Shown piece after piece: positions 1 through 64,000 of a stretch of DNA of 64,000 nucleotides. The position numbers and the translations under genes were made by a program. Positions within the stretch are counted from its first letter, which is position 1. Every line of letters starts with the position of its first letter. This stretch comes from Oscillospiraceae bacterium (GTDB lineage Bacteria > Bacillota > Clostridia > Oscillospirales > Oscillospiraceae). The notes beneath the pieces are model-generated. The model saw nothing but the letters and a program-made list of their open reading frames with translations. It searched no databases and had not been told where the DNA came from. The DNA is taken from assembly GCA_902761635.1 (NCBI GenBank), contig CACWLG010000002.1, positions 62,001 to 126,000 of the forward strand, in the 5' to 3' direction.

Positions 1-513
1 GACCGCATGGCCTCGCGTATCCTCGGCATGGGCGACATGCTGACGCTCATCGAAAAGGCGCAGCAGAGCTTTGACGAGAAGAAGGCCATGGAGGCCGCCG
101 AGAGGCTCAAGGCCAACCGCTTCACCCTCAGCGACTACCTGGACCAGATGAACCAGCTCAAGAGCATGGGAGATCTGGAAAGCGTACTGGGCATGATCCC
201 CGGTGTGGACGCCAAGGCCCTCAAAGGGGCCAAGCTCGACGACAAGGCCATGAGCCGGCAGGAGGCCATCATCCTGTCCATGACCAGGGCTGAGCGGGAA
301 AACCCCGCCATCCTTAACTCCAGCCGCAAAAAGCGCATCGCCGCGGGCTCCGGCACCACGGTGGTGGACATCAACCGCCTGCTCAAGCAGTTTGAAGCCA
401 TGCAGCAGATGACCAAGCAGCTCACCGGCAAGAACATGAAGAAGCTGCAAAAGAAAATGGGGCGCATGGGCGGCGGCGGAGGCGGTCTTTTCGGCGGCTT
501 CCCGGGACTCTGA
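1..513 (+). CDS. ffh: Signal recognition particle protein Ffh, C-terminal part (5' end outside window)
   Basis: The reading frame is open from base 1 and ends with TGA at 511-513. What remains is the M domain, the part that holds signal peptides and SRP RNA during co-translational targeting to the membrane. It opens with the family motif RILGMGDMLTLIEKAQ, continues through methionine-rich helices, and ends in a basic Lys/Gly tail (MGRMGGGGGGLFGGFPGL). The GTPase NG domain lies upstream of the window. rpsP and khpA follow on the same strand, an order common in Firmicutes. The identity is very secure; only the length is unknown. Confidence 0.97.
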   Translation, partial: DRMASRILGMGDMLTLIEKAQQSFDEKKAMEAAERLKANRFTLSDYLDQMNQLKSMGDLESVLGMIPGVDAKALKGAKLDDKAMSRQEAIILSMTRAERENPAILNSSRKKRIAAGSGTTVVDINRLLKQFEAMQQMTKQLTGKNMKKLQKKMGRMGGGGGGLFGGFPGL

Positions 514-624
514 GCCGATTCAAAGCCCAACGAAGTGGGTTTGAATCGGAAAGGAAGAAGGAGGGAGCGGATGTGGAGTTTTCGCGGCGCTTACGGAAAC
601 CGCGGAAACGGAACGCAGCGAGCT
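514..624 (+). repeat. Dispersed stem-loop repeat, copy 1
   Basis: Between ffh and rpsP lies a sequence with two hairpins. The first pairs 515-528 with 537-549 (CCGATTCAAAGCCC with GGGTTTGAATCGG, one bulged G). The second pairs GTTTTCGCGG with CCGCGGAAAC (about 573-608). A purine run, GGAAGAAGGAG, separates them. A diverged copy with the same layout lies at 46607-46718. There is no U-run after either stem, so an ordinary intrinsic terminator is unlikely. Confidence 0.6.
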
Positions 625-637
625 TCTTCTGACGTGT

Positions 638-665
638 TTGCAATGCGCGAAAGCGCTTGTAATAT
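638..665 (+). promoter_or_regulatory. Possible promoter for rpsP-khpA
   Basis: TTGCAA at 638-643 and TAATAT at 660-665 are 16 bases apart, 31 bases before the rpsP start codon. It would give rpsP-khpA their own start in addition to read-through from ffh. This rests on sequence match only. Confidence 0.4.
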
Positions 666-696
666 ATTTTGATATTCAACATGGAGGTGAATATAC

Positions 697-933
697 ATGG
701 TTAAAATCAGACTTCGCAGAATGGGCGCCAAGAAGGCACCTTACTACCGCATTGTCGTTGCGGATTCCCGCAGCCCGCGCGACGGCCGCTTCATCGAGGA
801 GATCGGCATTTACGATCCTATGGCCGACGGCGAGAAGATCAAGGTCGATATGGAGCGCGCAAAGTACTGGATCGCGAACGGCGCTCAGCCCACCGACACC
901 GTGCGCGGCCTGCTCAAGAAAGTTGAGGCCTAA
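697..933 (+). CDS. rpsP: 30S ribosomal protein S16
   Basis: A 78-residue protein of normal length for bacterial S16, which binds 16S rRNA early in assembly of the small subunit. It starts with the family signature [20 protein letters not shown] and contains the conserved [15 protein letters not shown] segment. The start is fixed by GGAGGTGA at 683-690. khpA follows after 20 bases. Nothing is unusual about it. Confidence 0.98.
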
Positions 934-953
934 TTTAAGGAGTTCATGACCGC

Positions 954-1184
954 ATGAAAGAGCTTTTGACCTACATCGTGCAGAGCCTGGTGGATGAACC
1001 CGATCAGGTCTCTGTGACCGAGCGCAAGGCCGACGGCGAGACCGTTTATGAGGTCCGCGTCGCTGACGGCGACATGGGCAAGGTCATCGGCCGGCAGGGG
1101 AGGATCGTCAAGCAGATCCGTATCCTCATGCGGGCCGTCGCCCAGAGAAAGGGCAAAAAAATATCAGTTGAGATTGTGGACTGA
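954..1184 (+). CDS. khpA: KH-domain RNA-binding protein KhpA
   Basis: A 76-residue single KH domain protein. The nucleic-acid-binding GXXG loop is seen as VIGRQGRIVKQIR around residues 43-55. KhpA works with KhpB (EloR/Jag) as a small RNA chaperone affecting cell elongation and division in Gram-positive bacteria. AAGGAG at 937-942 sets the start. In many Firmicutes rimM, trmD and rplS come next; here a strong terminator follows at once, so the ribosomal operon is cut short at this point. Confidence 0.95.
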   Translation: MKELLTYIVQSLVDEPDQVSVTERKADGETVYEVRVADGDMGKVIGRQGRIVKQIRILMRAVAQRKGKKISVEIVD

Positions 1185-1231
1185 AAAGACCGACAGCCGG
1201 CTCTTGCAAAAGAGTCGGCTGTCGGTCTTTT
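1185..1231. terminator. Bidirectional intrinsic terminator
   Basis: A 21-bp stem with one G-U pair (AAAGACCGACAGCC arm, loop gcaa) is followed by TTTTT on the plus strand and by the run of A on the other side. It serves khpA and the convergent regulator gene that ends at 1239. Confidence 0.93.
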
Positions 1232-1238
1232 TACAGAT

Positions 1239-2045
1239 TCATTCCTCCATGGCGTAGCTGATCTCATCAAGCTCCGCGTGGACGTATTCGGGCCAGCTGT
1301 ACTGGTTCATATAGTCGCCCATGTAGTGGTATTTGGAGTTCTGGCCGTTTTTGAGCCAGTCGTACAGATCGCATTCGATGCGGTCGGCTGCGATAGCGAG
1401 ACTGCCGCGCTGCTTGAGGATGATGCCGTTGAGGCGCAGCCGGGTAAAGGTGTTCTGCAGATCCTGGCGGAGATTGCTGAGATAGGAGGCCTTCTTTTCC
1501 GGGTCGCCGTCGTCCTCCCAAAGGTTCGCGATGATCTCGCCGTTGGTGGTCTGGGCGCCGCGATTATTCACCAGCACGGCCACCAGCTCCTTGGTGCGGT
1601 TGTATTTGAAGCTGACGGGCTTTCCGTCCACAAAGAGCTCAAAGTTTCCGAAGGTCTGGGCGAAGACACGCTTGTGCTTCTTCTCAAGCTCCGGGTGGCG
1701 CAGATCCTCCAGCTCCCGCTTCAGGGCGGCCTGCTCAACGGGCTCCAGCAGATATCCGCTGGCGTGTATGGTCATGGCCTCAAAGCCGTGTCGGCGCTTG
1801 TCTGCCACAAAGATCAGATTCATGAGAGGGTTCAGCTCCAGGAGGTATTTTCCAAGATCCAGGCCGCCGAGCTCCGGCGTCTCAACGCGCAGGATGGCCA
1901 CGTCGATCTCCGACTTTCTGGCGGTGCGGAGAGCCTCCAGACTGCTGCCGCTGGACAGAAGCTCCGCCTCCGGCATGAGCTCCCTTGCAAGATCCGAGAC
2001 CTGGGCCAGGGCCTGGGGCCGGTTGTCAACGGCGAGTATCCTCAT
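1239..2045 (-). CDS. Response-regulator-like protein with degenerate receiver and SARP-type winged helix
   Basis: 268 residues. Residues 1-115 fold like a CheY receiver (MRILAVD start, GLDLGKYLLELNP, HASGYLLEPVE) but the catalytic positions are altered: the phospho-acceptor Asp is Arg53 (ILRVETPELGG), the conserved Thr/Ser is Ala81, and the conserved Lys is Glu101. Residues about 125-230 are a winged-helix DNA-binding region of the OmpR/SARP type (FGNFELFVDGKPVSF, RTKELVAVLVNN, LWEDD). Phosphorylation control is therefore unlikely. Its start overlaps the stop of the upstream gene by four bases, so the two are translationally coupled. The target genes are not apparent. Confidence 0.8.
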   Translation of the reverse strand: MRILAVDNRPQALAQVSDLARELMPEAELLSSGSSLEALRTARKSEIDVAILRVETPELGGLDLGKYLLELNPLMNLIFVADKRRHGFEAMTIHASGYLLEPVEQAALKRELEDLRHPELEKKHKRVFAQTFGNFELFVDGKPVSFKYNRTKELVAVLVNNRGAQTTNGEIIANLWEDDGDPEKKASYLSNLRQDLQNTFTRLRLNGIILKQRGSLAIAADRIECDLYDWLKNGQNSKYHYMGDYMNQYSWPEYVHAELDEISYAMEE

Positions 2046-2536
2046 TCCAGTCCCCCTCCCGTTCGGACGACGCGCACCTGCTGGCGCCTGCGCTGGCTCG
2101 GCGTCATGTCCAGGGGATTCGCCTCGCCCACAAGCAGCATGTCCTCCCCGTTGACGGCGGCCTCGTGCAGCGGTCCTGCGCTGAGATCGGCGATCACCAG
2201 GGCGGCAAAGCGGTCATAGTTATCCTCGTCAATGATCGGGAAATGGTGCTGCATGCGATACCAGTGCCGGGGGTCATAGCCCATGGTGCCGGTGTGCAGG
2301 CGGTCGGCGGTGGCCTCCACCTCGTCCGGCCCGGCGGGCTGCCCGGGCGCAAGCGCGTAGTCCTCGCAAAACAGCATGGCGTAGGTCCGCAGGATCTGGT
2401 TGCGGACGGTGTCCCGCCGCCCGCCGCTCTCCGTCACGGTGTCCATGATACGGTAATAGGTCTCCTGCGCCTTGTCCGATTCGTCAAAATGGGTGATGGC
2501 TTCATAAAAAGCCCGGTCAATCAATGGGTGCGGCAT
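2042..2536 (-). CDS. Unknown protein coupled to the pseudo-receiver regulator
   Basis: 164 residues, soluble by appearance, no signal peptide and no motif I recognise. It is rich in Asp, Arg and His and ends in a Gln/Arg-rich tail. The start is supported by a GAGAGGAAG ribosome site. Its last codons overlap the start of the regulator at 1239-2045 (ATGA), so the pair is an operon; it may be a partner of that regulator, but this is inference from position only. Confidence 0.7.
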   Translation of the reverse strand: MPHPLIDRAFYEAITHFDESDKAQETYYRIMDTVTESGGRRDTVRNQILRTYAMLFCEDYALAPGQPAGPDEVEATADRLHTGTMGYDPRHWYRMQHHFPIIDEDNYDRFAALVIADLSAGPLHEAAVNGEDMLLVGEANPLDMTPSQRRRQQVRVVRTGGGLE

Positions 2537-2615
2537 AGTCCTGTCTTCCTCTCTTTCCGATGTATCTGCTGTGTCTACTATACCAATCCTGCCGCTTCAA
2601 GTCAACCGCGCGTAT

Positions 2616-2655
2616 AAAAAACCGGGGCCGTTCCGTAGAACAGCCCCGGCTTTTT
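2616..2655. terminator. Intrinsic terminator after the LysM gene
   Basis: The stem (AAAACCGGGGC arm against GCCCCGGCTTTT, loop around ttccgtagaa) has T-runs on both strands. On the minus strand it directly follows the LysM gene. Confidence 0.88.
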
Positions 2656-2663
2656 CACTTGAC

Positions 2664-2894
2664 TCAGCGGATGCGGAGAACCTGACCGACTCTGATGAGG
2701 TCGGGATTCTTGAGCGCGGGATTGAGAGCCAGGATCTGGCTCATGGGGACCTGCGCACGCAGGGCGATCTCAGAGAGAGTATCGCCGGAAACAACGCGGT
2801 AGTAGATGGCTGCGCCTTCCTGCCAGAAGTTGCCGTTGGCGCCGCCGCCGGAAACGCTGTTCAGCTGCTGATCGTTGAGGTTAGTCATGTTCAT
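2664..2894 (-). CDS. Small LysM protein with a double-glycine type leader
   Basis: 76 residues. The amino end, TNLNDQQLNSVSGGG, fits the double-glycine leader pattern used by bacteriocin-type peptides that are cut and exported by C39-peptidase ABC transporters (L-x4-L-x2-V-x-GG). After a short linker, residues about 32-76 form a complete LysM peptidoglycan-binding domain (YYRVVSGDTLSEIA, ILALNPALKNPDLIRVGQVLRIR split over the module). The likely role is a small secreted cell-wall-binding protein. No C39 transporter is in the window. The start is set by an AAGGAG-type site in the minus-strand leader. Confidence 0.8.
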   Translation of the reverse strand: MNMTNLNDQQLNSVSGGGANGNFWQEGAAIYYRVVSGDTLSEIALRAQVPMSQILALNPALKNPDLIRVGQVLRIR

Positions 2895-2943
2895 ATCTCC
2901 TTTTTTTATTTTCTAATTTCTACTTGTCTTTCCAAGCAAGCTC

Positions 2944-2972
2944 ATCATAATACAAAACCTGGGCTTTGTCCA
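2944..2972 (-). promoter_or_regulatory. Promoter of the LysM gene
   Basis: On the minus strand TGGACA (2967-2972) and TATGAT (2944-2949) are 17 bases apart, about 50 bases upstream of the LysM start codon. Confidence 0.6.
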
Positions 2973-3009
2973 GTGCTTCAGCGCGGGTTTAAGACTTCTT
3001 TAGATTTAC

Positions 3010-4131
3010 TTAACAAATCCTCTCACCATTTATGTAAACTGATTCCGCCCTGAGATCCGCCCCGCAGACCACGAAATCCGCAAGCTTGCCGACCTCGATG
3101 GACCCGATCTCCGCCGCTTTGCCGATCACCGCGGCAGGGCGGATCGTCGCGGCACGGATGGCCTCGTCCCGGTCGATGCCGAAGCGGACGGCGTTGCGCA
3201 TATCCGTATAAAGATCGGCGGCTGCGCCTGCGATGGTGCCGTCCGGCAGCCGGGCCACGCCGCCGGAGAGCCGGACCTGCTGGCCGCCCAGCTCGTATTC
3301 CCCGTCGGGCATGCCGCAGCAGCGCAGAGAGTCGGAGATGAGGCAGATACGCCCGGGGAAGAGGCGGAAGGCCATGCGCACGGCGCTGGGATGGACGTGC
3401 AGCCCGTCGCAGATGAGCTCTGCCGTCACGTCCTCCCGCTCGCTGGCCGCGCCGATCACGCCGGGCTCCCGGTGGCGGATGGGCGGCATGGCGTTGAAGA
3501 GATGGGTTAGGTGTCTGGCCCCCGCTGTGAAGACGGCTCTTGCCTGCTCATAATCGGCGTCGGTATGGGCGACGGACACGGTGCAGTATTCTTTTGTACA
3601 CCGGGTGAAGGCGAGGGCGCCGTCAAGCTCCGGCGCCAGATCCACGATACGCACGAGGCCGCCGCAGCCTGCCCAAAGCCTGCGAAAGGCGTCCGGATCC
3701 GGCAGACGCAGGTATGCGCCGTTCTGCGCGCCCTTGCGCTTTTCGGAGAAAAAGGGTCCCTCCATATGGATGCCCGTGACCCGGGCGCAGTCTGCCGGTC
3801 GTGCTTTGCTCAGCACGGCTGCTGTCTCAAAGGCGGCGGCGAGGCGTTCATAGGGCAGGGTCATGGAGGTGGGCGCAAAGCTCGTCACCCCGCAGCGGGC
3901 GAGGTGGACCGCCATACGGCTCAAGCCCTCGGAGCTTGCGTCGGAGAAATCCGCGCCCGCCGCCCCGTGGGTGTGGATATCCACAAGGCCGGGGATCACC
4001 GCCGCGCCCTTCAGATCGGTCCCTGCGGCCCTTTCCCCGGCGAAGACCGCGGAGAAGCGCCCGTCCTCCACCTCAAAGCCGCCGCAGACAAAGCCCGCGG
4101 GCGTAAACACCTGTGCATTGATAAAGCGCAT
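3010..4131 (-). CDS. nagA: N-acetylglucosamine-6-phosphate deacetylase
   Basis: 373 residues, the usual size. It removes acetate from GlcNAc-6-phosphate in amino-sugar catabolism and cell-wall recycling. Amidohydrolase landmarks are in order: VDIHTHG metal site, HMEGPFF with the metal-binding Glu, AHTDADY, HLFNAMPP followed by HREPGVIGA, ICDGLHVHP, and an Asp in CLISDSL. The frame stays open further upstream to 4365, but GGAGGTGTGAG just before the ATG at 4131 and the family start (MRFINAQVF) fix the beginning. It stands alone here; nagB is not in view. Confidence 0.93.
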   Translation of the reverse strand: MRFINAQVFTPAGFVCGGFEVEDGRFSAVFAGERAAGTDLKGAAVIPGLVDIHTHGAAGADFSDASSEGLSRMAVHLARCGVTSFAPTSMTLPYERLAAAFETAAVLSKARPADCARVTGIHMEGPFFSEKRKGAQNGAYLRLPDPDAFRRLWAGCGGLVRIVDLAPELDGALAFTRCTKEYCTVSVAHTDADYEQARAVFTAGARHLTHLFNAMPPIRHREPGVIGAASEREDVTAELICDGLHVHPSAVRMAFRLFPGRICLISDSLRCCGMPDGEYELGGQQVRLSGGVARLPDGTIAGAAADLYTDMRNAVRFGIDRDEAIRAATIRPAAVIGKAAEIGSIEVGKLADFVVCGADLRAESVYINGERIC

Positions 4132-4262
4132 CTCACACCTCCGAAAGCCCTGCCGGGCAGAGCATAGTGTATCAGGTACGGGAGAACTTTTCAACAGAAT
4201 AATCGTCTGATCCTCAGAAGCCCCGCCGGGAGCAAGCGCTCTCTTTTCCTTCAATATCGGGG

Positions 4263-4291
4263 CTGACAAAGAGCGCTTCGGATGGTATAAT
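4263..4291 (+). promoter_or_regulatory. Promoter of the secreted protein gene at 4364
   Basis: CTGACA at 4263-4268 and TATAAT at 4286-4291 are separated by 17 bases, with an extended -10 TG at 4283-4284. Confidence 0.8.
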
Positions 4292-4363
4292 GATAGTATC
4301 AGAAGAACAGAGAAGAAACCACAGGCAATCCCATAATCTTTTTTGAACAAAGGAGGAAACAAC

Positions 4364-5632
4364 ATGAAAAGAACCTTGCTGCGGCTGCTGCCTGTCTTGC
4401 TGCTCCTGCTCGTGCTGACGGCGGGCAGCGCCGTAACGGCTCAGGCTGCAGATGAAGTCCGGCTCGACGAGCCGCAGGAGCAGAACCGGGCTGCGTACCG
4501 CAACGGCGGCCTCACGCTGGAGATCGAGCCTAAGTACAACGAGCTTGTCACCGTCGAGATCCCTGAGAACGACGAGCGGGGTATCCTCTTCACCGTGTCC
4601 GAGACTGCCTCCCTTGAGACGGGCCGGTTCGAGGGCGCGGGCTGGCTCTTCTCCATCGGCACCGTCAGCGAAGAGCGGCTGCATGAGATGCTCTGCGTCG
4701 ACATGTCCGGCGCGCAGGTCTTCGCCAGGGACGCAGACGGCAGATACTTTATGTACTACCACCCCACGGATGTGCGCTATGACCGGCCCACCGTGGAGCA
4801 GATGAAGGCCGATCAGGACCAGTGGACCATGCTCTGCCAGTGGGCGGGGAGCGTGAGCAATGACTTCGCCGATCTCAACGGCCTGGAGGACGTGAGCTAT
4901 GGCAACACGGAGGCGGACATCCTCCTTGCCCGTTCGATCTGGGCGGCAGGGGAGAAGCACACTCTCAGCACCACGGAGTTCGGCCCGGTGGACGCAAACG
5001 TCGTGGACGGAACGCCTTATGTGGATCGCCTTCTGAAAACCGGCTTCCAGTACACGCGGGAGGAAGCGCCCGACGGGGAGTACGTGGTACTCGGCTTCCC
5101 GGAGCAGGACATGCGCCTGGACTTCTTCTTTGCCCCCGGCGGCTGTGTCCGCCTCGTCAGCGGCGACCGGGAAACCCTCTTCCGGGCCGACTGGTACGAT
5201 GAGGATTTCAGCATCGCAGAATTCATGCAGGGCTGGTACTATGCCGCAGCGGAGAAGGCCGGCGTAAAGGAGCCGGACACCACGCTTGATCCCTTCCTCG
5301 GCACCTGGACGGAGAAGATCGCCGGACGCGGCAGGCTCACGCTCAGCCTCGGCCTTGCCGCCGGCAGGGTGACGGTCGAGGCCCGCTGGCCCAACAGCGC
5401 CTCCGAGGAGACCACCTGGAGCATGACCGCCGCGCTGGACGGTGACGGGAGACTTGCCTACAGCCACGGCCGCCGTGTCATCACGGAGTACGCAAGCGGC
5501 GGCGAAAGCCAAATCAACGACATGCAGCACGATATAAGCGGCTACTTCTATACGGATGCCGACGGCAGCCTCTGCTGGCATGACGACATTTCGGAGAGAA
5601 GCGAGGACAGCAGCTTTCAGCGCGTGGGATAA
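4364..5632 (+). CDS. Secreted protein of unknown function
   Basis: 422 residues. Residues 1-26 are a Sec signal peptide (KRTLLRLLPVLLLLLVL core, AQA cleavage site). The mature part is acidic and soluble, with repeated Glu/Asp-Tyr-Gly rich segments; the last 110 residues (LGTWTEKIAGRGRLTLSL onward) look like a beta-sheet-rich closing domain. No catalytic motif or cell-wall anchor is seen. AAAGGAGG seven bases before the ATG at 4364 chooses this start over an upstream ATG. It has its own promoter and terminator, so it is a single-gene unit. Confidence 0.75.
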   Translation: MKRTLLRLLPVLLLLLVLTAGSAVTAQAADEVRLDEPQEQNRAAYRNGGLTLEIEPKYNELVTVEIPENDERGILFTVSETASLETGRFEGAGWLFSIGTVSEERLHEMLCVDMSGAQVFARDADGRYFMYYHPTDVRYDRPTVEQMKADQDQWTMLCQWAGSVSNDFADLNGLEDVSYGNTEADILLARSIWAAGEKHTLSTTEFGPVDANVVDGTPYVDRLLKTGFQYTREEAPDGEYVVLGFPEQDMRLDFFFAPGGCVRLVSGDRETLFRADWYDEDFSIAEFMQGWYYAAAEKAGVKEPDTTLDPFLGTWTEKIAGRGRLTLSLGLAAGRVTVEARWPNSASEETTWSMTAALDGDGRLAYSHGRRVITEYASGGESQINDMQHDISGYFYTDADGSLCWHDDISERSEDSSFQRVG

Positions 5633-5650
5633 AGCAACAGATAAAACAGA

Positions 5651-5681
5651 AGCAGCACGGCGAAATGCCATGCTGCTTTTT
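5651..5681. terminator. Intrinsic terminator between convergent genes
   Basis: Stem AGCAGCACGGC, loop gaaa, then GCCATGCTGCT followed by TTTTT. It ends the 4364-5632 transcript and lies just after the stop of the convergent flavin reductase gene. Confidence 0.88.
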
Positions 5682-5683
5682 GC

Positions 5684-6253
5684 TTATTTCTTCAGAAGTC
5701 CGGCGCCGGAGTGCCAGGCCTTGCCGCAGACCCCGCCGACGGCGTAATAGTCGTTTCGCATCTGGTCGAAGACAAAGGTGTTGAGCTTCCCGCAGTCGAT
5801 CTTCCCCTTTTCGTCCAGGACCCTTTCATCAGCCATCACGTTCACGATCTCGCCGAGCACCCGGAGCCCGTAGGGCTGCTGCTGCATCTCGATTACCCGG
5901 CACTCCAGGGTCAGGGGATATTCGGCGATAACCGGCGCGTCCACGCGGCTGCTCTTGACCGCGTGCAGGCCGGTGTGCGCAAACTTGTCCGGGAACTTGT
6001 TGGCACTGGCTATGCCCATGTAATCGGACGCTGCCAGCGTGTCGATCCCCGGGACGGAGAGGGTGAAGGCGCCGCGGGCCTTGAGGTTTGCGACGGTCTT
6101 GTGATCCTCCTCCAGATTGAGGGCCACCATGTTCTCCGCGCAGATGCCGCCCCAGGCCATGGCCATGGAGTCCACGGAATCATCCTCATTATAGGTGCCG
6201 ATCATATACACGGGCATGGGGAACAAATAGGGATGTACGCCAAAATCTTTCAT
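5684..6253 (-). CDS. Flavin reductase-like, FMN-binding protein
   Basis: 189 residues, normal for the flavin reductase-like (flavoredoxin) family. The segment PMPVYMIGTYNEDDSVDSMAM (split by the FMN site) and the ADYMGIASANKFPDKF region match members that bind FMN and pass electrons from NAD(P)H. It is transcribed away from an HxlR regulator, with which it shares a 104-base gap holding inverted repeats; HxlR proteins commonly control neighbouring oxidoreductases, so regulation by that protein is likely. Confidence 0.85.
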   Translation of the reverse strand: MKDFGVHPYLFPMPVYMIGTYNEDDSVDSMAMAWGGICAENMVALNLEEDHKTVANLKARGAFTLSVPGIDTLAASDYMGIASANKFPDKFAHTGLHAVKSSRVDAPVIAEYPLTLECRVIEMQQQPYGLRVLGEIVNVMADERVLDEKGKIDCGKLNTFVFDQMRNDYYAVGGVCGKAWHSGAGLLKK

Positions 6254-6315
6254 TGCTGATCTCCTCCGCTTGCATTTTTGATGACGCTATGATATCATGA
6301 TGCCAAAAAAGGGAC

Positions 6316-6355
6316 AAGTACCAACATAAAAGTTAGGTACTTACCAAAAGGTAAG
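6316..6355. promoter_or_regulatory. Paired inverted repeats, likely HxlR operator
   Basis: AAGTACC (6316-6322) is inverted as GGTACTT (6336-6342), and CTTACC (6340-6345) is inverted as GGTAAG (6350-6355) two bases before the hxlR-family start codon. The second repeat covers the ribosome site region, which would allow autoregulation. Confidence 0.6.
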
Positions 6356-6357
6356 CT

Positions 6358-6705
6358 ATGAACAGCAAGAGCATTTCAGAGGCCAGGTTTGACGATACCG
6401 GCTATAGCTACACCCTGTCGCTGATTGCGGGGAAGTACAAGCCCATCATCCTCTACTGCCTGATGGAATATGAGCCGGTGCGCTTCAATGAGATGCAGCG
6501 CTACCTCGGCCGGGTCGCCGACAAGACCCTGAGCCAGAACCTGAAGGAGCTGGAGCGGGACGGCCTGATCCACCGGGAGATGTACCCGGAGATCCCGCCG
6601 AAGGTGGAGTACACGCTCACCGCGCGCGGGCATTCCCTGGTGGCGGTGCTGGACAAGCTTTGCGACTGGGGCCTGGAAAACCGGCCCCGGGCAGAAACAG
6701 AATAA
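6358..6705 (+). CDS. HxlR-family winged-helix transcriptional regulator
   Basis: 115 residues, the size of the family. It shows the HxlR fold: YTLSLIAGKYKPIILYCLM first helix, RFNEMQRYLGRVADKTLSQ recognition helices, KELERDGLIHREMYPEIPP and KVEYTLTARGHSL for the wing and C-terminal helix. These regulators often respond to redox or electrophile stress. The usual HxlR amino-terminal cysteine is absent, though Cys residues occur later (YCLM, LCDWG). It precedes an iron-sulfur flavoprotein gene by 17 bases and diverges from a flavin reductase gene. Confidence 0.9.
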   Translation: MNSKSISEARFDDTGYSYTLSLIAGKYKPIILYCLMEYEPVRFNEMQRYLGRVADKTLSQNLKELERDGLIHREMYPEIPPKVEYTLTARGHSLVAVLDKLCDWGLENRPRAETE

Positions 6706-6722
6706 TCAAAAGGAGAGAGACA

Positions 6723-7349
6723 ATGAAGGTACTGGTATTGAACGGCAGCCCGCACGCAAACGGCTGCATCGCAAGGGCACTGCAGGAGATTATCGACACC
6801 CTGCGGCAGGAGGGCGTGGAGACCGAGCTTCTGCACATCGGCAGGGATGCGGTCCACGGCTGTGTCTCCTGCGGCTACTGCAGCAAAAACGACCGCTGCG
6901 TCTTTGATGACGACAAGGTCAACGAGGCGGCAAAGCTCTTCGCCGAGGCAGACGGTCTCATCATTGGCAGCCCCGTCTATTACGGCTCGCCCAACGGAAC
7001 GGCGCTGGCGTTTATGGACCGCCTTTTCTACAGCACGGGCTTTGACAAGCACATGAAGGTGGGCGCTGCGGTGGTGAGCTGCCGGCGCGGCGGCAACACC
7101 GCCTCCTTCGACGTGCTGAACAAATACTTCACCATCTCCGGCATGCCGGTGGCTTCCAGCACCTACTGGAACCAGGTGCACGGCTTCTCCGCCGCGGACG
7201 TGGAGAAAGATCTGGAAGGCCTGCAGACAATGCGCAACCTCGCGCGGAACATGGCTTTTCTGATGCGCGCCATCCGCAGTGAGAAGGAGAAGACCGGACT
7301 GCCGCTGGTCGAGCATGGCTGCTTTACCAGCTTCGGGGACGGAAAATAA
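6723..7349 (+). CDS. Flavodoxin-fold NAD(P)H-dependent oxidoreductase, iron-sulfur flavoprotein type
   Basis: 208 residues. The FMN phosphate loop is LNGSPHANGCIARAL near the amino end, and SPVYYGSPNGTALAFMDRLF is the second FMN contact. A compact cysteine cluster, GCVSCGYCSKNDRC at about residues 43-56, matches the 4Fe-4S ligand pattern of iron-sulfur flavoproteins. AAAGGAGAGA six bases before the ATG sets the start. It forms an operon with the HxlR gene just upstream. The substrate cannot be read from sequence. Confidence 0.88.
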   Translation: MKVLVLNGSPHANGCIARALQEIIDTLRQEGVETELLHIGRDAVHGCVSCGYCSKNDRCVFDDDKVNEAAKLFAEADGLIIGSPVYYGSPNGTALAFMDRLFYSTGFDKHMKVGAAVVSCRRGGNTASFDVLNKYFTISGMPVASSTYWNQVHGFSAADVEKDLEGLQTMRNLARNMAFLMRAIRSEKEKTGLPLVEHGCFTSFGDGK

Positions 7350-7356
7350 TACGAAC

Positions 7357-7395
7357 ACAGCCGACTCCCGTTATTGGGAATCGGCTGAGTCTTTT
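7357..7395. terminator. Intrinsic terminator between convergent genes
   Basis: CAGCCGACTCCC pairs with GGGAATCGGCTG with one internal mismatch; TTTTG follows on the plus strand. Confidence 0.82.
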
Positions 7396-7404
7396 GTACG
7401 CGTT

Positions 7405-7782
7405 TTATTTGACGGCGATGGCCTCGATCTCGATCAGGGCGTCCTTGGGCAGGCGCGCCACCTCCACGGCGGAGCGGGCGGGGTAGCTGCCCTCAGTGAA
7501 GAACTCGGCATACACGCCGTTCATGGCGGCAAAGTTATTCATGTCGCTGAGAAAGACCGTGGTCTTGACCACGTGGCCCATGTCGGTGCCGGCGGCCTCG
7601 AGGATGGCCCGGATGTTGCAGAGGGACTGGCGGGTCTGGGCCTCGATCCCCTCGGGAAAGACGCCGGTGGCGGGGTCAAGGGGGATCTGACCGGAGGTGA
7701 GGATCATGCCGCCAAATTCCCGGGCCTGGGAATAGGGACCGATGGCGGCGGGGGCCTTGTCGGTACGGATGACTTTGCTCAT
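7405..7782 (-). CDS. ridA: RidA family (enamine/imine deaminase) protein
   Basis: 125 residues, the typical size. RidA proteins hydrolyse reactive enamine/imine by-products of PLP enzymes. Seen here: [19 protein letters not shown] start, [14 protein letters not shown], the Arg-containing [17 protein letters not shown] segment, and the end [19 protein letters not shown], all diagnostic. The frame extends upstream to 8043, but AAGGAGTG before the ATG at 7782 and family length fix this start. The extra upstream frame is part of an ABC-ATPase remnant. Confidence 0.92.
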
Positions 7783-7910
7783 GGGAAACACTCCTTTTCG
7801 TTTTCTGCGCCTATTATAGCACAGGCGGGCACAGCATTGTTGCCAAAACGGAAGGGGTTTTGTACTGCGATGTGCACAAAGGCCGGTCTGTTTTACGCCG
7901 CCGGGGATGA

Positions 7911-8012
7911 CCTCGCGCCTTTTTTGTCCGTCCGTTTTGCGGAAGGCACGCCGCCGACCGAGAGCACCTCGTCCAGGATCAGGATATCGGGCTTCGCGAG
8001 GCAGGCGGGCGG
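7911..8012 (-). pseudogene. Remnant of an ABC transporter ATPase (Walker B region)
   Basis: Read on the minus strand, the sequence encodes [19 protein letters not shown], an almost perfect Walker B/D-loop stretch of an ABC ATPase of the polysaccharide or teichoic-acid export type. After the GG the match moves to another frame ([13 protein letters not shown], compare the family's DxAFRKKC). There is a stop codon shortly upstream and no other ATPase motif nearby. It is a dead fragment. Confidence 0.65.
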
Positions 8013-8227
8013 TTATTGTGCTCTTATTTTTATGCTTCAGCAAAACGATCAGAAATCGTCATGCTGCCAGTGAGCATACTGACTCACAGGCAATGGCGCA
8101 TTGCGTCATTGAAGTTCAGGATGACAGGTAATCCCCGTTTTTTATTACATAGTCTTTGTCAAGAGAAACAACAAAGAACTGTGTTATCGAGAGGCTCTAC
8201 ACCGAAATCGAGGTAGAGGAGGAGAGC

Positions 8228-8374
8228 ATGGAGAACGCTACCCACTTTGTTAATCTGCTCTATGCTCTTGCCGACGAGATCAAGCGCGTCGAAGAAGACA
8301 TCGAAGAGCTTGAGGCTGACGGAGACATTGTTGATGTCATCAAGGCTGCCAGAGCCGTGAACCTTGGCAAGTAA
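8228..8374 (+). CDS. Small acidic protein of unknown function
   Basis: 48 residues starting MENATHFVNLLYALADE and continuing with a strongly acidic helix (KRVEEDIEELEADGD). GAGGAGG directly before the ATG at 8228 and a terminator 18 bases after the stop make it a credible single gene. The frame extends 24 codons upstream without a ribosome site. It looks all-helical, perhaps a coiled coil. No family recognised. Confidence 0.6.
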   Translation: MENATHFVNLLYALADEIKRVEEDIEELEADGDIVDVIKAARAVNLGK

Positions 8375-8390
8375 ACAGATGTAGCAAAGG

Positions 8391-8422
8391 AGGGCCACGA
8401 ATAGCGTTTTCGTGGCCCGTTT
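8391..8422 (+). terminator. Intrinsic terminator of the small acidic protein gene
   Basis: GGGCCACGAA (8392-8401) pairs with TTCGTGGCCC (8409-8418), followed by GTTTT. Confidence 0.85.
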
Positions 8423-8506
8423 TCAAGTTTGTCATCCTATTTTGTCATCCAGCCACTTTTGCGGCGAAAATGATTTTGAAGAATTCGTACAGAAAACAAA
8501 AAAGAA

Positions 8507-8536
8507 AGAAGCAGAAACAATCAAGTTTCTGCTTCT
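8507..8536 (-). terminator. Intrinsic terminator after tRNA-Pro
   Basis: AGAAGCAGAAAC (8507-8518) is perfectly inverted as GTTTCTGCTTCT (8525-8536). On the minus strand the stem is followed by TTCTTTTTTG. Confidence 0.85.
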
Positions 8537-8542
8537 AAAAGT

Positions 8543-8618
8543 TGGTCGGAGTGCGGGGATTTGAACCCCGGGCCTCTTGGTCCCGAACCAAGCGCGCTAC
8601 CATCTGCGCTACACCCCG
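8543..8618 (-). tRNA. tRNA-Pro (anticodon CGG), CCA encoded
   Basis: A 76-base cloverleaf on the minus strand. The acceptor arm pairs CGGGGTG with CACTCCG (one G-U), the anticodon arm is CTTGG-TTCGGGA-CCAAG giving anticodon CGG, which reads CCG, and the T arm holds GGTTCAAATCC. The 3' CCA is encoded at 8543-8545. A perfect sigma-A promoter lies just upstream and a terminator downstream. Confidence 0.95.
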
Positions 8619-8651
8619 ATCAGATATCCTGCCCTTCCGGACAGCTTTTAT

Positions 8652-8680
8652 ATTATAATAACTGCAAGGCAACTTGTCAA
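8652..8680 (-). promoter_or_regulatory. Promoter of tRNA-Pro
   Basis: On the minus strand TTGACA (8675-8680), 17 bases, TATAAT (8652-8657): full consensus, 34 bases before the tRNA. Confidence 0.92.
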
Positions 8681-8721
8681 GCGAAATGTTGCCGGTTTCA
8701 CGACAAAAAGCGAAGGGCGTG

Positions 8722-8761
8722 AAAAGCCCCCCGACAGCGCGGTTCAGGGCTGTCGGGGGGC
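8722..8761 (-). terminator. Intrinsic terminator of glnS
   Basis: GCCCCCCGACAGC (8726-8738) is perfectly inverted at 8749-8761, and the minus-strand continuation is TTTTC. It lies eight bases after the glnS stop. Confidence 0.88.
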
Positions 8762-8768
8762 ACTGTCA

Positions 8769-10454
<1,686 letters not shown>

Positions 10455-10506
10455 TTCTTCTTCTCCGTTCTGCCGCAGAGTGCGGCGGGGTTTGACTAAC
10501 TACCAT

Positions 10507-10535
10507 ATTATAAACGATTGCTCTTGTCATTTCAA
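10507..10535 (-). promoter_or_regulatory. Promoter of glnS
   Basis: Minus-strand TTGAAA (10530-10535), 17 bases, TATAAT (10507-10512). It overlaps the trxA promoter on the other strand, so the two genes may compete for polymerase. Confidence 0.78.
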
Positions 10536-10552
10536 TAAAAATATGGTAGATT
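10524..10552 (+). promoter_or_regulatory. Promoter of trxA
   Basis: TTGTCA (10524-10529), 17 bases, TAGATT (10547-10552). Confidence 0.62.
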
Positions 10553-10606
10553 AGACTCAATAAACCTGCCAGGTATAAAAACCAAAGATAAAAAAGGAGA
10601 ATCAAC

Positions 10607-10912
10607 ATGGCTGTTATTCATCTTACCAAGGACAATTTTGATTCCGTCACGGCTGAGGGCCTTGTGCTCATTGACTTCTGGGCAACCTGGTGCGGCCCCT
10701 GCAAGATGCAGGCGCCGATCGTGGACCAGCTCGATGCCGAGTGCGGCGACGCCGTCAAGGTCTGCAAGGTCGATGTGGACGCCGAGCCCACGCTGGCCCG
10801 CAAGTTCCGTGTCATGAGTATCCCGACCCTGATCGCCATGCAGGACGGTCAGGTCAAGACCACCCGCGTCGGCTACACCGATCTCCAGGGCCTGAAGGAC
10901 ATGCTCAAATAA
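10607..10912 (+). CDS. trxA: Thioredoxin
   Basis: 101 residues. It reduces protein disulfides in the cytoplasm. The active site is LIDFWATWCGPCKMQAP (Cys-Gly-Pro-Cys at about residues 29-32), the cis-proline loop is MSIPTLIAMQDG, and the Asp-Phe core is kept. AAAAAGGAG six bases upstream of ATG sets the start. It is a single gene ended by a hairpin at 10917-10938. Confidence 0.95.
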   Translation: MAVIHLTKDNFDSVTAEGLVLIDFWATWCGPCKMQAPIVDQLDAECGDAVKVCKVDVDAEPTLARKFRVMSIPTLIAMQDGQVKTTRVGYTDLQGLKDMLK

Positions 10913-10916
10913 GGAT

Positions 10917-10938
10917 AAAACCGGGGAAACCCGGTTTT
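10917..10938 (+). terminator. Intrinsic terminator of trxA
   Basis: AAAACCGGG, tetraloop GAAA, CCCGGTTTTT. A textbook terminator eight bases from the trxA stop region. Confidence 0.9.
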
Positions 10939-10945
10939 TCTTATA

Positions 10946-10974
10946 TTGACAAAAATCTCACCCTGTTGTAAAAT
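10946..10974 (+). promoter_or_regulatory. Promoter of the T-box transcript
   Basis: TTGACA (10946-10951), 17 bases, TAAAAT (10969-10974). Confidence 0.85.
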
Positions 10975-10981
10975 CCAGTCA

Positions 10982-11217
10982 TTGCTGTGACGGGCAGGAG
11001 TACGCGTTTTGCGGATCGCAGAGAGGGGACGGACGGTGCAAGTCCCTGTGAGGCGGCGCGGAAGGTCGGCCCCGAGCACTCCGGGTGAAGGTCTGATGAC
11101 TGCGTAGTCCGGGCGTCTCGTCCCCGTTAAAGGACGTTTGAGTGCCGCAGAGATGCGGAATTCAGGTGGTACCGCGGTTTATTCCGCCCTGAGACGATGG
11201 TCTCGGGGCGCTTTTTT
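10982..11217 (+). promoter_or_regulatory. T-box leader, predicted to sense uncharged tRNA-Val
   Basis: The leader has the T-box sequence AGGTGGTACCGCGG (11164-11177), whose UGGU can pair with the ACCA end of an uncharged tRNA with discriminator A, as tRNA-Val has. The terminator stem CGCCCTGAGAC (11185-11195) against GTCTCGGGGCG (11200-11210) ends in TTTTTT. In stem I, AGTA near 11000 and GAGAGG near 11022 fit conserved loops, and GTC at 11091-11093 after GTGAAG is the probable specifier (Val). It reads through when Val-tRNA is uncharged. valS lies downstream, with a YcxB-like gene placed between. Confidence 0.88.
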
Positions 11218-11229
11218 GTTGGAGGAAGC

Positions 11230-11751
11230 ATGGATTTTGAAGTCAAAACAGACTTGAGCCGGAAGGATTTCGAGGCCTATTATTATTTCAATCAGAAGGT
11301 GCATGCCCCGTTTGTTTACTGGTTCGGCAGGATCGGCGTCATCATAGCCGCCCTCGTGGCAATCGTCCTGACGATCGACATTCTGGTAAACCGCCTGTGG
11401 GGGAATCGGGAGATCATGCTCCCGTACGGCATCTTTGTGGCGCTTCTGATTGCCCTGCCCTTTGTCAACCGCTGGATGATCACACGGCTCTACAAGGCAA
11501 ACGCAGGTATGCTCGCGGCTGATTATTGCTTCGGCGAGAGCGGGGTGCGGACAGGAACGGGCGAGGCGTCCTCGATCTATACCTGGCCTGCCTTCCGGGA
11601 GCTCTATCACAGCAAGGGCGTTTACTACCTCTTTACTGACACAAATCATGCCGTGATCCTGCCCGAGCGCAGCTTTACCCAGGGCGAACCCGCTGCCTTC
11701 GGCCCCTATATAACCGAAAAAACGGGGAAGGAAATGAAAGAAGTCAAATGA
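11230..11751 (+). CDS. YcxB-like membrane protein
   Basis: 173 residues. Two membrane spans lie at about 36-57 (VIIAALVAIVLTIDILV) and 66-85 (YGIFVALLIALPFVN). The rest, with TWPAFRELYHSKGVYYLFTD and AVILPERSFT, matches the YcxB-like C-terminal domain found in many Firmicutes membrane proteins of unknown job. GGAGGAA six bases before the ATG fixes the start, 13 bases after the T-box terminator. It is thus the first gene of a valine-controlled transcript, which is odd for this family. Confidence 0.75.
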   Translation: MDFEVKTDLSRKDFEAYYYFNQKVHAPFVYWFGRIGVIIAALVAIVLTIDILVNRLWGNREIMLPYGIFVALLIALPFVNRWMITRLYKANAGMLAADYCFGESGVRTGTGEASSIYTWPAFRELYHSKGVYYLFTDTNHAVILPERSFTQGEPAAFGPYITEKTGKEMKEVK

Positions 11752-11771
11752 GAATAGAAGGAGTAAGCAAC

Positions 11772-14341
11772 ATGAGAGAACTGCCGAAGACCTACGATCC
11801 CAAGCAGGTCGAGAAAAAGATCTATGACATGTGGGAGAAAAACGGCTGCTTCCGGGGCGAGATCGACAGCTCCATATGGGCCACGCCCTGGACGCCACCC
11901 TCCAGGATATCCTGACCCGCTACAAGCGCATGCAGGGCTATGCGGCGCTCTGGCTGCCCGGCGTCGACCACGCGGGCATCGCCACCCAGATCAAGGTGGA
12001 GGAGGTGCTGCGCAAGGAAGAGGGGAAGACCCGCTACGATCTGGGGCGCGAAAAGTTCCTCGAGCGCGTCTGGGACTGGAAGAAGCAGTACGGCGACCGC
12101 ATCGTCGAGCAGCAGAAGAGTATGGGCGTCTCCTGCGACTGGAGCCGCAGCCGCTTCACCATGGACGAGGTCTGTGCCAAGGCCGTGCGCGAGAACTTCT
12201 GCGACCTCTATGAAAAGGGCCTCATCTACAAGGGCAGCCGCATCATCAACTGGTGCCCCCACTGCCGCACCGCACTGAGCGACGCCGAGGTCGAATACAA
12301 GGACATCCCCGGCTCCTTCTGGTATATCCGCTACCCGGTGGAGGATTCCGATGAGGAGTTTATCATTGCCACCACCCGTCCCGAGACCATGCTGGGCGAC
12401 ACCGGCGTTGCCGTAAATCCCCAGGATGAGAAGTACAAGCACCTTGTCGGCAGGAACGCGATCCTGCCTCTCGTGGGCCGCAGGCTCCCCATCGTCGCCG
12501 ACGATTACGTGGAGCTCGGCTTCGGCACCGGCGCCGTGAAGATGACGCCCTGCCACGACCCCAACGACTATGAGGTCGGCCAGCGCCACAATCTCGAGCA
12601 GATCCAGTGCATCGACGAGGATGCGAAGATCATAAACGGCGGCAAGTATAACGGCATGGACCGTTATGATGCCCGCAAGGCCATCGTCGCCGATCTGGAG
12701 GAGCAGGGCTACCTTGTGAAGGTGGAGCCCTACAGCCACAACGTCGGCACCTGCTACCGCTGCGGCACCGTGGTGGAGCCCCTGATCAGCCCCCAGTGGT
12801 TCGTGAAGATGAAGCCCCTTGCCAAGGCCGCCATCGAAGTCGTGAAGGACGGGCGCATCAAATTCGTGCCCGAGCGCTTTACCAAGATCTATCTCAACTG
12901 GATGGAGAACGTGCACGACTGGTGCATCTCCCGCCAGCTCTGGTGGGGCCACCAGATCCCCGCCTGGTACTGCGACGACTGCGGCCACATCACCGTCTCC
13001 CGCGAGGATGCCTGTGAATGTGAGAAATGTCACAGCAAGCACATCCGCCGCGAGGAGGACGTGCTGGATACCTGGTTCTCCTCTGCCCTCTGGCCCTTCT
13101 CCACGATGGGCTGGCCTGAGAAGACTGCGGATCTCGACTACTGGTATCCGACCTCTGTCATGGTCACGGGCTACGATATCATCTTCTTCTGGGTCTCCCG
13201 CATGATCTTCTCCGGCATGGAGCAGATGAAGGAGGAGCCCTTCAAGACCGTCTTCATCCACGGCCTCGTGCGCGACAGCCAGGGCCGCAAGATGTCCAAG
13301 TCCCTCGGCAACGGCATCGACCCGCTGGAGATGGTGGATCAGTTTGGCGCCGACGCTCTGCGCTTCAACCTCATCACCGGCAATTCCCCCGGCAACGACA
13401 TGCGCTTCTACGTCGAAAAGTGCGAGGCCATGCGCAATTTCTGCAACAAGCTCTGGAACGCCTCCCGCTTCGTGATGATGAACCTCGCCATCGAGCGCAA
13501 CGAGCTGCCGGAGAAGCTGGAGATCGAGGATAAGTGGATCCTCTCCAAGCTCAACGATCTGACCAAAGAGGTCTGCGAGAACATGGACAGCTTTGAGCTG
13601 GGTGTGGCCGCGGGCAAGATCTACGACTTCATCTGGGACAGCTACTGCGACTGGTATATCGAGCTCACCAAGCCCCGTCTGAACGGTGAGGATGAGGAGG
13701 CAAAGCTCTCGGCCCAGAAGGTGCTGCTGTATGTGCTGACCGAGATCCTCAAGCTCATCCACCCCTTCATCCCCTTCATCACCGAGGAGATCTGGCAGTC
13801 CCTGCCGCATGAGGGCACAGCCCTCATGCTCGAGCGCTATCCGAGCTATACGGAGGCTCTCAGCTTCCCCGAGGACGAGCAGAACTTTGAGATGGTCATG
13901 ACCGCCATCAAGGCCGTGCGCGCGAGACGCAGCGAGATGAACGTCCCGCCCTCCCGCAAGGCGCACCTTATCATCGTGACCGACAAGAAGGCTGCCTTCG
14001 AAGCCGGCGTCAGCTATATCAAGAAGCTCGCCTACGCAAGCGATGTCAGCGTCCGCGCCGACGCCCCGGAGAATACCGAGGGCATGGTCTCCGTCGTCAC
14101 CGACAACGCCCGCATGTTCATGCCCATGGCGGAGCTGGTGGATCTGGCGAAGGAGCGCGAGCGCATTCGGAAGGAGCTTCAGAACGCCGAAAAGCAGCTC
14201 GCCGGTCAGAACGCGAAGCTCGCGAACGAAAACTTTGTCACCCGCGCCCCGGAGGCCGTCGTCAATGTGGAGCGGGAGAAGAAGGCCAAGCTCGAGGCCC
14301 TGATCGAAAATCTGAAGATCAGCCTTGACCAGCTCGGCTGA
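11772..14341 (+). pseudogene. valS: Valyl-tRNA synthetase, interrupted by a frame-shifting deletion near the N-terminus
   Basis: The gene starts at ATG 11772 after AAGGAG with the normal ValRS opening ([20 protein letters not shown]). At 11867 the frame changes: the first frame soon stops, while the second resumes inside the family motif as [16 protein letters not shown]. The intervening segment that normally holds the PPPNVTG part of the active site is missing, about 17 residues, and the loss must be 3n+1 bases. All later parts are intact: [27 protein letters not shown] (KMSKS), anticodon-binding domain and C-terminal coiled coil ([19 protein letters not shown]). As written it cannot make active ValRS; either the assembly dropped about 52 bases or another valS exists. 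Confidence 0.88.
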
Positions 14342-14372
14342 TACAGGCACAATCCAAAACCCGAATACATGG

Positions 14373-14409
14373 AAAAGGGGGCTGTCTCGTTTTGAGACAG
14401 CCCCCTTTT
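14373..14409. terminator. Bidirectional intrinsic terminator
   Basis: AAAAGGGGGCTGTCTC (14373-14388) is perfectly inverted at 14394-14409, giving T-runs on both strands. It serves valS and the convergent protease gene. Confidence 0.93.
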
Positions 14410-14438
14410 GCAGGGAGGAATGCCGCAGACGCTGCGTG

Positions 14439-17400
14439 TCATTTCAGAGGGAAGAACAGGCAGCCGTGCTCCAGCGCATACGCCTCGGCCCCGCTTCCGG
14501 GGACGCCGCAGATCGTCAGCAGCTCCCCGTCGCCGAAGGCCTCCGGGTCGATCACGACGGTCTCGGCGGGGATGCGGACAAGGATCAGGCGCCCGCAGTC
14601 GGCGAAGGCGCGCCGTCCGATGGACATTGTCTGCGCGGAGAGCATGACACGGGTGAAGGCGCCGCCGGCGAAGGCCTCTTCCCCGATGCTTGTGAGGGAA
14701 TCGGGGAGCAGGAGATCGTCTCCGAGAGTCAATGCGCAGCTTTTCCCGTATGCCAAGTCGATGCTGTATGTCTCCCCGTCATACGTAAAGCTCACCGGAT
14801 AGTACACATAGTTGCTGCCCTCCTGCCTGTCGCCATTTTCCACAGCCAGAAGCAGAAGCCTGCATTGGCTGATATCGAGCGCTGTGAGCGGATTGCCAGA
14901 GCAGTACAGCACCCGAAGCTCCGGGTGAAGCCCGAGCTCGAGCGCAGACAGCTCACAGTCATAGCATTCCAAAGCATGAAGACTGGAGCAGCCGCTGACA
15001 TCCAAAGCGGTGAGGGACTTTACATCGTGGCAGTAGAGCTCCTCCAGCGCGGCGCAGCCGCTCAGGTCAAGACTGTCCAGCGCGCTGTAGCTGACGCCCA
15101 GAAAGCTGAGGGCAGAGCAGCCTCTGACATCAAGCTCCGCCAGGGACGTGTTCTTAAAGCAGTCCAATTTCTCCAGCGCCGCGAGATTGCGCGCGTCCAG
15201 CTTCTCCAGCCTGCATTCCCGGCAGGACACGATCCTGAGCGACGTGTTCCCGCGCAGATCCAAAGCCGTTACGCTGCTGAAATCGCAGTACAGCTCTTCC
15301 AAAGCGGGGAACAGCCCGATCCCATCCAGCGAGGCGATCTGGGAGCGAACTGCGGAGAGCCCGGAGCAGTCGATCCATTTGACCGAGGCAAGCTCGTAAT
15401 CGCAGAGCGTGCCGTCGTGATCCATATCGCAGTTATCTGCCACATAAGCCCTGAAAAACGGATCGGGGAAGAGATCCTCGCTGATGGGGATACCGGATTC
15501 AAGCGAGAAGCCAGACAGATGCGTGCTGGCTTTATATACCAGTTCCGCGCTGTCGGAGGAAAAACGGACGCTGTCGTTCACAAGCGCAGGCCGCGTGTAA
15601 GCGATCAGCTGCATCAGCCTCCGGCACGAGCCGATGTCCAGGCTTGCGAGCGCGTTCCCGCTGCAGTCCAGATATTGCAGCTCCGGGCACGAGGCGACGT
15701 CCAGGCTTGCGAGCGTATTCCCGCTGCAGTCCAGATATTGCAGCTCCGGGCACGAGCCGACGTCCAGGCTTGCGAGCGAGTTTCCGCCGCAGTCCAGATA
15801 TTGCAGCTTCGTGTTTCGGCTTATGTCAAGCTCTGTCAGGCGGTTGCCCCTGCAGGACAGACGCTGCAGCTCGGTGAAGTGTTCGATCCCCTTGAGCGAG
15901 GCGACCGGACCCGGGCTCTCGAAGGCTTCCGTCACTTCGACGGCAAGGACGGAGCCTGTCCCGCTTTCCGATGCTTCGGGGCTCCGGGGCGCAGTCGCCG
16001 AGTCGGGAGAGATGTCGATGGCCGTCACCGCGTCGAGCTCCGCGTAACTGAGAAAGCCGTCGCGGTCTTTGTCAAAGAGGGAAACATAGCTGCGGAAGGC
16101 GTTGTCGGGAAAGCTGTCGGAGCTGACGCGCACACCCTCGCCGGAGCTGTCGCTGTCGTTGGTAAAGAGCTTGACCCAGGCGTCCCTCCCGGTGTTTTTA
16201 CCGTTTACCACAAGACCGCCGCCGCCGCAAAAGCCGGTAAACAACGCCTCGCCGAGTGGGTTGGGGCCGACTATTTCCATAGGAAAGAGGATGCGTTCCC
16301 CCGCAAAGTTTATCGTAAGCTCGACATCGCTGGCGCGGGGGACCGGAAGAGGCTCAGAGAACGTAAGGAGCTTGTAGCCCGGAAAAGAGGCCACGGTCGA
16401 GGCGGAGACCGTCTTGTCCCCCAGTGTGAGCGACGCTGTGATCCCCATGTTCGCGCTTGCTATATCAATGCCCACCGCGCAGATCTCTTCCCCGCCGTCC
16501 ACACGGAAATGCTGCACAGCGACTGCCTCACCCTCCTCCTGCCAGGCATTTTGGGACGGGATAGCGTCATAGGCATAGCAGTGATCGTACTGCCCGGGCT
16601 CCGCGTCGAACGCGACGACATCTCCTCTATTAAGAAAGGGCTGATCATAATAAGACATCCAGAAGTAACCAGAGCTATCATACATTTCGGCGCCCCAGCT
16701 GTTGCGCACGAGCCACGCGCCGTCGCCCTCCGGTGTGCCGGATATAAAATGATCCTTTGAGAAATCGTCGTCCCAGCCGACCAGCATGATGGCGTGGTTC
16801 TCTGCGAACTCATCAGGGCAATAGTAGGAATTGTACTCGGCGCTGTAGAACTTGTCATCCATGAACATCTCGGTCGCGACGCTGCCGTGGGTGTAGATGG
16901 CGTCCTTGATTGCGTCGATGTCGGCAGGGTTGAAGGAACAGGATCCGGCGAGATGCACATCCCTGTAAGCGCGCCCCTCGTAGATGCCCGGCGTATAGTC
17001 GCCTGCCCACGCATAGGGAGCCGCGGCTTCGGGCGCGCAGCCGATGTTCTCCAGCGTATGGATGGCCAGATCTAAACTACCGCCCTGATCCAGAAAGGTC
17101 CGTTCGGGAGATTCTATGAAATCGCCGATGTTGCAATCCTTTTCATCGTAATAGCTGTGGTAGGAATAATATGCCAGATGCAGCTCGGACAGATCGACCT
17201 CCCGGTCAGCCCCGTCGCTGACCAGATCCGCTTCCATTGCGCCAAGGGTGGCAAACGCCCAGCATGTGCCGTACTGCCCCTGATCCCGGATCGGCGGGAG
17301 CCGTCCCTCCTCCCAGGAATTAAAGTACGACAGTTCGGCGCCGGACCGCTTGCGCCCGTTCGGCACCCCGATGATCGGAATGTCGGCGCCGGATCTGTTG

Positions 17401-17813
17401 GCGTGATAGTTCAGGGGCGGGGCCTGAAACTCGCCGCGCACAATAACGGTGAGCACAGGCGCCTGCACCCCCTCGGCAAGCGCATAGCCCTCCGTTATAG
17501 GCTCAAAGTGAAACGTATCAAGCGCCTTGTCGTAGCCCTCGACGCATTTCCAGTCGACAGGGATGCGCAGAGGGGCATCGCTGCCGGCCAGCCGGACGGA
17601 GAGCGCAGCAGGGAAGCGCTCCTTCAGGGTGACCAGAGCGAGCTTGTGATCCACTTCAAACCGCTCCGCGCCGTCAAGCGCCTCAAAGCCGACGATCACA
17701 TCGGGAGAGGCCGGCGCTGGAAGCGCCTGCTCCGCATGAACCGACGGGACAAAGCACAAAAGCAGGAGCAGGAGAAAAAGCAGGGACAGGCCTTTTCGAA
17801 GTGCGCTTGTCAT
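14439..17813 (-). CDS. Secreted papain-like (C1A) protease with leucine-rich repeats
   Basis: 1124 residues. Residues 1-28 are a signal peptide. A C1A peptidase domain spans about 145-400: RDQGQYGTCWAFATLGAME with the catalytic Cys and oxyanion Gln, NHAIMLVGWDDDF with His, and AWLVRNSWG with Asn. A beta-rich region follows to about 560. Two calcium-loop-like segments (DKDRDGFLSYAELDAV, CDMDHDGTLCDYEL) precede two blocks of short leucine-rich repeats, one with near-identical 21-residue units (LQYLDCSGN). BspA-type repeats close the protein (SIGEEAFAGG, SIGRRAFADCG). No LPXTG anchor. GGGAGGT favours the second ATG (17811-17813). Likely surface or extracellular proteolysis. Confidence 0.88.
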   Translation of the reverse strand: MTSALRKGLSLLFLLLLLLCFVPSVHAEQALPAPASPDVIVGFEALDGAERFEVDHKLALVTLKERFPAALSVRLAGSDAPLRIPVDWKCVEGYDKALDTFHFEPITEGYALAEGVQAPVLTVIVRGEFQAPPLNYHANRSGADIPIIGVPNGRKRSGAELSYFNSWEEGRLPPIRDQGQYGTCWAFATLGAMEADLVSDGADREVDLSELHLAYYSYHSYYDEKDCNIGDFIESPERTFLDQGGSLDLAIHTLENIGCAPEAAAPYAWAGDYTPGIYEGRAYRDVHLAGSCSFNPADIDAIKDAIYTHGSVATEMFMDDKFYSAEYNSYYCPDEFAENHAIMLVGWDDDFSKDHFISGTPEGDGAWLVRNSWGAEMYDSSGYFWMSYYDQPFLNRGDVVAFDAEPGQYDHCYAYDAIPSQNAWQEEGEAVAVQHFRVDGGEEICAVGIDIASANMGITASLTLGDKTVSASTVASFPGYKLLTFSEPLPVPRASDVELTINFAGERILFPMEIVGPNPLGEALFTGFCGGGGLVVNGKNTGRDAWVKLFTNDSDSSGEGVRVSSDSFPDNAFRSYVSLFDKDRDGFLSYAELDAVTAIDISPDSATAPRSPEASESGTGSVLAVEVTEAFESPGPVASLKGIEHFTELQRLSCRGNRLTELDISRNTKLQYLDCGGNSLASLDVGSCPELQYLDCSGNTLASLDVASCPELQYLDCSGNALASLDIGSCRRLMQLIAYTRPALVNDSVRFSSDSAELVYKASTHLSGFSLESGIPISEDLFPDPFFRAYVADNCDMDHDGTLCDYELASVKWIDCSGLSAVRSQIASLDGIGLFPALEELYCDFSSVTALDLRGNTSLRIVSCRECRLEKLDARNLAALEKLDCFKNTSLAELDVRGCSALSFLGVSYSALDSLDLSGCAALEELYCHDVKSLTALDVSGCSSLHALECYDCELSALELGLHPELRVLYCSGNPLTALDISQCRLLLLAVENGDRQEGSNYVYYPVSFTYDGETYSIDLAYGKSCALTLGDDLLLPDSLTSIGEEAFAGGAFTRVMLSAQTMSIGRRAFADCGRLILVRIPAETVVIDPEAFGDGELLTICGVPGSGAEAYALEHGCLFFPLK
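15630..15815 (-). repeat. 63-bp tandem repeats inside the protease LRR region
   Basis: About three near-identical 63-base units (core CAGTCCAGATATTGCAGCTC on the plus strand) encode 21-residue leucine-rich repeats. High identity between units means recent duplication or gene conversion. Confidence 0.85.
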
Positions 17814-18032
17814 GATCATACCTCCCAGATCAGTATAATTTCATTATAACAAGCGCAGATACGATGTTCAAGGGAAATATGACCAAAAGCGGGAAAACAT
17901 GGCCCGCGCGGAAAACCGGAGACAGCCCCTGCCTTTCTCCGAATCTGACGTTTTTTGCAGAAGGGCCGTATTACAATAACACTGCACAACAACGTGCGGT
18001 GTTTATTTTTTGCACAAAAGGAGCTGAGAGAG

Positions 18033-18347
18033 TTGGAAATCAGCACGAGCTTTGACGCCGGGCGGCTCACCGTGTACATAAGCGGGGAGCTGGACCACCA
18101 CGAGGCGCACTGCGCCATGCTCAGGATCGACGAGCTGCTGGACGAGTACATGCCCCGGGACTGTGCGCTGAACCTCGCAGGCCTGCGCTTCATGGATTCC
18201 TCCGGCATCGCCCTCATCGTCCGCGTCAGCCGCCGCATGCAGATCCTCGGCGGCCGGGCCTGGATCGAGGACCCGGCGCGGCAGCCCCAGCGGGTCATCG
18301 ACGCGGCGGGCATCGACCGCCTTGTCCCTATCGCCATGAGCAGGTGA
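18033..18347 (+). CDS. spoIIAA: Anti-sigma-F factor antagonist SpoIIAA
   Basis: 104 residues from a TTG start at 18033, which is eight bases after AAAAGGAG; upstream ATG codons in frame have no ribosome site. STAS-domain protein that, when unphosphorylated, frees sigma F from SpoIIAB in the forespore. The phosphorylatable Ser sits in LRFMDSSGIALIVRVSRRM, and ISGELDHHEA is the conserved beta-strand region. First gene of the sigma-F operon, nine bases before spoIIAB. Confidence 0.93.
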   Translation: MEISTSFDAGRLTVYISGELDHHEAHCAMLRIDELLDEYMPRDCALNLAGLRFMDSSGIALIVRVSRRMQILGGRAWIEDPARQPQRVIDAAGIDRLVPIAMSR

Positions 18348-18356
18348 GGTGAGCGC

Positions 18357-18797
18357 ATGAAGGAGAATAACTACATCCGGCTGGAGTTTCCCAGCAGAAG
18401 CAGCAACGAGAGCTTTGCCCGCGCCGCGGCCGCCGCCTTTGCTGCCCAGCTCGACCCCACCATGGAGGAGCTTGGGGATCTGCGCACCGCCGTGTCCGAG
18501 GCGGTCACCAACGCCATCGTTCACGCCTACCCGGACAGCATCGGCAAAATCTCCATGCGCATGCGCATCCTCGACGAGAGCAGCGTGGAGATCAGCGTGC
18601 GGGACTGGGGCTGCGGGATCGAGGACGTGGAGAAGGCCATGACGCCGCTCTATACCTCCGGCGGGGAGGAGCGCAGCGGCATGGGCTTTACCATCATGGG
18701 CAGCTTCACGGACAAACTGCGGGTGCGCTCCGAGCCCGGCAGAGGCACCACCGTCACCATGCGCAAGCACATCAGCCCCCGCGCCCGGCGAGCATGA
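18357..18797 (+). CDS. spoIIAB: Anti-sigma-F factor and serine kinase SpoIIAB
   Basis: 146 residues. GHKL-type ATPase that binds and silences sigma F and phosphorylates SpoIIAA. N box: AVSEAVTNAIVHAY; G1: VRDWGCGIEDVEKA; ATP-lid and G2: EERSGMGFTIMGSF; end: SEPGRGTTVTM. All catalytic positions look intact. The stop overlaps the start of sigF by four bases (ATGA), so the ratio of anti-sigma to sigma is set by coupling. Confidence 0.95.
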   Translation: MKENNYIRLEFPSRSSNESFARAAAAAFAAQLDPTMEELGDLRTAVSEAVTNAIVHAYPDSIGKISMRMRILDESSVEISVRDWGCGIEDVEKAMTPLYTSGGEERSGMGFTIMGSFTDKLRVRSEPGRGTTVTMRKHISPRARRA

Positions 18798-19501
18798 GCG
18801 ATACGCGCATCGAACTCATCCGCCGCGCCCAGCAGGGAGAGCGGGAGGCCTCTCAGCGCCTTGTGGAGGAGAACGCGGGCCTCATCTGGAGCGTTGCCCG
18901 CCGCTACTTCGGCCGGGGCGTGGAGCCGGACGATCTCTATCAGCTCGGCTGTGTGGGCTTTCTCAAGGCCATCGAGGGCTTTGACACCGGCTACGGCACG
19001 CAGTTTTCCACCTATGCCGTGCCGAAGATCTCCGGGGAGATCCGGCGCTTTCTGCGTGATGACGGCGCCGTCAAGGTCAGCCGCGGCATCAAGGAGCAGG
19101 CGGCGAAGATCCGTCAGGCCCGCGTTGTCCTCGAGCAGCGCATCGGCCGGGAGCCGAAGATGTCGGAGCTCGCCGCGGAGACGGGCCTGAGCCCGGAGGA
19201 GATCGCCTTTGCCGAGACGGCCACCGGCCCCGCCGACAGCATTCACCGCGAGAGCGGGGAGGACGGCTTCACGCTGGAGCTGGTACTGGGCGATTACGGG
19301 GCAGAGGAGCGCCTTGTGGAGCATGTCGCCCTGCGCGCCGCGGTGGAAAAGCTGCCGGAGCGGGAGAAGCAGGTGATTGCCCTGCGCTACTTCCACGGTC
19401 TGACTCAGCAGGCTGCGGCCCGCATCCTGCATGTCTCCCAGGTGCAGATCTCCCGCATCGAGCGCCGCGCCATCGAGCAGCTCCGGGAAATGCTGACATA
19501 G
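18794..19501 (+). CDS. sigF: RNA polymerase sporulation sigma factor F
   Basis: 235 residues, normal length. Directs early forespore transcription. Region 2 is LIWSVARRYFGRGVEPDDL to FSTYAVPKISGEIRRFLRDD; region 3 includes VSRGIKEQAAKI; region 4 is LPEREKQVIALRYFHGLTQ with the helix-turn-helix QQAAARILHVSQVQISRIE. With spoIIAA and spoIIAB it shows that the organism carries the spore programme. No spoVA or other sporulation gene follows; the next gene is convergent. Confidence 0.95.
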   Translation: MSDTRIELIRRAQQGEREASQRLVEENAGLIWSVARRYFGRGVEPDDLYQLGCVGFLKAIEGFDTGYGTQFSTYAVPKISGEIRRFLRDDGAVKVSRGIKEQAAKIRQARVVLEQRIGREPKMSELAAETGLSPEEIAFAETATGPADSIHRESGEDGFTLELVLGDYGAEERLVEHVALRAAVEKLPEREKQVIALRYFHGLTQQAAARILHVSQVQISRIERRAIEQLREMLT

Positions 19502-19505
19502 AAAA

Positions 19506-19531
19506 CCGGGGGTGTCTTGCGACACTCCCGG
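19506..19531. terminator. Hairpin between sigF and the convergent transporter gene
   Basis: CCGGGGGTGTC, loop ttgc, GACACTCCCGG. The minus strand continues with GGTTTTC, so it is better as the end of the transporter transcript than of sigF. Confidence 0.75.
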
Positions 19532-19550
19532 TCAGCATGTTTTGCAGGGT

Positions 19551-20975
19551 TTACTTTGCGTTCTTGCTGAGATGCTCCTTTGTGAGCTTGACGGTCACGC
19601 CGGAGAGGGCCAGCAGAGCGATCAGGTTCGGGATGGCCATGAAGCCGTTGAGCGCGTCCGCCAGGTTCCAGGCGTCGGCAAGGCTCATGGTGGCGCCGAT
19701 GATGATGAAGCAGATGAAGAGGATCTGGTAGACCTTCACGGACTTGTGGCCGAAGATGTACTCGCAGCAGCGGGTGCCGTAGAGGGACCAGCTCAGGATC
19801 GTGGAGAGGGCGAAGAGACTGAGGCAGACGGCGATGATGATCGCGCCGAGCTTGCCGCCGAGTACGCTGCTCATGGCCGCCGCCACGTTGGAGCCGTTGC
19901 CGCCGGAGCCCCAGGTGATGTCGATGCCGCCCGCGCAGTAGGCGGAGAGGACGGTGAGACTGGTGAGCGTGCAGATCACGATGGTGTCCATGAAGACCTC
20001 AAAGATGCCGTACAGGCCCTGCTTGACAGGATCGGTCTCGGAGGTGGCGGCATGCGCGATAGGAGCGGAGCCGAGACCGGCCTCATTGGAGAAGCAGCCG
20101 CGGCCGACGCCCTTCTTGATGCTGGTCATGATGGTGATGCCGAAGGCGCCGCCGATGGCAGCGTCGGCATTGAACGCGCCCTGGAAGATCATGCCGAACA
20201 CCGTGCCGATATGGCGGATATTGGCGAAGATGACGATGAGCGCGGAGATGATGTACACGACCGCCATGAAGGGGACGAGCTTTTCGGTGACCTGGCCGAT
20301 GCGCTTGATGCCGCCGAGGATGACAAGGCCGACAAAGGCGGCGACGATGCAGCCGACGATGAAGGTGCTCACGCGCACCTCAGAGCCGAGGAACATGAAG
20401 GTGCCCGCGGCGTTGGGGGTGAAGCTGTCGATGGCGTTGTTGACGGCGTCGGCAATGGACTGCACCTGGGTGGCGTTGCCGATGCCGAAGGCGGCGAGGG
20501 CGGCCAGCACGGCGAACACGCCGCCGAGCCATGCCCAGCTATTGCCGAGACCGTTCTTGATGTAGTACATCGGGCCGCCGACCCAGTCGCCCTTGGCGTT
20601 GCGCTCACGGTACTTGACCGCCAGCAGCACCTCGGAATACTTGGTCATCATGCCGACCAGGGCGGCGATCCACATCCAGAAGACCGCGCCGGGGCCGCCG
20701 ATGAAGATGGCGCCGGTGACGCCGGCGATGTTGCCGGTGCCGACCGTTGCGGCGAGGGCGGTGGTCAGCGCCTGGAAGGGCGTGACCTCACCCTTGCCGG
20801 CCTGATGCTTGTCAAAGAGCTTGCCGGCGGTGTTTTTCCACCAGTAGGGGATACGGCTGAACTGCATAAAGCCCATCCGGAAGCTGAGATAAAAGCCCGT
20901 TCCGACGAGCAGCAGCAGCATTACGGGACCCCATGCGATGTCGTCAATTGTCGAAATCAATTGGCTCAGTGTCAT
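19551..20975 (-). CDS. Sodium/alanine(glycine) symporter, AGCS family
   Basis: 474 residues with about 11 membrane spans. Family signatures: VTPFQALTTALAATVGTGNIAGV, GGPGAVFWMWIAALVGMMTKY and FSNEAGLGSAPIAHAA. It takes up small amino acids with sodium. AAGGAGGAAACAAAC before the ATG at 20975 picks this start. The mRNA leader holds a glycine riboswitch, so glycine (or glycine and alanine) is the likely substrate. Single-gene transcript. A second, lysine-riboswitch-linked AGCS gene lies at 38616-40112. Confidence 0.93.
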   Translation of the reverse strand: MTLSQLISTIDDIAWGPVMLLLLVGTGFYLSFRMGFMQFSRIPYWWKNTAGKLFDKHQAGKGEVTPFQALTTALAATVGTGNIAGVTGAIFIGGPGAVFWMWIAALVGMMTKYSEVLLAVKYRERNAKGDWVGGPMYYIKNGLGNSWAWLGGVFAVLAALAAFGIGNATQVQSIADAVNNAIDSFTPNAAGTFMFLGSEVRVSTFIVGCIVAAFVGLVILGGIKRIGQVTEKLVPFMAVVYIISALIVIFANIRHIGTVFGMIFQGAFNADAAIGGAFGITIMTSIKKGVGRGCFSNEAGLGSAPIAHAATSETDPVKQGLYGIFEVFMDTIVICTLTSLTVLSAYCAGGIDITWGSGGNGSNVAAAMSSVLGGKLGAIIIAVCLSLFALSTILSWSLYGTRCCEYIFGHKSVKVYQILFICFIIIGATMSLADAWNLADALNGFMAIPNLIALLALSGVTVKLTKEHLSKNAK

Positions 20976-21001
20976 GTTTGTTTCCTCCTTGTCTTTCTCC
21001 A

Positions 21002-21175
21002 AAAATAAAAAAGGAGCGCTGAGAACTCAGCGGCTCCGGACAGAGGTCATTCCATGCCCCGCGGCGGGGCTGAACGCTCTGTCCTTTTGCCTGAGAGATT
21101 CGGCCTTGCGGCCTTGCACCTTCGGCACCCCGGCGGCGGACCGCACAGGGATTCTCCAGAGTTCCTCGGCCGTCG
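21002..21175 (-). promoter_or_regulatory. Glycine riboswitch with terminator
   Basis: On the minus strand the aptamer (about 21165 down to 21077) carries GGAACTCTGGAGAATCCCTG, GGTGCCGAAGGTGCAAGG and CTCTCAGGCAAAAGGACAG, all conserved. A single full aptamer is seen; downstream CTCTGTCC (near 21040) can pair with its closing GGACAGAG. The terminator stem GGAGCCGCTGAG / CTCAGCGCTCC ends in TTTTTTATTTTT at 21002-21037, 27 bases before the transporter start. Confidence 0.93.
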
Positions 21176-21226
21176 GTCTTGTATCGGCAATCCTGACGGC
21201 TTCAGAGGGTTTTTGAATTATACTGT

Positions 21227-21255
21227 ATTATAGCGTTTGATTCCTGATTGCGCAA
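21227..21255 (-). promoter_or_regulatory. Promoter of the glycine-riboswitch transcript
   Basis: Minus-strand TTGCGC (21250-21255), 17 bases, TATAAT (21227-21232). Confidence 0.75.
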
Positions 21256-21409
21256 GGCTTTTTCGAGAAATCGGCGAAGTGATGGACTTGCCCTGCACTT
21301 CACGCCTTTAATCTGTTAAATTGATACAAAAACAAGTGTCCGCGTCTTGCAAATTCCGGGAGCCTGTGGTAATTTCCCTATAAGAAAGAAAAAACGGAGG
21401 CCTGTGAAC

Positions 21410-22027
21410 ATGAAACGCTGCCTGATCGTTGCCGGCGGGGATTACGCGCCCATCGGCCCGGTGGAGGAGGGGGAGTTTGTCCTCGCCTGCGACCGGGGCT
21501 ATGCCCACTGCCAGCGGGAGGGGATCGTCCCGGATCTGATTCTGGGGGATTTCGATTCCTATACCGCGGCCCTGCCGGATGGGGTTCCGGTGCTGCGCTA
21601 CCCTGTGGAGAAGGACGACACGGACACCATGCTGGCCGTGCGCTGGGCGAAGGAAAACGGCTTTGACGCCGTGGCGCTGCGCTGTGCCTTCGGCGGGCGG
21701 CTGGACCACCTGCTGTCGAATGTCCAGACACTGCACTATGCCGTGACACTCGGCATGGAGGCCGAGGCCGGGGACGGATGCACCAGCCTGCGCGTCCTGC
21801 GCCCCGGCGCGTACCATATCCCCCGGCGGGAGGGTGAGAGCCTTTCGCTGCTCGCGCTGACGGAGAAGGTCGAAGGCCTCACGATCCGTGGGACAAAGTA
21901 TGAGGCGGAGGGGATCACCCTCCGCAATCCCAGCACACGCGGGCAGTCAAACGCCTTCCGCGGGGATGCGGAGATCCGCTTTGAAAGCGGCGTGCTGGCT
22001 CTGGTCTGCTGCCGCCAGGAGGATTGA
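21410..22027 (+). CDS. thiN: Thiamine pyrophosphokinase
   Basis: 205 residues. Transfers pyrophosphate from ATP to thiamine, making the cofactor thiamine diphosphate. Motifs: VLACDRGYAHC, PDLILGDFDSY (metal-binding GDFDS) and VEKDDTDTMLAVRWA; the C-terminal thiamine-binding beta domain includes ESLSLLALTEKVEGLTIRG. ACGGAGG nine bases before the ATG at 21410 fixes the start. A SprT-like gene follows after three bases. In many Firmicutes this gene ends the rsgA-rpe operon; those are not here. Confidence 0.92.
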   Translation: MKRCLIVAGGDYAPIGPVEEGEFVLACDRGYAHCQREGIVPDLILGDFDSYTAALPDGVPVLRYPVEKDDTDTMLAVRWAKENGFDAVALRCAFGGRLDHLLSNVQTLHYAVTLGMEAEAGDGCTSLRVLRPGAYHIPRREGESLSLLALTEKVEGLTIRGTKYEAEGITLRNPSTRGQSNAFRGDAEIRFESGVLALVCCRQED

Positions 22028-22030
22028 AGC

Positions 22031-22555
22031 ATGCACACGCTGGAAGAAGTGCGCCGGGAGTATGACCGGCTTGACAGACTTGCGGGCGTGGATACATCAA
22101 GGATCGAGCTGAAGATTTCGAAGCGGGCCGTGCGGCAGCTCGGCTCCTTCCGCTCCCCGACCCGGGGGGCGGGGAAGCTGCGCATCACCCTCTCGGCCCT
22201 GATCCTGGACGATGACGAACAGTTCTGGGATACGGTGCGCCATGAGTACGCCCACGCGGCGGTCTACCTGCTGCACCCCGGCGAAAAGCACGGGCACGAC
22301 AGGGTCTGGCGGGACATGTGCCGCCTGGTGGGCTGCAGCCCCAAGCGCCTTGCGCCGGAAAAGGGGAGGGCGGCGGAGCTGCGGCAGGCGCAGGCAAGAT
22401 TCATCATCCGCTGCAGGACCTGCGGCGCCGAGAGCTGCTATATCCGCCGGGGCAAGGCTGTGGAGCTGATGCTGCGCGGCCGGGACAGGAGCCTGCGCTG
22501 CCGAAATTGCGGGCAGAGCAGCTTTGTGCTGCTGGTGCGGGAGGACCTCACATAA
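22031..22555 (+). CDS. SprT-like zinc metalloprotein
   Basis: 174 residues. The zinc protease motif HEYAHAAVYLLHP lies near residue 73, followed by a third ligand region (GHDRVWRDMCRL), as in SprT/SprT-like proteases. The C-terminal part has a zinc ribbon, CRTCGAESC with RCRNCGQSSF. SprT-like proteins are linked to removal of DNA-bound proteins in eukaryotes (Spartan); the bacterial job is less clear. It starts three bases after thiN and is surely co-transcribed. Confidence 0.85.
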   Translation: MHTLEEVRREYDRLDRLAGVDTSRIELKISKRAVRQLGSFRSPTRGAGKLRITLSALILDDDEQFWDTVRHEYAHAAVYLLHPGEKHGHDRVWRDMCRLVGCSPKRLAPEKGRAAELRQAQARFIIRCRTCGAESCYIRRGKAVELMLRGRDRSLRCRNCGQSSFVLLVREDLT

Positions 22556-22583
22556 GCATACTGTCCGCAGGCGTAAAACATGC

Positions 22584-23138
22584 TTATTTCTTGCCCAGCA
22601 TCCCGATGGCGGTGTCGATAATGCTGCCCAGAATGTCGCCGCCGCCGGCCTGGTCCCCGCCCAGAAGGCTTCCCAGGAGATTGCCGGCGTCCGCCTGCTC
22701 TCCCTTGAGTACGGCGACGGCCTTTTTCTTTGTCTCGCTGTCTGCGGCGCGGTAGAGCTCCAGGAGCTTTTTTTCTGCGGCGCTGAGCTCGACCGCGTTT
22801 TTCGCGGCGGCCGGTTTTTTCGCCTCGTCTGCGGTCTTTTTGGCGGCCGGCTTCTTCCTCTCCTCTGTACCTTTCTTCGCGGCGGGTTTCTTTGCTGCGA
22901 GCTTTTTATCGGCCGGGCCGTAGCTGCTCTCCCTGGCGGCATTGAGAAGCGAGCTCTGCGTCACCCCCGTGAGCTTTGCAATCTGGCGCAGAATGCTCTG
23001 GGGAAGCTCCTTTTCCCCGCGCTCTGCCTTTCCGAGATCCGTAGTGCTCAGACCTTCGATCTGCCCTGCCAGCGCCTCCTGGCTGAGCTTTGCCTTGCTG
23101 CGGGCTTCCTTGATCAATGGGCCGATGGTATTTGCCAT
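22584..23138 (-). CDS. XRE helix-turn-helix protein with Lys/Ala-rich linker
   Basis: 184 residues. Residues 1-65 are a Cro/CI-type HTH (IGPLIKEARSKAKLSQEALA, GKAERGEKELPQSIL). Residues about 75-112 repeat PAAKK/AAKKP units, much like histone H1 or HU-extension tails. The end has LSAAEKKLLELYRAADSETK, common in XRE regulators, then a Gly-rich amphipathic tail with LLGSLLGGDQAGGGDILGS. The basic tail suggests nonspecific DNA binding as well as operator binding. AAGGGGGAAACAAAC precedes the start. Single gene. Confidence 0.75.
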   Translation of the reverse strand: MANTIGPLIKEARSKAKLSQEALAGQIEGLSTTDLGKAERGEKELPQSILRQIAKLTGVTQSSLLNAARESSYGPADKKLAAKKPAAKKGTEERKKPAAKKTADEAKKPAAAKNAVELSAAEKKLLELYRAADSETKKKAVAVLKGEQADAGNLLGSLLGGDQAGGGDILGSIIDTAIGMLGKK

Positions 23139-23386
23139 GTTTGTTTCCCCCTTTGTTTTATTTGTTCGTGGCTGCGTATGATCATAGTATCACAGCGCCC
23201 TGGCGTACGCAAGCGGGCAGCACGCTTTTTAAACTGTCTTGCGAACAAACGCATAAAATGCTATTCTGTTCACAGCATAAGGGCAACACGGTATCATCCG
23301 TCATCAGCACATCCTGAAAGGATTCTCTCAGAATGCACGTCTGTCGAATGATGCGGTATTGCTCAAAAGAGAAAAGGAGCTTTCAT

Positions 23387-24112
23387 ATGACAATCAATCC
23401 CATCCTGATTGCCGCGGCAGTGATCCCGGCGATCTTTCTGCTCGTAAAGGTCGAAAAGGCAGACCGCCTGGAAAAAGAGAGCCCGCGTCTTCTGCTGTCT
23501 TTGGTGCTGTTCGGCATTGTGGCGACAGCCGTCGCTTTTCTGGGGGAGTGGGCCGGTATCACCCTGCTCAACAAGCTCTTTCCCGAAGGCGGCACCCTTT
23601 ACAACATTCTGCTCTTCTTTGGCGTGGTTGCCTTTTCGGAGGAGGGGGCCAAGTACGTCCTGCTCAAACGGCGCACCTGGAACGAGCCGGAGTTCAACTG
23701 CCAGTTTGACGGCGTGGTCTACGGTGCGTTCGTCTCGCTGGGCTTTGCGCTGTGGGAGAATATCAACTATGTCGTCTCGCTGGGCCTTTCAACCGCGCTT
23801 ATACGTGCGGTGACGGCGATCCCCGGCCACGCCTGCTTCGGCGTCTTCATGGGCACCTGGTACGGCATGGCCAAGCGACGCGCGGCGGCAGGGGATGAAG
23901 CGGGATCCAAACGCATGCGCACGCGCGCACTGCTGGTCCCGGCCCTTCTGCACGGTTTTTATGACTTTACCGCCAGCACCGAGAGCTCTGCCATGAACAT
24001 CGTGTTCCTGGTCTTCGTGGTGCTCATGTTCGTGACTGCCTATCGCCTGGTGAGGCATGTGTCCGCAAACGACAGCTACATCCGGGATTATCGCTTCGGC
24101 ATTCCGAAGTGA
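23387..24112 (+). CDS. PrsW-like intramembrane protease family protein
   Basis: 241 residues and about seven membrane spans. Conserved family motifs: FSEEGAKYVLLKR (paired Glu of the proposed active site), FDGVVYGAFVSLGFALWENI, AIPGHACFGVFMG and LLHGFYDF. PrsW of Bacillus subtilis cuts the anti-sigma factor RsiW; here no anti-sigma gene is adjacent, so the substrate is open. AAAAGGAG eight bases before ATG 23387 sets the start; an upstream in-frame ATG lacks one. Confidence 0.88.
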   Translation: MTINPILIAAAVIPAIFLLVKVEKADRLEKESPRLLLSLVLFGIVATAVAFLGEWAGITLLNKLFPEGGTLYNILLFFGVVAFSEEGAKYVLLKRRTWNEPEFNCQFDGVVYGAFVSLGFALWENINYVVSLGLSTALIRAVTAIPGHACFGVFMGTWYGMAKRRAAAGDEAGSKRMRTRALLVPALLHGFYDFTASTESSAMNIVFLVFVVLMFVTAYRLVRHVSANDSYIRDYRFGIPK

Positions 24113-24116
24113 GCGC

Positions 24117-24154
24117 GCAAAGCGGGGACCGATTGTACATCGGCCCCCGTTTGC
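24117..24154. terminator. Hairpin between convergent genes
   Basis: GCAAAGCGGGGACCGAT pairs with ATCGGCCCCCGTTTGC with one bulge and one mismatch. The T-run is short, so termination is moderate. Confidence 0.68.
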
Positions 24155-24484
24155 TCACTTATGAAAGACCGAAACGTCGTTTTCCCAACCCCGGTCCAAA
24201 AGCCAGTAGCCCTCAAAATCCGCGTCCTCATCCTCTTCGCCCTCTTCGATGGGCACATCGGGCTTGATGCGGCTGAGCTTCTTTCTCGTCTCATAGGCCC
24301 GCAGCTCCTCCACCGTAAAGGGCAGGCCCAGCTCTTCGGCGACGGGCAGCAGCACCGCCTTGACAAGCGACTCGCGGACCTCAAGGCTCCCGGGGTAGCA
24401 GGCCACTTCCTCCTCAATACGCGAACGCAGGGCACTGTCGGACGCATAGCGCTCAAAAAAACGGCTCACATTTTCTGACATCAT
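24155..24484 (-). CDS. Small protein resembling the Nif11-like domain
   Basis: 109 residues. The start (SENVSRFFERYASDSALRSR) and the segment VAEELGLPFTVEELRAYE follow the Nif11-like pattern found in leader regions of some modified peptides and in stand-alone small proteins, but an insert of about 20 residues separates them and no double-glycine follows. The second half is very acidic (PIEEGEEDEDADFEGYW). GGGAGAAG precedes two adjacent ATG codons. Function unknown; the domain match is tentative. Confidence 0.6.
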   Translation of the reverse strand: MMSENVSRFFERYASDSALRSRIEEEVACYPGSLEVRESLVKAVLLPVAEELGLPFTVEELRAYETRKKLSRIKPDVPIEEGEEDEDADFEGYWLLDRGWENDVSVFHK

Positions 24485-24607
24485 TCACTTCTCCCGGCAA
24501 TATAAGATATGGAGACCCTCTTGTGCATGCTCAACGCCATGAGGCGTCATGCCATCCTATCGTCATTATAGCGGTGCAGGGCGCGCTTTGCAAGCGTGTC
24601 CCCGGGC

Positions 24608-24636
24608 TTGCGAAAAGGGAAAAACTGTGATAGAAT
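24608..24636 (+). promoter_or_regulatory. Promoter of the 24703-27235 operon
   Basis: TTGCGA (24608-24613), 17 bases, TAGAAT (24631-24636). Confidence 0.6.
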
Positions 24637-24702
24637 CATAAACTGTATAAAACTGCATTGCAGGGTGCTCTGCATCCTTGTTAACGGAAAGGCGGTTCCC
24701 AT

Positions 24703-25470
24703 ATGAAAGATAGCGCAAGAGTGAAATACTATCTGGATAACAAGGGCTTTTTCGCCCACTGCGCCCTGATCATGCTGGCGCTGGCCTCGGTGTATCGCAT
24801 CATCGGCTGCTGGGGCATGTGGAACGACCGGGTGGAGGGTATCATGATGCTCGTGCTGCCGGTGTTCTGCTGTGTACTGATGGCCCTTTGCGTCATCCTG
24901 CTGGGGAGAAAGGGCTTTTTCATGTCCGTCATCCCGGTGCTGCTGGGCGTGGTCTTCTTTGTCTACAGTGCCCTGAGCAGCTACAGCACCTGGGTGCCCA
25001 TTGTGCTGAGCGTGCTTCTGTGCCTTGTGACGGCGGTCGTGTATACGGCGACGGTGTTCGGCTGGATCCGTACCAAGTGGCTGCTGCCGCCGCTGTTTGC
25101 CCTGCCCTTCTTCTACCATGTCATCATGGTGGATATCCCTGCGCTGAGCAATCCGTCCGTACCAATCACCCTTGCCGACGGGATGAAGGAAATGAGCTTC
25201 CTCGGCATCATGCTGGCGCTCTTCTGCGTGTCGATGGCTCTGAAGAAGCGCGAGCGCGCGTCCGGAAAGAGTGAGGAGCCTGCTCCGGCCCCCGCGCCGG
25301 AAAAGGAGCCGACCCCGGCTCCGGCCCCTGCCCCGGAAGCACCTGCGGAACCGGAGAAGCCTGCCGAGGCGCCTGTCTTCTCGGATGAGCCCTATACCCC
25401 GGTGCTCACGCTGAACCCCGAGCCCTGGCAGCCGGAGCAGACGGACACGGAAGAGGGCAGAGATGCGTAA
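24703..25470 (+). CDS. Membrane protein with proline/glutamate-rich cytoplasmic tail
   Basis: 255 residues. About six membrane spans fill residues 15-185 (for instance LVLPVFCCVLMALCVILL, VIPVLLGVVFFVYSAL). Residues about 190-240 are a low-complexity Pro-Ala-Glu tail (PAPAPEKEPTPAPAPAPEAP). No family recognised. Its last eight bases overlap the start of the LRR membrane protein gene, so the two are coupled and may work as a complex. Confidence 0.7.
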   Translation: MKDSARVKYYLDNKGFFAHCALIMLALASVYRIIGCWGMWNDRVEGIMMLVLPVFCCVLMALCVILLGRKGFFMSVIPVLLGVVFFVYSALSSYSTWVPIVLSVLLCLVTAVVYTATVFGWIRTKWLLPPLFALPFFYHVIMVDIPALSNPSVPITLADGMKEMSFLGIMLALFCVSMALKKRERASGKSEEPAPAPAPEKEPTPAPAPAPEAPAEPEKPAEAPVFSDEPYTPVLTLNPEPWQPEQTDTEEGRDA

Positions 25471-27235
25471 TCAGCGCGCTGATTCCTCCGGCCAGACGGC
25501 TGTCAGGCGAAGGCCGAACAGGCGGCGCGCGGTCGTGGTGTGTACGGTGCTCGCGGCGGTGTTCGCCTTTGCCATGGCGGTCGTGCTCATGGGGGTGTCG
25601 GATAACCGCAGCTACAACGACTACATGAACCAGGCGCAGGAGCTCTATTACAACAAGGATTACGACGGGGCGCTGGCCGTCCTGCGCAAAGCCTCCTCCC
25701 TCGAGAAGACGGAGGAGTGCCTGCTGCTCATGGCCGACTGCTATCAGCTTCAGGGCAACTATACCAAGACCCTGGAGGTGCTGCGCATGATGGACATGAA
25801 CAAGCCCACGGTGGCTGCGCGCATCAGCGAGGTAGAGAGCCTGCGCAAGAACCAGGGCGCCACGGAGACGGTGCGCATCGCCGGCAAGGACTACCCCGTC
25901 AACACCACGCGTCTCGTGCTCGACAAGATGGAGCTGGGGGACGCGGTGCTGTATGAAGTCACACAGCTTTACGCCATCGACAGCCTCTCCATGGCAGACA
26001 ATGTCCTGCGGGATGTGTCGCAGCTTTCCGCACTGGGCGGCCTTGTGACGCTGAACCTCAGCGGAAACGAGATCATGGATCTCACGCCGCTCTCCGGGCT
26101 CACAAATCTGCGCACACTGTATCTGGACAACAATCCCATCCGGGATTTCAGCCCCCTCTACAGCCTTACAAATCTCAAAAGCCTCAGCATCAAGGGCATC
26201 GAGCTGACCGAGACCCAGCTCTCCGAGCTCTCGCGAGCTCTGCCGTCCTGCGCGGTGCACAGCGAGAAGGCCCAGCAGGAGATGCAGGACATCAGCTTCG
26301 GCGGCGTGACCTTCTCTGCCGACGTCACGGACCTGGATCTGAGCGACATGGGCATCTGGGACATTTCAGCCCTCGCAAACTGTCAGTACATCACAAAGCT
26401 CAATCTCAGCGGCAACAACGTCAGCGACCTGAGCCCGCTGATGAACATGCCCTATCTCCAGTGGCTGGATATCTCCTACAACAGCGTGAGCGACCTGCGC
26501 CCGCTGATGGGCATATCCTCCCTGTATTTTCTGAATGCCTCCGGCAACAGCATCAGCTCCACCTCAGCCCTGACGATGATGACGGGGCTGAGCAATCTGT
26601 ACCTTGACGGCAATCCCATCCGGGACTTCTCCGGCCTCAGAAAGCTGAAAAACCTCACGGCGCTGGGCCTTTCGCAGACCGGGCTTGCCGATCAGGACGT
26701 GGCCTATCTGCAGGGGCTCCAGTCCCTGTCCTCCCTTACGGTGACGGATAACCCGGCCCTCACGGGCTACGGGGTGGATCAGCTCCGCAGCTTCCTGCCC
26801 GCCTGCTCGGTGTCGCACTCGGCGCTGACCGTGAACATCGACGTTGACGGGCACCTTGTGCCGAACGACAGCACGGAGCTGCGCCTCGTGGGCCAGAACA
26901 TCACGGACATCAGCGGCGTGCAGCAGCTCAATGAACTCAAGTACGTGGATCTGAGCGTCAACATGATCTCGAACATCTATCCCTTCATTTTCGCCGACTG
27001 CCGCTACACGGTGACGAGCCTGAATCTGAGCTACAACAATCTCTCTGATCTGACGCCGCTGTCGATGATGCCGAACCTGCAGGAGCTGGATCTCTCCTTC
27101 AACCAGATCAGCTCCCTCCAGCCGCTCATGAACCTCACAAACCTGCGCTCTCTGCGCCTGTCCGGCAATCCCCTGAGCGTCATGGAAATCAACGCCCTGG
27201 CCTACGCGCTTCCAAACTGCGAAGTCGTGTTCTGA
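25463..27235 (+). CDS. Membrane-anchored leucine-rich repeat protein
   Basis: 590 residues. A single membrane span near residues 20-42 (RAVVVCTVLAAVFAFAMAVV) follows a basic start, so the rest is outside. Residues about 45-130 are helical and TPR-like (ALAVLRKASSLEKTEECLLL). Three blocks of SDS22/internalin-type repeats follow (LVTLNLSGNEIMDLTPLSG, YLQWLDISYNSVSDLRPL, LQELDLSFNQISSLQPLM). LRRs of this sort bind proteins. It has no wall anchor; the amino-terminal span should hold it in the membrane. Confidence 0.8.
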   Translation: MRNQRADSSGQTAVRRRPNRRRAVVVCTVLAAVFAFAMAVVLMGVSDNRSYNDYMNQAQELYYNKDYDGALAVLRKASSLEKTEECLLLMADCYQLQGNYTKTLEVLRMMDMNKPTVAARISEVESLRKNQGATETVRIAGKDYPVNTTRLVLDKMELGDAVLYEVTQLYAIDSLSMADNVLRDVSQLSALGGLVTLNLSGNEIMDLTPLSGLTNLRTLYLDNNPIRDFSPLYSLTNLKSLSIKGIELTETQLSELSRALPSCAVHSEKAQQEMQDISFGGVTFSADVTDLDLSDMGIWDISALANCQYITKLNLSGNNVSDLSPLMNMPYLQWLDISYNSVSDLRPLMGISSLYFLNASGNSISSTSALTMMTGLSNLYLDGNPIRDFSGLRKLKNLTALGLSQTGLADQDVAYLQGLQSLSSLTVTDNPALTGYGVDQLRSFLPACSVSHSALTVNIDVDGHLVPNDSTELRLVGQNITDISGVQQLNELKYVDLSVNMISNIYPFIFADCRYTVTSLNLSYNNLSDLTPLSMMPNLQELDLSFNQISSLQPLMNLTNLRSLRLSGNPLSVMEINALAYALPNCEVVF

Positions 27236-27243
27236 TACCTTTT

Positions 27244-27269
27244 AACGCCTCCCGGTTCCGGGGGGCGTT
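27244..27269 (+). terminator. Hairpin after the LRR gene
   Basis: AACGCCTCCCGG against CCGGGGGGCGTT, followed by TCGCGTTG; the T-run is weak. Confidence 0.55.
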
Positions 27270-27375
27270 TCGCGTTGAAAATTTGGAAACCTGTACAAAT
27301 CTGTCGGCCAAAAATCGGCAAAAGTACCGATTGTTGGAAAGCTGGGAAATCCTGCTTCTTTTTTGCTTCAATTTG

Positions 27376-27384
27376 TGGTATAAT
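27376..27384 (+). promoter_or_regulatory. Extended -10 promoter of hpf
   Basis: TGGTATAAT at 27376-27384 is a full extended -10; the -35 region (27356-27361) is poor. Confidence 0.65.
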
Positions 27385-27444
27385 CTCTGCAACAGAAAAC
27401 GGCTTTCCGTTTTTTGACGGCATATAGGAAAGGAGTTGTCACCA

Positions 27445-27996
27445 ATGAAGTTTACGTTTACCGAGAAGAAGATGGACTCCTCTGAGGAACTGCGTGCCTA
27501 CGCGATGAAGAAGATCGGCAAGCTCGACCGCCTGTTCAAGAATGAGGGCGAGGCCTACGTCACCTTCAGCATCGAGCGCGGCCGCCACAAGGCTGAGATC
27601 ACCATCCATAACAACGGCATGTTCTACCGCGCAAGCGAGGTCACCAACGATATGTACGCCTCTGTCGACTCCGGCGTCGCCGCCATCGAACGGCAGATAC
27701 GCCGCAACAAGACCCGTCTGGAGAAGAAACTCAGAGAGGGCGCGCTGGACAAGGAAGCCCGGCCCGTCTATGAGCCCCCTGTCGAGGAGGAGCCGGAGGA
27801 CTTCAAGATCGTGCGCTCGAAGCGCTTCTCCATCAAGCCCATGTCTCCCGAGGAGGCCATCCTGCAGATGAATCTGCTGGGCCATGAGTTCTTTGTGTTC
27901 AAGAATATGGACGCGGACGAGGCCTTCTCCGTGGTCTATAAGCGCCAGCAGGGCGGCTACGGCCTGATCTGCGACGACGGGCTGAACCGCGACTGA
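27445..27996 (+). CDS. hpf: Ribosome hibernation promoting factor, long form
   Basis: 183 residues. The S30AE domain (residues 1-100: KFTFTEKKMDSSEELRAYAM, AEITIHNNGMFYRASE, YASVDSGVAAIERQIRRNK) binds the decoding centre. The C-terminal domain (about 125-183: RFSIKPMSPEEAILQMNLLG, FFVFKNMDADEAFSVVYKR) dimerises ribosomes into 100S particles. This long form is typical of Gram-positive bacteria. AAAGGAG eight bases before the ATG at 27445 sets the start. Confidence 0.95.
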   Translation: MKFTFTEKKMDSSEELRAYAMKKIGKLDRLFKNEGEAYVTFSIERGRHKAEITIHNNGMFYRASEVTNDMYASVDSGVAAIERQIRRNKTRLEKKLREGALDKEARPVYEPPVEEEPEDFKIVRSKRFSIKPMSPEEAILQMNLLGHEFFVFKNMDADEAFSVVYKRQQGGYGLICDDGLNRD

Positions 27997-28008
27997 GCAA
28001 AGCTTTTC

Positions 28009-28037
28009 ACACCGGGGCATGTCCCCGGTGTTTTTTT
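28009..28037 (+). terminator. Intrinsic terminator of hpf
   Basis: ACACCGGGG, loop catgt, CCCCGGTGT then TTTTTT. Confidence 0.92.
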
Positions 28038-28040
28038 GCC

Positions 28041-28069
28041 TTGCCACGGCGCATGGGGTAAGGTATAAT
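28041..28069 (+). promoter_or_regulatory. Promoter of rsmI operon
   Basis: TTGCCA (28041-28046), 17 bases, TATAAT (28064-28069). Confidence 0.82.
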
Positions 28070-28105
28070 ACAAAAAAGAAACTATTACGAAGCAGGGTAC
28101 ACAAC

Positions 28106-28987
28106 ATGAACGAAACTGTACAGACCGGCAAGCTCTATATCGTTGCAACGCCCATCGGCAACTCCCGGGACATGTCGCCGAGAGGGCGGCAGATCCTGCA
28201 GGATGTGGACATCATCGCGGCCGAGGATACGCGCCGCTCCATGGTGCTGCTGGGCAAGCTTGAGATCCGCAACAAGCTTGTGTCGAACCACAAGTTCAAT
28301 GAATACGGCAAGGCAAAGTATTTTATCGGTGAGATGCTTGCGGGCAAGAGCGTTGCGGTCATCACCGATGCGGGCACCCCCTGCATCTCCGACCCCGGCA
28401 ACGAGCTTATAAAGGCTGCCGTGGAGGCGGGCATCCCCGTGATCGGGGTGCCAGGCTGCTGCGCCGCGGTGACGGCCCTGTCCGTGTCCGGCTTTGACCT
28501 CTCAAGCTTTCTCTTCTACGGCTTCTTCCCCCGGGAAAACGCGGAGCGGCGGAAGCTGCTGGAGAAGCTGCGCCGCGGCGACACCCGCACCTTTGCCCTC
28601 TATGAATCCCCGAAGCGCATCATGGAGCTGGTGGACTTTTTTATCGAGAGCGGGGCAAAGTGCCGGATGTGCCTGTGCAACGATCTGACGAAGCTGCACG
28701 AGATGAGCTTTCGCGGCACGCCTGCCGAGGTGAAGGAGCAGCTTCTCGCCAAGGGCAGCTACGACAAGGGGGAGTACGCCGTCGTCGTGGAGATCGACGA
28801 GGACTATATCTTCAACAAGGTGGAGCATACCGTATCCGCCGAGGCCATGCTGGTGGACGCGATGGTCTCGGGCGGCTGCACGGCAAAGGAGGCCGTGGCG
28901 GCGGTGCTTGCCGATGAAAACAACTCCTACAGCAAAAACGAGCTCAAGGCTGCGGCGCTGAATCTCAAGCGTCTCTTCGGTGGCTGA
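28106..28987 (+). CDS. rsmI: 16S rRNA (cytidine-1402-2'-O)-methyltransferase
   Basis: 293 residues, normal size. It methylates the ribose of C1402 in 16S rRNA using SAM. Motifs: LYIVATPIGNSRDMSPRGRQ, DIIAAEDTRRSMVLL, VITDAGTPCISDPGNELIKA and VPGCCAAVTALSVSGF. The ribosome site is weak (GCAGGG), which is the only doubt on the start. A methyltransferase gene begins two bases after its stop, so the two are co-transcribed. Confidence 0.94.
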   Translation: MNETVQTGKLYIVATPIGNSRDMSPRGRQILQDVDIIAAEDTRRSMVLLGKLEIRNKLVSNHKFNEYGKAKYFIGEMLAGKSVAVITDAGTPCISDPGNELIKAAVEAGIPVIGVPGCCAAVTALSVSGFDLSSFLFYGFFPRENAERRKLLEKLRRGDTRTFALYESPKRIMELVDFFIESGAKCRMCLCNDLTKLHEMSFRGTPAEVKEQLLAKGSYDKGEYAVVVEIDEDYIFNKVEHTVSAEAMLVDAMVSGGCTAKEAVAAVLADENNSYSKNELKAAALNLKRLFGG

Positions 28988-28988
28988 G

Positions 28989-30137
28989 ATGGCGAAGATC
29001 ACACAGGAGCTGGCCCTTGCCCTGCCGACACTCGGCAAGGCGGTCTTCTCCCAGCCCACGGAGAAGGGACAGGCGCAGAAGGTGGAGATCCGCCCCCTGC
29101 TTTTGAAGGGGGAGCGGCGCTACCAGGCGGAGCGCTTTCAGGACAACAAGGCATTCCATCAGAACTTTACCGAGGAGCTTCTCTGCGCCTGGGCGGCGGA
29201 GAATCTTGAGGGGCGCTACCGCCAGGTGCTGCTTTTGACCGATACGGAGAGCCGCCAGTATATCTTAAAGCGCGACGGCAGCTATAAAAAAACCGGCGGG
29301 GCGGCGACAGTCCCGCGCCCGGTCGGCGCGCAGGGCCACAACCGGGAGAAGGACTATATCCTGCGTGAGGGGGAGAACATCCCGGCCCTGGTGGACCTCG
29401 GCGTCTTTACGAAGGATTTTCAGATCGTCCGATCGAAATATGACAAGTTCAAGCAGATCAACCGCTTTGTGGAGCTTGTGGATCAGAGCCTCAGGGACGA
29501 GCGGGCGGAGACCATCCGCATCCTGGATTTCGGCTGCGGAAAGTCCTATCTGACCTTTATCCTCTATTATTATTTTGCCGTCCGGCGCGGCATGAAAACA
29601 GAGATCATCGGCTATGATCTCAAGGCGGATGTGGTGCAGCGCTGCAGCGAGATCGCCGCGCGCTGCGGCTATGACGGCCTGCGCTTTGAGGTGGCGGACG
29701 TGACGCGCGACAGGCTTGCCGACACGAAGATCGACATGGTCGTCACGCTCCACGCCTGTGACACGGCCACGGATTATGCCCTGGCCTATGCGGTGCAGCA
29801 TGGCGTGAAGTACATTTTCTCCGTCCCCTGCTGCCAGCATGAGGTCAATCTCAGCATCCGCCAGGGGGGCGAGCTGGATCTGCTGCTGGAGCACGGCATC
29901 ATCAAAGAGCGCGTCTCAGCCCTGCTGACCGATTCCATCCGCGCCGCCGTCCCGGAGGATGCGGGCTACGCGGTGGATGTGATCGAGTTTATCGACTTTG
30001 AGCATTCGCCCAAGAACCTGATGCTCCGCGCCCGATACACCGGCAGGCGCAAAAGTGCCGGGCGCGCGCGGGCCGAGGCCCTGCGGGAGCAGTACGGCTT
30101 TCAGCAGAGCCTGCTGAAGCTGATTGAGAACATGTAG
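28989..30137 (+). CDS. SAM-dependent methyltransferase (Methyltransf_32-like)
   Basis: 382 residues. The SAM site is RILDFGCGKSYLTFILYYYF near residue 175, followed by EIIGYDLKADVVQRC and the family's VVTLHACDTATDYALAYAV. The pattern is that of the Methyltransf_32 group, often fused or close to RNA-modifying proteins. The amino-terminal 150 residues are specific to clostridial members. ATG 28989 and GTG 28980 are both possible starts; neither has a good ribosome site, so coupling from rsmI is probable. Confidence 0.85.
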   Translation: MAKITQELALALPTLGKAVFSQPTEKGQAQKVEIRPLLLKGERRYQAERFQDNKAFHQNFTEELLCAWAAENLEGRYRQVLLLTDTESRQYILKRDGSYKKTGGAATVPRPVGAQGHNREKDYILREGENIPALVDLGVFTKDFQIVRSKYDKFKQINRFVELVDQSLRDERAETIRILDFGCGKSYLTFILYYYFAVRRGMKTEIIGYDLKADVVQRCSEIAARCGYDGLRFEVADVTRDRLADTKIDMVVTLHACDTATDYALAYAVQHGVKYIFSVPCCQHEVNLSIRQGGELDLLLEHGIIKERVSALLTDSIRAAVPEDAGYAVDVIEFIDFEHSPKNLMLRARYTGRRKSAGRARAEALREQYGFQQSLLKLIENM

Positions 30138-30180
30138 CTCCTCTTGCCAAGGGGAGCCGAAGCGCGGGGGAGGTGCCCAC

Positions 30181-31320
30181 ATGTCAGATCGCAAAAAACG
30201 CTGGCAGCTTTTGCAGCGGCTGCTGAGCGGATATGCCAGGGAGCGCTTTGCCCTGACGGCGGTACGCTGTGAGATACAGGGTCCCTGCCTCATTGTCGCG
30301 AACCATGTGACGAACTGGGACCCGCTGCTCCTGGCGGCGAGCTTTCCCGACACCCCCATCCGCTTCGTGGCGAGTGAGCATCTCTTTCGTCACGGCCTCA
30401 TCTCCAAGGTGATCCAATGGGCCGTGGCTCCGATCCCGCGGCGCAAGGCCGCCTCGGGGACAGACACGGTAAAGAGCGTGCTGCGCGCCCTGAAGGCGGG
30501 GGACACCGTCTGCATCTTTGCCGAGGGGGATACCACCTGGGACGGACGCACGCACCCGGTCTTCCCGGCCACGGGCAAGCTCGCGCGCATGGCAGGCGTA
30601 CCGCTTGTGACCTACCGGCTGGAGGGGGGATATCTCAGTATGCCCCGCTGGTCAAATAAGCTGCGGCGTGGGGCGATGCACGGCGGGAGCGTCGGCTGCT
30701 ACGCTCCGGAGGAACTCCAGCGTATGAATGGCCGGGCGGTCACAGCCCTCATCAATCGGGATCTCTTTGAGGATGCTTTCGCCCGCCAGGAAAAGGAACA
30801 TGTCCGCTTCCGGGGAGAGCAGCGTGCCGAGGGAATCGAGCGCGGCTTCTTCATCTGCCCCCGCTGCGGCGCCCTCGGCAGCGTCCGGGGCGTCGGGAAC
30901 CGGGTACGCTGCGCCTGCGGCCTGGATCTTCTGTATACCGAGGAGGGCTTTTTCGACCCGCCGGAGCCGGTGGCAACGGTCGCCGTATGGGAGCAATACC
31001 AGCAGGCGGCGCTTCGGGAAATGCTCAAACGGGCGGACGGCGTGCTGTTTTCCGACGGGGGCCTGCGGCTGACCCGGGTGGAGGATGGGCACCGGGAGAC
31101 GGCGCTGGGTACCGGGATCCTGGTCCAGCACCCAGACGCCCTTGAGATCGCGGGTCGGACTTTTCCCCTCCGGGACATTGACAGCATGGCGATGGTCATG
31201 ACCGACACCCTGCTTTTTTCCGCAGGGAATGAGTATTATGAGATCCGCGCGGCAGCGCCCTGCTGCCTGCGCAAATATTTGCTGACCTGGACGAGCAGCA
31301 CAGAAAACGCGAAGGAGTAA
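30181..31320 (+). CDS. PlsC-like acyltransferase with C-terminal zinc-ribbon extension
   Basis: 379 residues. The acyltransferase domain (about 25-190) has NHVTNWDPLLL (the HX4D catalytic motif), RFVASEHLFRHGL, and FAEGDTTWDGRTHPV in place of FPEG, so it should acylate a glycerol-phosphate lipid. The remaining half has a zinc ribbon, CPRCG and CACG around 245-265, and a beta-rich end, not part of ordinary PlsC. GGGGGAGGTGCCCAC before ATG 30181 sets the start. Confidence 0.83.
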   Translation: MSDRKKRWQLLQRLLSGYARERFALTAVRCEIQGPCLIVANHVTNWDPLLLAASFPDTPIRFVASEHLFRHGLISKVIQWAVAPIPRRKAASGTDTVKSVLRALKAGDTVCIFAEGDTTWDGRTHPVFPATGKLARMAGVPLVTYRLEGGYLSMPRWSNKLRRGAMHGGSVGCYAPEELQRMNGRAVTALINRDLFEDAFARQEKEHVRFRGEQRAEGIERGFFICPRCGALGSVRGVGNRVRCACGLDLLYTEEGFFDPPEPVATVAVWEQYQQAALREMLKRADGVLFSDGGLRLTRVEDGHRETALGTGILVQHPDALEIAGRTFPLRDIDSMAMVMTDTLLFSAGNEYYEIRAAAPCCLRKYLLTWTSSTENAKE

Positions 31321-31325
31321 TGCGC

Positions 31326-32696
31326 ATGGACTATTCAGCCGCAAACACAGCCCTGTGGGACATCATCATTCAGCTCGGCCTCGTTGCCGGGGCAATCCTG
31401 CTGTGCAATATGCTGCGAAACCGCGTGCCTGCCATCCGCAACGCCATGATGCCGGTCTCGGTCATGGCGGGCTTTCTCCTTCTTCTGCTCAAGCTTACAG
31501 GGCTGATCGCCATCGACGGAAGCATCATGGAGATCCTGGTTTATCACGGCATCGCCCTCGGCTTTATCGCCATGAGCCTGCGCGTGACCGACCGTGAGAC
31601 GGACAGCGCCGATCGGGCGGCCTTCAAATCCGGCATCATCATCGTGAGCACCTATATGGTGCAGGGCGTGTTGGGCCTTGGGATCAGCATTCTGCTCGGC
31701 TATACGCTGATGCCGGGGCTCTTCAAGGCCTCCGGCCTGCTGCTGCCCATGGGCTACGGCCAGGGGCCCGGACAGGCCAACAATGTGGGCAGCAGCTATC
31801 AAAGCCTGGGCTTTGCCGGCGGGCGCAGCTTCGGCCTCGCGATTGCGGCGGCGGGGTATCTGTGCGCCTGCGTCGTGGGCGTCGTCCTCCTGAACATCCT
31901 GGCAAAGCGCGGACATGTGAGCCCTGCGAAGAAGAACAACGACGATGACCTTGCCGTCAGCTTTTTCCAGGATCGCAACGAGCTGCCTGTGGCGGACTCT
32001 GTCGACCGCCTTTCCGTGCAGCTTGCGATGGTCCTGGTGGCCTATCTTGTCACCTACCTCGTCACCCGCAGCCTCACTGCGAGCGTTGCGGCGATCTCCG
32101 CGGGCCTTGCCGCCACGGTCAACACTCTCCTGTGGGGGTTTAACTTCATCATCGGCTCCGGCATTGCGGTCCTGCTGCGCCGGCTTCTGGAGGCCGGACG
32201 GAAAAGGGGCCTGATCGAGCGGCAGTATCAGAACAACTACCTGCTCAACCGCCTCTCCGGCTTTTTCTTCGACATCATGATCGTAGCCGGCATCTCCTCG
32301 ATCAATGTCGAGGATCTGAGGGGACTGTGGCTATACTTCCTCCTGCTTGCCGCGGCGGGCGGCGTGTTCACCTGGCTGCATCTCAGGCGCGTGTGCAGAT
32401 GGGCTTACCCGGGGTATTATTATGAGGGGCTGATCTCCATGTACGGCATGATGACCGGCACCATCTCCTCCGGCATCCTCCTGCTGCGGGAGATCGACAG
32501 CGACTTTCACACCCCGGCGGCAAACAATCTGGTCAGCGGGAGCAGCGTCGGCATCGTCCTCGGCGCGCCGGTGCTGGTGCTGGTGAGTCTCGCGGCAAAG
32601 TCCGACCGGATGGCGATCATCGTGTGCCTGATTGCGGCGGCTTATCTCGGGGCGCTGATGCTGCTGCTGCGGCGGCTGTGCTTCGGAAGAAAGTAA
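31326..32696 (+). CDS. GltS-like sodium/glutamate symporter family protein
   Basis: 456 residues with about 11-12 membrane spans in two halves. The segment MGYGQGPGQANNVGSSY, and the later FDIMIVAGISSINVEDL and MYGMMTGTISSGILLLREID, are arranged as in the GltS (ESS) family of sodium-coupled glutamate carriers. The exact substrate is uncertain. GAAGGAG lies eight bases before ATG 31326 and only two before an earlier ATG, so the later start is preferred. It follows the acyltransferase gene closely. Confidence 0.7.
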   Translation: MDYSAANTALWDIIIQLGLVAGAILLCNMLRNRVPAIRNAMMPVSVMAGFLLLLLKLTGLIAIDGSIMEILVYHGIALGFIAMSLRVTDRETDSADRAAFKSGIIIVSTYMVQGVLGLGISILLGYTLMPGLFKASGLLLPMGYGQGPGQANNVGSSYQSLGFAGGRSFGLAIAAAGYLCACVVGVVLLNILAKRGHVSPAKKNNDDDLAVSFFQDRNELPVADSVDRLSVQLAMVLVAYLVTYLVTRSLTASVAAISAGLAATVNTLLWGFNFIIGSGIAVLLRRLLEAGRKRGLIERQYQNNYLLNRLSGFFFDIMIVAGISSINVEDLRGLWLYFLLLAAAGGVFTWLHLRRVCRWAYPGYYYEGLISMYGMMTGTISSGILLLREIDSDFHTPAANNLVSGSSVGIVLGAPVLVLVSLAAKSDRMAIIVCLIAAAYLGALMLLLRRLCFGRK

Positions 32697-32711
32697 AACG
32701 AAGACAATACG

Positions 32712-32926
32712 GCGGCAAGCCCGGCGCGTCCGCTGAAGGATTACTGTCGCGTGAGCCTGCAGCCCGGAGAGAGAAGAATGTCCGCTATACGCTCCCCAAA
32801 AAGGACTTGGGCTTCTGCGGCAATAACTGCCATTAGCACGCGGAGGACGGGAAATTCAAAATCTTCGTCGGCGGCAGTTCCCGGGACATGCTGGAGCAGA
32901 GCTTGACGCTGCACTTTTCAAACTGA
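32712..32926 (+). pseudogene. Remnant of a GH3 beta-glucosidase C-terminus
   Basis: Pieces in two frames line up with the fibronectin-III-like end of family 3 glycosidases: RPLKDYCRVSLQPGER, then after a frame change near 32772 KNVRYTLPKKDLGF, an in-frame TAG at 32834-32836, then AEDGKFKIFVGGSSRDMLEQ. The family reads LKGF-RVSLxPGE ... GxFxIxVGGSSRD. Nothing of the catalytic domain is left. Confidence 0.75.
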
Positions 32927-32940
32927 TTCACAAGGAGCTT

Positions 32941-32971
32941 GCAGGGCGCCGTTTTCGAAACGACGCCCTGC
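32941..32971 (+). other. Hairpin after the GH3 remnant
   Basis: GCAGGGCGCCGTTT pairs with AAACGACGCCCTGC with one mismatch; no U-run, possibly the decayed terminator of the lost glycosidase gene. Confidence 0.5.
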
Positions 32972-33047
32972 GTGTTATATGGCGGACCTGCCTTCGCAGG
33001 GCACGCCCTTCATGCCCTCTGGTTTTGGCACTTCCCGGATATAGCGC

Positions 33048-33076
33048 TTGAAAAAACCAATCTGGACGTTTATACT
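33048..33076 (+). promoter_or_regulatory. Promoter of the CXXC/polyferredoxin operon
   Basis: TTGAAA (33048-33053), 17 bases, TATACT (33071-33076), about 78 bases before the next gene. Confidence 0.78.
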
Positions 33077-33153
33077 GAAGCTATCTTGGAGGAAGAAGGT
33101 CTGCGTCCGCAGCCCCGCGGGGGTGCGGATGCCCGCATAACGTAGGGAGTGTG

Positions 33154-33924
33154 ATGCAAGTGACAAGAAACAGAATCCTCCTGATCACCCAGTCGCTTCT
33201 GTGCGTGGCGCTGGTTGTGATGCTGGCTATGTCGGCGATCGGAATCTACCGGGACGGAATCGCCGAGAAACAGGAAAATCCCCTGGCGTGGATATACACA
33301 CGGGAGAAGGTGGCGGCCGCGCTCAAGCCGATCCTGCCGGTCTTCCTCCTGGCAGTGGGCGTGACAGTAGCCTGCGCGGTGCTGAACGTCCGGGATGAGA
33401 ACGAGAACAAGCCCGTCCAGGATATCGAGCTCAACCGCGACCTGGTGCGCAGCCGCGTGGCGGAGCCGAGCGAGGCCATGCGAAAGGAGCAGGCCCTGCA
33501 GAAAAAACTCCTGTACGGCGGTTGGGGCGGCTTTGCCCTGTGCCTGCTCCCCGCGCTGCTCTATATGACAAACGCGGAGCATTTTCCGAATGATGACCTG
33601 GAGCAGGTGATCGGCGCGATGGCCGCGCATGTGTTCCCCTGGATCATCCTGGCCCTGGCCTGCCTCATGGTCTCCGCCGTCCTGCAGGAGAAGAGCATCC
33701 GGCGGGAATACGATGCCATCATGGCGCGCATCAGGGAAGAGAAGGCGGCCGGGATCCAGGCCGCACCGAAGAGCGAAGAGCCCGTACGCAGCCTCCGTGT
33801 GCTGCGGTGGGTGCTGCTTGCGGTGGCGGTGGTGTTCATCATCATCGGCATCCGCAACGGCAGCATGACGGCGGTCGTCAACAAGGCGATCAGAATTTGT
33901 ACGGAGTGTGTTGGCCTTGGATAA
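33154..33924 (+). CDS. Membrane protein ending in a CD1871A-type CXXC motif
   Basis: 256 residues from ATG 33154 after GGGAG. Four membrane spans (LLCVALVVMLAMSAIGIY, LPVFLLAVGVTVACAVL, VFPWIILALACLMVSAVL, VLLAVAVVFIIIGI). The last span and the tail VVNKAIRICTECVGLG match the small CD1871A-family CXXC proteins, here as the end of a longer protein. Such genes regularly neighbour a polyferredoxin, as in this case, so it probably takes part in electron or disulfide transfer at the membrane. The stop overlaps the next gene. Confidence 0.82.
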   Translation: MQVTRNRILLITQSLLCVALVVMLAMSAIGIYRDGIAEKQENPLAWIYTREKVAAALKPILPVFLLAVGVTVACAVLNVRDENENKPVQDIELNRDLVRSRVAEPSEAMRKEQALQKKLLYGGWGGFALCLLPALLYMTNAEHFPNDDLEQVIGAMAAHVFPWIILALACLMVSAVLQEKSIRREYDAIMARIREEKAAGIQAAPKSEEPVRSLRVLRWVLLAVAVVFIIIGIRNGSMTAVVNKAIRICTECVGLG

Positions 33925-35561
33925 TGTGAAAAGCTCCTGGTGGGATGCCCACCGCCCGTCCAAGAGACGGCTCATTCAGCTCTACTGCGCCCTGCTGTAT
34001 AATGCCCATGTGAAGGGCTTTCTCGAGGGCGAGATCTACAAGAGCAAATCCCCCACCACGAAGGGGATCTGCGTGCCGGGCTTCAACTGCTACTCCTGCC
34101 CCGGCGCGGTCGGGGCCTGCCCGCTGGGCTCCCTGCAGAACGCCATCGGCACCTCCAATAAGCAGATCGGCTTCTATGTCTTCGGCGTCCTCATGCTCTA
34201 CGGGCTGATCCTGGGCCGCACGATCTGCGGCTGGCTCTGCCCGCTTGGCCTGATTCAGGAGCTGCTGCACAAGCTGCCCACGCTGAAGCTGAAAAAGAAT
34301 CGCTTCACCCGCGCGCTGAGCTGGCTCAAGTACATCATCCTCGCCGTTTTCGCCATCGGCATCACAGCCTGGTACGGCATTGCCCACGGCGTGGCGGTGC
34401 CCGGCTTCTGCAAGTATATCTGCCCGGCCGGCACCTTCGAGGGCGCGATCTTCCTGCTGTCCAATCCCGCGCGGGCGGGGGATTTCTCCATGCTGAACAT
34501 CCTCTTTACGCGCAAGTTCGTCATCATGCTGGTGATCGGCCTCGCCTGCGTGTTCTGTTATCGCAGCTTCTGCCGCTTCCTGTGCCCGCTCGGCGCGATC
34601 TACGGTTTTTTCAGCAAGCTTGCCGTCGTCGGCGTAAAGGTGGACGCCACCCGCTGCAACCACTGCGGCGCCTGCGTGCGCAGCTGCGGCATGGACGTGC
34701 GCCATGTGGGTGACCACGAGTGCATCCACTGTGCCAAGTGCATGGATGTGTGCAACCAGAAGGCCATCAGCCTCAAGGCCGGCAGCTTCACGCTCAAGGC
34801 ACCGGAGGGCGGCTGTGCCGATGATAAGCCCGATTCCGAGGCAAAGCGCAAAAAGCTCGGCAAAATCACCTGGGGCGCAGCGCTGGCTGTGCTCTGCGCG
34901 GCACTGCTGTACTATAACTTCCTCGACCCGAATATCAAGCAGAATGCGGACAGCGGAACGGATGTGCCAGCTTCCGAAGCGGCTGCCCCGGCAGCGGCAG
35001 CGGACTGGACAAGCACGGCTCCCGAGGGGCACGAGGTTGGACAGCAGCTATCCGATTTTACCATCACCTGCCTCGACGGCAGCGAGTTCCACCTGGCCGA
35101 GCAGCGCGGCAAGCCGGTGTTCATCAACCTCTGGGCCACCTATTGCGGCCCCTGCGTGCTGCGTGAAGGAACTGCCGTTCTTCAGCGATCTCTACAAAGC
35201 GCATGAGGGCGATATCGCCATGCTGGCTCTGCACTCGGATGTCGTGGACGACGATCCGAAGGAATACCTGAACGAGCACGGCAAGGACTGGGTGATGCCC
35301 TTCGCCGTTGAGAATGAGGATGAAAAGATCTGGGACGGTGTGGGCGGCACGACCGCCATGCCGCAGACCATCGTCCTCAACCGCCATGGTGAGGTCATTT
35401 ACAACCAGCGCGGCTCCGTGACGGCGGAGATCCTGGAGACCCTGTACCAGCAGGCGGCTGAACCGCGCTCCTGCAGCAAAAGGCCACCGGGCGTTACAGC
35501 CCGATGGCCCTTTGCTGCAATGTGCCTGCCGCCCTTGTCGGTCCTGCGTGTTTCTGATTGA
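33908..35561 (+). pseudogene. Membrane polyferredoxin fused to TlpA-like thioredoxin, frameshifted
   Basis: Part one reads from a GTG/TTG start region (33908-33919) to 35158. It has several membrane spans, cysteine-rich turns of the NapH/NosR kind (CGWLCPLGLIQ, CKYICPAGTF, CRFLCPLGAIYG), two 4Fe-4S motifs (CNHCGACVRSC, CIHCAKCMDVC), another span and a TlpA/thioredoxin domain to WATYCGPC. At 35152-35165 the seven bases CTGCGTG are exactly doubled, shifting the frame; with one copy the protein continues as CVKELPFFSDLYKAHEGDI to the end of the thioredoxin fold. Intact it would move electrons from cytoplasmic iron-sulfur centres to an extracellular dithiol. Confidence 0.85.
35472..35519 (+). terminator. 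Hairpin at the end of the polyferredoxin-TlpA gene
   Basis: CAGCAAAAGGCCACCGGGC pairs with GCCCGATGGCCCTTTGCTG. It lies inside the last codons of the reading frame, suggesting the original stop came earlier. Confidence 0.6.
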
Positions 35562-35571
35562 AGGGAGAGGC

Positions 35572-36960
35572 ATGGAGGACAAGAACATCCGCATGGCCCG
35601 CACGATCGCTGAGGCGGTGGCGGGTGAGGGCGGCCGCAGCTACTATGTGGGCGGCTACGTACGGGACCGGCTGCTCGGCCTGGACAACAAGGATATTGAT
35701 ATCGAGGTGCACGGGATTCCCCTTGAAACCCTGGAACGGATTCTGGACAGCCTCGGCGAGCGCCTGAGCATGGGGGCAAGCTTCGGCATCATGGGCCTCA
35801 GACACTATGACCTGGATATCGCCATGCCGCGCTCCGAGACGGCGACAGGTCGCGGACACAAGGACTTTGCAGTGCTCGTCGATCCCTTCCTCGGCCCCGA
35901 GAAGGCCGCGCGGCGGCGGGACTTCACGATGAATGCCCTGATGGAGGATGTGCTGACGGGGGAGATCCTGGACTTTTTCGGCGGACGGGAGGACATGCAG
36001 CGCGGTATCCTCCGCCATGTGGACGAGAGCAGCTTCGGCGAGGACCCGCTTCGTGTGCTGCGGGCGGCGCAGTTTGCCGCGCGCTTCGGCCTCAGCGTGG
36101 CCGAGCAGACGCGCGCCCTCTCGGCGAAAATGGACCTTGCGGCCCTGCCGGGAGAGCGCGTCATGGGAGAGCTGGAAAAGGCGCTTTTGAAGGCGGAAAC
36201 GCCCTCGGTCTTTTTTGAGGTGCTGCGGCAGATGGGACAGCTTTCCCTGTGGTTTCCAGAGCTGGAGGCGCTGATCGGCCTGCGGCAGAACCCCGCCTTT
36301 CACCCGGAGGGCGACGTCTGGCGACACAGCCTTCAGGTGCTGGATGAGGCGGCAGCGCGCCGCGAGAAAGCAAAAAGGCCAATATGGTTCCTTCTCGCTG
36401 CCCTCTGCCACGATTTGGGCAAGGCAGCGGCAACAGAGGAGCACGACGGCGTTCTGCATGCTTACAACCATGAGAAGCTGGGCCTTCCGCTGGTGCAGAC
36501 CTTCCTGCGGCGTCTGACGAGGGAGACAGGACTGACGGAATATGTGCTGAACATGACGGATCTGCACATGCGCCCGAATATTCTGGCGGGCGGCGACGTC
36601 GGCGTGAAGAGCTATATGAAGATGTTTGATCTCTCCGTCTGCCCGGAGGATCTGCTCCTGCTGGCCGAGGCGGATCGTATGGGCTGCCGGGGGCCGGAGG
36701 AGGACAGGGAAGCGCTGCGGCGCGCCTATGCTCCGACACGGAAACGCCTGCAGGAGATGCTTGCCCTCTATGAGGCGCGGATGAGAGAGCCGTACCTCAT
36801 GGGCCGGGATCTGATCGAGGCGGGCTTCGCCCCGGGGCCGCAGTTTGCCGAGGTGCTGCGTGAGACCCGCAAGCTGCGCCTTGCGGGCAGGCCGAAGGCC
36901 GAGCAGATGAAGTATGCCCTCGCGATCCTGCGAAAGACAAAGGACGAAGCAGAAGCATAA
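35572..36960 (+). CDS. cca: CCA-adding enzyme / poly(A) polymerase family with HD domain
   Basis: 462 residues. Class II nucleotidyltransferase head: YYVGGYVRDRLLGLDNKDID with metal-binding Asp pair, RRDFTMNALMEDVLTGEILD and FGEDPLRVLRAAQFAARFG. A metal-dependent HD region follows (VWRHSLQVLDEAA, LAALCHDLGKAAATEEHDG). tRNA CCA repair is the usual job, though the HD extension is also seen in relatives acting on 2',3'-cyclic phosphates. GGGAGAGGC before ATG 35572. The gene sits between two hairpins. Confidence 0.88.
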   Translation: MEDKNIRMARTIAEAVAGEGGRSYYVGGYVRDRLLGLDNKDIDIEVHGIPLETLERILDSLGERLSMGASFGIMGLRHYDLDIAMPRSETATGRGHKDFAVLVDPFLGPEKAARRRDFTMNALMEDVLTGEILDFFGGREDMQRGILRHVDESSFGEDPLRVLRAAQFAARFGLSVAEQTRALSAKMDLAALPGERVMGELEKALLKAETPSVFFEVLRQMGQLSLWFPELEALIGLRQNPAFHPEGDVWRHSLQVLDEAAARREKAKRPIWFLLAALCHDLGKAAATEEHDGVLHAYNHEKLGLPLVQTFLRRLTRETGLTEYVLNMTDLHMRPNILAGGDVGVKSYMKMFDLSVCPEDLLLLAEADRMGCRGPEEDREALRRAYAPTRKRLQEMLALYEARMREPYLMGRDLIEAGFAPGPQFAEVLRETRKLRLAGRPKAEQMKYALAILRKTKDEAEA

Positions 36961-36966
36961 TAAACC

Positions 36967-37000
36967 TTACAGGGGCCGATCCAAAGATCGGCCCCTGTAA
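36967..37000. terminator. Bidirectional terminator hairpin
   Basis: TTACAGGGGCCGATC is perfectly inverted with loop caaa. It lies between convergent genes; the T-runs are short. Confidence 0.78.
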
Positions 37001-37002
37001 GA

Positions 37003-38619
37003 TTATACGCCTGCGCTGTAGACGCAGCGGCCTCCCAGATAGGTGGCGAGGATGGGGATGCTGTGGATTTGCGTGGGCTCAGTCTCGAAGGGATCGGCCC
37101 CGAGGATCACAAAGTCTGCCAGATATCCTTCCGCAATGCGGCCCTTGACGGTCTCCTCAAAGCTTGCCTCTGCACTGCGGATCGTGAAGCTGTCAAGGGC
37201 CTCCTGCACGGTGAAAGCCTCCTCCGGCAGATAGGGGCCGGTGCCGTCCAGCGAGCAGCGGGTCACAGCGCACTCGATGCCCTCCATCACATCCGGCAGC
37301 TCCACCGGGCAATCGGAACCGTTGGAGACGGAGACGCCCTCTCTGAGCAGAGTCTTCCAGTTATAGCTGCTTGCGGCGAGCTCCGGCGGCAACAGCTTTG
37401 TGACAATGTGATTGTCGTAATCGAGGAAGATGGACTGGGCGTAGACATGCATGCCGAGCGCGGCAATGCGCCGAAGCTGATCGGGCCAGGAGACCTGACA
37501 GTGAACCACGCCGTGGCGGTGGTCGACCCGCGGCATCTCCCGCAGGGCCAGGTCCACCGCATTCAGGACCTGATCCAGGCAGGCGTCCCCGATGGCGTGA
37601 ATGGCGATCTGCATGCCGTTTCGGTGGGCGTAGGAGACCATAGCGTTCATGTGCGCGTCAGAGAAGAGATTGAAGCCGCAGCTGTCGCCGCCGGGGTAGG
37701 GGGTGCTCAGATGAGCGGTGCGGCTGCCGAGAGCGCCGTCACCCAGCATCTTCAAGGGGCCGATGCGGAAGAGCTCCGTGCCGGCGCCGGTCACGTTCCC
37801 GGCCTCCACAAAGCGCCGCAGTTCAGCAAGCTCGGTGAAGTTACTCTGCTCATACACACGCACGGTCAGCTCACCGCTCTCCTCCAGCTCCCGATATGCC
37901 GCGTTGACGGTTTCAAAGGGAATGGCACGGAAGACGCAGTAGTCGTCTGTCTGGGAGCTTGTGATGCCGTATCGGTTCAGGTTGGCACAGGCCAGGCGGA
38001 TCATCTGCTTGAGCGCCTCCTTGTCCGGCAGGGGCAGCACGCCGTACAAGAGCTCCATGGCGTTATCGTAGAGGCGGCCGTCCGGCTGCCCGTCCGCGAT
38101 CCCAATGCTGCCGCCCTCGGGGGAGGGGGTGTCCGCCGTGATGCCGGCGAGTGCCAGCACCCGGCTGTTGACCACACAGCAGTGGCCGCAGGCACGGGTG
38201 ATCATAATGGGTACGTCCGCGGAGACGGCGTCCAGGTCCCAGCGGTCCGGCATGCGGGACACGTCGGTGAAGTAGTCCTGGTTCCAGCCCCGGCCGGTGA
38301 GCCATTGCCCTTCCCGGGGCGGGTGCGCGGCGAGAAAGCCGCGCAGGTAATCGAGCATGCCCGCAAGGCTCCCGGTGAGCGGCGCAAGCTGAGCCGCTGC
38401 CAGGGCCTGGCCGAAGTTCAAAAGATGCATGTGGGAGTCGTTGAAGCCAGCGCAGACAAAGCAGCCCTGCAGATCGGTCAGACTGTCGCCCTCCCGGGCG
38501 GAGGCGAGGAGAGTCTCATCGTCTCCGACCAGGATAAAGCGTCCGTTTTCCACGGCGAAGGCGCTGCAGATCGGCAGCGCGCCGGTATAGACCCGGCCAT
38601 GATAGAAGATGCTTCTCAT
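37003..38619 (-). CDS. YtcJ-like amidohydrolase
   Basis: 538 residues, a usual length for the amidohydrolase 3 group. Metal-site motifs: CAGFNDSHMHLLNFG, GRGWNQDYF, KMLGDGALGSRTAHL (metal-bridging Lys region), AIHAIGDACLDQVLNA, RHGVVHCQ, and SNGSDCPVE with the final Asp. Members of the group hydrolyse N-acyl amino acids, amides or cyclic amides; the substrate here is not known. It overlaps the end of the lysine-riboswitch transporter gene by four bases and so shares its control. A lysine-derived amide substrate is an inference from that. Confidence 0.86.
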   Translation of the reverse strand: MRSIFYHGRVYTGALPICSAFAVENGRFILVGDDETLLASAREGDSLTDLQGCFVCAGFNDSHMHLLNFGQALAAAQLAPLTGSLAGMLDYLRGFLAAHPPREGQWLTGRGWNQDYFTDVSRMPDRWDLDAVSADVPIMITRACGHCCVVNSRVLALAGITADTPSPEGGSIGIADGQPDGRLYDNAMELLYGVLPLPDKEALKQMIRLACANLNRYGITSSQTDDYCVFRAIPFETVNAAYRELEESGELTVRVYEQSNFTELAELRRFVEAGNVTGAGTELFRIGPLKMLGDGALGSRTAHLSTPYPGGDSCGFNLFSDAHMNAMVSYAHRNGMQIAIHAIGDACLDQVLNAVDLALREMPRVDHRHGVVHCQVSWPDQLRRIAALGMHVYAQSIFLDYDNHIVTKLLPPELAASSYNWKTLLREGVSVSNGSDCPVELPDVMEGIECAVTRCSLDGTGPYLPEEAFTVQEALDSFTIRSAEASFEETVKGRIAEGYLADFVILGADPFETEPTQIHSIPILATYLGGRCVYSAGV

Positions 38620-40112
38620 AATACTGCTGCGTCCACCTCGTCCTCATAGAAAAGCTCCATGCTCTCGTCCACCTTGCCGATGCCAAGGTAACGGGCCTTG
38701 TAATCTCGCAGCAGGCGGAAGTAGTCGCCGGAAAGGATCAGGATGACAGCCACGTTGACAAAGGTCGGGATGGCGGAGGTGATGTCCACCACGGTCCAGA
38801 TGAAGCCCTGGTTGTTGGTCCTGACGAGGTAAATGGTCCAGAGCAGGCCGGGCAGTGCGCGGCAGGCGTAGAAGATCTTCATGAGGACCTTCTTCCAGGT
38901 GGTGTCGTCCTGGCCGAGATGCTCAAGGATCGCGAGGTAGTAGGTGAACCAGCCGCCGGAGGTGGTCACGGTGAAGATGATCATGACGATCGCCAGCAGA
39001 TAGGCGCCGATGCGGCCGAAGCCCTGGGCAAAGGAGGTCAGGGCCAGGGTGCCGCCGGTGGTGCCGTCGGTCCAGGCACCGCTGAGGATGACGGACAAAG
39101 CGGTGATGGAGCAGATGATAAAGGTGTCGAAGAAGACCTCGAAGGAGCCCCAGAGACCCTGCTCCACCGGGTGGACGGTCTTGGCGGAGGAGTGGATCAT
39201 GGGAGAGGTGCCCCAGCCGGCCTCGTTGGAGTACACGGCGCGGGCCATCCCGATGCGGACCATCTGGCTCACCGCGCACCCGGCGAAGCCGCCGACGGCA
39301 GCCGTGCCGGTGAAGGCATTGGAGAAAATGGAACCGATGGCAGCGGGGACGCGAGTGATGTTCACCAGGATCATCACAATGCCCATGAGGATGTAGATCA
39401 CGCTCATGATCGGAACGAGACGGGAGAAGATATTGGCAACGCCGCGGGTGCCGCCGCTGGTGATGAGGTAGGCCAGCACCGTCACGCCGACGCCGACCAG
39501 GATGATGCCGTCAACGGTGAAGCTGCCCAGGTGCACCTCCGTCAGGTTCAGCGCGCCGGCCACCACCTGCGAGGCAGTCAGCGTGGAGGAGGTCACGAAG
39601 AAGGTGGAGAAGATGCCGATGGCGAAGATGATGCCGGGGATCAGCCACAGCCTGCCCCAGTGCCGCTTCTCGCCGAGGCCCAGCTCCATGTAGTAGGTGG
39701 GGCCGCCATAGGTGTCGCCGTTAACCTTGTGCCGACGATAGTAGAGGCCCAGCGTGACCTCCACCTGCTTGAGGATCATGCCGAGTGCTGCCGTGGCCCA
39801 CATCCAGAACACGGCGCCGGGGCCGCCGGCGGCTACGGCTGTAGCCACACCGGCGATGTTGCCGAAGCCGACCGTACCGCCGACGGCGGTGGCAATGGCC
39901 TGGAACGGGGTCAGCATGCCTTCGCGGTCACTGCTGTCCGCGCTCGAATTGCGGTGAAACAGGGTGCCGACCGTGTGCTGCCAGATGCGGCCGAAGTAGC
40001 GGAACTGGAAGAAGCCGGAGCGAATGGTGAAGTACAGTCCGGTGACTACCATCAGGACGATCAGGGGCAGACCCCACAGAACGCCGTCGAGCCAGTTGAG
40101 AAAATTGATCAT
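38616..40112 (-). CDS. AGCS-family amino acid/sodium symporter under lysine riboswitch
   Basis: 498 residues, about 11 spans. Family signatures: LTPFQAIATAVGGTVGFGNI, GGPGAVFWMWATAALGMILK and YSNEAGWGTSPMIHSS. Usual AGCS members carry alanine or glycine, but the mRNA leader is a lysine-sensing riboswitch, so lysine or a lysine derivative is the likely cargo. ATG 40112 is chosen because AGAGGG precedes it; this ribosome site is locked in a 15-bp hairpin. The amidohydrolase gene follows with an overlap. Confidence 0.92.
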   Translation of the reverse strand: MINFLNWLDGVLWGLPLIVLMVVTGLYFTIRSGFFQFRYFGRIWQHTVGTLFHRNSSADSSDREGMLTPFQAIATAVGGTVGFGNIAGVATAVAAGGPGAVFWMWATAALGMILKQVEVTLGLYYRRHKVNGDTYGGPTYYMELGLGEKRHWGRLWLIPGIIFAIGIFSTFFVTSSTLTASQVVAGALNLTEVHLGSFTVDGIILVGVGVTVLAYLITSGGTRGVANIFSRLVPIMSVIYILMGIVMILVNITRVPAAIGSIFSNAFTGTAAVGGFAGCAVSQMVRIGMARAVYSNEAGWGTSPMIHSSAKTVHPVEQGLWGSFEVFFDTFIICSITALSVILSGAWTDGTTGGTLALTSFAQGFGRIGAYLLAIVMIIFTVTTSGGWFTYYLAILEHLGQDDTTWKKVLMKIFYACRALPGLLWTIYLVRTNNQGFIWTVVDITSAIPTFVNVAVILILSGDYFRLLRDYKARYLGIGKVDESMELFYEDEVDAAVL

Positions 40113-40158
40113 AAAAACACATCCCTCTCTTGTATTGATCAGCACAAGAGAGGGATGT
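40113..40158 (-). promoter_or_regulatory. Hairpin that hides the ribosome site of the lysine-controlled transporter
   Basis: ACATCCCTCTCTTGT (40119-40133) and ACAAGAGAGGGATGT (40144-40158) are a perfect 15-bp inverted repeat. On the minus strand the downstream arm contains the AGAGGG ribosome site and is followed by GTTTTT and then the ATG, so it can act as a translation block and possibly as a terminator. Confidence 0.8.
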
Positions 40159-40178
40159 CGCTTTCGGGCAGATGTAAA

Positions 40179-40392
40179 GGGCAGTGGTCGGAACCACTGC
40201 CCTCAAAAAACCCTTTGAGTCAATAGCTCCTCTACATCTTACATGCAGGAGTCTGCAGCCTGTTCGACTGCATCCCAACTCATGATCTCTGTGCGTGAAA
40301 TCATGGTTTCGGCGAAGATTCCTTTCTCCCTGTCCTCAGTCGACCGCACGGTCTCGGACAGAAGTACTGATAAGCTTCGCGCCTCTATTGCT
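40179..40392 (-). promoter_or_regulatory. Lysine riboswitch (L box)
   Basis: On the minus strand the leader has the conserved L-box pieces in order: AATAGAGGCGCGAAG, TATCAGTACTT, GGGAGAAAGGAATCTTCGCC with GCCGAA, TTGGGATGCAGTCGAACAGG, and GTAGAGGAGCTATTG. A second stem (GGGCAGTGGT at 40179-40188 against ACCACTGCCC at 40193-40202) and the ribosome-site hairpin at 40119-40158 form the expression platform. High lysine should switch the genes off. Confidence 0.92.
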
Positions 40393-40407
40393 GATTAAGT
40401 TGGCTGC

Positions 40408-40436
40408 ATTATACGGTCGAAGCGGCGCTTTGTCAA
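40408..40436 (-). promoter_or_regulatory. Promoter of the lysine riboswitch transcript
   Basis: Minus-strand TTGACA (40431-40436), 17 bases, TATAAT (40408-40413): full consensus. Confidence 0.93.
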
Positions 40437-40531
40437 TCCGGTTTTTGCGATTTTGGATTATTATACAATTCTTTCTGGCATTTCAAAAAACAATTTGGAA
40501 GCTGTGAACAGCAGGGGAGCGGCTTGCGCTG

Positions 40532-41527
40532 TCAGCCCTCCACACGATGCAGGGTGGAGAGGATACGGTCGGCCTGCCTGACAGCGACCTCGCCGTCGAG
40601 CCAGAACGATATCTCCATCAAATCGCTGCCGTTTTCAAAGAGATAGTTGGCGACCGAATACATCTGGCCCTCATCTTCCTCGTAAGAAACGTAGGACGCC
40701 AGGAGAATGTCGTTGACCGTCCGGTATTCCACACGCTCGGCCTCGTAAAGCCGGGCTTCCCCGATCGCGTATTCCTCCAGCGTGTGGCCTTCTCTGTCCC
40801 ACTGGTACACATCGAAATCGAGCGGACTGCTATCGCTGTAATAGTAGCCGACCGCGCTTGCCTCGATATCCTCCTCGGTCAGTTCCCCGGCCTTGTAGCC
40901 GACGGGAACCGACAGGAAGAACGGCGAGCTGCCGAGCCGCAGCTCATAGCTTTCCACCGCAGACAGGGTTTTGAGAATCGCTGTCGCCTCCTGCTCGGCA
41001 TTTTCACCGTCGAGCCAGAACACGATCTCGATACACTCGCTGCCCTCCTCCATCAGCGCCGCCATCACATCGTACTCGATCCCGTCATAAACCTCCCGGG
41101 ACTTGTAGGTTCCGACTTCAATGCCGTTGATTTTCCGCACGCGCACACTGCCGCCGTTAAAGTCAGCGGCGGTTTTTTCCAGGTATTCCTCAAAATTCAA
41201 TTCCGGGTGAGGTCTGGGGAACTGGTAGATGTCGAAATCCAATTTGGAGTTGGGGCTGAAGAAATAGGCGACCTGATTGGCCTGCACCTCCTCAATGGTG
41301 ACCTCGCCGTTGCGATAGGAGTGCGGCACGCTGATGGCATAGCTGGAGGAGCCCAGCTGAAGCTGCATGCGCTCGTCCTCGGCAGCTGCCTGCGGTGCGT
41401 CAGCAACCGCCGTCTGCGCCGCGGGAGCGGCTTCTTCATCCGCAAAGACACTCCCGCCAAAGCACAGAGCCGCGAGCATAAGAAGCAGGCAAAGCAGCCC
41501 GAGGCCGGTGTTCAGCATTTTTTTCAT
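40532..41527 (-). CDS. Secreted protein with two copies of one domain
   Basis: 331 residues. Signal peptide to about residue 29 (GLLCLLLMLAALCFGGSVFA), then an Ala/Glu-rich linker. Residues about 57-190 and 195-330 are related: LGSSSYAISVPHSYRNGE versus LGSSPFFLSVPVGYKAGE, LDFDIYQFPR versus LDFDVYQWDR, EIVFWLDGE versus EISFWLDGE. The domain is not one I recognise. AAGGATGAG before ATG 41527. It is 54 bases downstream of the MscS-type gene in the same transcript and may be its extracellular partner. Confidence 0.75.
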   Translation of the reverse strand: MKKMLNTGLGLLCLLLMLAALCFGGSVFADEEAAPAAQTAVADAPQAAAEDERMQLQLGSSSYAISVPHSYRNGEVTIEEVQANQVAYFFSPNSKLDFDIYQFPRPHPELNFEEYLEKTAADFNGGSVRVRKINGIEVGTYKSREVYDGIEYDVMAALMEEGSECIEIVFWLDGENAEQEATAILKTLSAVESYELRLGSSPFFLSVPVGYKAGELTEEDIEASAVGYYYSDSSPLDFDVYQWDREGHTLEEYAIGEARLYEAERVEYRTVNDILLASYVSYEEDEGQMYSVANYLFENGSDLMEISFWLDGEVAVRQADRILSTLHRVEG

Positions 41528-41580
41528 TTTATCTCATCCTTTTCTTGTGCGTCGTTCAGGTTGTGTGAGCAGGCCTGCCG

Positions 41581-44472
41581 TTACAGGGGAAGTTGATCTC
41601 CGCCGATCGGCTTGATGTCGTTTTCCGAGAGGATCTTATAGCTGAGCGATATGGACTTGAGCCGAACCACTTCCCAATCTCTGACATCGCAGAACGAGGC
41701 AAACAACAGCTCATACTGGCCCCACCGGATCTTGTTTATTCCAAGACATACGGGGCCCTGGAGCAGCTTGTCGCCGAGCTCTTCCCGGAAGCGGCTGCCG
41801 CTGCCCACAATCAGAGACTTAGCCTTCTCCGCGTCCACATACTGCGGCAGACCGATCGTCCATTTGGCCTGTGTGGTTTCGCGGCTGAGATTGTAGAAGC
41901 CGACCATGTTGGAGTTGCTGATGACCTTTGAACGGTTATCATAGCTGGCCCGTGTTGTGCGCAGGCCAATATGCTCTACTTTTCCCAGAAATCCGTCGAT
42001 TTCAATGTACTCTCCGATGCGTACCTGATCCTCCATAATCAGAAAGACGCCGCTGACAAGATCGCTGACGATGCTCTGCGATCCATAGCCTATGATCAGG
42101 GAAACAACACCGGCGGATGTAAGGATCACACTCGTGTTCACGCCCAGCTCATGGAGCGAATAAATCACGACGACAACCGTCAAAAGGAATTGGAAAATGC
42201 TGATAACCAGATCGCTGAAGGTTTCGGCGCGTGAGTCCATTTTGGAAGACAGCGTCTTCATAATCGACTTCAGGATCCGTATGCTGATGGCCAGGAACAG
42301 GACGCTCAGAAGAATGGTTGTAAACGAGAAAATGCTGGGCTCCCGCTGCCACTGGTGAGAGAACAGATAATCGGCCATCGGGTGCGGAGAGAAGAGCGCA
42401 TCACCAAAGTAAAAGATGACCAGCAGCGTACACAGAGACCACACCAGATCCGAGCTGTGCTTTCTTACCTCCAGGCGAAGCTCCTGCTCTGCGGGGGACG
42501 GGAGCTCCTTATCCCGCGAGAACGCCCGGATCAGGGAGAACCGGGAGGGCGCTTTCGCAGTCTCCTTTTCTGCCGGTGTGCCATCGTACGGATAGATGCA
42601 CGTGGCACAGAAAATCAGAAACGTGCAGAAAAGGATTTCCGGAATGATTACACGAAGGTCGTTCTTGATGGGCTCCGTGAAAACCTCAGGCTGTTCGGCG
42701 CTGATGAGGATGTGATTGTCATCCGTCATGGTGTTCAGGTAGTAGGAATAACCGCTGATGGTCTGCAAGCCGCAGTAGCGGTTCATCAGCACGGTTTGAG
42801 GCAGGGTGTTCGCGATGGGCCGCGTAGCCTGGGAGGTCTCGGTGGCCCAGAGAAGTGTCTCGGGCGTCGAGGTATAGGTATGCATTTTCGCATAGGTTTC
42901 GGTGTTGATCCTGAGAAGCGCGGTATTGATGTCCGCCTGCTCTTTCATGGCAACCAGGCTGTCGTCCGGCAAGGTGACGTAAATCAGGCCGGGTTTATGG
43001 AACATGCGGCGCGACGCCGCGTAGAATCCGCTCTTGTCCGGTAATTCTCCCATCATGCCGGTGTCCGCCTGCCGGAGAAGATTCCAGAGAATGTATTCCT
43101 CGTCTTCCGGGTTTTCACTGATCTTATACCCGACGTATAAGTCCGTTGACATGGTGGAGATGCCGTCGGCGTCATAGATCGTCACGCTGCTCAGATTCAT
43201 GCGCTGCGCAAGGTCCATGAGGACCTCCTGCGTGAAGTCTGTCCCCATATAATCGGCAAACATGTCGATCATATAGATATGGCCCATGAGGACCTGCTTG
43301 TACAAGGACTCCATCTTCGCCCATTCCTCGTCATTGAGCTCCAGCTCTTTGACAAAGGCGCTGAGCTTTTTCTCCATCCTGACATTATGGTTGATGTAGT
43401 TCGTCAGAAGGGGAAGATAGGAGGTAAACAGCAGGGCGGCCAGTATGCCCGTCAGAAGCAGCGGCTGGATCTGCCGCATCATGGGAAGATGGATACAGTG
43501 CTTCTTCCCGAACCGCAGGCACGCTTTCGGCTCCAGCATGGCCAGGACTTTTTTCCGGAGGCTCCGCGAACGAAACCAGATAAAGGAAAAGATGATAATG
43601 ATCAGGAGATGGATCGGGGTTGTTTTATCCAGCGTGTCATTGAAAACGGTACTGAACGGTACATATACGAATACCGAATAGCGATCCAGCAGCCGGCTCT
43701 TCATAAAATAGACGCCGGAGAGCAGACCGCGTCCCCGGAGAAAGCCCGCCTGGATGCCGTCCGTCGCCTTGCTGTTGAGCTCCTCGTTATAGATGATCCG
43801 GCTTTCATCCAGAAAATTGTACGGAGTCTCGGAGGACGAGATCAGAATCTCACCCGTAGTGTTCTCAACAATGTACAGAGCGCTCGGAACAGCATCCGCA
43901 ATACGCAGAAAGTCCACGCTGTAAATGTTGGGGTATTCTGTCCACTTGATGAACAACCATCCATCCTTCAGACGGGTCGCATTATAGACCAACTCACCCT
44001 CAGACAGCATTCCGAGCGTTTTGAGCATGCGCGTCTGGCTCTTGTTCAGGGAAAACGGCTCGGCCTTTTCTGTGGTGATGACATCGCCCTCGTCGGGGAA
44101 GTAGTAGAGATCGTCGGCCTCCCAGTTGTATTTGCAGGCTTCGAGTGTCTCCACGGATACCCCGAGATAGTCGAAAAACGGCTGCGTCAGCTCCGCGTAC
44201 ATGACGGTTTCCCCGTCCCTGAGCTTTACAAAGGCATCTCCCAGACTGCCCTCAAAGGTGATGAGGCTTCGCAGCGAGTACATGGAGCTGCGCAGAGACG
44301 CATAAGCGGAATCCCGTTCGATCGCATACTGCTTATAAGTGAAAAAGCCCATGCTCAGTACAAGGGTCAGGATCAGCAGGATGGCAAAGAATCTGGAGAA
44401 AGCCTTTTCCCGCCGGGTCGTTTTTCCGGACTCCTGTGCTTCGGGGGTCGCGGCAGCATTTTTTCTCTTCAT
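41581..44472 (-). CDS. MscS-family mechanosensitive channel with two large extracytoplasmic sensor regions
   Basis: 963 residues. A span near 27-47 is followed by about 240 outside residues, spans near 285 and 340, a second outside region of about 270 residues (with DLAQRMNLSSVTIYDADGI, cache-like), more spans, and finally the MscS core from about 770 to 950: SVILTSAGVVSLIIGYGSQS (pore helix), DLVSGVFLIMEDQVRIGEYI and HIGLRTTRASYDNRSKVISN. Ordinary MscS proteins have about 280-350 residues. The outside regions suggest gating or control by a ligand as well as tension. First gene of a two-gene operon. Confidence 0.88.
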   Translation of the reverse strand: MKRKNAAATPEAQESGKTTRREKAFSRFFAILLILTLVLSMGFFTYKQYAIERDSAYASLRSSMYSLRSLITFEGSLGDAFVKLRDGETVMYAELTQPFFDYLGVSVETLEACKYNWEADDLYYFPDEGDVITTEKAEPFSLNKSQTRMLKTLGMLSEGELVYNATRLKDGWLFIKWTEYPNIYSVDFLRIADAVPSALYIVENTTGEILISSSETPYNFLDESRIIYNEELNSKATDGIQAGFLRGRGLLSGVYFMKSRLLDRYSVFVYVPFSTVFNDTLDKTTPIHLLIIIIFSFIWFRSRSLRKKVLAMLEPKACLRFGKKHCIHLPMMRQIQPLLLTGILAALLFTSYLPLLTNYINHNVRMEKKLSAFVKELELNDEEWAKMESLYKQVLMGHIYMIDMFADYMGTDFTQEVLMDLAQRMNLSSVTIYDADGISTMSTDLYVGYKISENPEDEEYILWNLLRQADTGMMGELPDKSGFYAASRRMFHKPGLIYVTLPDDSLVAMKEQADINTALLRINTETYAKMHTYTSTPETLLWATETSQATRPIANTLPQTVLMNRYCGLQTISGYSYYLNTMTDDNHILISAEQPEVFTEPIKNDLRVIIPEILFCTFLIFCATCIYPYDGTPAEKETAKAPSRFSLIRAFSRDKELPSPAEQELRLEVRKHSSDLVWSLCTLLVIFYFGDALFSPHPMADYLFSHQWQREPSIFSFTTILLSVLFLAISIRILKSIMKTLSSKMDSRAETFSDLVISIFQFLLTVVVVIYSLHELGVNTSVILTSAGVVSLIIGYGSQSIVSDLVSGVFLIMEDQVRIGEYIEIDGFLGKVEHIGLRTTRASYDNRSKVISNSNMVGFYNLSRETTQAKWTIGLPQYVDAEKAKSLIVGSGSRFREELGDKLLQGPVCLGINKIRWGQYELLFASFCDVRDWEVVRLKSISLSYKILSENDIKPIGGDQLPL

Positions 44473-44522
44473 GTCTGTTTGTATCCTTGTAAAAAATGGC
44501 TATTCTGGGATCAATTGTTCAC

Positions 44523-44551
44523 AGTATACATGATTATGTGGTATATTTCAA
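44523..44551 (-). promoter_or_regulatory. Promoter of the MscS operon
   Basis: Minus-strand TTGAAA (44546-44551), 17 bases, TATACT (44523-44528). Confidence 0.72.
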
Positions 44552-44681
44552 GCATATTCCATCAAAAGGGCGCTGTTCGTGTTTCAGCAGATTGGATCTT
44601 GAAAAAACGGAAGCAATTGGAAGAGCTGATCTCGGTGAAGCGTACATAATCGTCTTCGCTGCCGCATTCTTCCGCACGTGA

Positions 44682-44731
44682 AAAACGGACCGAAGCCGGC
44701 ACATGTTTCATGTGCGGCTCCGGCCCGTTTT
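44682..44731 (-). terminator. Intrinsic terminator of the YczE-like gene
   Basis: A long stem (CCGGAGCCGCACATG against CATGTGCCGGCTTCGG on the minus strand) is followed by TCCGTTTTTC. Confidence 0.88.
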
Positions 44732-45391
44732 GTCTTGTGGATCTGTATCTGTTTCGCCAAGTAAGGGCCTGGCAACCGTTCTGTTGAAGAAAGCAATCAG
44801 CGGCCCCATGAAAAAGGCGGTGATGATGGTGCCTATACCGACTGAGCCGAAAATCTGTACTGCGCGCATGCCGGAGATCAGGCACAGCACAATACCTGCG
44901 ATTACGCAAATGCTGTCGGTTACGATGCGGCAGACCTGAAACGGAATCCGTGTCTGTCGCTCAGACCATACCAGGGCAACAGCGTCATAAGTGGAGACAC
45001 CCAGATCTGCTGTGAAGTAGAGCGCAGAGGCCAGGGAAAGAATAACAAGCCCTGCTAAAAACAGTGCCACCCGAACGCCGATTCCGGGAGCCGGGAACAG
45101 CTTGGCACATTGTGCCTGGGAGAACTCTACTACGTAGCCCAGCAGAAAAAGGTTGATGAAAGTCGCAAGCCCGATTTTGTGTCGGTCCATGATAAGTGAA
45201 AAAGCCAGCAGCAGAAGATTGACGATTACATACAGCGTTCCAAAACGAATAGGAATCACTGCGTCAAGACCGCTCATGAGTGCCTGAAAGGGATCAACGC
45301 CGAAAGCCGCGTGCTTGAACATTCCAACACTCAATCCACAGATAACAACACCGAAGATACTCATCATGATACGCTTTGTATATGTACTCAT
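44708..45391 (-). CDS. YczE/YitT-like membrane protein
   Basis: 227 residues, about five or six spans. GLSVGMFKHAAFGVDPFQALM at the start and YFTADLGVSTYDAVALVWSE in the second half show the internal repeat of the YczE/YyaS/YitT group. FQVCRIVTDSICVIAGIVL matches a further helix. Function in the group is unknown. AAGGGGC seven bases before the ATG at 45391 sets the start. The gene is at the left edge of the low-G+C, remnant-rich zone. Confidence 0.82.
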   Translation of the reverse strand: MSTYTKRIMMSIFGVVICGLSVGMFKHAAFGVDPFQALMSGLDAVIPIRFGTLYVIVNLLLLAFSLIMDRHKIGLATFINLFLLGYVVEFSQAQCAKLFPAPGIGVRVALFLAGLVILSLASALYFTADLGVSTYDAVALVWSERQTRIPFQVCRIVTDSICVIAGIVLCLISGMRAVQIFGSVGIGTIITAFFMGPLIAFFNRTVARPLLGETDTDPQDKTGRSRT

Positions 45392-45399
45392 TCTTATTG

Positions 45400-45818
45400 C
45401 CCCTTTCAAGACTGCTGCAAATCCCGGAAGCGGATGCCAACGATGCAGCCTTCATGTTCTCCGCGCTCAACGACGCTGTATATAAAGCCCGGAAGCTCCC
45501 CGGCTCTCCGGGGGCTTCAACCTCACCAGGGAAGAACTGGCGGAGCTTGCTCGGAAAAACTGTAAGAAATACCGCCTGTACGGTAAACGGAACATCTGGT
45601 TCTTTCTCTTGTGTAGAGCGTTTGAAGAGACAAGAAACGAGACTCGTGAACAGACCTATCGGGTCAGCAGCCTCTATTCTGTTCATGCAAAAAAGGCCAA
45701 TTTACGGGAAAACAAAAGGCAATACCGCATAATTCGGCAAGAGCAGATCCTGAGAAAATTTGGTTTTGATAAAGGCACTTTTTCGCAGATGTACTTTGTG
45801 TACCTCAAGAAAAAGTGA
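45400..45818 (+). pseudogene. Decayed gene of unknown family
   Basis: ADANDAAFMFSALNDAVYK in one frame continues after a shift near 45510 as GFNLTREELAELARKNCKKY and on to a stop at 45818 (end YFVYLKKK). The joined reading looks like real protein sequence, with basic and helical character, but there is no start codon with a ribosome site. I do not recognise it; a mobile-element origin is plausible given the neighbours. Confidence 0.4.
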
Positions 45819-46054
45819 CGAAATCAGGGCGCAAATTTTCCAGGAGATGCCGAAGGCGGATTGTGCTAATCCGCACACGAAAGATGCCAAGGTGAATTGT
45901 TCAGGGGCAGATATAAGCATAAAGAGAGAGCCGGCAAGAACATCATCGTACCAACTGCCATAAAACGAAGCAGGCGCGCTGCTCCGTACGCCAGTTTGGA
46001 AGTGATAAAAAGAGTAATATCAATCTCCCGACCAGGGGAAAAGATATGGAAAAG

Positions 46055-46254
46055 TCACCGGTTTTCATCAGCCCTGAACAGCGGCTGCATGCTGCGGTGG
46101 ATCGAGCCGGCGCTGTCACACGTCACATGGAAATCCAGATATTCAACCTTGATCCCGCGCTCTTTCAGCTCTTTCCCGATGGTATCCCGAAATGCAATAT
46201 CTGTGATGCAGACCTTCGGGTTGATGGCCATCCCGTTGTCACCCGGACGCTTCT
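46055..46254 (-). pseudogene. Possible remnant of an amidinotransferase-like enzyme
   Basis: The minus strand encodes MAINPKVCITDIAFRDTIGK, then ELKERGIKVEYLDFHV, then DSAGSIHRSMQPLFRADE. The layout resembles the C-terminal end of the amidinotransferase/arginine deiminase group, where the last motif reads GxxHCxTxPL with a catalytic Cys; here that position is Arg. Only the tail remains. Confidence 0.4.
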
Positions 46255-46419
46255 TCAGGACAGCCTGGTCTGAATGACATTCAACCCGTTATTCTTTGCA
46301 TATTCCCGGACGACATCCGTATTGCCAAACAGCGCCTTGACCTTCCCGCCTGCGAATGCGCCATCCGCAATCACGCTTACGGAATCCGGAATAATCACGT
46401 ATTCTGCCGCAGTATTCAT
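46255..46419 (-). pseudogene. Fragment of a BspA-type leucine-rich repeat protein
   Basis: 54 codons from ATG 46419: EYVIIPDSVSVIADGAFAGG, then VREYAKNNGLNVI. This is one LRR_5 unit plus the closing segment seen in larger surface proteins. There is no signal peptide and no clear ribosome site, so it is most likely the end of a lost gene. Confidence 0.5.
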
Positions 46420-46547
46420 GCTGTTTCACATTGATTCATCACGGTTTGCGTTAAGCTCTAAAGGCTAAAAATAAGTAAAACTCAGCCTCTCCCAAAAATC
46501 AACTTAACTTTTCGGGCAAGAAAGAGACCAAAATAGTGGAAAAACAA

Positions 46548-46579
46548 AAAGAATCTGCATCTTTCGATGCAGATTCTTT
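46548..46579 (-). terminator. Strong hairpin with T-run on the minus strand
   Basis: AAAGAATCTGCATC (46548-46561) is perfectly inverted at 46566-46579; the minus strand continues TTTTTGTTTTTCC. No intact gene lies directly upstream; the nearest is the HD protein gene ending at 46979. Confidence 0.78.
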
Positions 46580-46606
46580 GTCTAATCCGTACACTAAAGA
46601 TGCCTC

Positions 46607-46718
46607 TCCCAAAATCGGAGCTCAGTGGAGTAAGTCCAATTTGGAGAAGAAAGAAGGAGCTTACGGATATGCAGGTTTCGCGGCACTTACGCAAACCGTG
46701 GAAACGGAATTGAACTTA
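46607..46718 (+). repeat. Dispersed stem-loop repeat, copy 2
   Basis: Diverged copy of the element at 514-624. The shared part runs AAAGAAGGAG, CGGATATGCAGGTTTCGCGG, CACTTACG, AAACCGTGGAAACGGAA. Both hairpins are kept in form although the first stem has a different sequence (around CTCCCAAAATCGG and CCAATTTGGAG). From about 46720 to 46978 I see nothing else. Confidence 0.6.
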
Positions 46719-46978
46719 TTTTTCTGGCGTAGAGCAATCGATTAAAAATCCTACACTTGATTTTTTAACCGGTGCACAAGCTTTATATATTCCTTATGAA
46801 ATGACAACGCATCCAACATAATGGGTTTATAAAATGAGTATACTCTATAGCATTATCTTATCTCAAAACTCTAAACAGGTATTTCCAATATTGTTCATTT
46901 ATGGGAATTGTTATTGGCCGCCTTCAACATTTCATGTGTGCTCCCTTAATTAATCACGGATGCTTCAAGCAAATATTC

Positions 46979-49765
46979 CTACGGCTTATCGACCCGCTGG
47001 AACAGTGGATACCATCTTTTTTCCTTTGAACCCAGCCAAAGCGCCGTCATTGTGTATGTGGGCGTGTTCCACGGGAAAACGATGAGCTGTTGGTCATTAT
47101 TATAGCCCAACACACTGTCATAGATTCGGGCGTCGTCCCAGTTTTTCTTTCGCTCGCCCCCCTCATGGGCTTTTTCCTGTATCAGCATTTGTCCCGCAGC
47201 TTCAAAATACTTACGTACAACGTCGCGTGCATCCTTGTCTGGAGCACTTCTCTGTTTGAAATACCCCATTGGCATGTCCTCGTGCGAGATCAGCCGTACA
47301 TTTTTCATGCCCAGTTCCTTCAGTCTTTCACAAAATTTGTTCTCATTGTCGCGGTTATAGAAAAGGAACGTGAAGAACAATTCCGCCTGTTTAAGTGCTT
47401 CCTTCATGTCCTCCGAAAGCTCTTTCACGTGGATTTCAGCAGTCTGGCGCTGTTCCACCGGAACGCCCATATATGATTCAAACATGGATGTGATCTGACG
47501 TGCCGATGAAAACGCATCCTCTATAAAAACAATCACCGGTTTCAATTCTTCCGGTTTCAGTTCCTCCAGCCTGCAAACGGAATAAGGAGCCGCCTGGTAA
47601 CAATCCTTATAAATTTGATTGACATCGTTGATCTGGTAGGATATCTGGCTTCCACCGTCCTGTACCGTGCCTAAATTACAAAGCTGTATCTGATCTGTGA
47701 CGAAACCGCAGTCCATGACCTTTTTCAGATTTGACTTTAAAGCGGTAAGGATTTCCGAGTGCGTCACAACGCGCACATTTTCCAGTAGCTCCAGGCAGCC
47801 GCGTACGAACAGATCAAAATCTCCAAGTTCATTTCGAAACCGACAGAACTGCTTGATAAATGAAATCAGGCTCGGTGCGTCGATGCTCCGTCTTCCGCCA
47901 CGCTCGATATCAAAACGCTCATATGTTTTCCACTTGTCCACCAAGGCGTCGATTCTAGATGCATGTCGCTTAATCTCTTCATCAGGGATCAGGGCATAAG
48001 CGTCCCCAAAATAATCGGCGCGGTCAAGCGCACATTTGATTTTTGCAATTTCTGCCTCGTCGGCCTCATCGTATATGATTGTATCATTCATCAGCAGACC
48101 ATACTTTTCGAACAGCACTTTCTCCGCTGCAATGTATACGATGTAGCGGTCTTCTTCACGAGAAACCAAATAATTCTGCGGTTTTCGCGTCGTACGGCTC
48201 TTCAGCCAGTTATCCGCTTCAAAAATCATGTTGCGATCCCGATTGATTTTATCGGCAATCGCAATATTACTGTTCAAAGATGCCGATGAGATTTCCGGCG
48301 TAATGATGAGCAAGATGTCCGTTTTACTGCTGAAACTGAACTGGCCGCAGTCCTTCAACAAATTCTTGATTTTTTTGACCTCTGCCTCGACCCCATCCAA
48401 GAAAGAACTCTGCATTTTTGGATCCCTGTCAATGAAGGTCTTGGGATAAAACGAGGTTCCCATCTGCCCGACATCCGATAGGTTCTCACTGGTGAACGAA
48501 ATGCAGCGCTTGAACAGGCTACGCAGACTTAGTTCGGACAATATGCTGCACGCCTCAGCAAACATCGCCTCGTCTGTAATCAAGAAATCCTTGCCCGCAA
48601 TTTCTTCGACGGATTTTCGGAAATTTCTGTTTACAATTACAGCATCGTCAAGCCGCATGATCGTCCCGTAGCCGTCCAGCAGCCCTTTCGTACTCCTGTC
48701 GAGCTTTCTCAGCGCATAGCGTAGCATCTCCTCCGCAGTAAGTACCTTTTGATGGAAATAAATATTTTCAAACATCATATAGCGGGAAATGATCAGTTGA
48801 TCGATCGTGTTAATCGCGGCTGGCGCAATTCCCAGTTTATAAACTCTATCAGCGTGCTCATTCGCCACGGACAGCATACTGTAGCTCTGCCGTGACGGAA
48901 CCATACGCAGCTTTTGGAACACACGGGACATGTCCACGGCGACAGGGACGCCCGTCATGTGGGAATCTCGCCGCAAATAATCAAGTTTGTCCGAATCAAT
49001 CTGCCCACAGATGATTTGAGAATACGGAATAGTTTTTTCAGAATACGGAAAGCCGATAATAAGACAACATATCTTTTCAACGACGACATTTTGTCTACTA
49101 TTGTTAAACTGAAGCTGATTCAACCCGCCGTCCACCACGGAAAGCAATTCTCGGACGCTGGGAGAGTTTACAATCAGGACAGATATGATCTCAGACAGGG
49201 ATGGTTTAATCTGCAGTTTTCTTTTGAACTGATTTCTGAGTGTATCGATTTCTGGATACTTGCTGTAGCGGGTATCCGCCTGGAAGAAACGCTCGGATGC
49301 ATGGCTACAAAACATGTGACCGCAATCATGAAATATTGCAGCTAGCCGGACAATCTGCTCAACATCGGACTCCATCGGTATTTCCTTTTTACGCAGTTCC
49401 CTCTCAATTTGCGACCACATAGAAGAAGCTGTCTGCAATACGCCAAGCGTATGGGAGAGACGGCTGTGATTCGCGCTGCTATATAAAAAATCCGCCAAAC
49501 CGAGCTGCTTGATCTTTCGAAGCCGCTGAAGGATAGGACTGTTCAAAACAAAAATCTCACCCTCGTTAATCTCAATAGTCCCCCACACGGCATCATAAAA
49601 ATTTTTTGTATGGTTTGGAGAGAGCGTATGCTGGTTGCAATACAGCCTAGTCCTTTCCGTGTAATCGCGCAGCAGCGTTTGGGTAAAGAGCTCTATTTCG
49701 CCGCGCAACCGATCCAAGTCCGGACAGGAACCCTTTTCGGTCAACAATTCTAAAACTGTTCCCAT
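46979..49765 (-). CDS. SAMHD1-like HD phosphohydrolase fused to a phosphoribosyltransferase-like domain
   Basis: 928 residues. The amino half is an HD hydrolase of the SAMHD1/dNTPase type: SRLSHTLGVLQTASSMW near residue 100, IFHDCGHMFCSHASERFF near 145, and GQIDSDKLDYLRRDSHMTG near 270, which is the usual DVDKxDYxxRD site. The last 250 residues have PVIVFIEDAFSSARQITSMF, like the PRPP loop of phosphoribosyltransferases with altered residues. Such fusions occur in bacterial conflict systems. ATG 49765 is preferred (AGGTGTGG upstream); it overlaps the small gene before it by 16 bases. Lower G+C than the host. Confidence 0.82.
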   Translation of the reverse strand: MGTVLELLTEKGSCPDLDRLRGEIELFTQTLLRDYTERTRLYCNQHTLSPNHTKNFYDAVWGTIEINEGEIFVLNSPILQRLRKIKQLGLADFLYSSANHSRLSHTLGVLQTASSMWSQIERELRKKEIPMESDVEQIVRLAAIFHDCGHMFCSHASERFFQADTRYSKYPEIDTLRNQFKRKLQIKPSLSEIISVLIVNSPSVRELLSVVDGGLNQLQFNNSRQNVVVEKICCLIIGFPYSEKTIPYSQIICGQIDSDKLDYLRRDSHMTGVPVAVDMSRVFQKLRMVPSRQSYSMLSVANEHADRVYKLGIAPAAINTIDQLIISRYMMFENIYFHQKVLTAEEMLRYALRKLDRSTKGLLDGYGTIMRLDDAVIVNRNFRKSVEEIAGKDFLITDEAMFAEACSILSELSLRSLFKRCISFTSENLSDVGQMGTSFYPKTFIDRDPKMQSSFLDGVEAEVKKIKNLLKDCGQFSFSSKTDILLIITPEISSASLNSNIAIADKINRDRNMIFEADNWLKSRTTRKPQNYLVSREEDRYIVYIAAEKVLFEKYGLLMNDTIIYDEADEAEIAKIKCALDRADYFGDAYALIPDEEIKRHASRIDALVDKWKTYERFDIERGGRRSIDAPSLISFIKQFCRFRNELGDFDLFVRGCLELLENVRVVTHSEILTALKSNLKKVMDCGFVTDQIQLCNLGTVQDGGSQISYQINDVNQIYKDCYQAAPYSVCRLEELKPEELKPVIVFIEDAFSSARQITSMFESYMGVPVEQRQTAEIHVKELSEDMKEALKQAELFFTFLFYNRDNENKFCERLKELGMKNVRLISHEDMPMGYFKQRSAPDKDARDVVRKYFEAAGQMLIQEKAHEGGERKKNWDDARIYDSVLGYNNDQQLIVFPWNTPTYTMTALWLGSKEKRWYPLFQRVDKP

Positions 49766-50172
49766 ACAACCACACCTGCCGCTTCGCAAAAAATATTCGC
49801 AATTTGGGAAAACTGTTCGTTGGTAATTGCAAGATCCGTCACTTCATGCAGTATTTTGTTGGCGTAATAAGGGGTCATATTTATGCTCAGCGTCCGCCAA
49901 TACGGGTTCTTCATGGAGGAAAAACCAATAATGTCACCGTTCAGCTCAATGAGCATATCCTGTAGCTGGTTATATTCCTCCTGCACCGGCGTTTTCACAA
50001 AAGCGTCGGAAACCATCTCATAGGTATCTTCCGGAACCATCGCTACCAGTGAGGTCTGGAGCGCCTGTACACCCGCATTGTACGCCGCACCGGAAAAAGG
50101 AATGTCCCGTACACCGTTCTGATACAGGCTTGCTAAAAACTTCCTTAAAAAAACAGATACTTCTGAATTCAA
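49750..50172 (-). CDS. Small unknown protein coupled to the HD-PRTase gene
   Basis: 140 residues from a TTG start (50170-50172); a stop codon lies just upstream in frame, so no earlier start exists. GGGGGG lies eight bases before the TTG. The protein is mainly helical (SVFLRKFLASLYQNGV, EYNQLQDMLIELNGDIIGF, ITNEQFSQIANIFCEAAGV) with no domain I recognise. It overlaps the HD-PRTase gene and is probably its partner or regulator, perhaps a sensor or inhibitor. Confidence 0.68.
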   Translation of the reverse strand: MNSEVSVFLRKFLASLYQNGVRDIPFSGAAYNAGVQALQTSLVAMVPEDTYEMVSDAFVKTPVQEEYNQLQDMLIELNGDIIGFSSMKNPYWRTLSINMTPYYANKILHEVTDLAITNEQFSQIANIFCEAAGVVVWEQF

Positions 50173-50208
50173 CTTTTATACCCCCCACTTTTTCTATTGG
50201 GCTGCCAG

Positions 50209-50295
50209 AACCATCTGCGGTCGTGGTTGTATTATGCCGTTTCGCGGCGGTAGCTCCCGTATCCAAAAGGCGGAAACTGTAGCCACCAGATGGTT
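50209..50295 (-). promoter_or_regulatory. Possible structured 5' leader of the defence-like operon
   Basis: AACCATCTG (50209-50217) and CAGATGGTT (50287-50295) are a perfect 9-bp inverted repeat enclosing 69 bases with smaller stems. It lies between the promoter and the TTG start. It does not match a riboswitch I know. Confidence 0.45.
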
Positions 50296-50301
50296 TGCAG
50301 T

Positions 50302-50330
50302 ATTATATCATAAACTGTATCATTTATCCA
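50302..50330 (-). promoter_or_regulatory. Promoter of the defence-like operon
   Basis: Minus-strand TGGATA (50325-50330), 17 bases, TATAAT (50302-50307). Confidence 0.6.
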
Positions 50331-50493
50331 CTATGAATTTGACATTATCCCAAAAACAGAATCATGCGTATTAACCAAGCACTAAAATGACCAATTACTG
50401 GTCGCATCTTAAGACACACCGAAAACCTTCCTAACTACTTCATTTGCTGATAATATCCTTGCCACAAGCGTATTAATACCAAAGTGAGAGATA

Positions 50494-50796
50494 GTGACAG
50501 CAGCGGTAAGGGAAACAGATGACAAAGAGCGGAGCTTTCTTCGCCAGTTTTTTGTCTACATGTGTTCCATAGAACAGCCGTACCGCTTTGCCTGCCGATT
50601 GGCAAAAATCCTTACGGAGTTACTGCATCTCGACTTTTGGCGTTTTATAAATCTCATTGAACACAAACGCCCCTCTGTGCGCCTGATATCGCAGCAAGTG
50701 TGTCACGTTGCTCTTGCTCTAGTAAACGACATAATTCCCGTCTCCGTCGCAGTAGATGCCGAACGTGTGAGGGAACACTATAGTTCTACCCGATGA
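50494..50796 (-). pseudogene. Possible decayed gene between the defence-like unit and the recombinases
   Basis: Read on the minus strand one frame gives FGIYCDGDGNYVVY, a stop, SNVTHLLRYQAHRGAFVFNE, IYKTPKVEMQ, a stop, and LRKDFCQSAGKAVRL. It looks like genuine protein interrupted by two stops. No family recognised. The rest of 50331-50890 holds nothing I can support. Confidence 0.3.
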
Positions 50797-50892
50797 AAAA
50801 CCGCATCTGCCAAAATGTCCACCCCCTTCTAAACAAAAAGGCTTTGAATTCTTCGGTGCACTCCCTCTGAATTATATTCTATACTATAACAG

Positions 50893-51354
50893 AGTGCCAC
50901 GTTCATGGCAATTTTTTGAAATTTGTGGAGCGGTCGAGCTTCTCCTTCTGAACACTTGGGAACAGTTCATCGGAAATGATGGTCTCATGCGTGCCGCGGT
51001 AAAGATACCGCGATCCGTATCCTGTATTACTTTTTCCTTACATTGTTTTCTGTAGAAGCATCCTTCCGTTGTACTTCTCATTTGACAGCAGCTTGCTGTT
51101 TGCCCTAGCGGTTCCATTTGAGCTTGTAGGTCGGAAACGGAATACCTTGTCAGGCAAGTCCGTCCGCAATTTTGCCGTGGCTTTTTCCCACGGCGTACTG
51201 CGAAAACATCCACCTGACCACTAACTTCTTCCTCATTGATCACAAGGTCGCAATTTGAAGTGACATTGTATCCGTAGCACTTCCGCTGTGTTAACTTAGC
51301 TGTGCCGTCCCAGAAATAGCGGCGAAACCCCACTTTAATAATGCTATGTTGCAA
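50893..51354 (-). pseudogene. Remnant of a large serine recombinase
   Basis: Minus-strand pieces in different frames match the recombinase domain: GTAKLTQRKCYGYNV and DLVINEEEVSGQVDVFAV (compare GYxxDxxGxLVINEEEAxVV), and RYLYRGTHETIISDELFPSV followed by QKEKLDRSTNFKKLP and a stop. The catalytic resolvase domain is missing. It lies directly downstream of three intact recombinase genes. Confidence 0.7.
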
Positions 51355-51393
51355 TGAACATTATATGTAAAATCAGGAGTGCTGTCAAAGGGT

Positions 51394-53004
51394 TCATTTC
51401 ATTCTCTGCCTGATCTCGATCCCACCGTGCAGGCAAACGAGGATTTCTTCCGAAGATAAAATCTTGACCCAATCCACAAGCTGTCGAATCGTGGAATCGT
51501 TCCAGACGGTGATTTCGGAGGAACTATTCTCCATAATCTCCACCGCCTGTTTAATCCGATGATCTGCCTCGCTCCCCGCCCTGTGCGCTTCGATGTTTTT
51601 GCGCTTTTCTTTCAGATCCGCCATTTCCTCAGCAAGCGTCCGGAAGCGTTCGGTATAAGAGTCATCCCCAAAGTCGCCTGCGGCTTTGGCCAGCAGGGTC
51701 TGGAATTCCTGCTCCAGTTCCAGCAGCCGCCTGGTGATGTCCGCGAGGCTCATGGTGTTGTCGAGTGCCGGGAGCAACTCAATCTCCATTGCTCCGGCAA
51801 TTTGATTGATCAGCACATTCTTTTCACTCATGGCAGAATTGATTGCCGCAAGGATCGCGGCCTGCAATCTATCTTCATCCACAGTCGGAGAGCTGTGGCA
51901 GTATTTCGTCCCATAGTCCAGCCTGCTGACGCAGCGCCAGACAATCCTCTTTTTCCCATTCTTTGACCAAGTCGTGCGCTTATATTTGGTACCGCACTCC
52001 CCGCAGTATACACGGTCTGAGAGTGCATATTTGCTCGTGTAGCAGGATTGCCCGGTCAGCGCGTTTTTGGACGGGCTGCGGAGAGCGGCACGTCTTGCAA
52101 ACTCCGCCTGCACCGCGTCATAGGTCTCCCGGTCTATGATGGCCGGGTGATTATTCTGCACCAGATACATGGGGCGCTCTCCATTGTTTTTTACAGCCTT
52201 GTGCGTGATGCAGTCGGTGGTATAGGTCTTTTGCATCAGGACGTCGCCGCAGTATTTCTCACTGGTGAGGATGCCTCTAATACAACCGAGCGGCCATTCC
52301 GCTATGCCCTTCTTGTTGGGAATCCTTCTGTCTTCCAGCCAATTCTGGATCATGCGAAGACTCGCACCGGCAAGGTATCTGGCGTAGATTTCTTCCACAA
52401 CTTCTGCCTGCTCGGGGATGATTTCCGGATTTCCATCTTCGCCGCGCTGGTATCCATACAGTTTTTTATATTGAATCCTGACCTTGCCCTCTTTCATGGA
52501 TTGCTGTACACCCCATCGGACATTGGCGCTGATGGATTCGACCTCCTGCTGGGCAAAAGCGCCGTGAAGGGTGATCAGAAATTCGCTGTCTTCCTGCATC
52601 GTGTTGATGTTCTCTTTCTCAAAAATCACCGCCACGCCCCAGCTTTTCAACAGGCGGATATAGTGCAGGCAATCCACCGTGTTTCTGGAGAAGCGAGAGA
52701 TGGATTTCGTCAGGATCAGGTTGATCTTGCCTTTCTTGCAGGCTTTGATCATGCGCATGAACTCATCGCGCTTTTTCGCGGAGGTACCACTGATCCCCTC
52801 GTCGGCGAAGATACCCGCCATGCTCCACTTGGGATTCTGCATGATCAGATCGGTATAGTATTTGCACTGGTTTTCATAGCTGCTCTGCTGTTCTTCTTCC
52901 TCTGTGGATACACGACAATAGGCAGCCACCAGTTCCTGGCGGATTGAGGCTTCGTGTTTAAGCTCCGGCTTCTCCGGAATAATGATTACGCTGCGGGCGC
53001 TCAC
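51394..53004 (-). CDS. Large serine recombinase (third in the array)
   Basis: 536 residues. Resolvase domain at 25-170: VAAYCRVSTEEEEQQSSYEN with the catalytic Ser, FADEGISGTSAKKRDEFMRM, and ILTKSISRFSRNTVDCL with active-site Arg residues. Recombinase domain: QYKKLYGYQRGEDGNPEIIP. Zinc-ribbon: YCGECGTKYKRTTW with CHSS. A coiled coil (LLELEQEFQTLLAKAAGDF, DLKEKRKNIEAHRAG) follows. All catalytic positions look intact. Its start overlaps the stop of the middle gene by four bases. Confidence 0.95.
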   Translation of the reverse strand: MSARSVIIIPEKPELKHEASIRQELVAAYCRVSTEEEEQQSSYENQCKYYTDLIMQNPKWSMAGIFADEGISGTSAKKRDEFMRMIKACKKGKINLILTKSISRFSRNTVDCLHYIRLLKSWGVAVIFEKENINTMQEDSEFLITLHGAFAQQEVESISANVRWGVQQSMKEGKVRIQYKKLYGYQRGEDGNPEIIPEQAEVVEEIYARYLAGASLRMIQNWLEDRRIPNKKGIAEWPLGCIRGILTSEKYCGDVLMQKTYTTDCITHKAVKNNGERPMYLVQNNHPAIIDRETYDAVQAEFARRAALRSPSKNALTGQSCYTSKYALSDRVYCGECGTKYKRTTWSKNGKKRIVWRCVSRLDYGTKYCHSSPTVDEDRLQAAILAAINSAMSEKNVLINQIAGAMEIELLPALDNTMSLADITRRLLELEQEFQTLLAKAAGDFGDDSYTERFRTLAEEMADLKEKRKNIEAHRAGSEADHRIKQAVEIMENSSSEITVWNDSTIRQLVDWVKILSSEEILVCLHGGIEIRQRMK

Positions 53005-53753
53005 GACACATCACTCACTTCTATGATTTGTTTGTTTTTCAGGGTCAGCTTGATCGCTTTTATTTCCACGCTGATCTCCGCCACGGTTTTCCGCAACAGA
53101 TCGGCGGACAATTGCTCCATTGGCGCGGCCTCGCGGAAGATTCTCCGCAGGCGCTCCGTTTCATATTCGTTGTTGTCGATCAACTCGTATTCCGCTTCGG
53201 CCAGGGCTTTTATCAGCTCGGCGGCGCGATCCTCGTCTATGGGTTGCTGGCCCAATGTGGCGTTGAGCGCTCTTTGCGTGCGGAATCGTTTTGTTTGGTC
53301 AGGGTCAGGTGGCACAGGAGATTGCAGGGCATCCGGATTGCGGATCAGCCGATTTATCGCGGCCAGCACACTGGCTTCAACTGTGTCGCTAACGCGACCG
53401 CCGCCAAGGATGCGGATCATACGCTGTGCGGGCGTCTGCCGTTTTGCATGACTCCGTATATTGCGCTGGCGCTGAACTGTGCTGAAGAGTTCCTCAGAGA
53501 TAATTCCCGGATACAGCGCGTCCCCTGAATACCGTTGATCCTGAAGGATACGGTCGATCATGTTTTTGTTCCAAGTCGCTGTTTTGTTATATTGGGTCAT
53601 CTGTCTTGTGTTCAGTTCTTTGGCAATATCACCGAGAGAGGCTCCCATGTTATACATCGTAAAGATCCAGAGCACGCAGTCGGATTCCTTTGTGTTGATT
53701 TGGACCGCTCCGTCTGATATTTCATACCCGAAGGGAATCTTTCGATTTTCCAT
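53001..53753 (-). CDS. Recombinase-domain protein lacking the catalytic resolvase domain
   Basis: 250 residues. It begins directly in the recombinase domain (IPFGYEISDGAVQINTKESD, MGASLGDIAKELNTRQMTQY, ILQDQRYSGDALYPGIISEE) and has a C-terminal helical region, but no catalytic Ser domain and no zinc ribbon. Between two full recombinases in an overlapping operon it is probably a DNA-binding accessory subunit rather than a broken gene: the frame is clean, and start and stop overlap both neighbours. Confidence 0.88.
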   Translation of the reverse strand: MENRKIPFGYEISDGAVQINTKESDCVLWIFTMYNMGASLGDIAKELNTRQMTQYNKTATWNKNMIDRILQDQRYSGDALYPGIISEELFSTVQRQRNIRSHAKRQTPAQRMIRILGGGRVSDTVEASVLAAINRLIRNPDALQSPVPPDPDQTKRFRTQRALNATLGQQPIDEDRAAELIKALAEAEYELIDNNEYETERLRRIFREAAPMEQLSADLLRKTVAEISVEIKAIKLTLKNKQIIEVSDVS

Positions 53754-55351
53754 TACCGTTTCATCCTCTCTATTCTTTCATTTAGCCGAAGTCCGTTTTT
53801 CATTTGAAAGCTGATGTGCTCGGCATCCTCCACGATAACCCTGCCTACCAGGATATCGAATAGATCACCGTCGAAGGCCGCTATGAAATCAGGGCCAGCG
53901 GATAGATCATCTATCAGTTCCTGCGTCTGCCGTACCGTATTATCTCCCGATGTCTCCATGATACGGTTCTTTTCCTGCTTTGCCTTACGGAGCTGCTCTG
54001 AGATAGCATTGCTGCGAGATATGAAAAGATCAGAATCAACGAGCCCCTGCTGTTTCAGCATGGTAAGAAGTTGATTCTGATTGGTGAGATCCGCTATTCT
54101 TTTGTTCAACTCGATCACTTCGAGACTCCAAAGCATCCTGCGGCTCTTGACCTCCAGATAGGTGGAAATCATCTTTGACAGAATCGGCTCGCCATGATGC
54201 TTCAGTTTATAATAAAGCCGGCAGAAAGCGTCCTCGATGGCCTCCGTGGAAACGGAAGGCATGTCGCAGGCATTGCTGTTTTCATACCGGCTGTTGCAAG
54301 TCCATATTTCAATGTTTCGCGGCTTCCGACGTCTGTATGTCGCGCCACAGCAGCCGCATACGATTTTCCTGTGGAGAAAATGATCCGTATGTGATTCCTG
54401 CCGGGAAACCCTTCTGCGTTTCGAGAGCGCCTGCGCCTTTTCAAAGGTTTCCGGTTCGATAATGGAGGGATTGCTTCCCTCTACATAGTACTTGGGCTTT
54501 TCTCCGTGGTTTCTGGTTTTCTTGTGGGGGAAGGTATCTGTTGTCAGCCATTTTGCCAGCAGTGCGTTTCCTCCATAGCGCTCATTTGATAAGATGTAAT
54601 AAACTGTGGAGCTTTTCCACTCCGCCACATCCGCTCGGGTGGGTGCTTGATTCTGGCGAAGCACCTCAGCGATTTCCTTTCGGCTCATGCCGGATAGATA
54701 CCATGTATATATCTTCCTGACAATATCTGCCTCGGTTTTTTCAATCACCAGTCTGTTCCCCTCAAGCCGAAACCCATACGGTGCCTTGCAGGTGTTGAAC
54801 TCCCCACTCTCCATGCGCTTCTGATAGCTCCAGCGCATGTTGCTGCCGATGGATTCGCTTTCCTTTTGTGCGAGGGACGCCATGACCGCCGTGATCATTT
54901 CGCTGGACATGACTGCGGTATCGATGTTCTCTTTCTCGAAGGCCACGCTGACGCCAATGGCCCGCAGTTCCCGGATGGCCTCCAGGCAGTCCTTTGTGTT
55001 GCGGGCGAAACGGGAGATGGATTTTGTTAGGACGCGGTCGATCAGCCCTCGGCGGCAGTCCGCCATCAGGCGCTGGAAATCGTCGCGCTTCTCCGCCGAG
55101 GTGCCGCTGATCCCTTCGTCGGCGTACACATCCACCAGCTTCCAGTCGCTATGAGCGGCGATCATATCCGTGTAATAGCGGTTTTGTGCGGCATAGGAAT
55201 TTAGCTGTTCATCCGAAGCGGTGCTGACACGGCAGTATGCGGCGACGCGGAGAATAACAGGCTCCGTTTTCTCGTTGGCAGGGATAGTGATAACCCGGCG
55301 TTCACCCTGCTGGATGGCAAGGTTTCCGTTGATATTCAGCATCTTTTCCAT
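53753..55351 (-). CDS. Large serine recombinase (first in the array)
   Basis: 532 residues from ATG 55351 behind GGGAGGTGCGGCC. Resolvase domain: VAAYCRVSTASDEQLNSYAA, YADEGISGTSAEKRDDFQRL, LTKSISRFARNTKDCLEAI. Recombinase domain: CKAPYGFRLEGNRLVIEKTE and YYILSNERYGGNALLAKW. Zinc ribbon: CGCCGATYRRRKP with CDMPS. Then a helical end. Full length and apparently active. It cuts and rejoins DNA at short att sites to insert or excise the element. Confidence 0.95.
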   Translation of the reverse strand: MEKMLNINGNLAIQQGERRVITIPANEKTEPVILRVAAYCRVSTASDEQLNSYAAQNRYYTDMIAAHSDWKLVDVYADEGISGTSAEKRDDFQRLMADCRRGLIDRVLTKSISRFARNTKDCLEAIRELRAIGVSVAFEKENIDTAVMSSEMITAVMASLAQKESESIGSNMRWSYQKRMESGEFNTCKAPYGFRLEGNRLVIEKTEADIVRKIYTWYLSGMSRKEIAEVLRQNQAPTRADVAEWKSSTVYYILSNERYGGNALLAKWLTTDTFPHKKTRNHGEKPKYYVEGSNPSIIEPETFEKAQALSKRRRVSRQESHTDHFLHRKIVCGCCGATYRRRKPRNIEIWTCNSRYENSNACDMPSVSTEAIEDAFCRLYYKLKHHGEPILSKMISTYLEVKSRRMLWSLEVIELNKRIADLTNQNQLLTMLKQQGLVDSDLFISRSNAISEQLRKAKQEKNRIMETSGDNTVRQTQELIDDLSAGPDFIAAFDGDLFDILVGRVIVEDAEHISFQMKNGLRLNERIERMKR

Positions 55352-55423
55352 GGCCGCACCTCCCTTCGCAGCAACAAACAGTACCACAGTTTTTCGGAAA
55401 TAGCTATCAAAAAATGCGTGAAA

Positions 55424-55567
55424 TCAGAGAGAAATAATCAGGTCTGCCTTGGTTTCCGCCGCTATCCTGCGGGCAATCTTCTCGGCCTCATTTCTTGTAA
55501 AGAGACCCTGCTCCATCAAGCCGCGGAGCAGCACGATTACGCCGCAATAGTCAATTCTTGTGTTCAT
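55424..55567 (-). CDS. Small protein at the head of the recombinase operon
   Basis: 47 residues: starts MNTRIDYCGVIVLLRGLMEQ and has GLFTRNEAEKIARRIAAETK, a helix-loop-helix form. CGGAGAATCAAT before the ATG is a proper ribosome site. It lies 72 bases upstream of the first recombinase gene. Short proteins with this GLxTxxEAxxIA pattern are what one would expect for an element-encoded accessory factor, perhaps an excisionase-like helper; that role is a guess. Confidence 0.6.
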   Translation of the reverse strand: MNTRIDYCGVIVLLRGLMEQGLFTRNEAEKIARRIAAETKADLIISL

Positions 55568-55585
55568 ATTGATTCTCCGTGTCTA

Positions 55586-55621
55586 AAAAGGGATGCCCGG
55601 TTTTTGATGCCGGACATCCCT
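55586..55621 (-). terminator. Hairpin upstream of the recombinase operon
   Basis: On the minus strand AGGGATGTCCGG pairs with CCGGGCATCCCT and TTTTTAGAC follows. It would stop read-through from the sigma-like gene into the recombinases. The stretch 55622-55978 is G+C-rich and has no gene I can support. Confidence 0.82.
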
Positions 55622-55978
55622 CAATCTATATTTTGAGATTTTCCGTTGCCTGTATTCGACACTACTTCCCCAGGCGTGGGCGGTCAGCTAAACTGCGGCG
55701 GGCGCCGCACTCCGGGACTCTCACCCCTCCGAGGATCTCTCCGAGCTGCTCCCTTTGCGTAAAGCTGAGGCTGAGCAGGGGTACCATTATAGGCAGAGGA
55801 GGTCTTTGCGAGACGGCCTGCCGGGGCCGCTTTTGGATGGGCTGAACCGCTGGGCACCTTGTTGCCGTTCATTTGATGCGGGATCGCTGTCCCGCACAGG
55901 TGGTCCTGGCGTACCCTCCGCATCGCTCGCTTCTCTGCTGAAGTTATTTAGCTGCCGGATTTGAACTTGTCAAGGAGC

Positions 55979-56007
55979 AGTGAGGGGAAAAGAAAAATCC
56001 CCTCACT
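55979..56007. terminator. Hairpin after the sigma-like gene
   Basis: AGTGAGGGGA (55979-55988) is perfectly inverted at 55998-56007; the loop aaagaaaaa gives a T-rich loop on the minus strand but no T-run follows the stem. Confidence 0.55.
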
Positions 56008-56044
56008 ACTTATCCGAGTTCAGAGAGCATGTGAGCAAAAAAAT

Positions 56045-56461
56045 TTACCGTTCGAATAAAATTTGTAGCTTTCGCAGAATTTGGCGCAGCCTATAACTGA
56101 CAGTTGTTTGTGGGACACCCTCGTGTTTGGAAACCTCGCGCTCTGAAAGGCCGTCGTAATAGATTGCCTGGATCAGCTTTCGATCCTCCTCCGGCAAGAG
56201 AGCTATGCACCGCCGCAGCTTGACAGCCATCATTTCCGCGATAACCCGATCCTCAAAGTTTGATGTCGTTTTATCCGGGAACAGCTCCGCTCCCAGCATA
56301 TCGTCTGTGTCGAACGCATCGTAAGAGAAAACGTGGTTTCGTATGTCCTTTTCCTCTAACGTCCTGCTGTGCCGCTCCATGGACCAGAATGCTTTATAAA
56401 CCTCCTCCGAGACTTCAACGCGAGCCTCGGGTACTCGTATGTAGTATCTCTTGTCTGCCAT
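56045..56461 (-). CDS. Sigma-70 region 4-like regulator of the element
   Basis: 138 residues from ATG 56461 after AGGAGG. The end is a sigma region 4 helix-turn-helix: LRRCIALLPEEDRKLIQAIY, DGLSEREVSKHEGVPQTTVS, YRLRQILRKLQ. The first part (YYIRVPEARVEVSEEVYKAF, WSMERHSRTLEEKD) is typical of small sigma-like proteins carried by conjugative and integrative elements of clostridia. It likely activates element genes. An 11-bp inverted repeat lies directly in its leader. Confidence 0.85.
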   Translation of the reverse strand: MADKRYYIRVPEARVEVSEEVYKAFWSMERHSRTLEEKDIRNHVFSYDAFDTDDMLGAELFPDKTTSNFEDRVIAEMMAVKLRRCIALLPEEDRKLIQAIYYDGLSEREVSKHEGVPQTTVSYRLRQILRKLQILFER

Positions 56462-56479
56462 ATGGCAGTCCTCCTGTCT

Positions 56480-56510
56480 TTTGAGATTTTTAGAATGGGA
56501 AAATCTCAAA
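56480..56510. promoter_or_regulatory. Perfect 11-bp inverted repeat between divergent reading frames
   Basis: TTTGAGATTTT (56480-56490) and AAAATCTCAAA (56500-56510), nine-base spacer. It lies 18 bases before the sigma-like gene on one side and just before a ribosome site on the other. It may be an operator or an RNA hairpin. Confidence 0.55.
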
Positions 56511-56529
56511 AAAACGGAGGGGACCGGCA

Positions 56530-56598
56530 ATGAAACAGAAAAAGAGGAACCAAGACATTATTCAGACAATCTTGATTCCTCGGATTATTCCCTTTTGA
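56530..56598 (+). CDS. Possible 22-residue peptide gene
   Basis: ATG 56530 follows GGAGGGG with a seven-base spacer. The peptide begins MKQKKRNQDIIQ and ends ILIPRIIPF, basic then hydrophobic. It could be a leader peptide or tiny toxin; it could also be chance, since the same bases lie opposite the leader of the sigma-like gene. Confidence 0.35.
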   Translation: MKQKKRNQDIIQTILIPRIIPF

Positions 56599-56706
56599 TG
56601 TTCTTATAGTGAACGAAGAGCGACCTTTCAGGATACACTGCTTACTGGACAAGAAAAGCAGTATTTGTTCCCTTAGAGGCAAGTCAACGTTTCACTTTCT
56701 TTCTAT

Positions 56707-56754
56707 TGATTGTTTATCTGCTGCGCCAGATGATTGTTTACCTGCTGCGCCAGA
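56707..56754 (+). repeat. Two 24-bp direct repeats ahead of the XRE gene
   Basis: TGATTGTTTATCTGCTGCGC-CAGA and TGATTGTTTACCTGCTGCGC-CAGA lie head to tail with one difference, 88 bases before the XRE start. They may be operator half-sites or recombination sites. Confidence 0.6.
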
Positions 56755-56841
56755 AAGTGAACCGCAGTAGATATTTGGTGACATTAGAGGTGATTTATTA
56801 ACCTGCGTATTGAACTTAGAATGTAGCAGAGGTGATCTGCG

Positions 56842-57171
56842 ATGGATGATACGCTTGAGAAGTTTGGTACAGCAGTTAAGACAAAACGTGAAGAACTTGG
56901 CCTTACTCAGGTGGAATTGGGTGAAAAGCTCGGGATTAGCTACCGCACAATCATGAAGGTCGAAAACTTTCAGTCAAATTGCAAATTTGAAACGATTGCC
57001 CTGTTAGCCCAGGGATTGAACATAAGCCTTGATGCTGTTATTTTTTCCACGGCACTGAATGCTGATCAGATTCCAAAGAGCGCTGCAGATTTCTTTGCGG
57101 GGATGTCTCCTGAGAAAGCTTCCAATTACGTTGCAATTCTGGAGGCAATAAAGAGCATGACAGAGTCATAA
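56842..57171 (+). CDS. XRE-family repressor-like regulator
   Basis: 109 residues. Cro/CI helix-turn-helix at 8-65: FGTAVKTKREELGLTQVELG, KLGISYRTIMKVENFQSN, FETIALLAQGLNISLDAVIF. The C-terminal 40 residues (SAADFFAGMSPEKASNYVA) are helical and may dimerise. AGAGGTGAT before the ATG. It reads opposite to the recombinases and sigma-like gene, as expected for the element's repressor, and has its own strong terminator. Confidence 0.88.
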   Translation: MDDTLEKFGTAVKTKREELGLTQVELGEKLGISYRTIMKVENFQSNCKFETIALLAQGLNISLDAVIFSTALNADQIPKSAADFFAGMSPEKASNYVAILEAIKSMTES

Positions 57172-57176
57172 AAAAT

Positions 57177-57217
57177 AAAGCCGAGGGAACAACGATGGTC
57201 TTCGTTCCCTCGGCTTT
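57177..57217. terminator. Intrinsic terminator of the XRE gene
   Basis: AAAGCCGAGGGAAC (57177-57190) is perfectly inverted at 57204-57217, with A- and T-rich flanks on both sides. Confidence 0.88.
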
Positions 57218-57335
57218 ATACTGGGCTGTTGTTATCAAAAAGCGGTTTACCGCGATGTACTCTTTCCTATGGTGAAAAGGTATGCACCAGTTGCTCATCG
57301 CTATTTCTCTCTTTGTGCTTTCTACTCTCTAACAG

Positions 57336-58220
57336 TCAGGAGAAGGCTCCAAAAGGCGGATATCCGCAAGAATTACCATAACAAAATTGTTTGCATAACG
57401 GGAGAAGGAAAAAGCGCCCAATACTGGACGCTTTTCCTTCTCTGGTACGTACTGTTTGACGGTCTGAACGATCTGCGCCGAAGCCGATGTTGCAGAGATT
57501 GGAAAAGCGGTTCTTCCGTATCCGCGCGGCCTTATGCGCTTCCATCTTTTGCGCCGCTTCCTGTTCGGTCTGCTCCTCCACGGCAAAGGAGCGCAGAATG
57601 GTCATAGCGCCAAGCCGCTCCTGCAAAAAGACGCGCAGCCTGCCGTCCTGCTCCTGGACAGATTTGTGCAGGCGCTTGAGCACCCGACGAAACAGCCAGG
57701 TCAGCAGCGTGAGCAGCGCCCCGCCGGGTATGACGATCAGGGCGAAGCGCCGGTCAAGCACGACCAGCATCACGAGAGCGCAGACCAACTTAACGCTCAT
57801 CCCCGCGAGGCCGGGTAAGATTTCCACCATGCTGTTTGCCACGACCACGGCATCGTTGGTCAGGCGGTTGAGCCATTCGGCGGAGTGGACGGCGCTGACA
57901 GCGGCGTAGTCCTTGCGCAGAAGCTGACGGAAAAGCCTCCGCTTGAAGGTGTTTTCCAGACCTGATTTGCCAAGCTCGTTGAGCCAACGGATCACGGCCC
58001 GCAGGGCGAGCTGTCCCGTTATCTGCAGGGCGGCGAAAACCGCGTTTTGCCAAAAGGCCGCGCCATTGCTTATAACCGCCGCGTCCACGATATTTCGGAG
58101 CAAAAGCGCGTAAAGCACCCCGGAAGCCCCAAACAGAGCCTCCGCGAGTGCCAACAGCGCAATGATTCCCTTTTTCCGGCCTGTCACGGTATAGAGCCAG
58201 GCGAGCGTTTTATCTCTCAT
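57336..58220 (-). pseudogene. ABC exporter, membrane half only; ATPase half lost
   Basis: From ATG 58220 the protein has the six-span ABC exporter membrane domain: KGIIALLALAEALFGASGVL, YALLLRNIVDAAVISNG, NAVFAALQITGQLALRAV, RLTNDAVVVANSMVEILPG, SVKLVCALVMLVVLDRRFA, and GAMTILRSFAVEEQTEQEA. Homology stops at RIRKNRFSNLCNIGFGA (about 57485); the frame then runs through unrelated sequence to a stop at 57336. Walker A and B regions are absent, so it cannot transport. The start overlaps the stop of the peptidase-like gene (ATGA). Confidence 0.85.
57401..57442. other. Imperfect inverted repeat at the element border
   Basis: GAGAAGGAAAAAGCG and CGCTTTTCCTTCTC flank 12 bases. It lies some 40 bases from the point where ABC transporter homology ends and may be the terminator of an element transcript or part of the border. 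The remainder of 57218-57484 shows no gene. Confidence 0.5.
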
Positions 58221-58650
58221 CGTTTCCGCTGAATCCACTGGGGTATGCGCCGAACCTTCAGCAGCGCGGCTCTCGCCGGGAAGAAATCGCACCACAGGTG
58301 GGCATACAGCTTCATTTGCGGATCGCTCATGCTGATCTCCCTGCCGTCCCGGATCACGGCCTTCAGCACGCCGAGGATGTGCCGGTCAGTGACGCCAGTT
58401 TCTCTGTTCCAGCGGTTGCCCCCGCAGATCACATAGTCGTGTTCCCGCACCTCCAGTACCCGGTGCAGGACATATTGACCGCTGTCGCGCCTGTAAAAAG
58501 CAATGTCATACTTCTTCGTCTGCCCTCCGGCGGCTCAATGACCAGAAGATTCCTTCCCTCGCGGATAAGGGGTAGCATACTGTCGCCCACATTGGTATAG
58601 ATCAGCCGCCCGTCACGAGCGAGGATTTCCCCGAAGCTGGATCTATTCAT
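58217..58650 (-). pseudogene. S24/S26 signal-peptidase-like gene with a frameshift
   Basis: From ATG 58650 the first part reads GRLIYTNVGDSMLPLIREGR and LLVIEPPEG, the Ser-containing start of a LexA/signal-peptidase fold (SMxP). Near 58535 the frame shifts by one; the other frame continues KKYDIAFYRRDSGQYVLHRV, LEVREHDYVICGGNRWNRE to the stop at 58217-58219, with the VLHRV stretch expected around the second catalytic region. Both parts are needed for one domain. It overlaps pqqD-like and ABC genes at its two ends. It may process the peptide encoded at 60798-60911. Confidence 0.78.
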
Positions 58651-58903
58651 CCAGCGCGCCGATTTTGCGAAGCTCTGTCAGCGCCTTTTCCACATCGGCG
58701 GCAATCACGGCCTCCGGCGCGTCAAAGCGGGCGCACAGGGCTTTGATGATTTCGGCCTCTGTCGTGTCTTTTTTTAAAAGCTCCAGAATGGCGCCCAGGG
58801 TTTTGTTGCCCCGCACAAGACCCGCAAACGCCGCCTTGCCCGTCGGCACAAGCAGACTGTCCTGGGGCGAGTTGTGGATGACGAATTTCTTGCTCAGTTT
58901 CAT
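58643..58903 (-). CDS. PqqD-family protein (peptide-binding RRE type)
   Basis: 86 residues, typical for PqqD. LSKKFVIHNSPQDSLLVPTG gives the first strands, then GNKTLGAILELLKKDTTEAE and IIKALCARFDAPEAVIAADV-EKAL the helices. PqqD-type domains bind leader peptides of ribosomally made modified peptides. GAGGGATAAGAGC precedes ATG 58903. It lies 15 bases after the nucleotidyltransferase-family gene and overlaps the peptidase-like gene by eight bases. Confidence 0.9.
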   Translation of the reverse strand: MKLSKKFVIHNSPQDSLLVPTGKAAFAGLVRGNKTLGAILELLKKDTTEAEIIKALCARFDAPEAVIAADVEKALTELRKIGALDE

Positions 58904-58918
58904 GCTCTTATCCCTCTT

Positions 58919-60091
58919 TCATACGTGATCATCAGAAGCGCGGGCAGCGTTTTTCTCTGCCTTTTTCAGCGCTTTCAGTTCCGCTTTCAGCCGCCCGCTG
59001 AACAGGCGAAGGAACACCCGGTAAAACGGCAGGAGCGGAAGAAAAAACCTGTGCCTGTAGAAGAACGGAAATTCACAGGAGAGGTTCCGGTAGTTCCAGC
59101 TGTTTTTATTGAGCGGCTCCAGAAAGCGCTCCAGGGCATAGCGGAGCTTCCCATAGCCGAAATCGGACAGCCGCCGCTGGACCGCAAGCTCTCTGGACCC
59201 GTATACACCCGAATCCAGGATGGTTTGCAGCGTCTCGTCCTCCGCCGCTGTCAGGGCCTCACCGGAGAACAGATGCTGGGCCAGACTGCGGTTCGTTTCT
59301 TCAAATTCCGCAATGCCCAGCTTCTCCGTTTCCGCTTTCACATAGGCCATATCGAGTTCTTCCTTTTGCAGAAACACATAGGTATCCAGCAGGGAGCGCA
59401 GGCCCGTGCCCTTGTCCGTATAGTGCTTATACGCGTGCGCGGTCATGTAGATATAAAAATCCTCCGGGCTGAAATGCTTTTCATACCCCTCGCCGAGGAG
59501 CCTCGCTTCCACATCCCGGTAGTATTCATACAGCTTCTCATGCAGACCGGGCGCGACCAGGAGCAGGTGCATCTCAAAATTGCTGACCGGTTCCTTGAAA
59601 TAGACGTCATGATGCGCGATGCCGAACTCCTCCATGCGAAAGCCGAGCCCCTCCATGATGCGCCGCACGTCGTCGGCCCGTTTCGCGTCGAACAGGATGT
59701 CGTGGTCGGACATTTCGCGCATACCGAAGCGCGGGTAGTAGTCCTGCAGGATCGTTCCCTTGAGCGGCATGTGCCAGATCCCCGCCGCGTCCATCTCCGC
59801 GAAGATCGCCTCCATGTCGGCGTCCATCAGGGCAATCTTGCGCATGGCCTTTGCCTTTGCCTGCGTGAAGGCGGGATCGTGGACCCCGGCGGATTCCAGC
59901 GCATACGCCACCGCCGCCGTCAGCATATGGCGCTCGGCAACGGTATAGAGCGCCGGTAGATCGAGGGCCTCGACGCGGTCCTTCTCCGGGACGCTTTCCT
60001 TCACGGCGCAGGAGACGAGGTAGATCAAATCATCCAGTGCCGCCCGCTTTTGTTCTCTTGGCATACTCTTTTCACCACATTCCGGTTTCAT
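58919..60091 (-). CDS. Nucleotidyltransferase-family protein (NTP_transf_5 type)
   Basis: About 390 residues. WHMPLKGTILQDYYPRFGMR and EMSDHDILFDAKRADDVRRI hold the family's KG and (S/D)xDxDxL nucleotidyltransferase motif; HHDVYFKEPVSNFEMHLLL supplies a further acidic position; the rest is helical. Such proteins are found in lasso-peptide and similar clusters beside PqqD-type genes. ATG 60091 and ATG 60064 both have only weak ribosome sites; the frame is open to 60175. Confidence 0.86.
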   Translation of the reverse strand: MKPECGEKSMPREQKRAALDDLIYLVSCAVKESVPEKDRVEALDLPALYTVAERHMLTAAVAYALESAGVHDPAFTQAKAKAMRKIALMDADMEAIFAEMDAAGIWHMPLKGTILQDYYPRFGMREMSDHDILFDAKRADDVRRIMEGLGFRMEEFGIAHHDVYFKEPVSNFEMHLLLVAPGLHEKLYEYYRDVEARLLGEGYEKHFSPEDFYIYMTAHAYKHYTDKGTGLRSLLDTYVFLQKEELDMAYVKAETEKLGIAEFEETNRSLAQHLFSGEALTAAEDETLQTILDSGVYGSRELAVQRRLSDFGYGKLRYALERFLEPLNKNSWNYRNLSCEFPFFYRHRFFLPLLPFYRVFLRLFSGRLKAELKALKKAEKNAARASDDHV

Positions 60092-60226
60092 AACAATTCT
60101 TTTCTCACGTCCGGACAGCAAAGCAAGGAATACCGCCGAAGCGGCACTCCCTGCAAAGCCGCTGGACTGATTCACAGACGCTTTCGATCTGTGTATCCAG
60201 CCCGGCGAGGCAACAGACGCCCCGCC

Positions 60227-60775
60227 TTATTTTTTCACAAAGGGCAGGACGACAGGCGGCGCCATCTGCCCGGCGGGCTGATCGACGGGCGCTTCGCCTG
60301 CGTTCGAGTCAGCGAATTCGAAGCCGGCGGCTGTGGCAAAGCGTTCCGCCTCGCTGCCCGCGGCGCCGTAGACGGTCACGTTTTCGCAGCCCTCCAGAGC
60401 CAGATCGTCCACCTTCAATACCGTGGCCGGAATAACGATTTCCCGAAGACTCTTGCTGTCCGCAAAGGCTCTTTTTCCAATCGAAACGACGTTTTCGGAA
60501 ATCTCCACGCGCTGAGCCGCAATGCCCTCAAAGGCGCTTTCCTCGATCAGCGTCAGAGACGCGGGCAGGGCAAGGCTCTCGCTGCCGTCGCCTCCGTTCG
60601 GCGCCGCGCTCCGGAATACCTCGTTTGCGCGCAGCCGCATTTCATCCGGCGTCAGCATCACGACGCTCATACCGTCGGCGATCAAGACCTCCACCTGCAC
60701 GCCGTCCTCCGCATGTGCCGCGGGGGCGAGGCACAAAAGCAGGACAAGAACGAGAAGTATACTGATTTTTTTCAT
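60227..60775 (-). CDS. Small secreted BspA-type LRR protein
   Basis: 182 residues. Signal peptide ISILLVLVLLLCLAPAAHA. The body is LRR_5 repeats: LPASLTLIEESAFEGI, NVVSIGKRAFADSKSLREI, PATVLKVDDLALEGCENVTV, closing with YGAAGSEAERFATAAGFEF, then a Pro-rich tail. No anchor motif. GGAGAGG precedes ATG 60775, 22 bases after the 37-residue peptide gene, so they are co-transcribed. A hairpin at 60204-60226 lies between it and the nucleotidyltransferase-family gene. Confidence 0.8.
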   Translation of the reverse strand: MKKISILLVLVLLLCLAPAAHAEDGVQVEVLIADGMSVVMLTPDEMRLRANEVFRSAAPNGGDGSESLALPASLTLIEESAFEGIAAQRVEISENVVSIGKRAFADSKSLREIVIPATVLKVDDLALEGCENVTVYGAAGSEAERFATAAGFEFADSNAGEAPVDQPAGQMAPPVVLPFVKK

Positions 60776-60797
60776 GATTGCGTTCTTCCTCTCCTTA

Positions 60798-60911
60798 TCA
60801 GCCGTTATTTCCAATGTTTTCCCAGTTTGTAAGACCATCGGCGCTGGTGGTGATGATATCTTCTGTTTCAAAAACGGTGATCTCCATTTTCAGCTCTTCA
60901 TACTGTTCCAT
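60798..60911 (-). CDS. 37-residue peptide with EDIITTS motif, candidate RiPP precursor
   Basis: AAAGGAG seven bases before ATG 60911 is an excellent ribosome site. The peptide starts MEQYEELKMEITVFETEDII and ends TTSADGLTNWENIGNNG. It splits into an acidic leader-like part and a short Thr/Ser/Asn/Gly-rich end. It lies 30 bases after the giant secreted protein gene and upstream of genes for a nucleotidyltransferase-family protein, a PqqD-type binder, a peptidase-like protein and an ABC exporter, which is the arrangement expected of a precursor. Its modification is unknown. Confidence 0.75.
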   Translation of the reverse strand: MEQYEELKMEITVFETEDIITTSADGLTNWENIGNNG

Positions 60912-60941
60912 ATCAATACTCCTTTCCCATGATTCGGATGC

Positions 60942-63900
60942 TCATGCGTGGTTGTAGGCGTATGCGGCCTGCCAGTATTCATACAGGGCGGCCAGCGCGT
61001 TCTGCTCATCCGCGGCCGGGTTGCTCTTGCTCAGGACGGTATAGACATAGGACAGCGGCGAGGCGGTGAAGTCAAAGACGGTCGTGCTGCCGATCTTCAT
61101 GACCACGCGGTGCGGTACCCACAGATTGTTCGCGGCGATATTGCCGATCTCCACGCGGTAGGCCGTCCCGCTGACCGTGGGCGTGACGGCATTTCCGTTG
61201 ACGGTCATGCTCACGCTGCCCGCCGGGGTATTCTTCAGCCTGATCTCCACGATGAGGGAGGTATCGGCGTTCAGCAGCAGTCTGTACTGCGCGGCCTGGA
61301 CATACGCGGAATCCATGGTAGTCAGCGTAAATTTCTTATCTTCCGAACCGGACTTTGCCGCGCTCACGTCCACGGTGCCGGAATAATCCAGCGCGGCGTA
61401 TTTGCCGCCGACAGTCCAGCCGTGTACGCGCGCGAGGTAGGGCTGGATGAAGTGACCGTAGGCGCGGGTCGCGTTCACCAGTTTCTGCGCTCCGCCGGTA
61501 TACGTGCCTTCGGCCAGGCTGTCGAGATACTGCTTGACGGAATAGGTATCGGTCAGGGTCTTCGTCGCTCCTTCCTTCTTATAGGTGAAGGTCGCGGTGA
61601 TGGTGTCCGCCATCTGGTAGGCGTAAACATTGCAGGTAAAGTATTTGCCCTGAGTATCCGTTTTTATATCACTGTACGGGATCACTTGATTCTCGCGGTT
61701 ATTCATGGTGAAGGTCATCGCCGCGTCGGTGTAATCAATGTCTGTGCCTGTCGGCAGCGCCATATAGTAACGCAGGCCCAGGACACCGCCCAGCTCCAGG
61801 GCATAGCCGGTGATGACCGGCTCCGTCAGGGCGGCAATTGTCACCGTGACGCAGGCGGGGGTCGAGTCGCTGTGATCTGCGTCGCCCACGACCTTGTACC
61901 AGACGTAGTAGGTTCCCGCGTCGGTGGCTGTGGGAAGGGATGTATTATCAAAAGTATATGCGTCGCTGGCCGGTTCGGCATTCGTCGTGGTGACGGCATA
62001 TTTCATCGTGCCGCCTGTTGCAGAACCGGCATCGACCAACGCCTGCGCGGAGCCGGTATAGGTCAGCGTCTTGGCCGTCGGCGCCGTCGTGACGATCGCA
62101 ACAGGCTTCACCGCAAGACTGGTGAGACTTGCAAAGGCTGCCTTACTGTAGGTCACCGAGCCGTCCGTGTTCTCCGTTCCGCCGGTCAGTCCGTTTACAC
62201 TCACCCCGGCGCCCAGCGTCAGGTTAATGTCATCCGAAACAAGATTGGAATTGCCCTTTTCCACGGTCAGCTTGCCGCCGTAAACCCCAATCGTTCCGCT
62301 CAATGTGGCGTTTGCGTCAGAAATCGTCTGGCCGTTGAAATCCGCATAATTGTTGAGGCTTGAAAGCGTCTTGGTGCCCTTGACAATCAGGTTCGAGGTT
62401 TCCTCCGCGCCCTGTTCGGGATAGATTTCCAGCGAGCTTCCGATGTGGTAGATTCCGGCATATATCGTCACCGTAGTATCCTTGCCCAGAATCAGCTTCA
62501 CATCATTTCCCATATAAATCAACGCGCCGATTTCAATATTGCCTTTGGCATAGTAGATGCAGCCTTCCTTCAGGAGCATGATGTCGTTCGGATTGCTCAC
62601 CAGAGGAATATACTGGTTGGTCGTAGCCAGTACAGGCGAATTGTTGGTGGTTTTTACATAAGTAATGGAGTTCGTCTGACCGTTGATCTTGAAGGACTTG
62701 CTGATGGTCTTATCGCCGACGGTGGCGGATGCCGTATAGGTGCCCACATCTGTTGCGGCGGTCACAGTGTTGCCGTTCTGATCCTTGAAGCTGACGGCTC
62801 CAACCGTCACCTTGTTGTCCGGGAAATCGGCACTCTTTTGAACCGTAGCCGCCGTCAGATCGACCGGCTCGCCGTCATAAGTCTTGTCACTGGGCATATC
62901 TTTCAACTCCGCCGTGTAGGTGTTCGGAGTCGGCAGGCTGTCTGTCACAGTCGCCTTCGCACCATTCGCCGCGTCCACCGCCACGGTATAGGTGATCTCC
63001 TTGAAGGTCGCACTGACGGTAACGTTAGACGCGGGCATGGTGAACTTGTCGTTCGTCACGGCCACAGTGTTTTCGCTGGCGTCCTTGACTGTGACGGTGT
63101 CCAACTGATAGCCCTCAGACGGATTGTAGGTTAGAGTAATCTCGTCGCCGATGTTAGCTGTTGTTACAACAGAAGTTCCTTTTTTCGCCTCGACCGAGCC
63201 GTGCGACGCAGAATTGACTGTCACGGTGTAGTCGATGGGGGTAAAGGTACCGGTCACGGTGACGGGATAGTCGGGCATGGTGAATGCCCCGTCAGTAACC
63301 GTCACGGTCGTGCTGCTGTCACCGGTCTTTGTGACGCTGTAGGAATCGAAGTTATAGCCATCCGCCGGGGTATTGCCCAGGGTGATGGTATCGCCACAGT
63401 CGGCGGTCGTAACGTCGGCATTGTCTTTCTTCGCCGTCAGCGTGCCGCCCGTGGCGGGCTGGGTCAGCGTGATTGCCGAATTGATCTTCTTGAAGGTCGC
63501 GCTGACGGTGACGTTGGCCTCGGGCATGACGAAGCTCTCGTTGTTTGTAACAGTAACGTCGCTGTCGCCGTTCTTGACCGTGAGCGTGTCCAACTCAAAG
63601 CCTGTTTCCGGGGTAATGGTGGGCGTGACCGTCGCGCCAACCGTCGCGCCTGTTGCCCCGCTGACGGTGCCGTTGTTCGCCGTATTGTAAGTAATGCAGT
63701 TCATGCCGTAGGTCACGGATGCAGTCGTTCCCCCAAGCGTGATGCTGGCCTTGTGGAAACCTGCTGTGGTGGGCGGAGTTTCCGTCTCATCAGCAGAGCC
63801 AGTTTTATATTTGACAATCGGAGCAGCAATGGCATCGGTAGGCGTTACATTCACGACTGCTGCGCCACCGTCCGTTGTGGGTGCACTGATGGTCAGCTTT

Positions 63901-64000
63901 GCCTCGTAATCCTGCCCGTCAGTGTGATGGGTTTTGTCCGTACACTTTGCTATGATGGTATCATTCTCAATCGTTGTCGTGCCAACGCTGTACTCGATAT
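60942..64000 (-). CDS. Giant secreted/surface repeat protein (5' end beyond window)
   Basis: The frame is open from the right edge to a stop at 60942, at least 1019 residues. From the amino side come several InlB-type/bacterial repeat units (GYQLDTVTVKDASENTVAV, FTMPASNVTVSATFKEI, FTMPDYPVTVTGTFTPI), an MBG-like domain (DKTYDGEPVDLTAATV), a right-handed repeat-like part, another MBG-like domain (KTLTYTGSAQALVDAGSA), and a closing module (DTYSVKQYLDSLAEG, LVNATRAYGHFIQPYL) common at the end of gut Firmicutes surface proteins. No sortase motif. It is upstream of the peptide gene in the same operon. Confidence 0.88.
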   Translation of the reverse strand, partial: IEYSVGTTTIENDTIIAKCTDKTHHTDGQDYEAKLTISAPTTDGGAAVVNVTPTDAIAAPIVKYKTGSADETETPPTTAGFHKASITLGGTTASVTYGMNCITYNTANNGTVSGATGATVGATVTPTITPETGFELDTLTVKNGDSDVTVTNNESFVMPEANVTVSATFKKINSAITLTQPATGGTLTAKKDNADVTTADCGDTITLGNTPADGYNFDSYSVTKTGDSSTTVTVTDGAFTMPDYPVTVTGTFTPIDYTVTVNSASHGSVEAKKGTSVVTTANIGDEITLTYNPSEGYQLDTVTVKDASENTVAVTNDKFTMPASNVTVSATFKEITYTVAVDAANGAKATVTDSLPTPNTYTAELKDMPSDKTYDGEPVDLTAATVQKSADFPDNKVTVGAVSFKDQNGNTVTAATDVGTYTASATVGDKTISKSFKINGQTNSITYVKTTNNSPVLATTNQYIPLVSNPNDIMLLKEGCIYYAKGNIEIGALIYMGNDVKLILGKDTTVTIYAGIYHIGSSLEIYPEQGAEETSNLIVKGTKTLSSLNNYADFNGQTISDANATLSGTIGVYGGKLTVEKGNSNLVSDDINLTLGAGVSVNGLTGGTENTDGSVTYSKAAFASLTSLAVKPVAIVTTAPTAKTLTYTGSAQALVDAGSATGGTMKYAVTTTNAEPASDAYTFDNTSLPTATDAGTYYVWYKVVGDADHSDSTPACVTVTIAALTEPVITGYALELGGVLGLRYYMALPTGTDIDYTDAAMTFTMNNRENQVIPYSDIKTDTQGKYFTCNVYAYQMADTITATFTYKKEGATKTLTDTYSVKQYLDSLAEGTYTGGAQKLVNATRAYGHFIQPYLARVHGWTVGGKYAALDYSGTVDVSAAKSGSEDKKFTLTTMDSAYVQAAQYRLLLNADTSLIVEIRLKNTPAGSVSMTVNGNAVTPTVSGTAYRVEIGNIAANNLWVPHRVVMKIGSTTVFDFTASPLSYVYTVLSKSNPAADEQNALAALYEYWQAAYAYNHA

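What the first reader, a model, noticed from the sequence alone, without database searches (positions are those of the whole stretch)
57485..60911. EDIITTS peptide with PqqD-type, nucleotidyltransferase-like, peptidase-like and ABC genes: possible undescribed peptide-modification system
Seen: a 37-codon gene with an excellent ribosome site, followed on the same strand by a secreted LRR gene, an NTP_transf_5-type gene, a PqqD-type gene, an S24/S26-like gene and an ABC exporter membrane domain, with overlaps or gaps of 8-22 bases around most of them. Known: PqqD domains bind leader peptides; NTP_transf_5 proteins occur in some lasso-peptide clusters. Inference: the peptide is the substrate and its TTSADGLTNW end the core. 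There is no cyclase, radical SAM or dehydratase, so the chemistry, perhaps nucleotidyl transfer or simple export, would be new.
Basis: partly seen in the sequence, partly recalled or inferred. Interest (0 to 1): 0.78.

Follow-up and report, generated by a model that had tools for sequence, protein, structure and literature searches.

The report
Phosphopeptide precursor paired with surface protein
A tiny gene in a bacterium whose relatives live in animal guts probably makes a peptide that is trimmed and tagged with phosphate, and its relatives mostly sit right behind genes for big secreted proteins, which suggests that such peptides are made as partners of surface proteins.

Summary
In detail: a 37-codon gene (60911-60798, minus strand) lies in an operon with NTP_transf_5, PqqD, S24/S26-like (frame broken) and ABC (truncated) genes. 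Kinase, RRE (PqqD), SipW-like peptidase, exporter, NTase, in that order, is the core of linear polyphosphorylated peptides (LPPs), published in May 2026 from Bacilli, role unknown. So the enzymology is known in kind. The precursor is a variant: 6 residues, not 9, between P and F; Ser at predicted core position 7, not 3. New here: in sampled Clostridia most precursors lie away from the kinase, and most examined ones directly follow a gene for a large secreted protein without visible anchor; one genome has about 20; cores co-diverge with their partner's C-terminus; rSAM-linked precursors carry Cys. I read the peptide as a phosphorylated partner, perhaps an anchor, of surface proteins. Phosphorylation, binding and anchoring are inferred.

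The parts
60942..63998 (-). Large surface-type protein, C-terminal 1018 aa (start beyond the window, signal peptide not seen): InlB-B type repeats (Flg_new_2) and a C-terminal domain (called BIGC here) with two Ig/FnIII-like beta-sandwiches
   Evidence: BIGC aligned with 14 further sequences; AlphaFold mean pLDDT 92.5
60798..60911 (-). 37-aa precursor peptide MEQYEELKMEITVFETEDIITTSADGLTNWENIGNNG (30 nt behind the large gene)
60864..60911 (-). Predicted leader MEQYEELKMEITVFET (RRE-binding Y-x-x-L/P; cut after F-E-T by analogy with LppA)
   Evidence: alignment A4; PMC13381572 sections 6, 8, 11; inference
60801..60863 (-). Predicted core EDIITTSADGLTNWENIGNNG; invariant Ser codon at 60845-60843 is the predicted phosphosite
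   Evidence: Ser in 123 of 124 aligned peptides; LppK specificity from PMC13381572; inference
60227..60775 (-). Small secreted LRR_5 protein in the 'stalk' position, C-terminus VVLPFVKK
58919..60175 (-). NTP_transf_5 (LppN-type) nucleotidyltransferase; likely start ATG at 60091
   Evidence: Pfam PF14907 1.2e-40; start read
58643..58903 (-). PqqD-type RRE (LppB-type)
   Evidence: Pfam PF05402 4.1e-11; A2
58217..58650 (-). SipW-like (S24/S26) leader peptidase, frame broken into two pieces
57474..58220 (-). ABC exporter membrane domain (LppD-type), truncated before the ATPase
53753..55387 (-). Large serine recombinase of a mobile element downstream of the truncated ABC gene
   Evidence: Pfam Resolvase/Recombinase

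Best explanation
The gene encodes an LPP-type RiPP precursor. Steps 1-4 follow the published LPP system: (1) the PqqD-type RRE binds the leader through Y-x-x-L/P; (2) the HprK-like kinase, encoded elsewhere in this genome, phosphorylates the invariant Ser of ...ITTS; (3) the SipW-like Ser/His/Asp peptidase cuts after F-E-T; (4) the NTase may cap the phosphate and the ABC exporter secretes the product. (5) New: in Clostridia the precursor is the dedicated partner of the large secreted protein encoded just upstream. The core recognises that protein's C-terminal region, and the peptide helps to hold or display the otherwise unanchored protein at the cell surface. Shown by sequence: family, cassette, co-occurrence, pairing, co-divergence. 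Inferred: phosphorylation site, cleavage site, binding, anchoring. The window copy is decaying (broken peptidase, truncated exporter) and would depend on enzymes encoded elsewhere.
For: Cassette: 80 kinase loci kept of 587 confirmed. On the kinase's strand: PqqD within 3 kb in 66 of 80, S24 within 3 kb in 59, ABC within 4.5 kb in 39, NTP5 within 6 kb in 39, peptide within 4 kb in 29; all five enzymes in 23, of which 19 in order K-B-S-D-N (several contigs are short). That order is lppKBSDN. Peptide: Ser 123 of 124, D 122 of 130, Y 120 of 128, F 120 of 131 among 132 distinct peptides. Peptidase: Ser 75 of 75 and His 75 of 75, 39 columns apart as in LppS; Asp 56 of 74, 26 columns on (LppS 25). 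Genomes: of 292 Clostridia, 36 have the peptide and 77 the kinase; 35 of 36 have both, Fisher p=1.3e-22. Pairing: 68 of 82 peptides have an ORF of at least 180 aa ending within -25 to 60 nt of their start; 54 of the 61 complete ones have a signal-peptide-like N-terminus, against 51 of 135 other ORFs, p=8e-12. In this genome all 5 peptides found follow a large gene. Co-divergence of tail and partner C-terminal 60 aa: Mantel r 0.89, 0.51, 0.94, 0.39 in four groups; with the leader controlled for 0.89, 0.48, 0.83, 0.28. No C-terminal membrane segment in 68 of 68 partners.
Against: Spacing differs from LPP (Px6F not Px9F; Ser at core position 7 not 3). By profile the closest solved RREs are lasso TbiB1 and TfuB1, with LppB third. 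Scanned kinases and peptidases do not reach Pfam cut-offs. G292 has 4 peptides but no kinase, PqqD or NTP_transf_5. 14 of 82 peptides have no close upstream ORF by my criterion (for some of these my start call was poor). No direct similarity between tail and partner. The window's own peptide tail and stalk tail do not match (rank 13 of 13). Co-divergence could come from duplication or exchange of neighbouring DNA, and the paralogues are not independent; in the mixed group the leader also tracks the partner (0.31 with the tail controlled for). The peptides were collected with profiles that favour the conserved residues. LppN had no detectable activity in the published host.
Confidence: 0.62

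Rival explanations
1. An ordinary LPP-type RiPP (secreted signal or antimicrobial). Position behind a secreted-protein gene only reflects use of its promoter and joint duplication, not a working partnership.
For: Same cassette as LPP. No direct tail-partner similarity. Co-duplication gives co-divergence without binding. Multi-copy variable cores are common in antimicrobial RiPPs (recalled).
Against: The upstream genes are repeatedly large and signal-peptide-like in genomes of many families. In the three groups from one genome, one genus and one genome, the tail tracks the partner C-terminus while the leader, which lies between them on the DNA, does not once the tail is controlled for (0.10, 0.09, -0.11).
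Confidence: 0.25
2. The peptide is bound by, or silences, its protein partner (chaperone, inhibitor or immunity partner of a secreted effector) rather than anchoring it.
For: Two-gene units of a large variable secreted protein and a small downstream gene look like effector-partner pairs; tail and C-terminus co-diverge.
Against: A leader bound by an RRE and an exporter-linked cassette are not expected for an immunity protein. Ten partners scanned with Pfam show LRR, InlB-type repeats, weak beta-propeller matches or nothing, no toxin domain.
Confidence: 0.15
3. A lasso peptide whose cyclase and B2 peptidase lie elsewhere in the genome.
For: S/A/G after the conserved block and acidic residues downstream could make a ring in some cores; the RRE profile is nearest to lasso RREs; Asn_synthase matches exist in 57 of 60 relatives.
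Against: No Transglut_core3 (B2) match in this genome. None of the listed Asn_synthase places is on a contig with a PqqD match (its weakest matches were not listed). Tails as short as 6 residues without a fixed Asp/Glu position cannot form a lasso.
Confidence: 0.03
4. A decayed relic in this genome: no product is made from this locus.
For: Peptidase gene frame-broken, exporter gene truncated, no kinase match in the window.
Against: Peptide, large-protein, NTase and RRE frames are open as far as seen; kinase, S24-like and further RRE and NTase genes exist elsewhere in the genome. A frame break in a draft assembly may be a sequence error.
Confidence: 0.3

Closest known systems
Linear polyphosphorylated peptides (LPP; lppA-K-B-S-D-N of Paenibacillus alginolyticus, PMC13381572; abstract, passages and sections 6, 7, 8, 11, 12, 16 read)
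   Same: Same five enzyme types in the same order; no cyclase; precursor with YxxP-like leader, F-E-T before the predicted cut and a conserved Ser after it; variable C-termini; SipW-like peptidase with the same Ser-His spacing
   Different: P-to-F spacing 6 not 9; Ser at core position 7 not 3; precursors mostly away from the kinase and about 20 in one genome (paper: one to three per cluster); secreted-protein gene directly upstream; rSAM subset; Clostridia, a word absent from the paper's main text (supplements not seen)
Paeninodin/pseudomycoidin-type lasso peptides (kinase and NTP_transf_5 tailoring; PMC7533575, passages)
   Same: HprK-like kinase, discrete PqqD RRE, NTP_transf_5, ABC exporter
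   Different: No macrolactam cyclase and no B2 transglutaminase-like peptidase found with the cassette
Discrete lasso-like RREs without lasso enzymes (RRE-Finder, PMC7470986, passages)
   Same: That paper says almost 8,000 proteins match its discrete lasso RRE model best and only about 4,000 co-occur with leader peptidase and cyclase; it offers uncharacterised RiPP classes as one reading. The RREs here may belong to that unexplained set
   Different: Here the partners are kinase, SipW-like peptidase and precursor; my link to that set is inference
Radical SAM RiPPs (sactipeptides/ranthipeptides)
   Same: In a subset a CxxxCxxC radical SAM gene lies beside the peptide and the peptide has Cys (8 of 8)
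   Different: Same leader, and PqqD and often the kinase nearby; the window operon has no rSAM

Membership tests
LPP RiPPs (Popov et al. 2026) | Core genes K, B (RRE), S (SipW-like), D (ABC), N (NTase) without cyclase | tested here: met
   Relatives: 23 of 80 loci have all five, 19 of them in order KBSDN. Window: N, B, broken S, truncated D; K elsewhere in the genome
LPP RiPPs (Popov et al. 2026) | Precursor motif YxxPxVLxHQxIxFETxxS / Px9Fx[T/A] | tested here: not met
   Gapless Y-x6-E-[VI]-xx-F-[ED]-x-E-D-[VI]-I-x-x-S; P to F is 6 residues. Y, P/L, F-E-x and a later Ser are shared
LPP RiPPs (Popov et al. 2026) | Kinase-dependent Ser phosphorylation | not testable with these tools
   Only indirect: invariant Ser, kinase co-occurrence
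LPP RiPPs (Popov et al. 2026) | Leader peptidase with Ser/His/Asp triad (S29, H68, D93) | tested here: met
   In the family: Ser 75 of 75, His 75 of 75 (spacing 39), Asp 56 of 74 at 26 columns (LppS 25); an Asp at another column is in 73 of 74. Window copy broken
LPP RiPPs (Popov et al. 2026) | RRE in the LPP clade of the RRE tree | tested here: inconclusive
   PDB profile search: TbiB1 5e-8, TfuB1 6e-6, LppB 9x8z 0.005; no tree built
Lasso peptides | Macrolactam cyclase (Asn_synthase) with the cluster | tested here: not met
   No listed Asn_synthase place on a PqqD contig in 60 relatives. In 182 loci, two Asn_synthase-like ORFs: L184 on the strand opposite the peptide, L060 a 153-codon frame on the kinase's strand, neither examined further
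Lasso peptides | B2 peptidase (Transglut_core3, PF13471) | tested here: not met
   None in this genome; listed hits in relatives lie on other contigs than the PqqD matches
RRE-dependent RiPP in general | Discrete PqqD-like RRE and YxxP-type leader | tested here: met
   PF05402 above cut-off; Y 120 of 128, P/L/A at Y+3 in 124 of 131; PMC12710340 passages give W/Y/LxxP/L/I for many RREs
Radical SAM RiPP | Radical SAM maturase at the locus | tested here: not met
   None among the window operon's genes; present in the C34 paralogue and near 8 of 51 peptides

The most novel reading that the evidence does not exclude
Gut Clostridia use one LPP cassette as a general peptide-tagging machine. It matures up to about 20 different short peptides, each encoded behind and matched to its own secreted protein, and the phosphorylated (and possibly sugar- or nucleotide-capped) peptide tethers that protein to envelope polysaccharide. 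In BIGC loci a membrane-anchored stalk protein presents the same E-L-P-F-V-P-like end as some peptides, as a second docking point. This would be a new way of anchoring surface proteins and would explain what LPPs are for.
Probability: 0.25. Interest if true: 0.88.

Novelty: new variant of a known kind. Interest (0 to 1): 0.72.

Why it matters
The authors of the LPP paper state that the biological roles of LPPs remain unknown. The clostridial loci give a direct clue: precursors are paired with secreted proteins that show no anchor, and their cores co-diverge with the partners' C-termini. That turns an open question into binding and localisation tests. It also points to a RiPP machine that works in trans on many precursors, and offers one explanation for part of the many orphan lasso-like RREs.

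Tried and rejected
Lasso peptide: rejected for lack of cyclase and B2 with the cassette. Nucleotidyl transfer as sole chemistry: set aside once the kinase was found. Mimicry of the partner's C-terminus by the peptide tail: tested in four groups with three lengths of partner end each, none significant (p 0.10 to 0.98). Mimicry of the stalk tail: observed 222, permuted mean 178, sd 16, p=0.009, n=13; against random inner stretches of the same stalk proteins mean 144, sd 12, 0 of 2000. Rows dropped before that test: of 51 peptides 34 had no secreted ORF found downstream; of the other 17, two were the kinase (L034, L072), L044 and L101 were left out as wrong or short ORFs, L120 is 2231 aa; the window was added from its own coordinates. 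L060 stayed in although its C-terminus is a membrane segment. L044 was later seen to end ELPFVPFD but is not in the test. A first regular expression for peptides was too strict and was replaced by profiles. Fold of the BIGC domain: AlphaFold confident, but Foldseek gives only weak Ig/FnIII-type matches (TM at most 0.23 on the query in the 50 rows shown), so no function follows. The rSAM-Cys table: two loci count twice (L034/L072 and L035/L059 carry the same peptides; all four in the no-rSAM, no-Cys cell); the rSAM profile was built from 6 of the loci; of the 4 Cys-bearing peptides without rSAM, L103 and L106 have the Cys inside the conserved block, L136 in the tail, and in L096 it lies in a poorly called N-terminal part. 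Literature: LPP found; of the motif words only one unrelated paper came up; the 10 of 22 rows listed for RiPP plus surface protein are not about such a pairing, judged by title and abstract.


Full report
1. What is in the window. The minus strand carries, in order: the end of a large surface-type protein gene (63998-60942), a 37-codon peptide gene (60911-60798), a small secreted LRR gene (60775-60227), NTP_transf_5 (60175-58919), PqqD (58903-58643), an S24/S26-like gene in two frames (58650-58217) and the membrane half of an ABC exporter (58220 to about 57470). The exporter's ATPase half is missing, and a serine recombinase lies further downstream. The kinase query used has no match in the window. 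The genome is an unnamed draft (176 contigs, 85.8% complete, 4.7% contamination).

2. The peptide is a family. PqqD relatives (21 of 60 genomes match, own included) gave the first related peptides. An iterated profile then found 51 peptides in 102 loci and 0 among 25281 reversed small ORFs. Of the 46 with a kinase in the same locus, 43 are on the kinase's strand and 3 opposite. In alignment A4 (32 peptides) the block from Y to Ser has no gaps. Among 132 distinct peptides Ser is found in 123 of 124, D 122 of 130, Y 120 of 128, F 120 of 131 (rows without a residue at that column left out). A caveat: the peptides were collected with profiles that favour these residues. The tails after Ser are variable and as short as 6 residues.

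3. The machinery. In relatives an HprK-like kinase stands beside PqqD. Pfam sees Hpr_kinase_C in 1 of 3 kinases scanned, below its cut-off (3.7e-5). On the kinase's strand and near it: PqqD in 66 of 80, S24-like 59, ABC 39, NTP_transf_5 39, peptide 29; all five enzymes in 23, 19 of them in order kinase-PqqD-S24-ABC-NTP5 (many contigs are short, so absences are weak). In this genome the kinase is at C24:51231 beside an S24-like frame and a Wzm/Wzt-like polysaccharide exporter. PqqD matches are at C2, C13 and C34; the C13 copy lies beside a sugar transferase, a PIG-L deacetylase and a formyltransferase.

4. It is LPP-like. PMC13381572 (Nat Commun, 20 May 2026; abstract, passages and sections 6, 7, 8, 11, 12, 16 read) describes linear polyphosphorylated peptides: lppA-K-B-S-D-N, RRE binding of YxxP, LppK putting several phosphates on core Ser3, LppS (SipW-like, S29/H68/D93) cutting after F-E-T with help of the RRE, LppN without detected activity, roles unknown. 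Our cassette has the same genes and order, and our peptidase family has the Ser (75 of 75) and His (75 of 75) at the same spacing of 39 and an Asp in 56 of 74 at 26 columns (LppS 25). The precursor differs: six, not nine, residues between P and F, and the invariant Ser at the seventh, not the third, residue after F-E-x. The paper's main text does not contain Clostridi-, Lachnospir-, gut, surface, lipoprotein or radical SAM; its supplements were not seen. So this is a variant of LPP, not a strict member by its motif.

5. Precursors act in trans, in numbers. In 292 genomes sampled across the class, 36 have a peptide match (124 matches, E<=0.001) and 77 a kinase (E<=1e-30, which includes a second, more distant HprK-like group); 35 of the 36 have the kinase (Fisher p=1.3e-22). 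Related genomes are not independent, so the p-value is nominal. The exception, G292, lacks kinase, PqqD and NTP_transf_5 alike. By my tally from the two lists 7 of 124 peptide matches lie within 10 kb of the kinase; draft contigs make this a lower bound. G253 has 21 matches, two of them 15-codon fragments at contig ends, and two kinases, one with an internal stop; G073, G074 and G104 have 15, 12 and 10 matches and one, two and one kinases.

6. Most examined precursors follow a secreted-protein gene. Eighty neighbourhoods were fetched, 78 aimed at peptide matches and two at kinases (L190, L204). They were chosen by hand, mainly from genomes with many matches and from the best-scoring rest, so they are not a random sample. 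They hold 82 peptides. Of these 68 have an ORF of at least 180 aa ending between 25 nt inside and 60 nt before the peptide start; 7 of the 68 are cut by a locus edge; of the other 61, 54 have a signal-peptide-like N-terminus. The same criterion is met by 51 of 135 other ORFs in these loci, p=8e-12; the criterion is lax. Of the 14 without, several have a poorly called start. Pfam names LRR_5 in one and InlB-type repeats in two of ten partners scanned, nothing in seven. None of 68 partners has a C-terminal membrane segment; two have lipobox-like letters. SLH and wall-binding domains were looked for only in the ten Pfam-scanned partners. In this genome all five peptides found follow a large gene: window, C13, C8 (two) and C34.

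7. Core and partner co-diverge. Within three groups (17 pairs of G253; 25 of G073, G104 and G153, one genus; 7 of G074) the distance between peptide tails follows the distance between the partners' last 60 residues (Mantel r 0.89, 0.51, 0.94), more than their N-terminal part (0.59, 0.12, 0.46). The leader, which lies between them on the DNA, does not follow once the tail is controlled for (0.10, 0.09, -0.11), while the tail still does when the leader is controlled for (0.89, 0.48, 0.83). In a mixed group of 18 the plain values are 0.39 for the tail and 0.41 for the leader, so there the two are not separated. The leader is under constraint from the shared enzymes, and duplication or exchange of DNA can give the same pattern, so this supports but does not prove a physical partnership. 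Tails and partner ends show no direct similarity.

8. Two side patterns. (a) Radical SAM: all 8 peptides with a radical SAM gene within 3.5 kb have Cys after residue 18, against 4 of 43 without, p=8e-7 (details under Tried and rejected). The C34 paralogue in this genome, not in that table, fits too. This suggests that the tail is the modified core. (b) Stalk proteins: of 19 distinct small secreted ORFs found behind peptides, 9 end in ELPFV or a similar motif (L044, L058, L087, L095, L114, L118, L121, L123, L138) and 2 with a C-terminal membrane segment carry it at the mature N-terminus (L005, L060), so that it stands at the free end; 8 show neither. Some peptide tails share it (ELPFVPAE in L123). 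Matching within loci: p=0.009, n=13. The window's LRR protein ends VVLPFVKK, but its peptide does not match.

9. Mechanism. Best reading: RRE-guided phosphorylation of the invariant Ser, leader cleavage after F-E-x, possible capping by the NTase, export, and binding to the C-terminal region of the paired secreted protein, perhaps linking it to the envelope. Phosphorylation and cleavage are taken by analogy with LPP; binding and anchoring are my inference. Rivals: free-standing peptide that only shares a promoter; chaperone or inhibitor of the partner; local decay in this genome.

10. Novelty. The enzymology is a known kind, published in May 2026. The clostridial precursor form, the in-trans multiplicity, the pairing with secreted proteins and the co-divergence were not seen in print in the results (open-licence PMC papers only; for some only the top rows were listed, and only four papers were opened).

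Noticed in passing
window 53753-57171: A mobile-element stretch (large serine recombinase, sigma-like and HTH genes; G+C 0.50 against 0.57-0.61 in the operon's larger genes) lies downstream of the truncated ABC gene and may have cut it.
   Followed up: partly
L137 9488-13860 (Lachnospiraceae MAG): Three radical SAM genes in tandem downstream of a Cys-rich peptide beside kinase, PqqD and S24-like genes.
   Followed up: no
L063 7315-7797 and L136 4465-4839: Precursors with the same leader but tails of more than 90 residues (L136: Kandleria vitulina), much longer than the rest.
   Followed up: no
L057 (G000 C24:45000-52524): Kinase and S24-like frames directly beside a Wzm/Wzt-like polysaccharide exporter, in line with the capsule-locus link reported for LPP in Bacilli.
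   Followed up: partly
G073:C24, G104:C13, G153:C6 (one genus): In three genomes of one genus the PqqD lies about 2 kb from the kinase, not next to it; what lies between was not read.
   Followed up: no
G292 (L227-L230): A 97% complete genome with four peptides, three of them behind BIGC-type genes, but no kinase, PqqD or NTP_transf_5: a natural loss or an assembly gap.
   Followed up: partly
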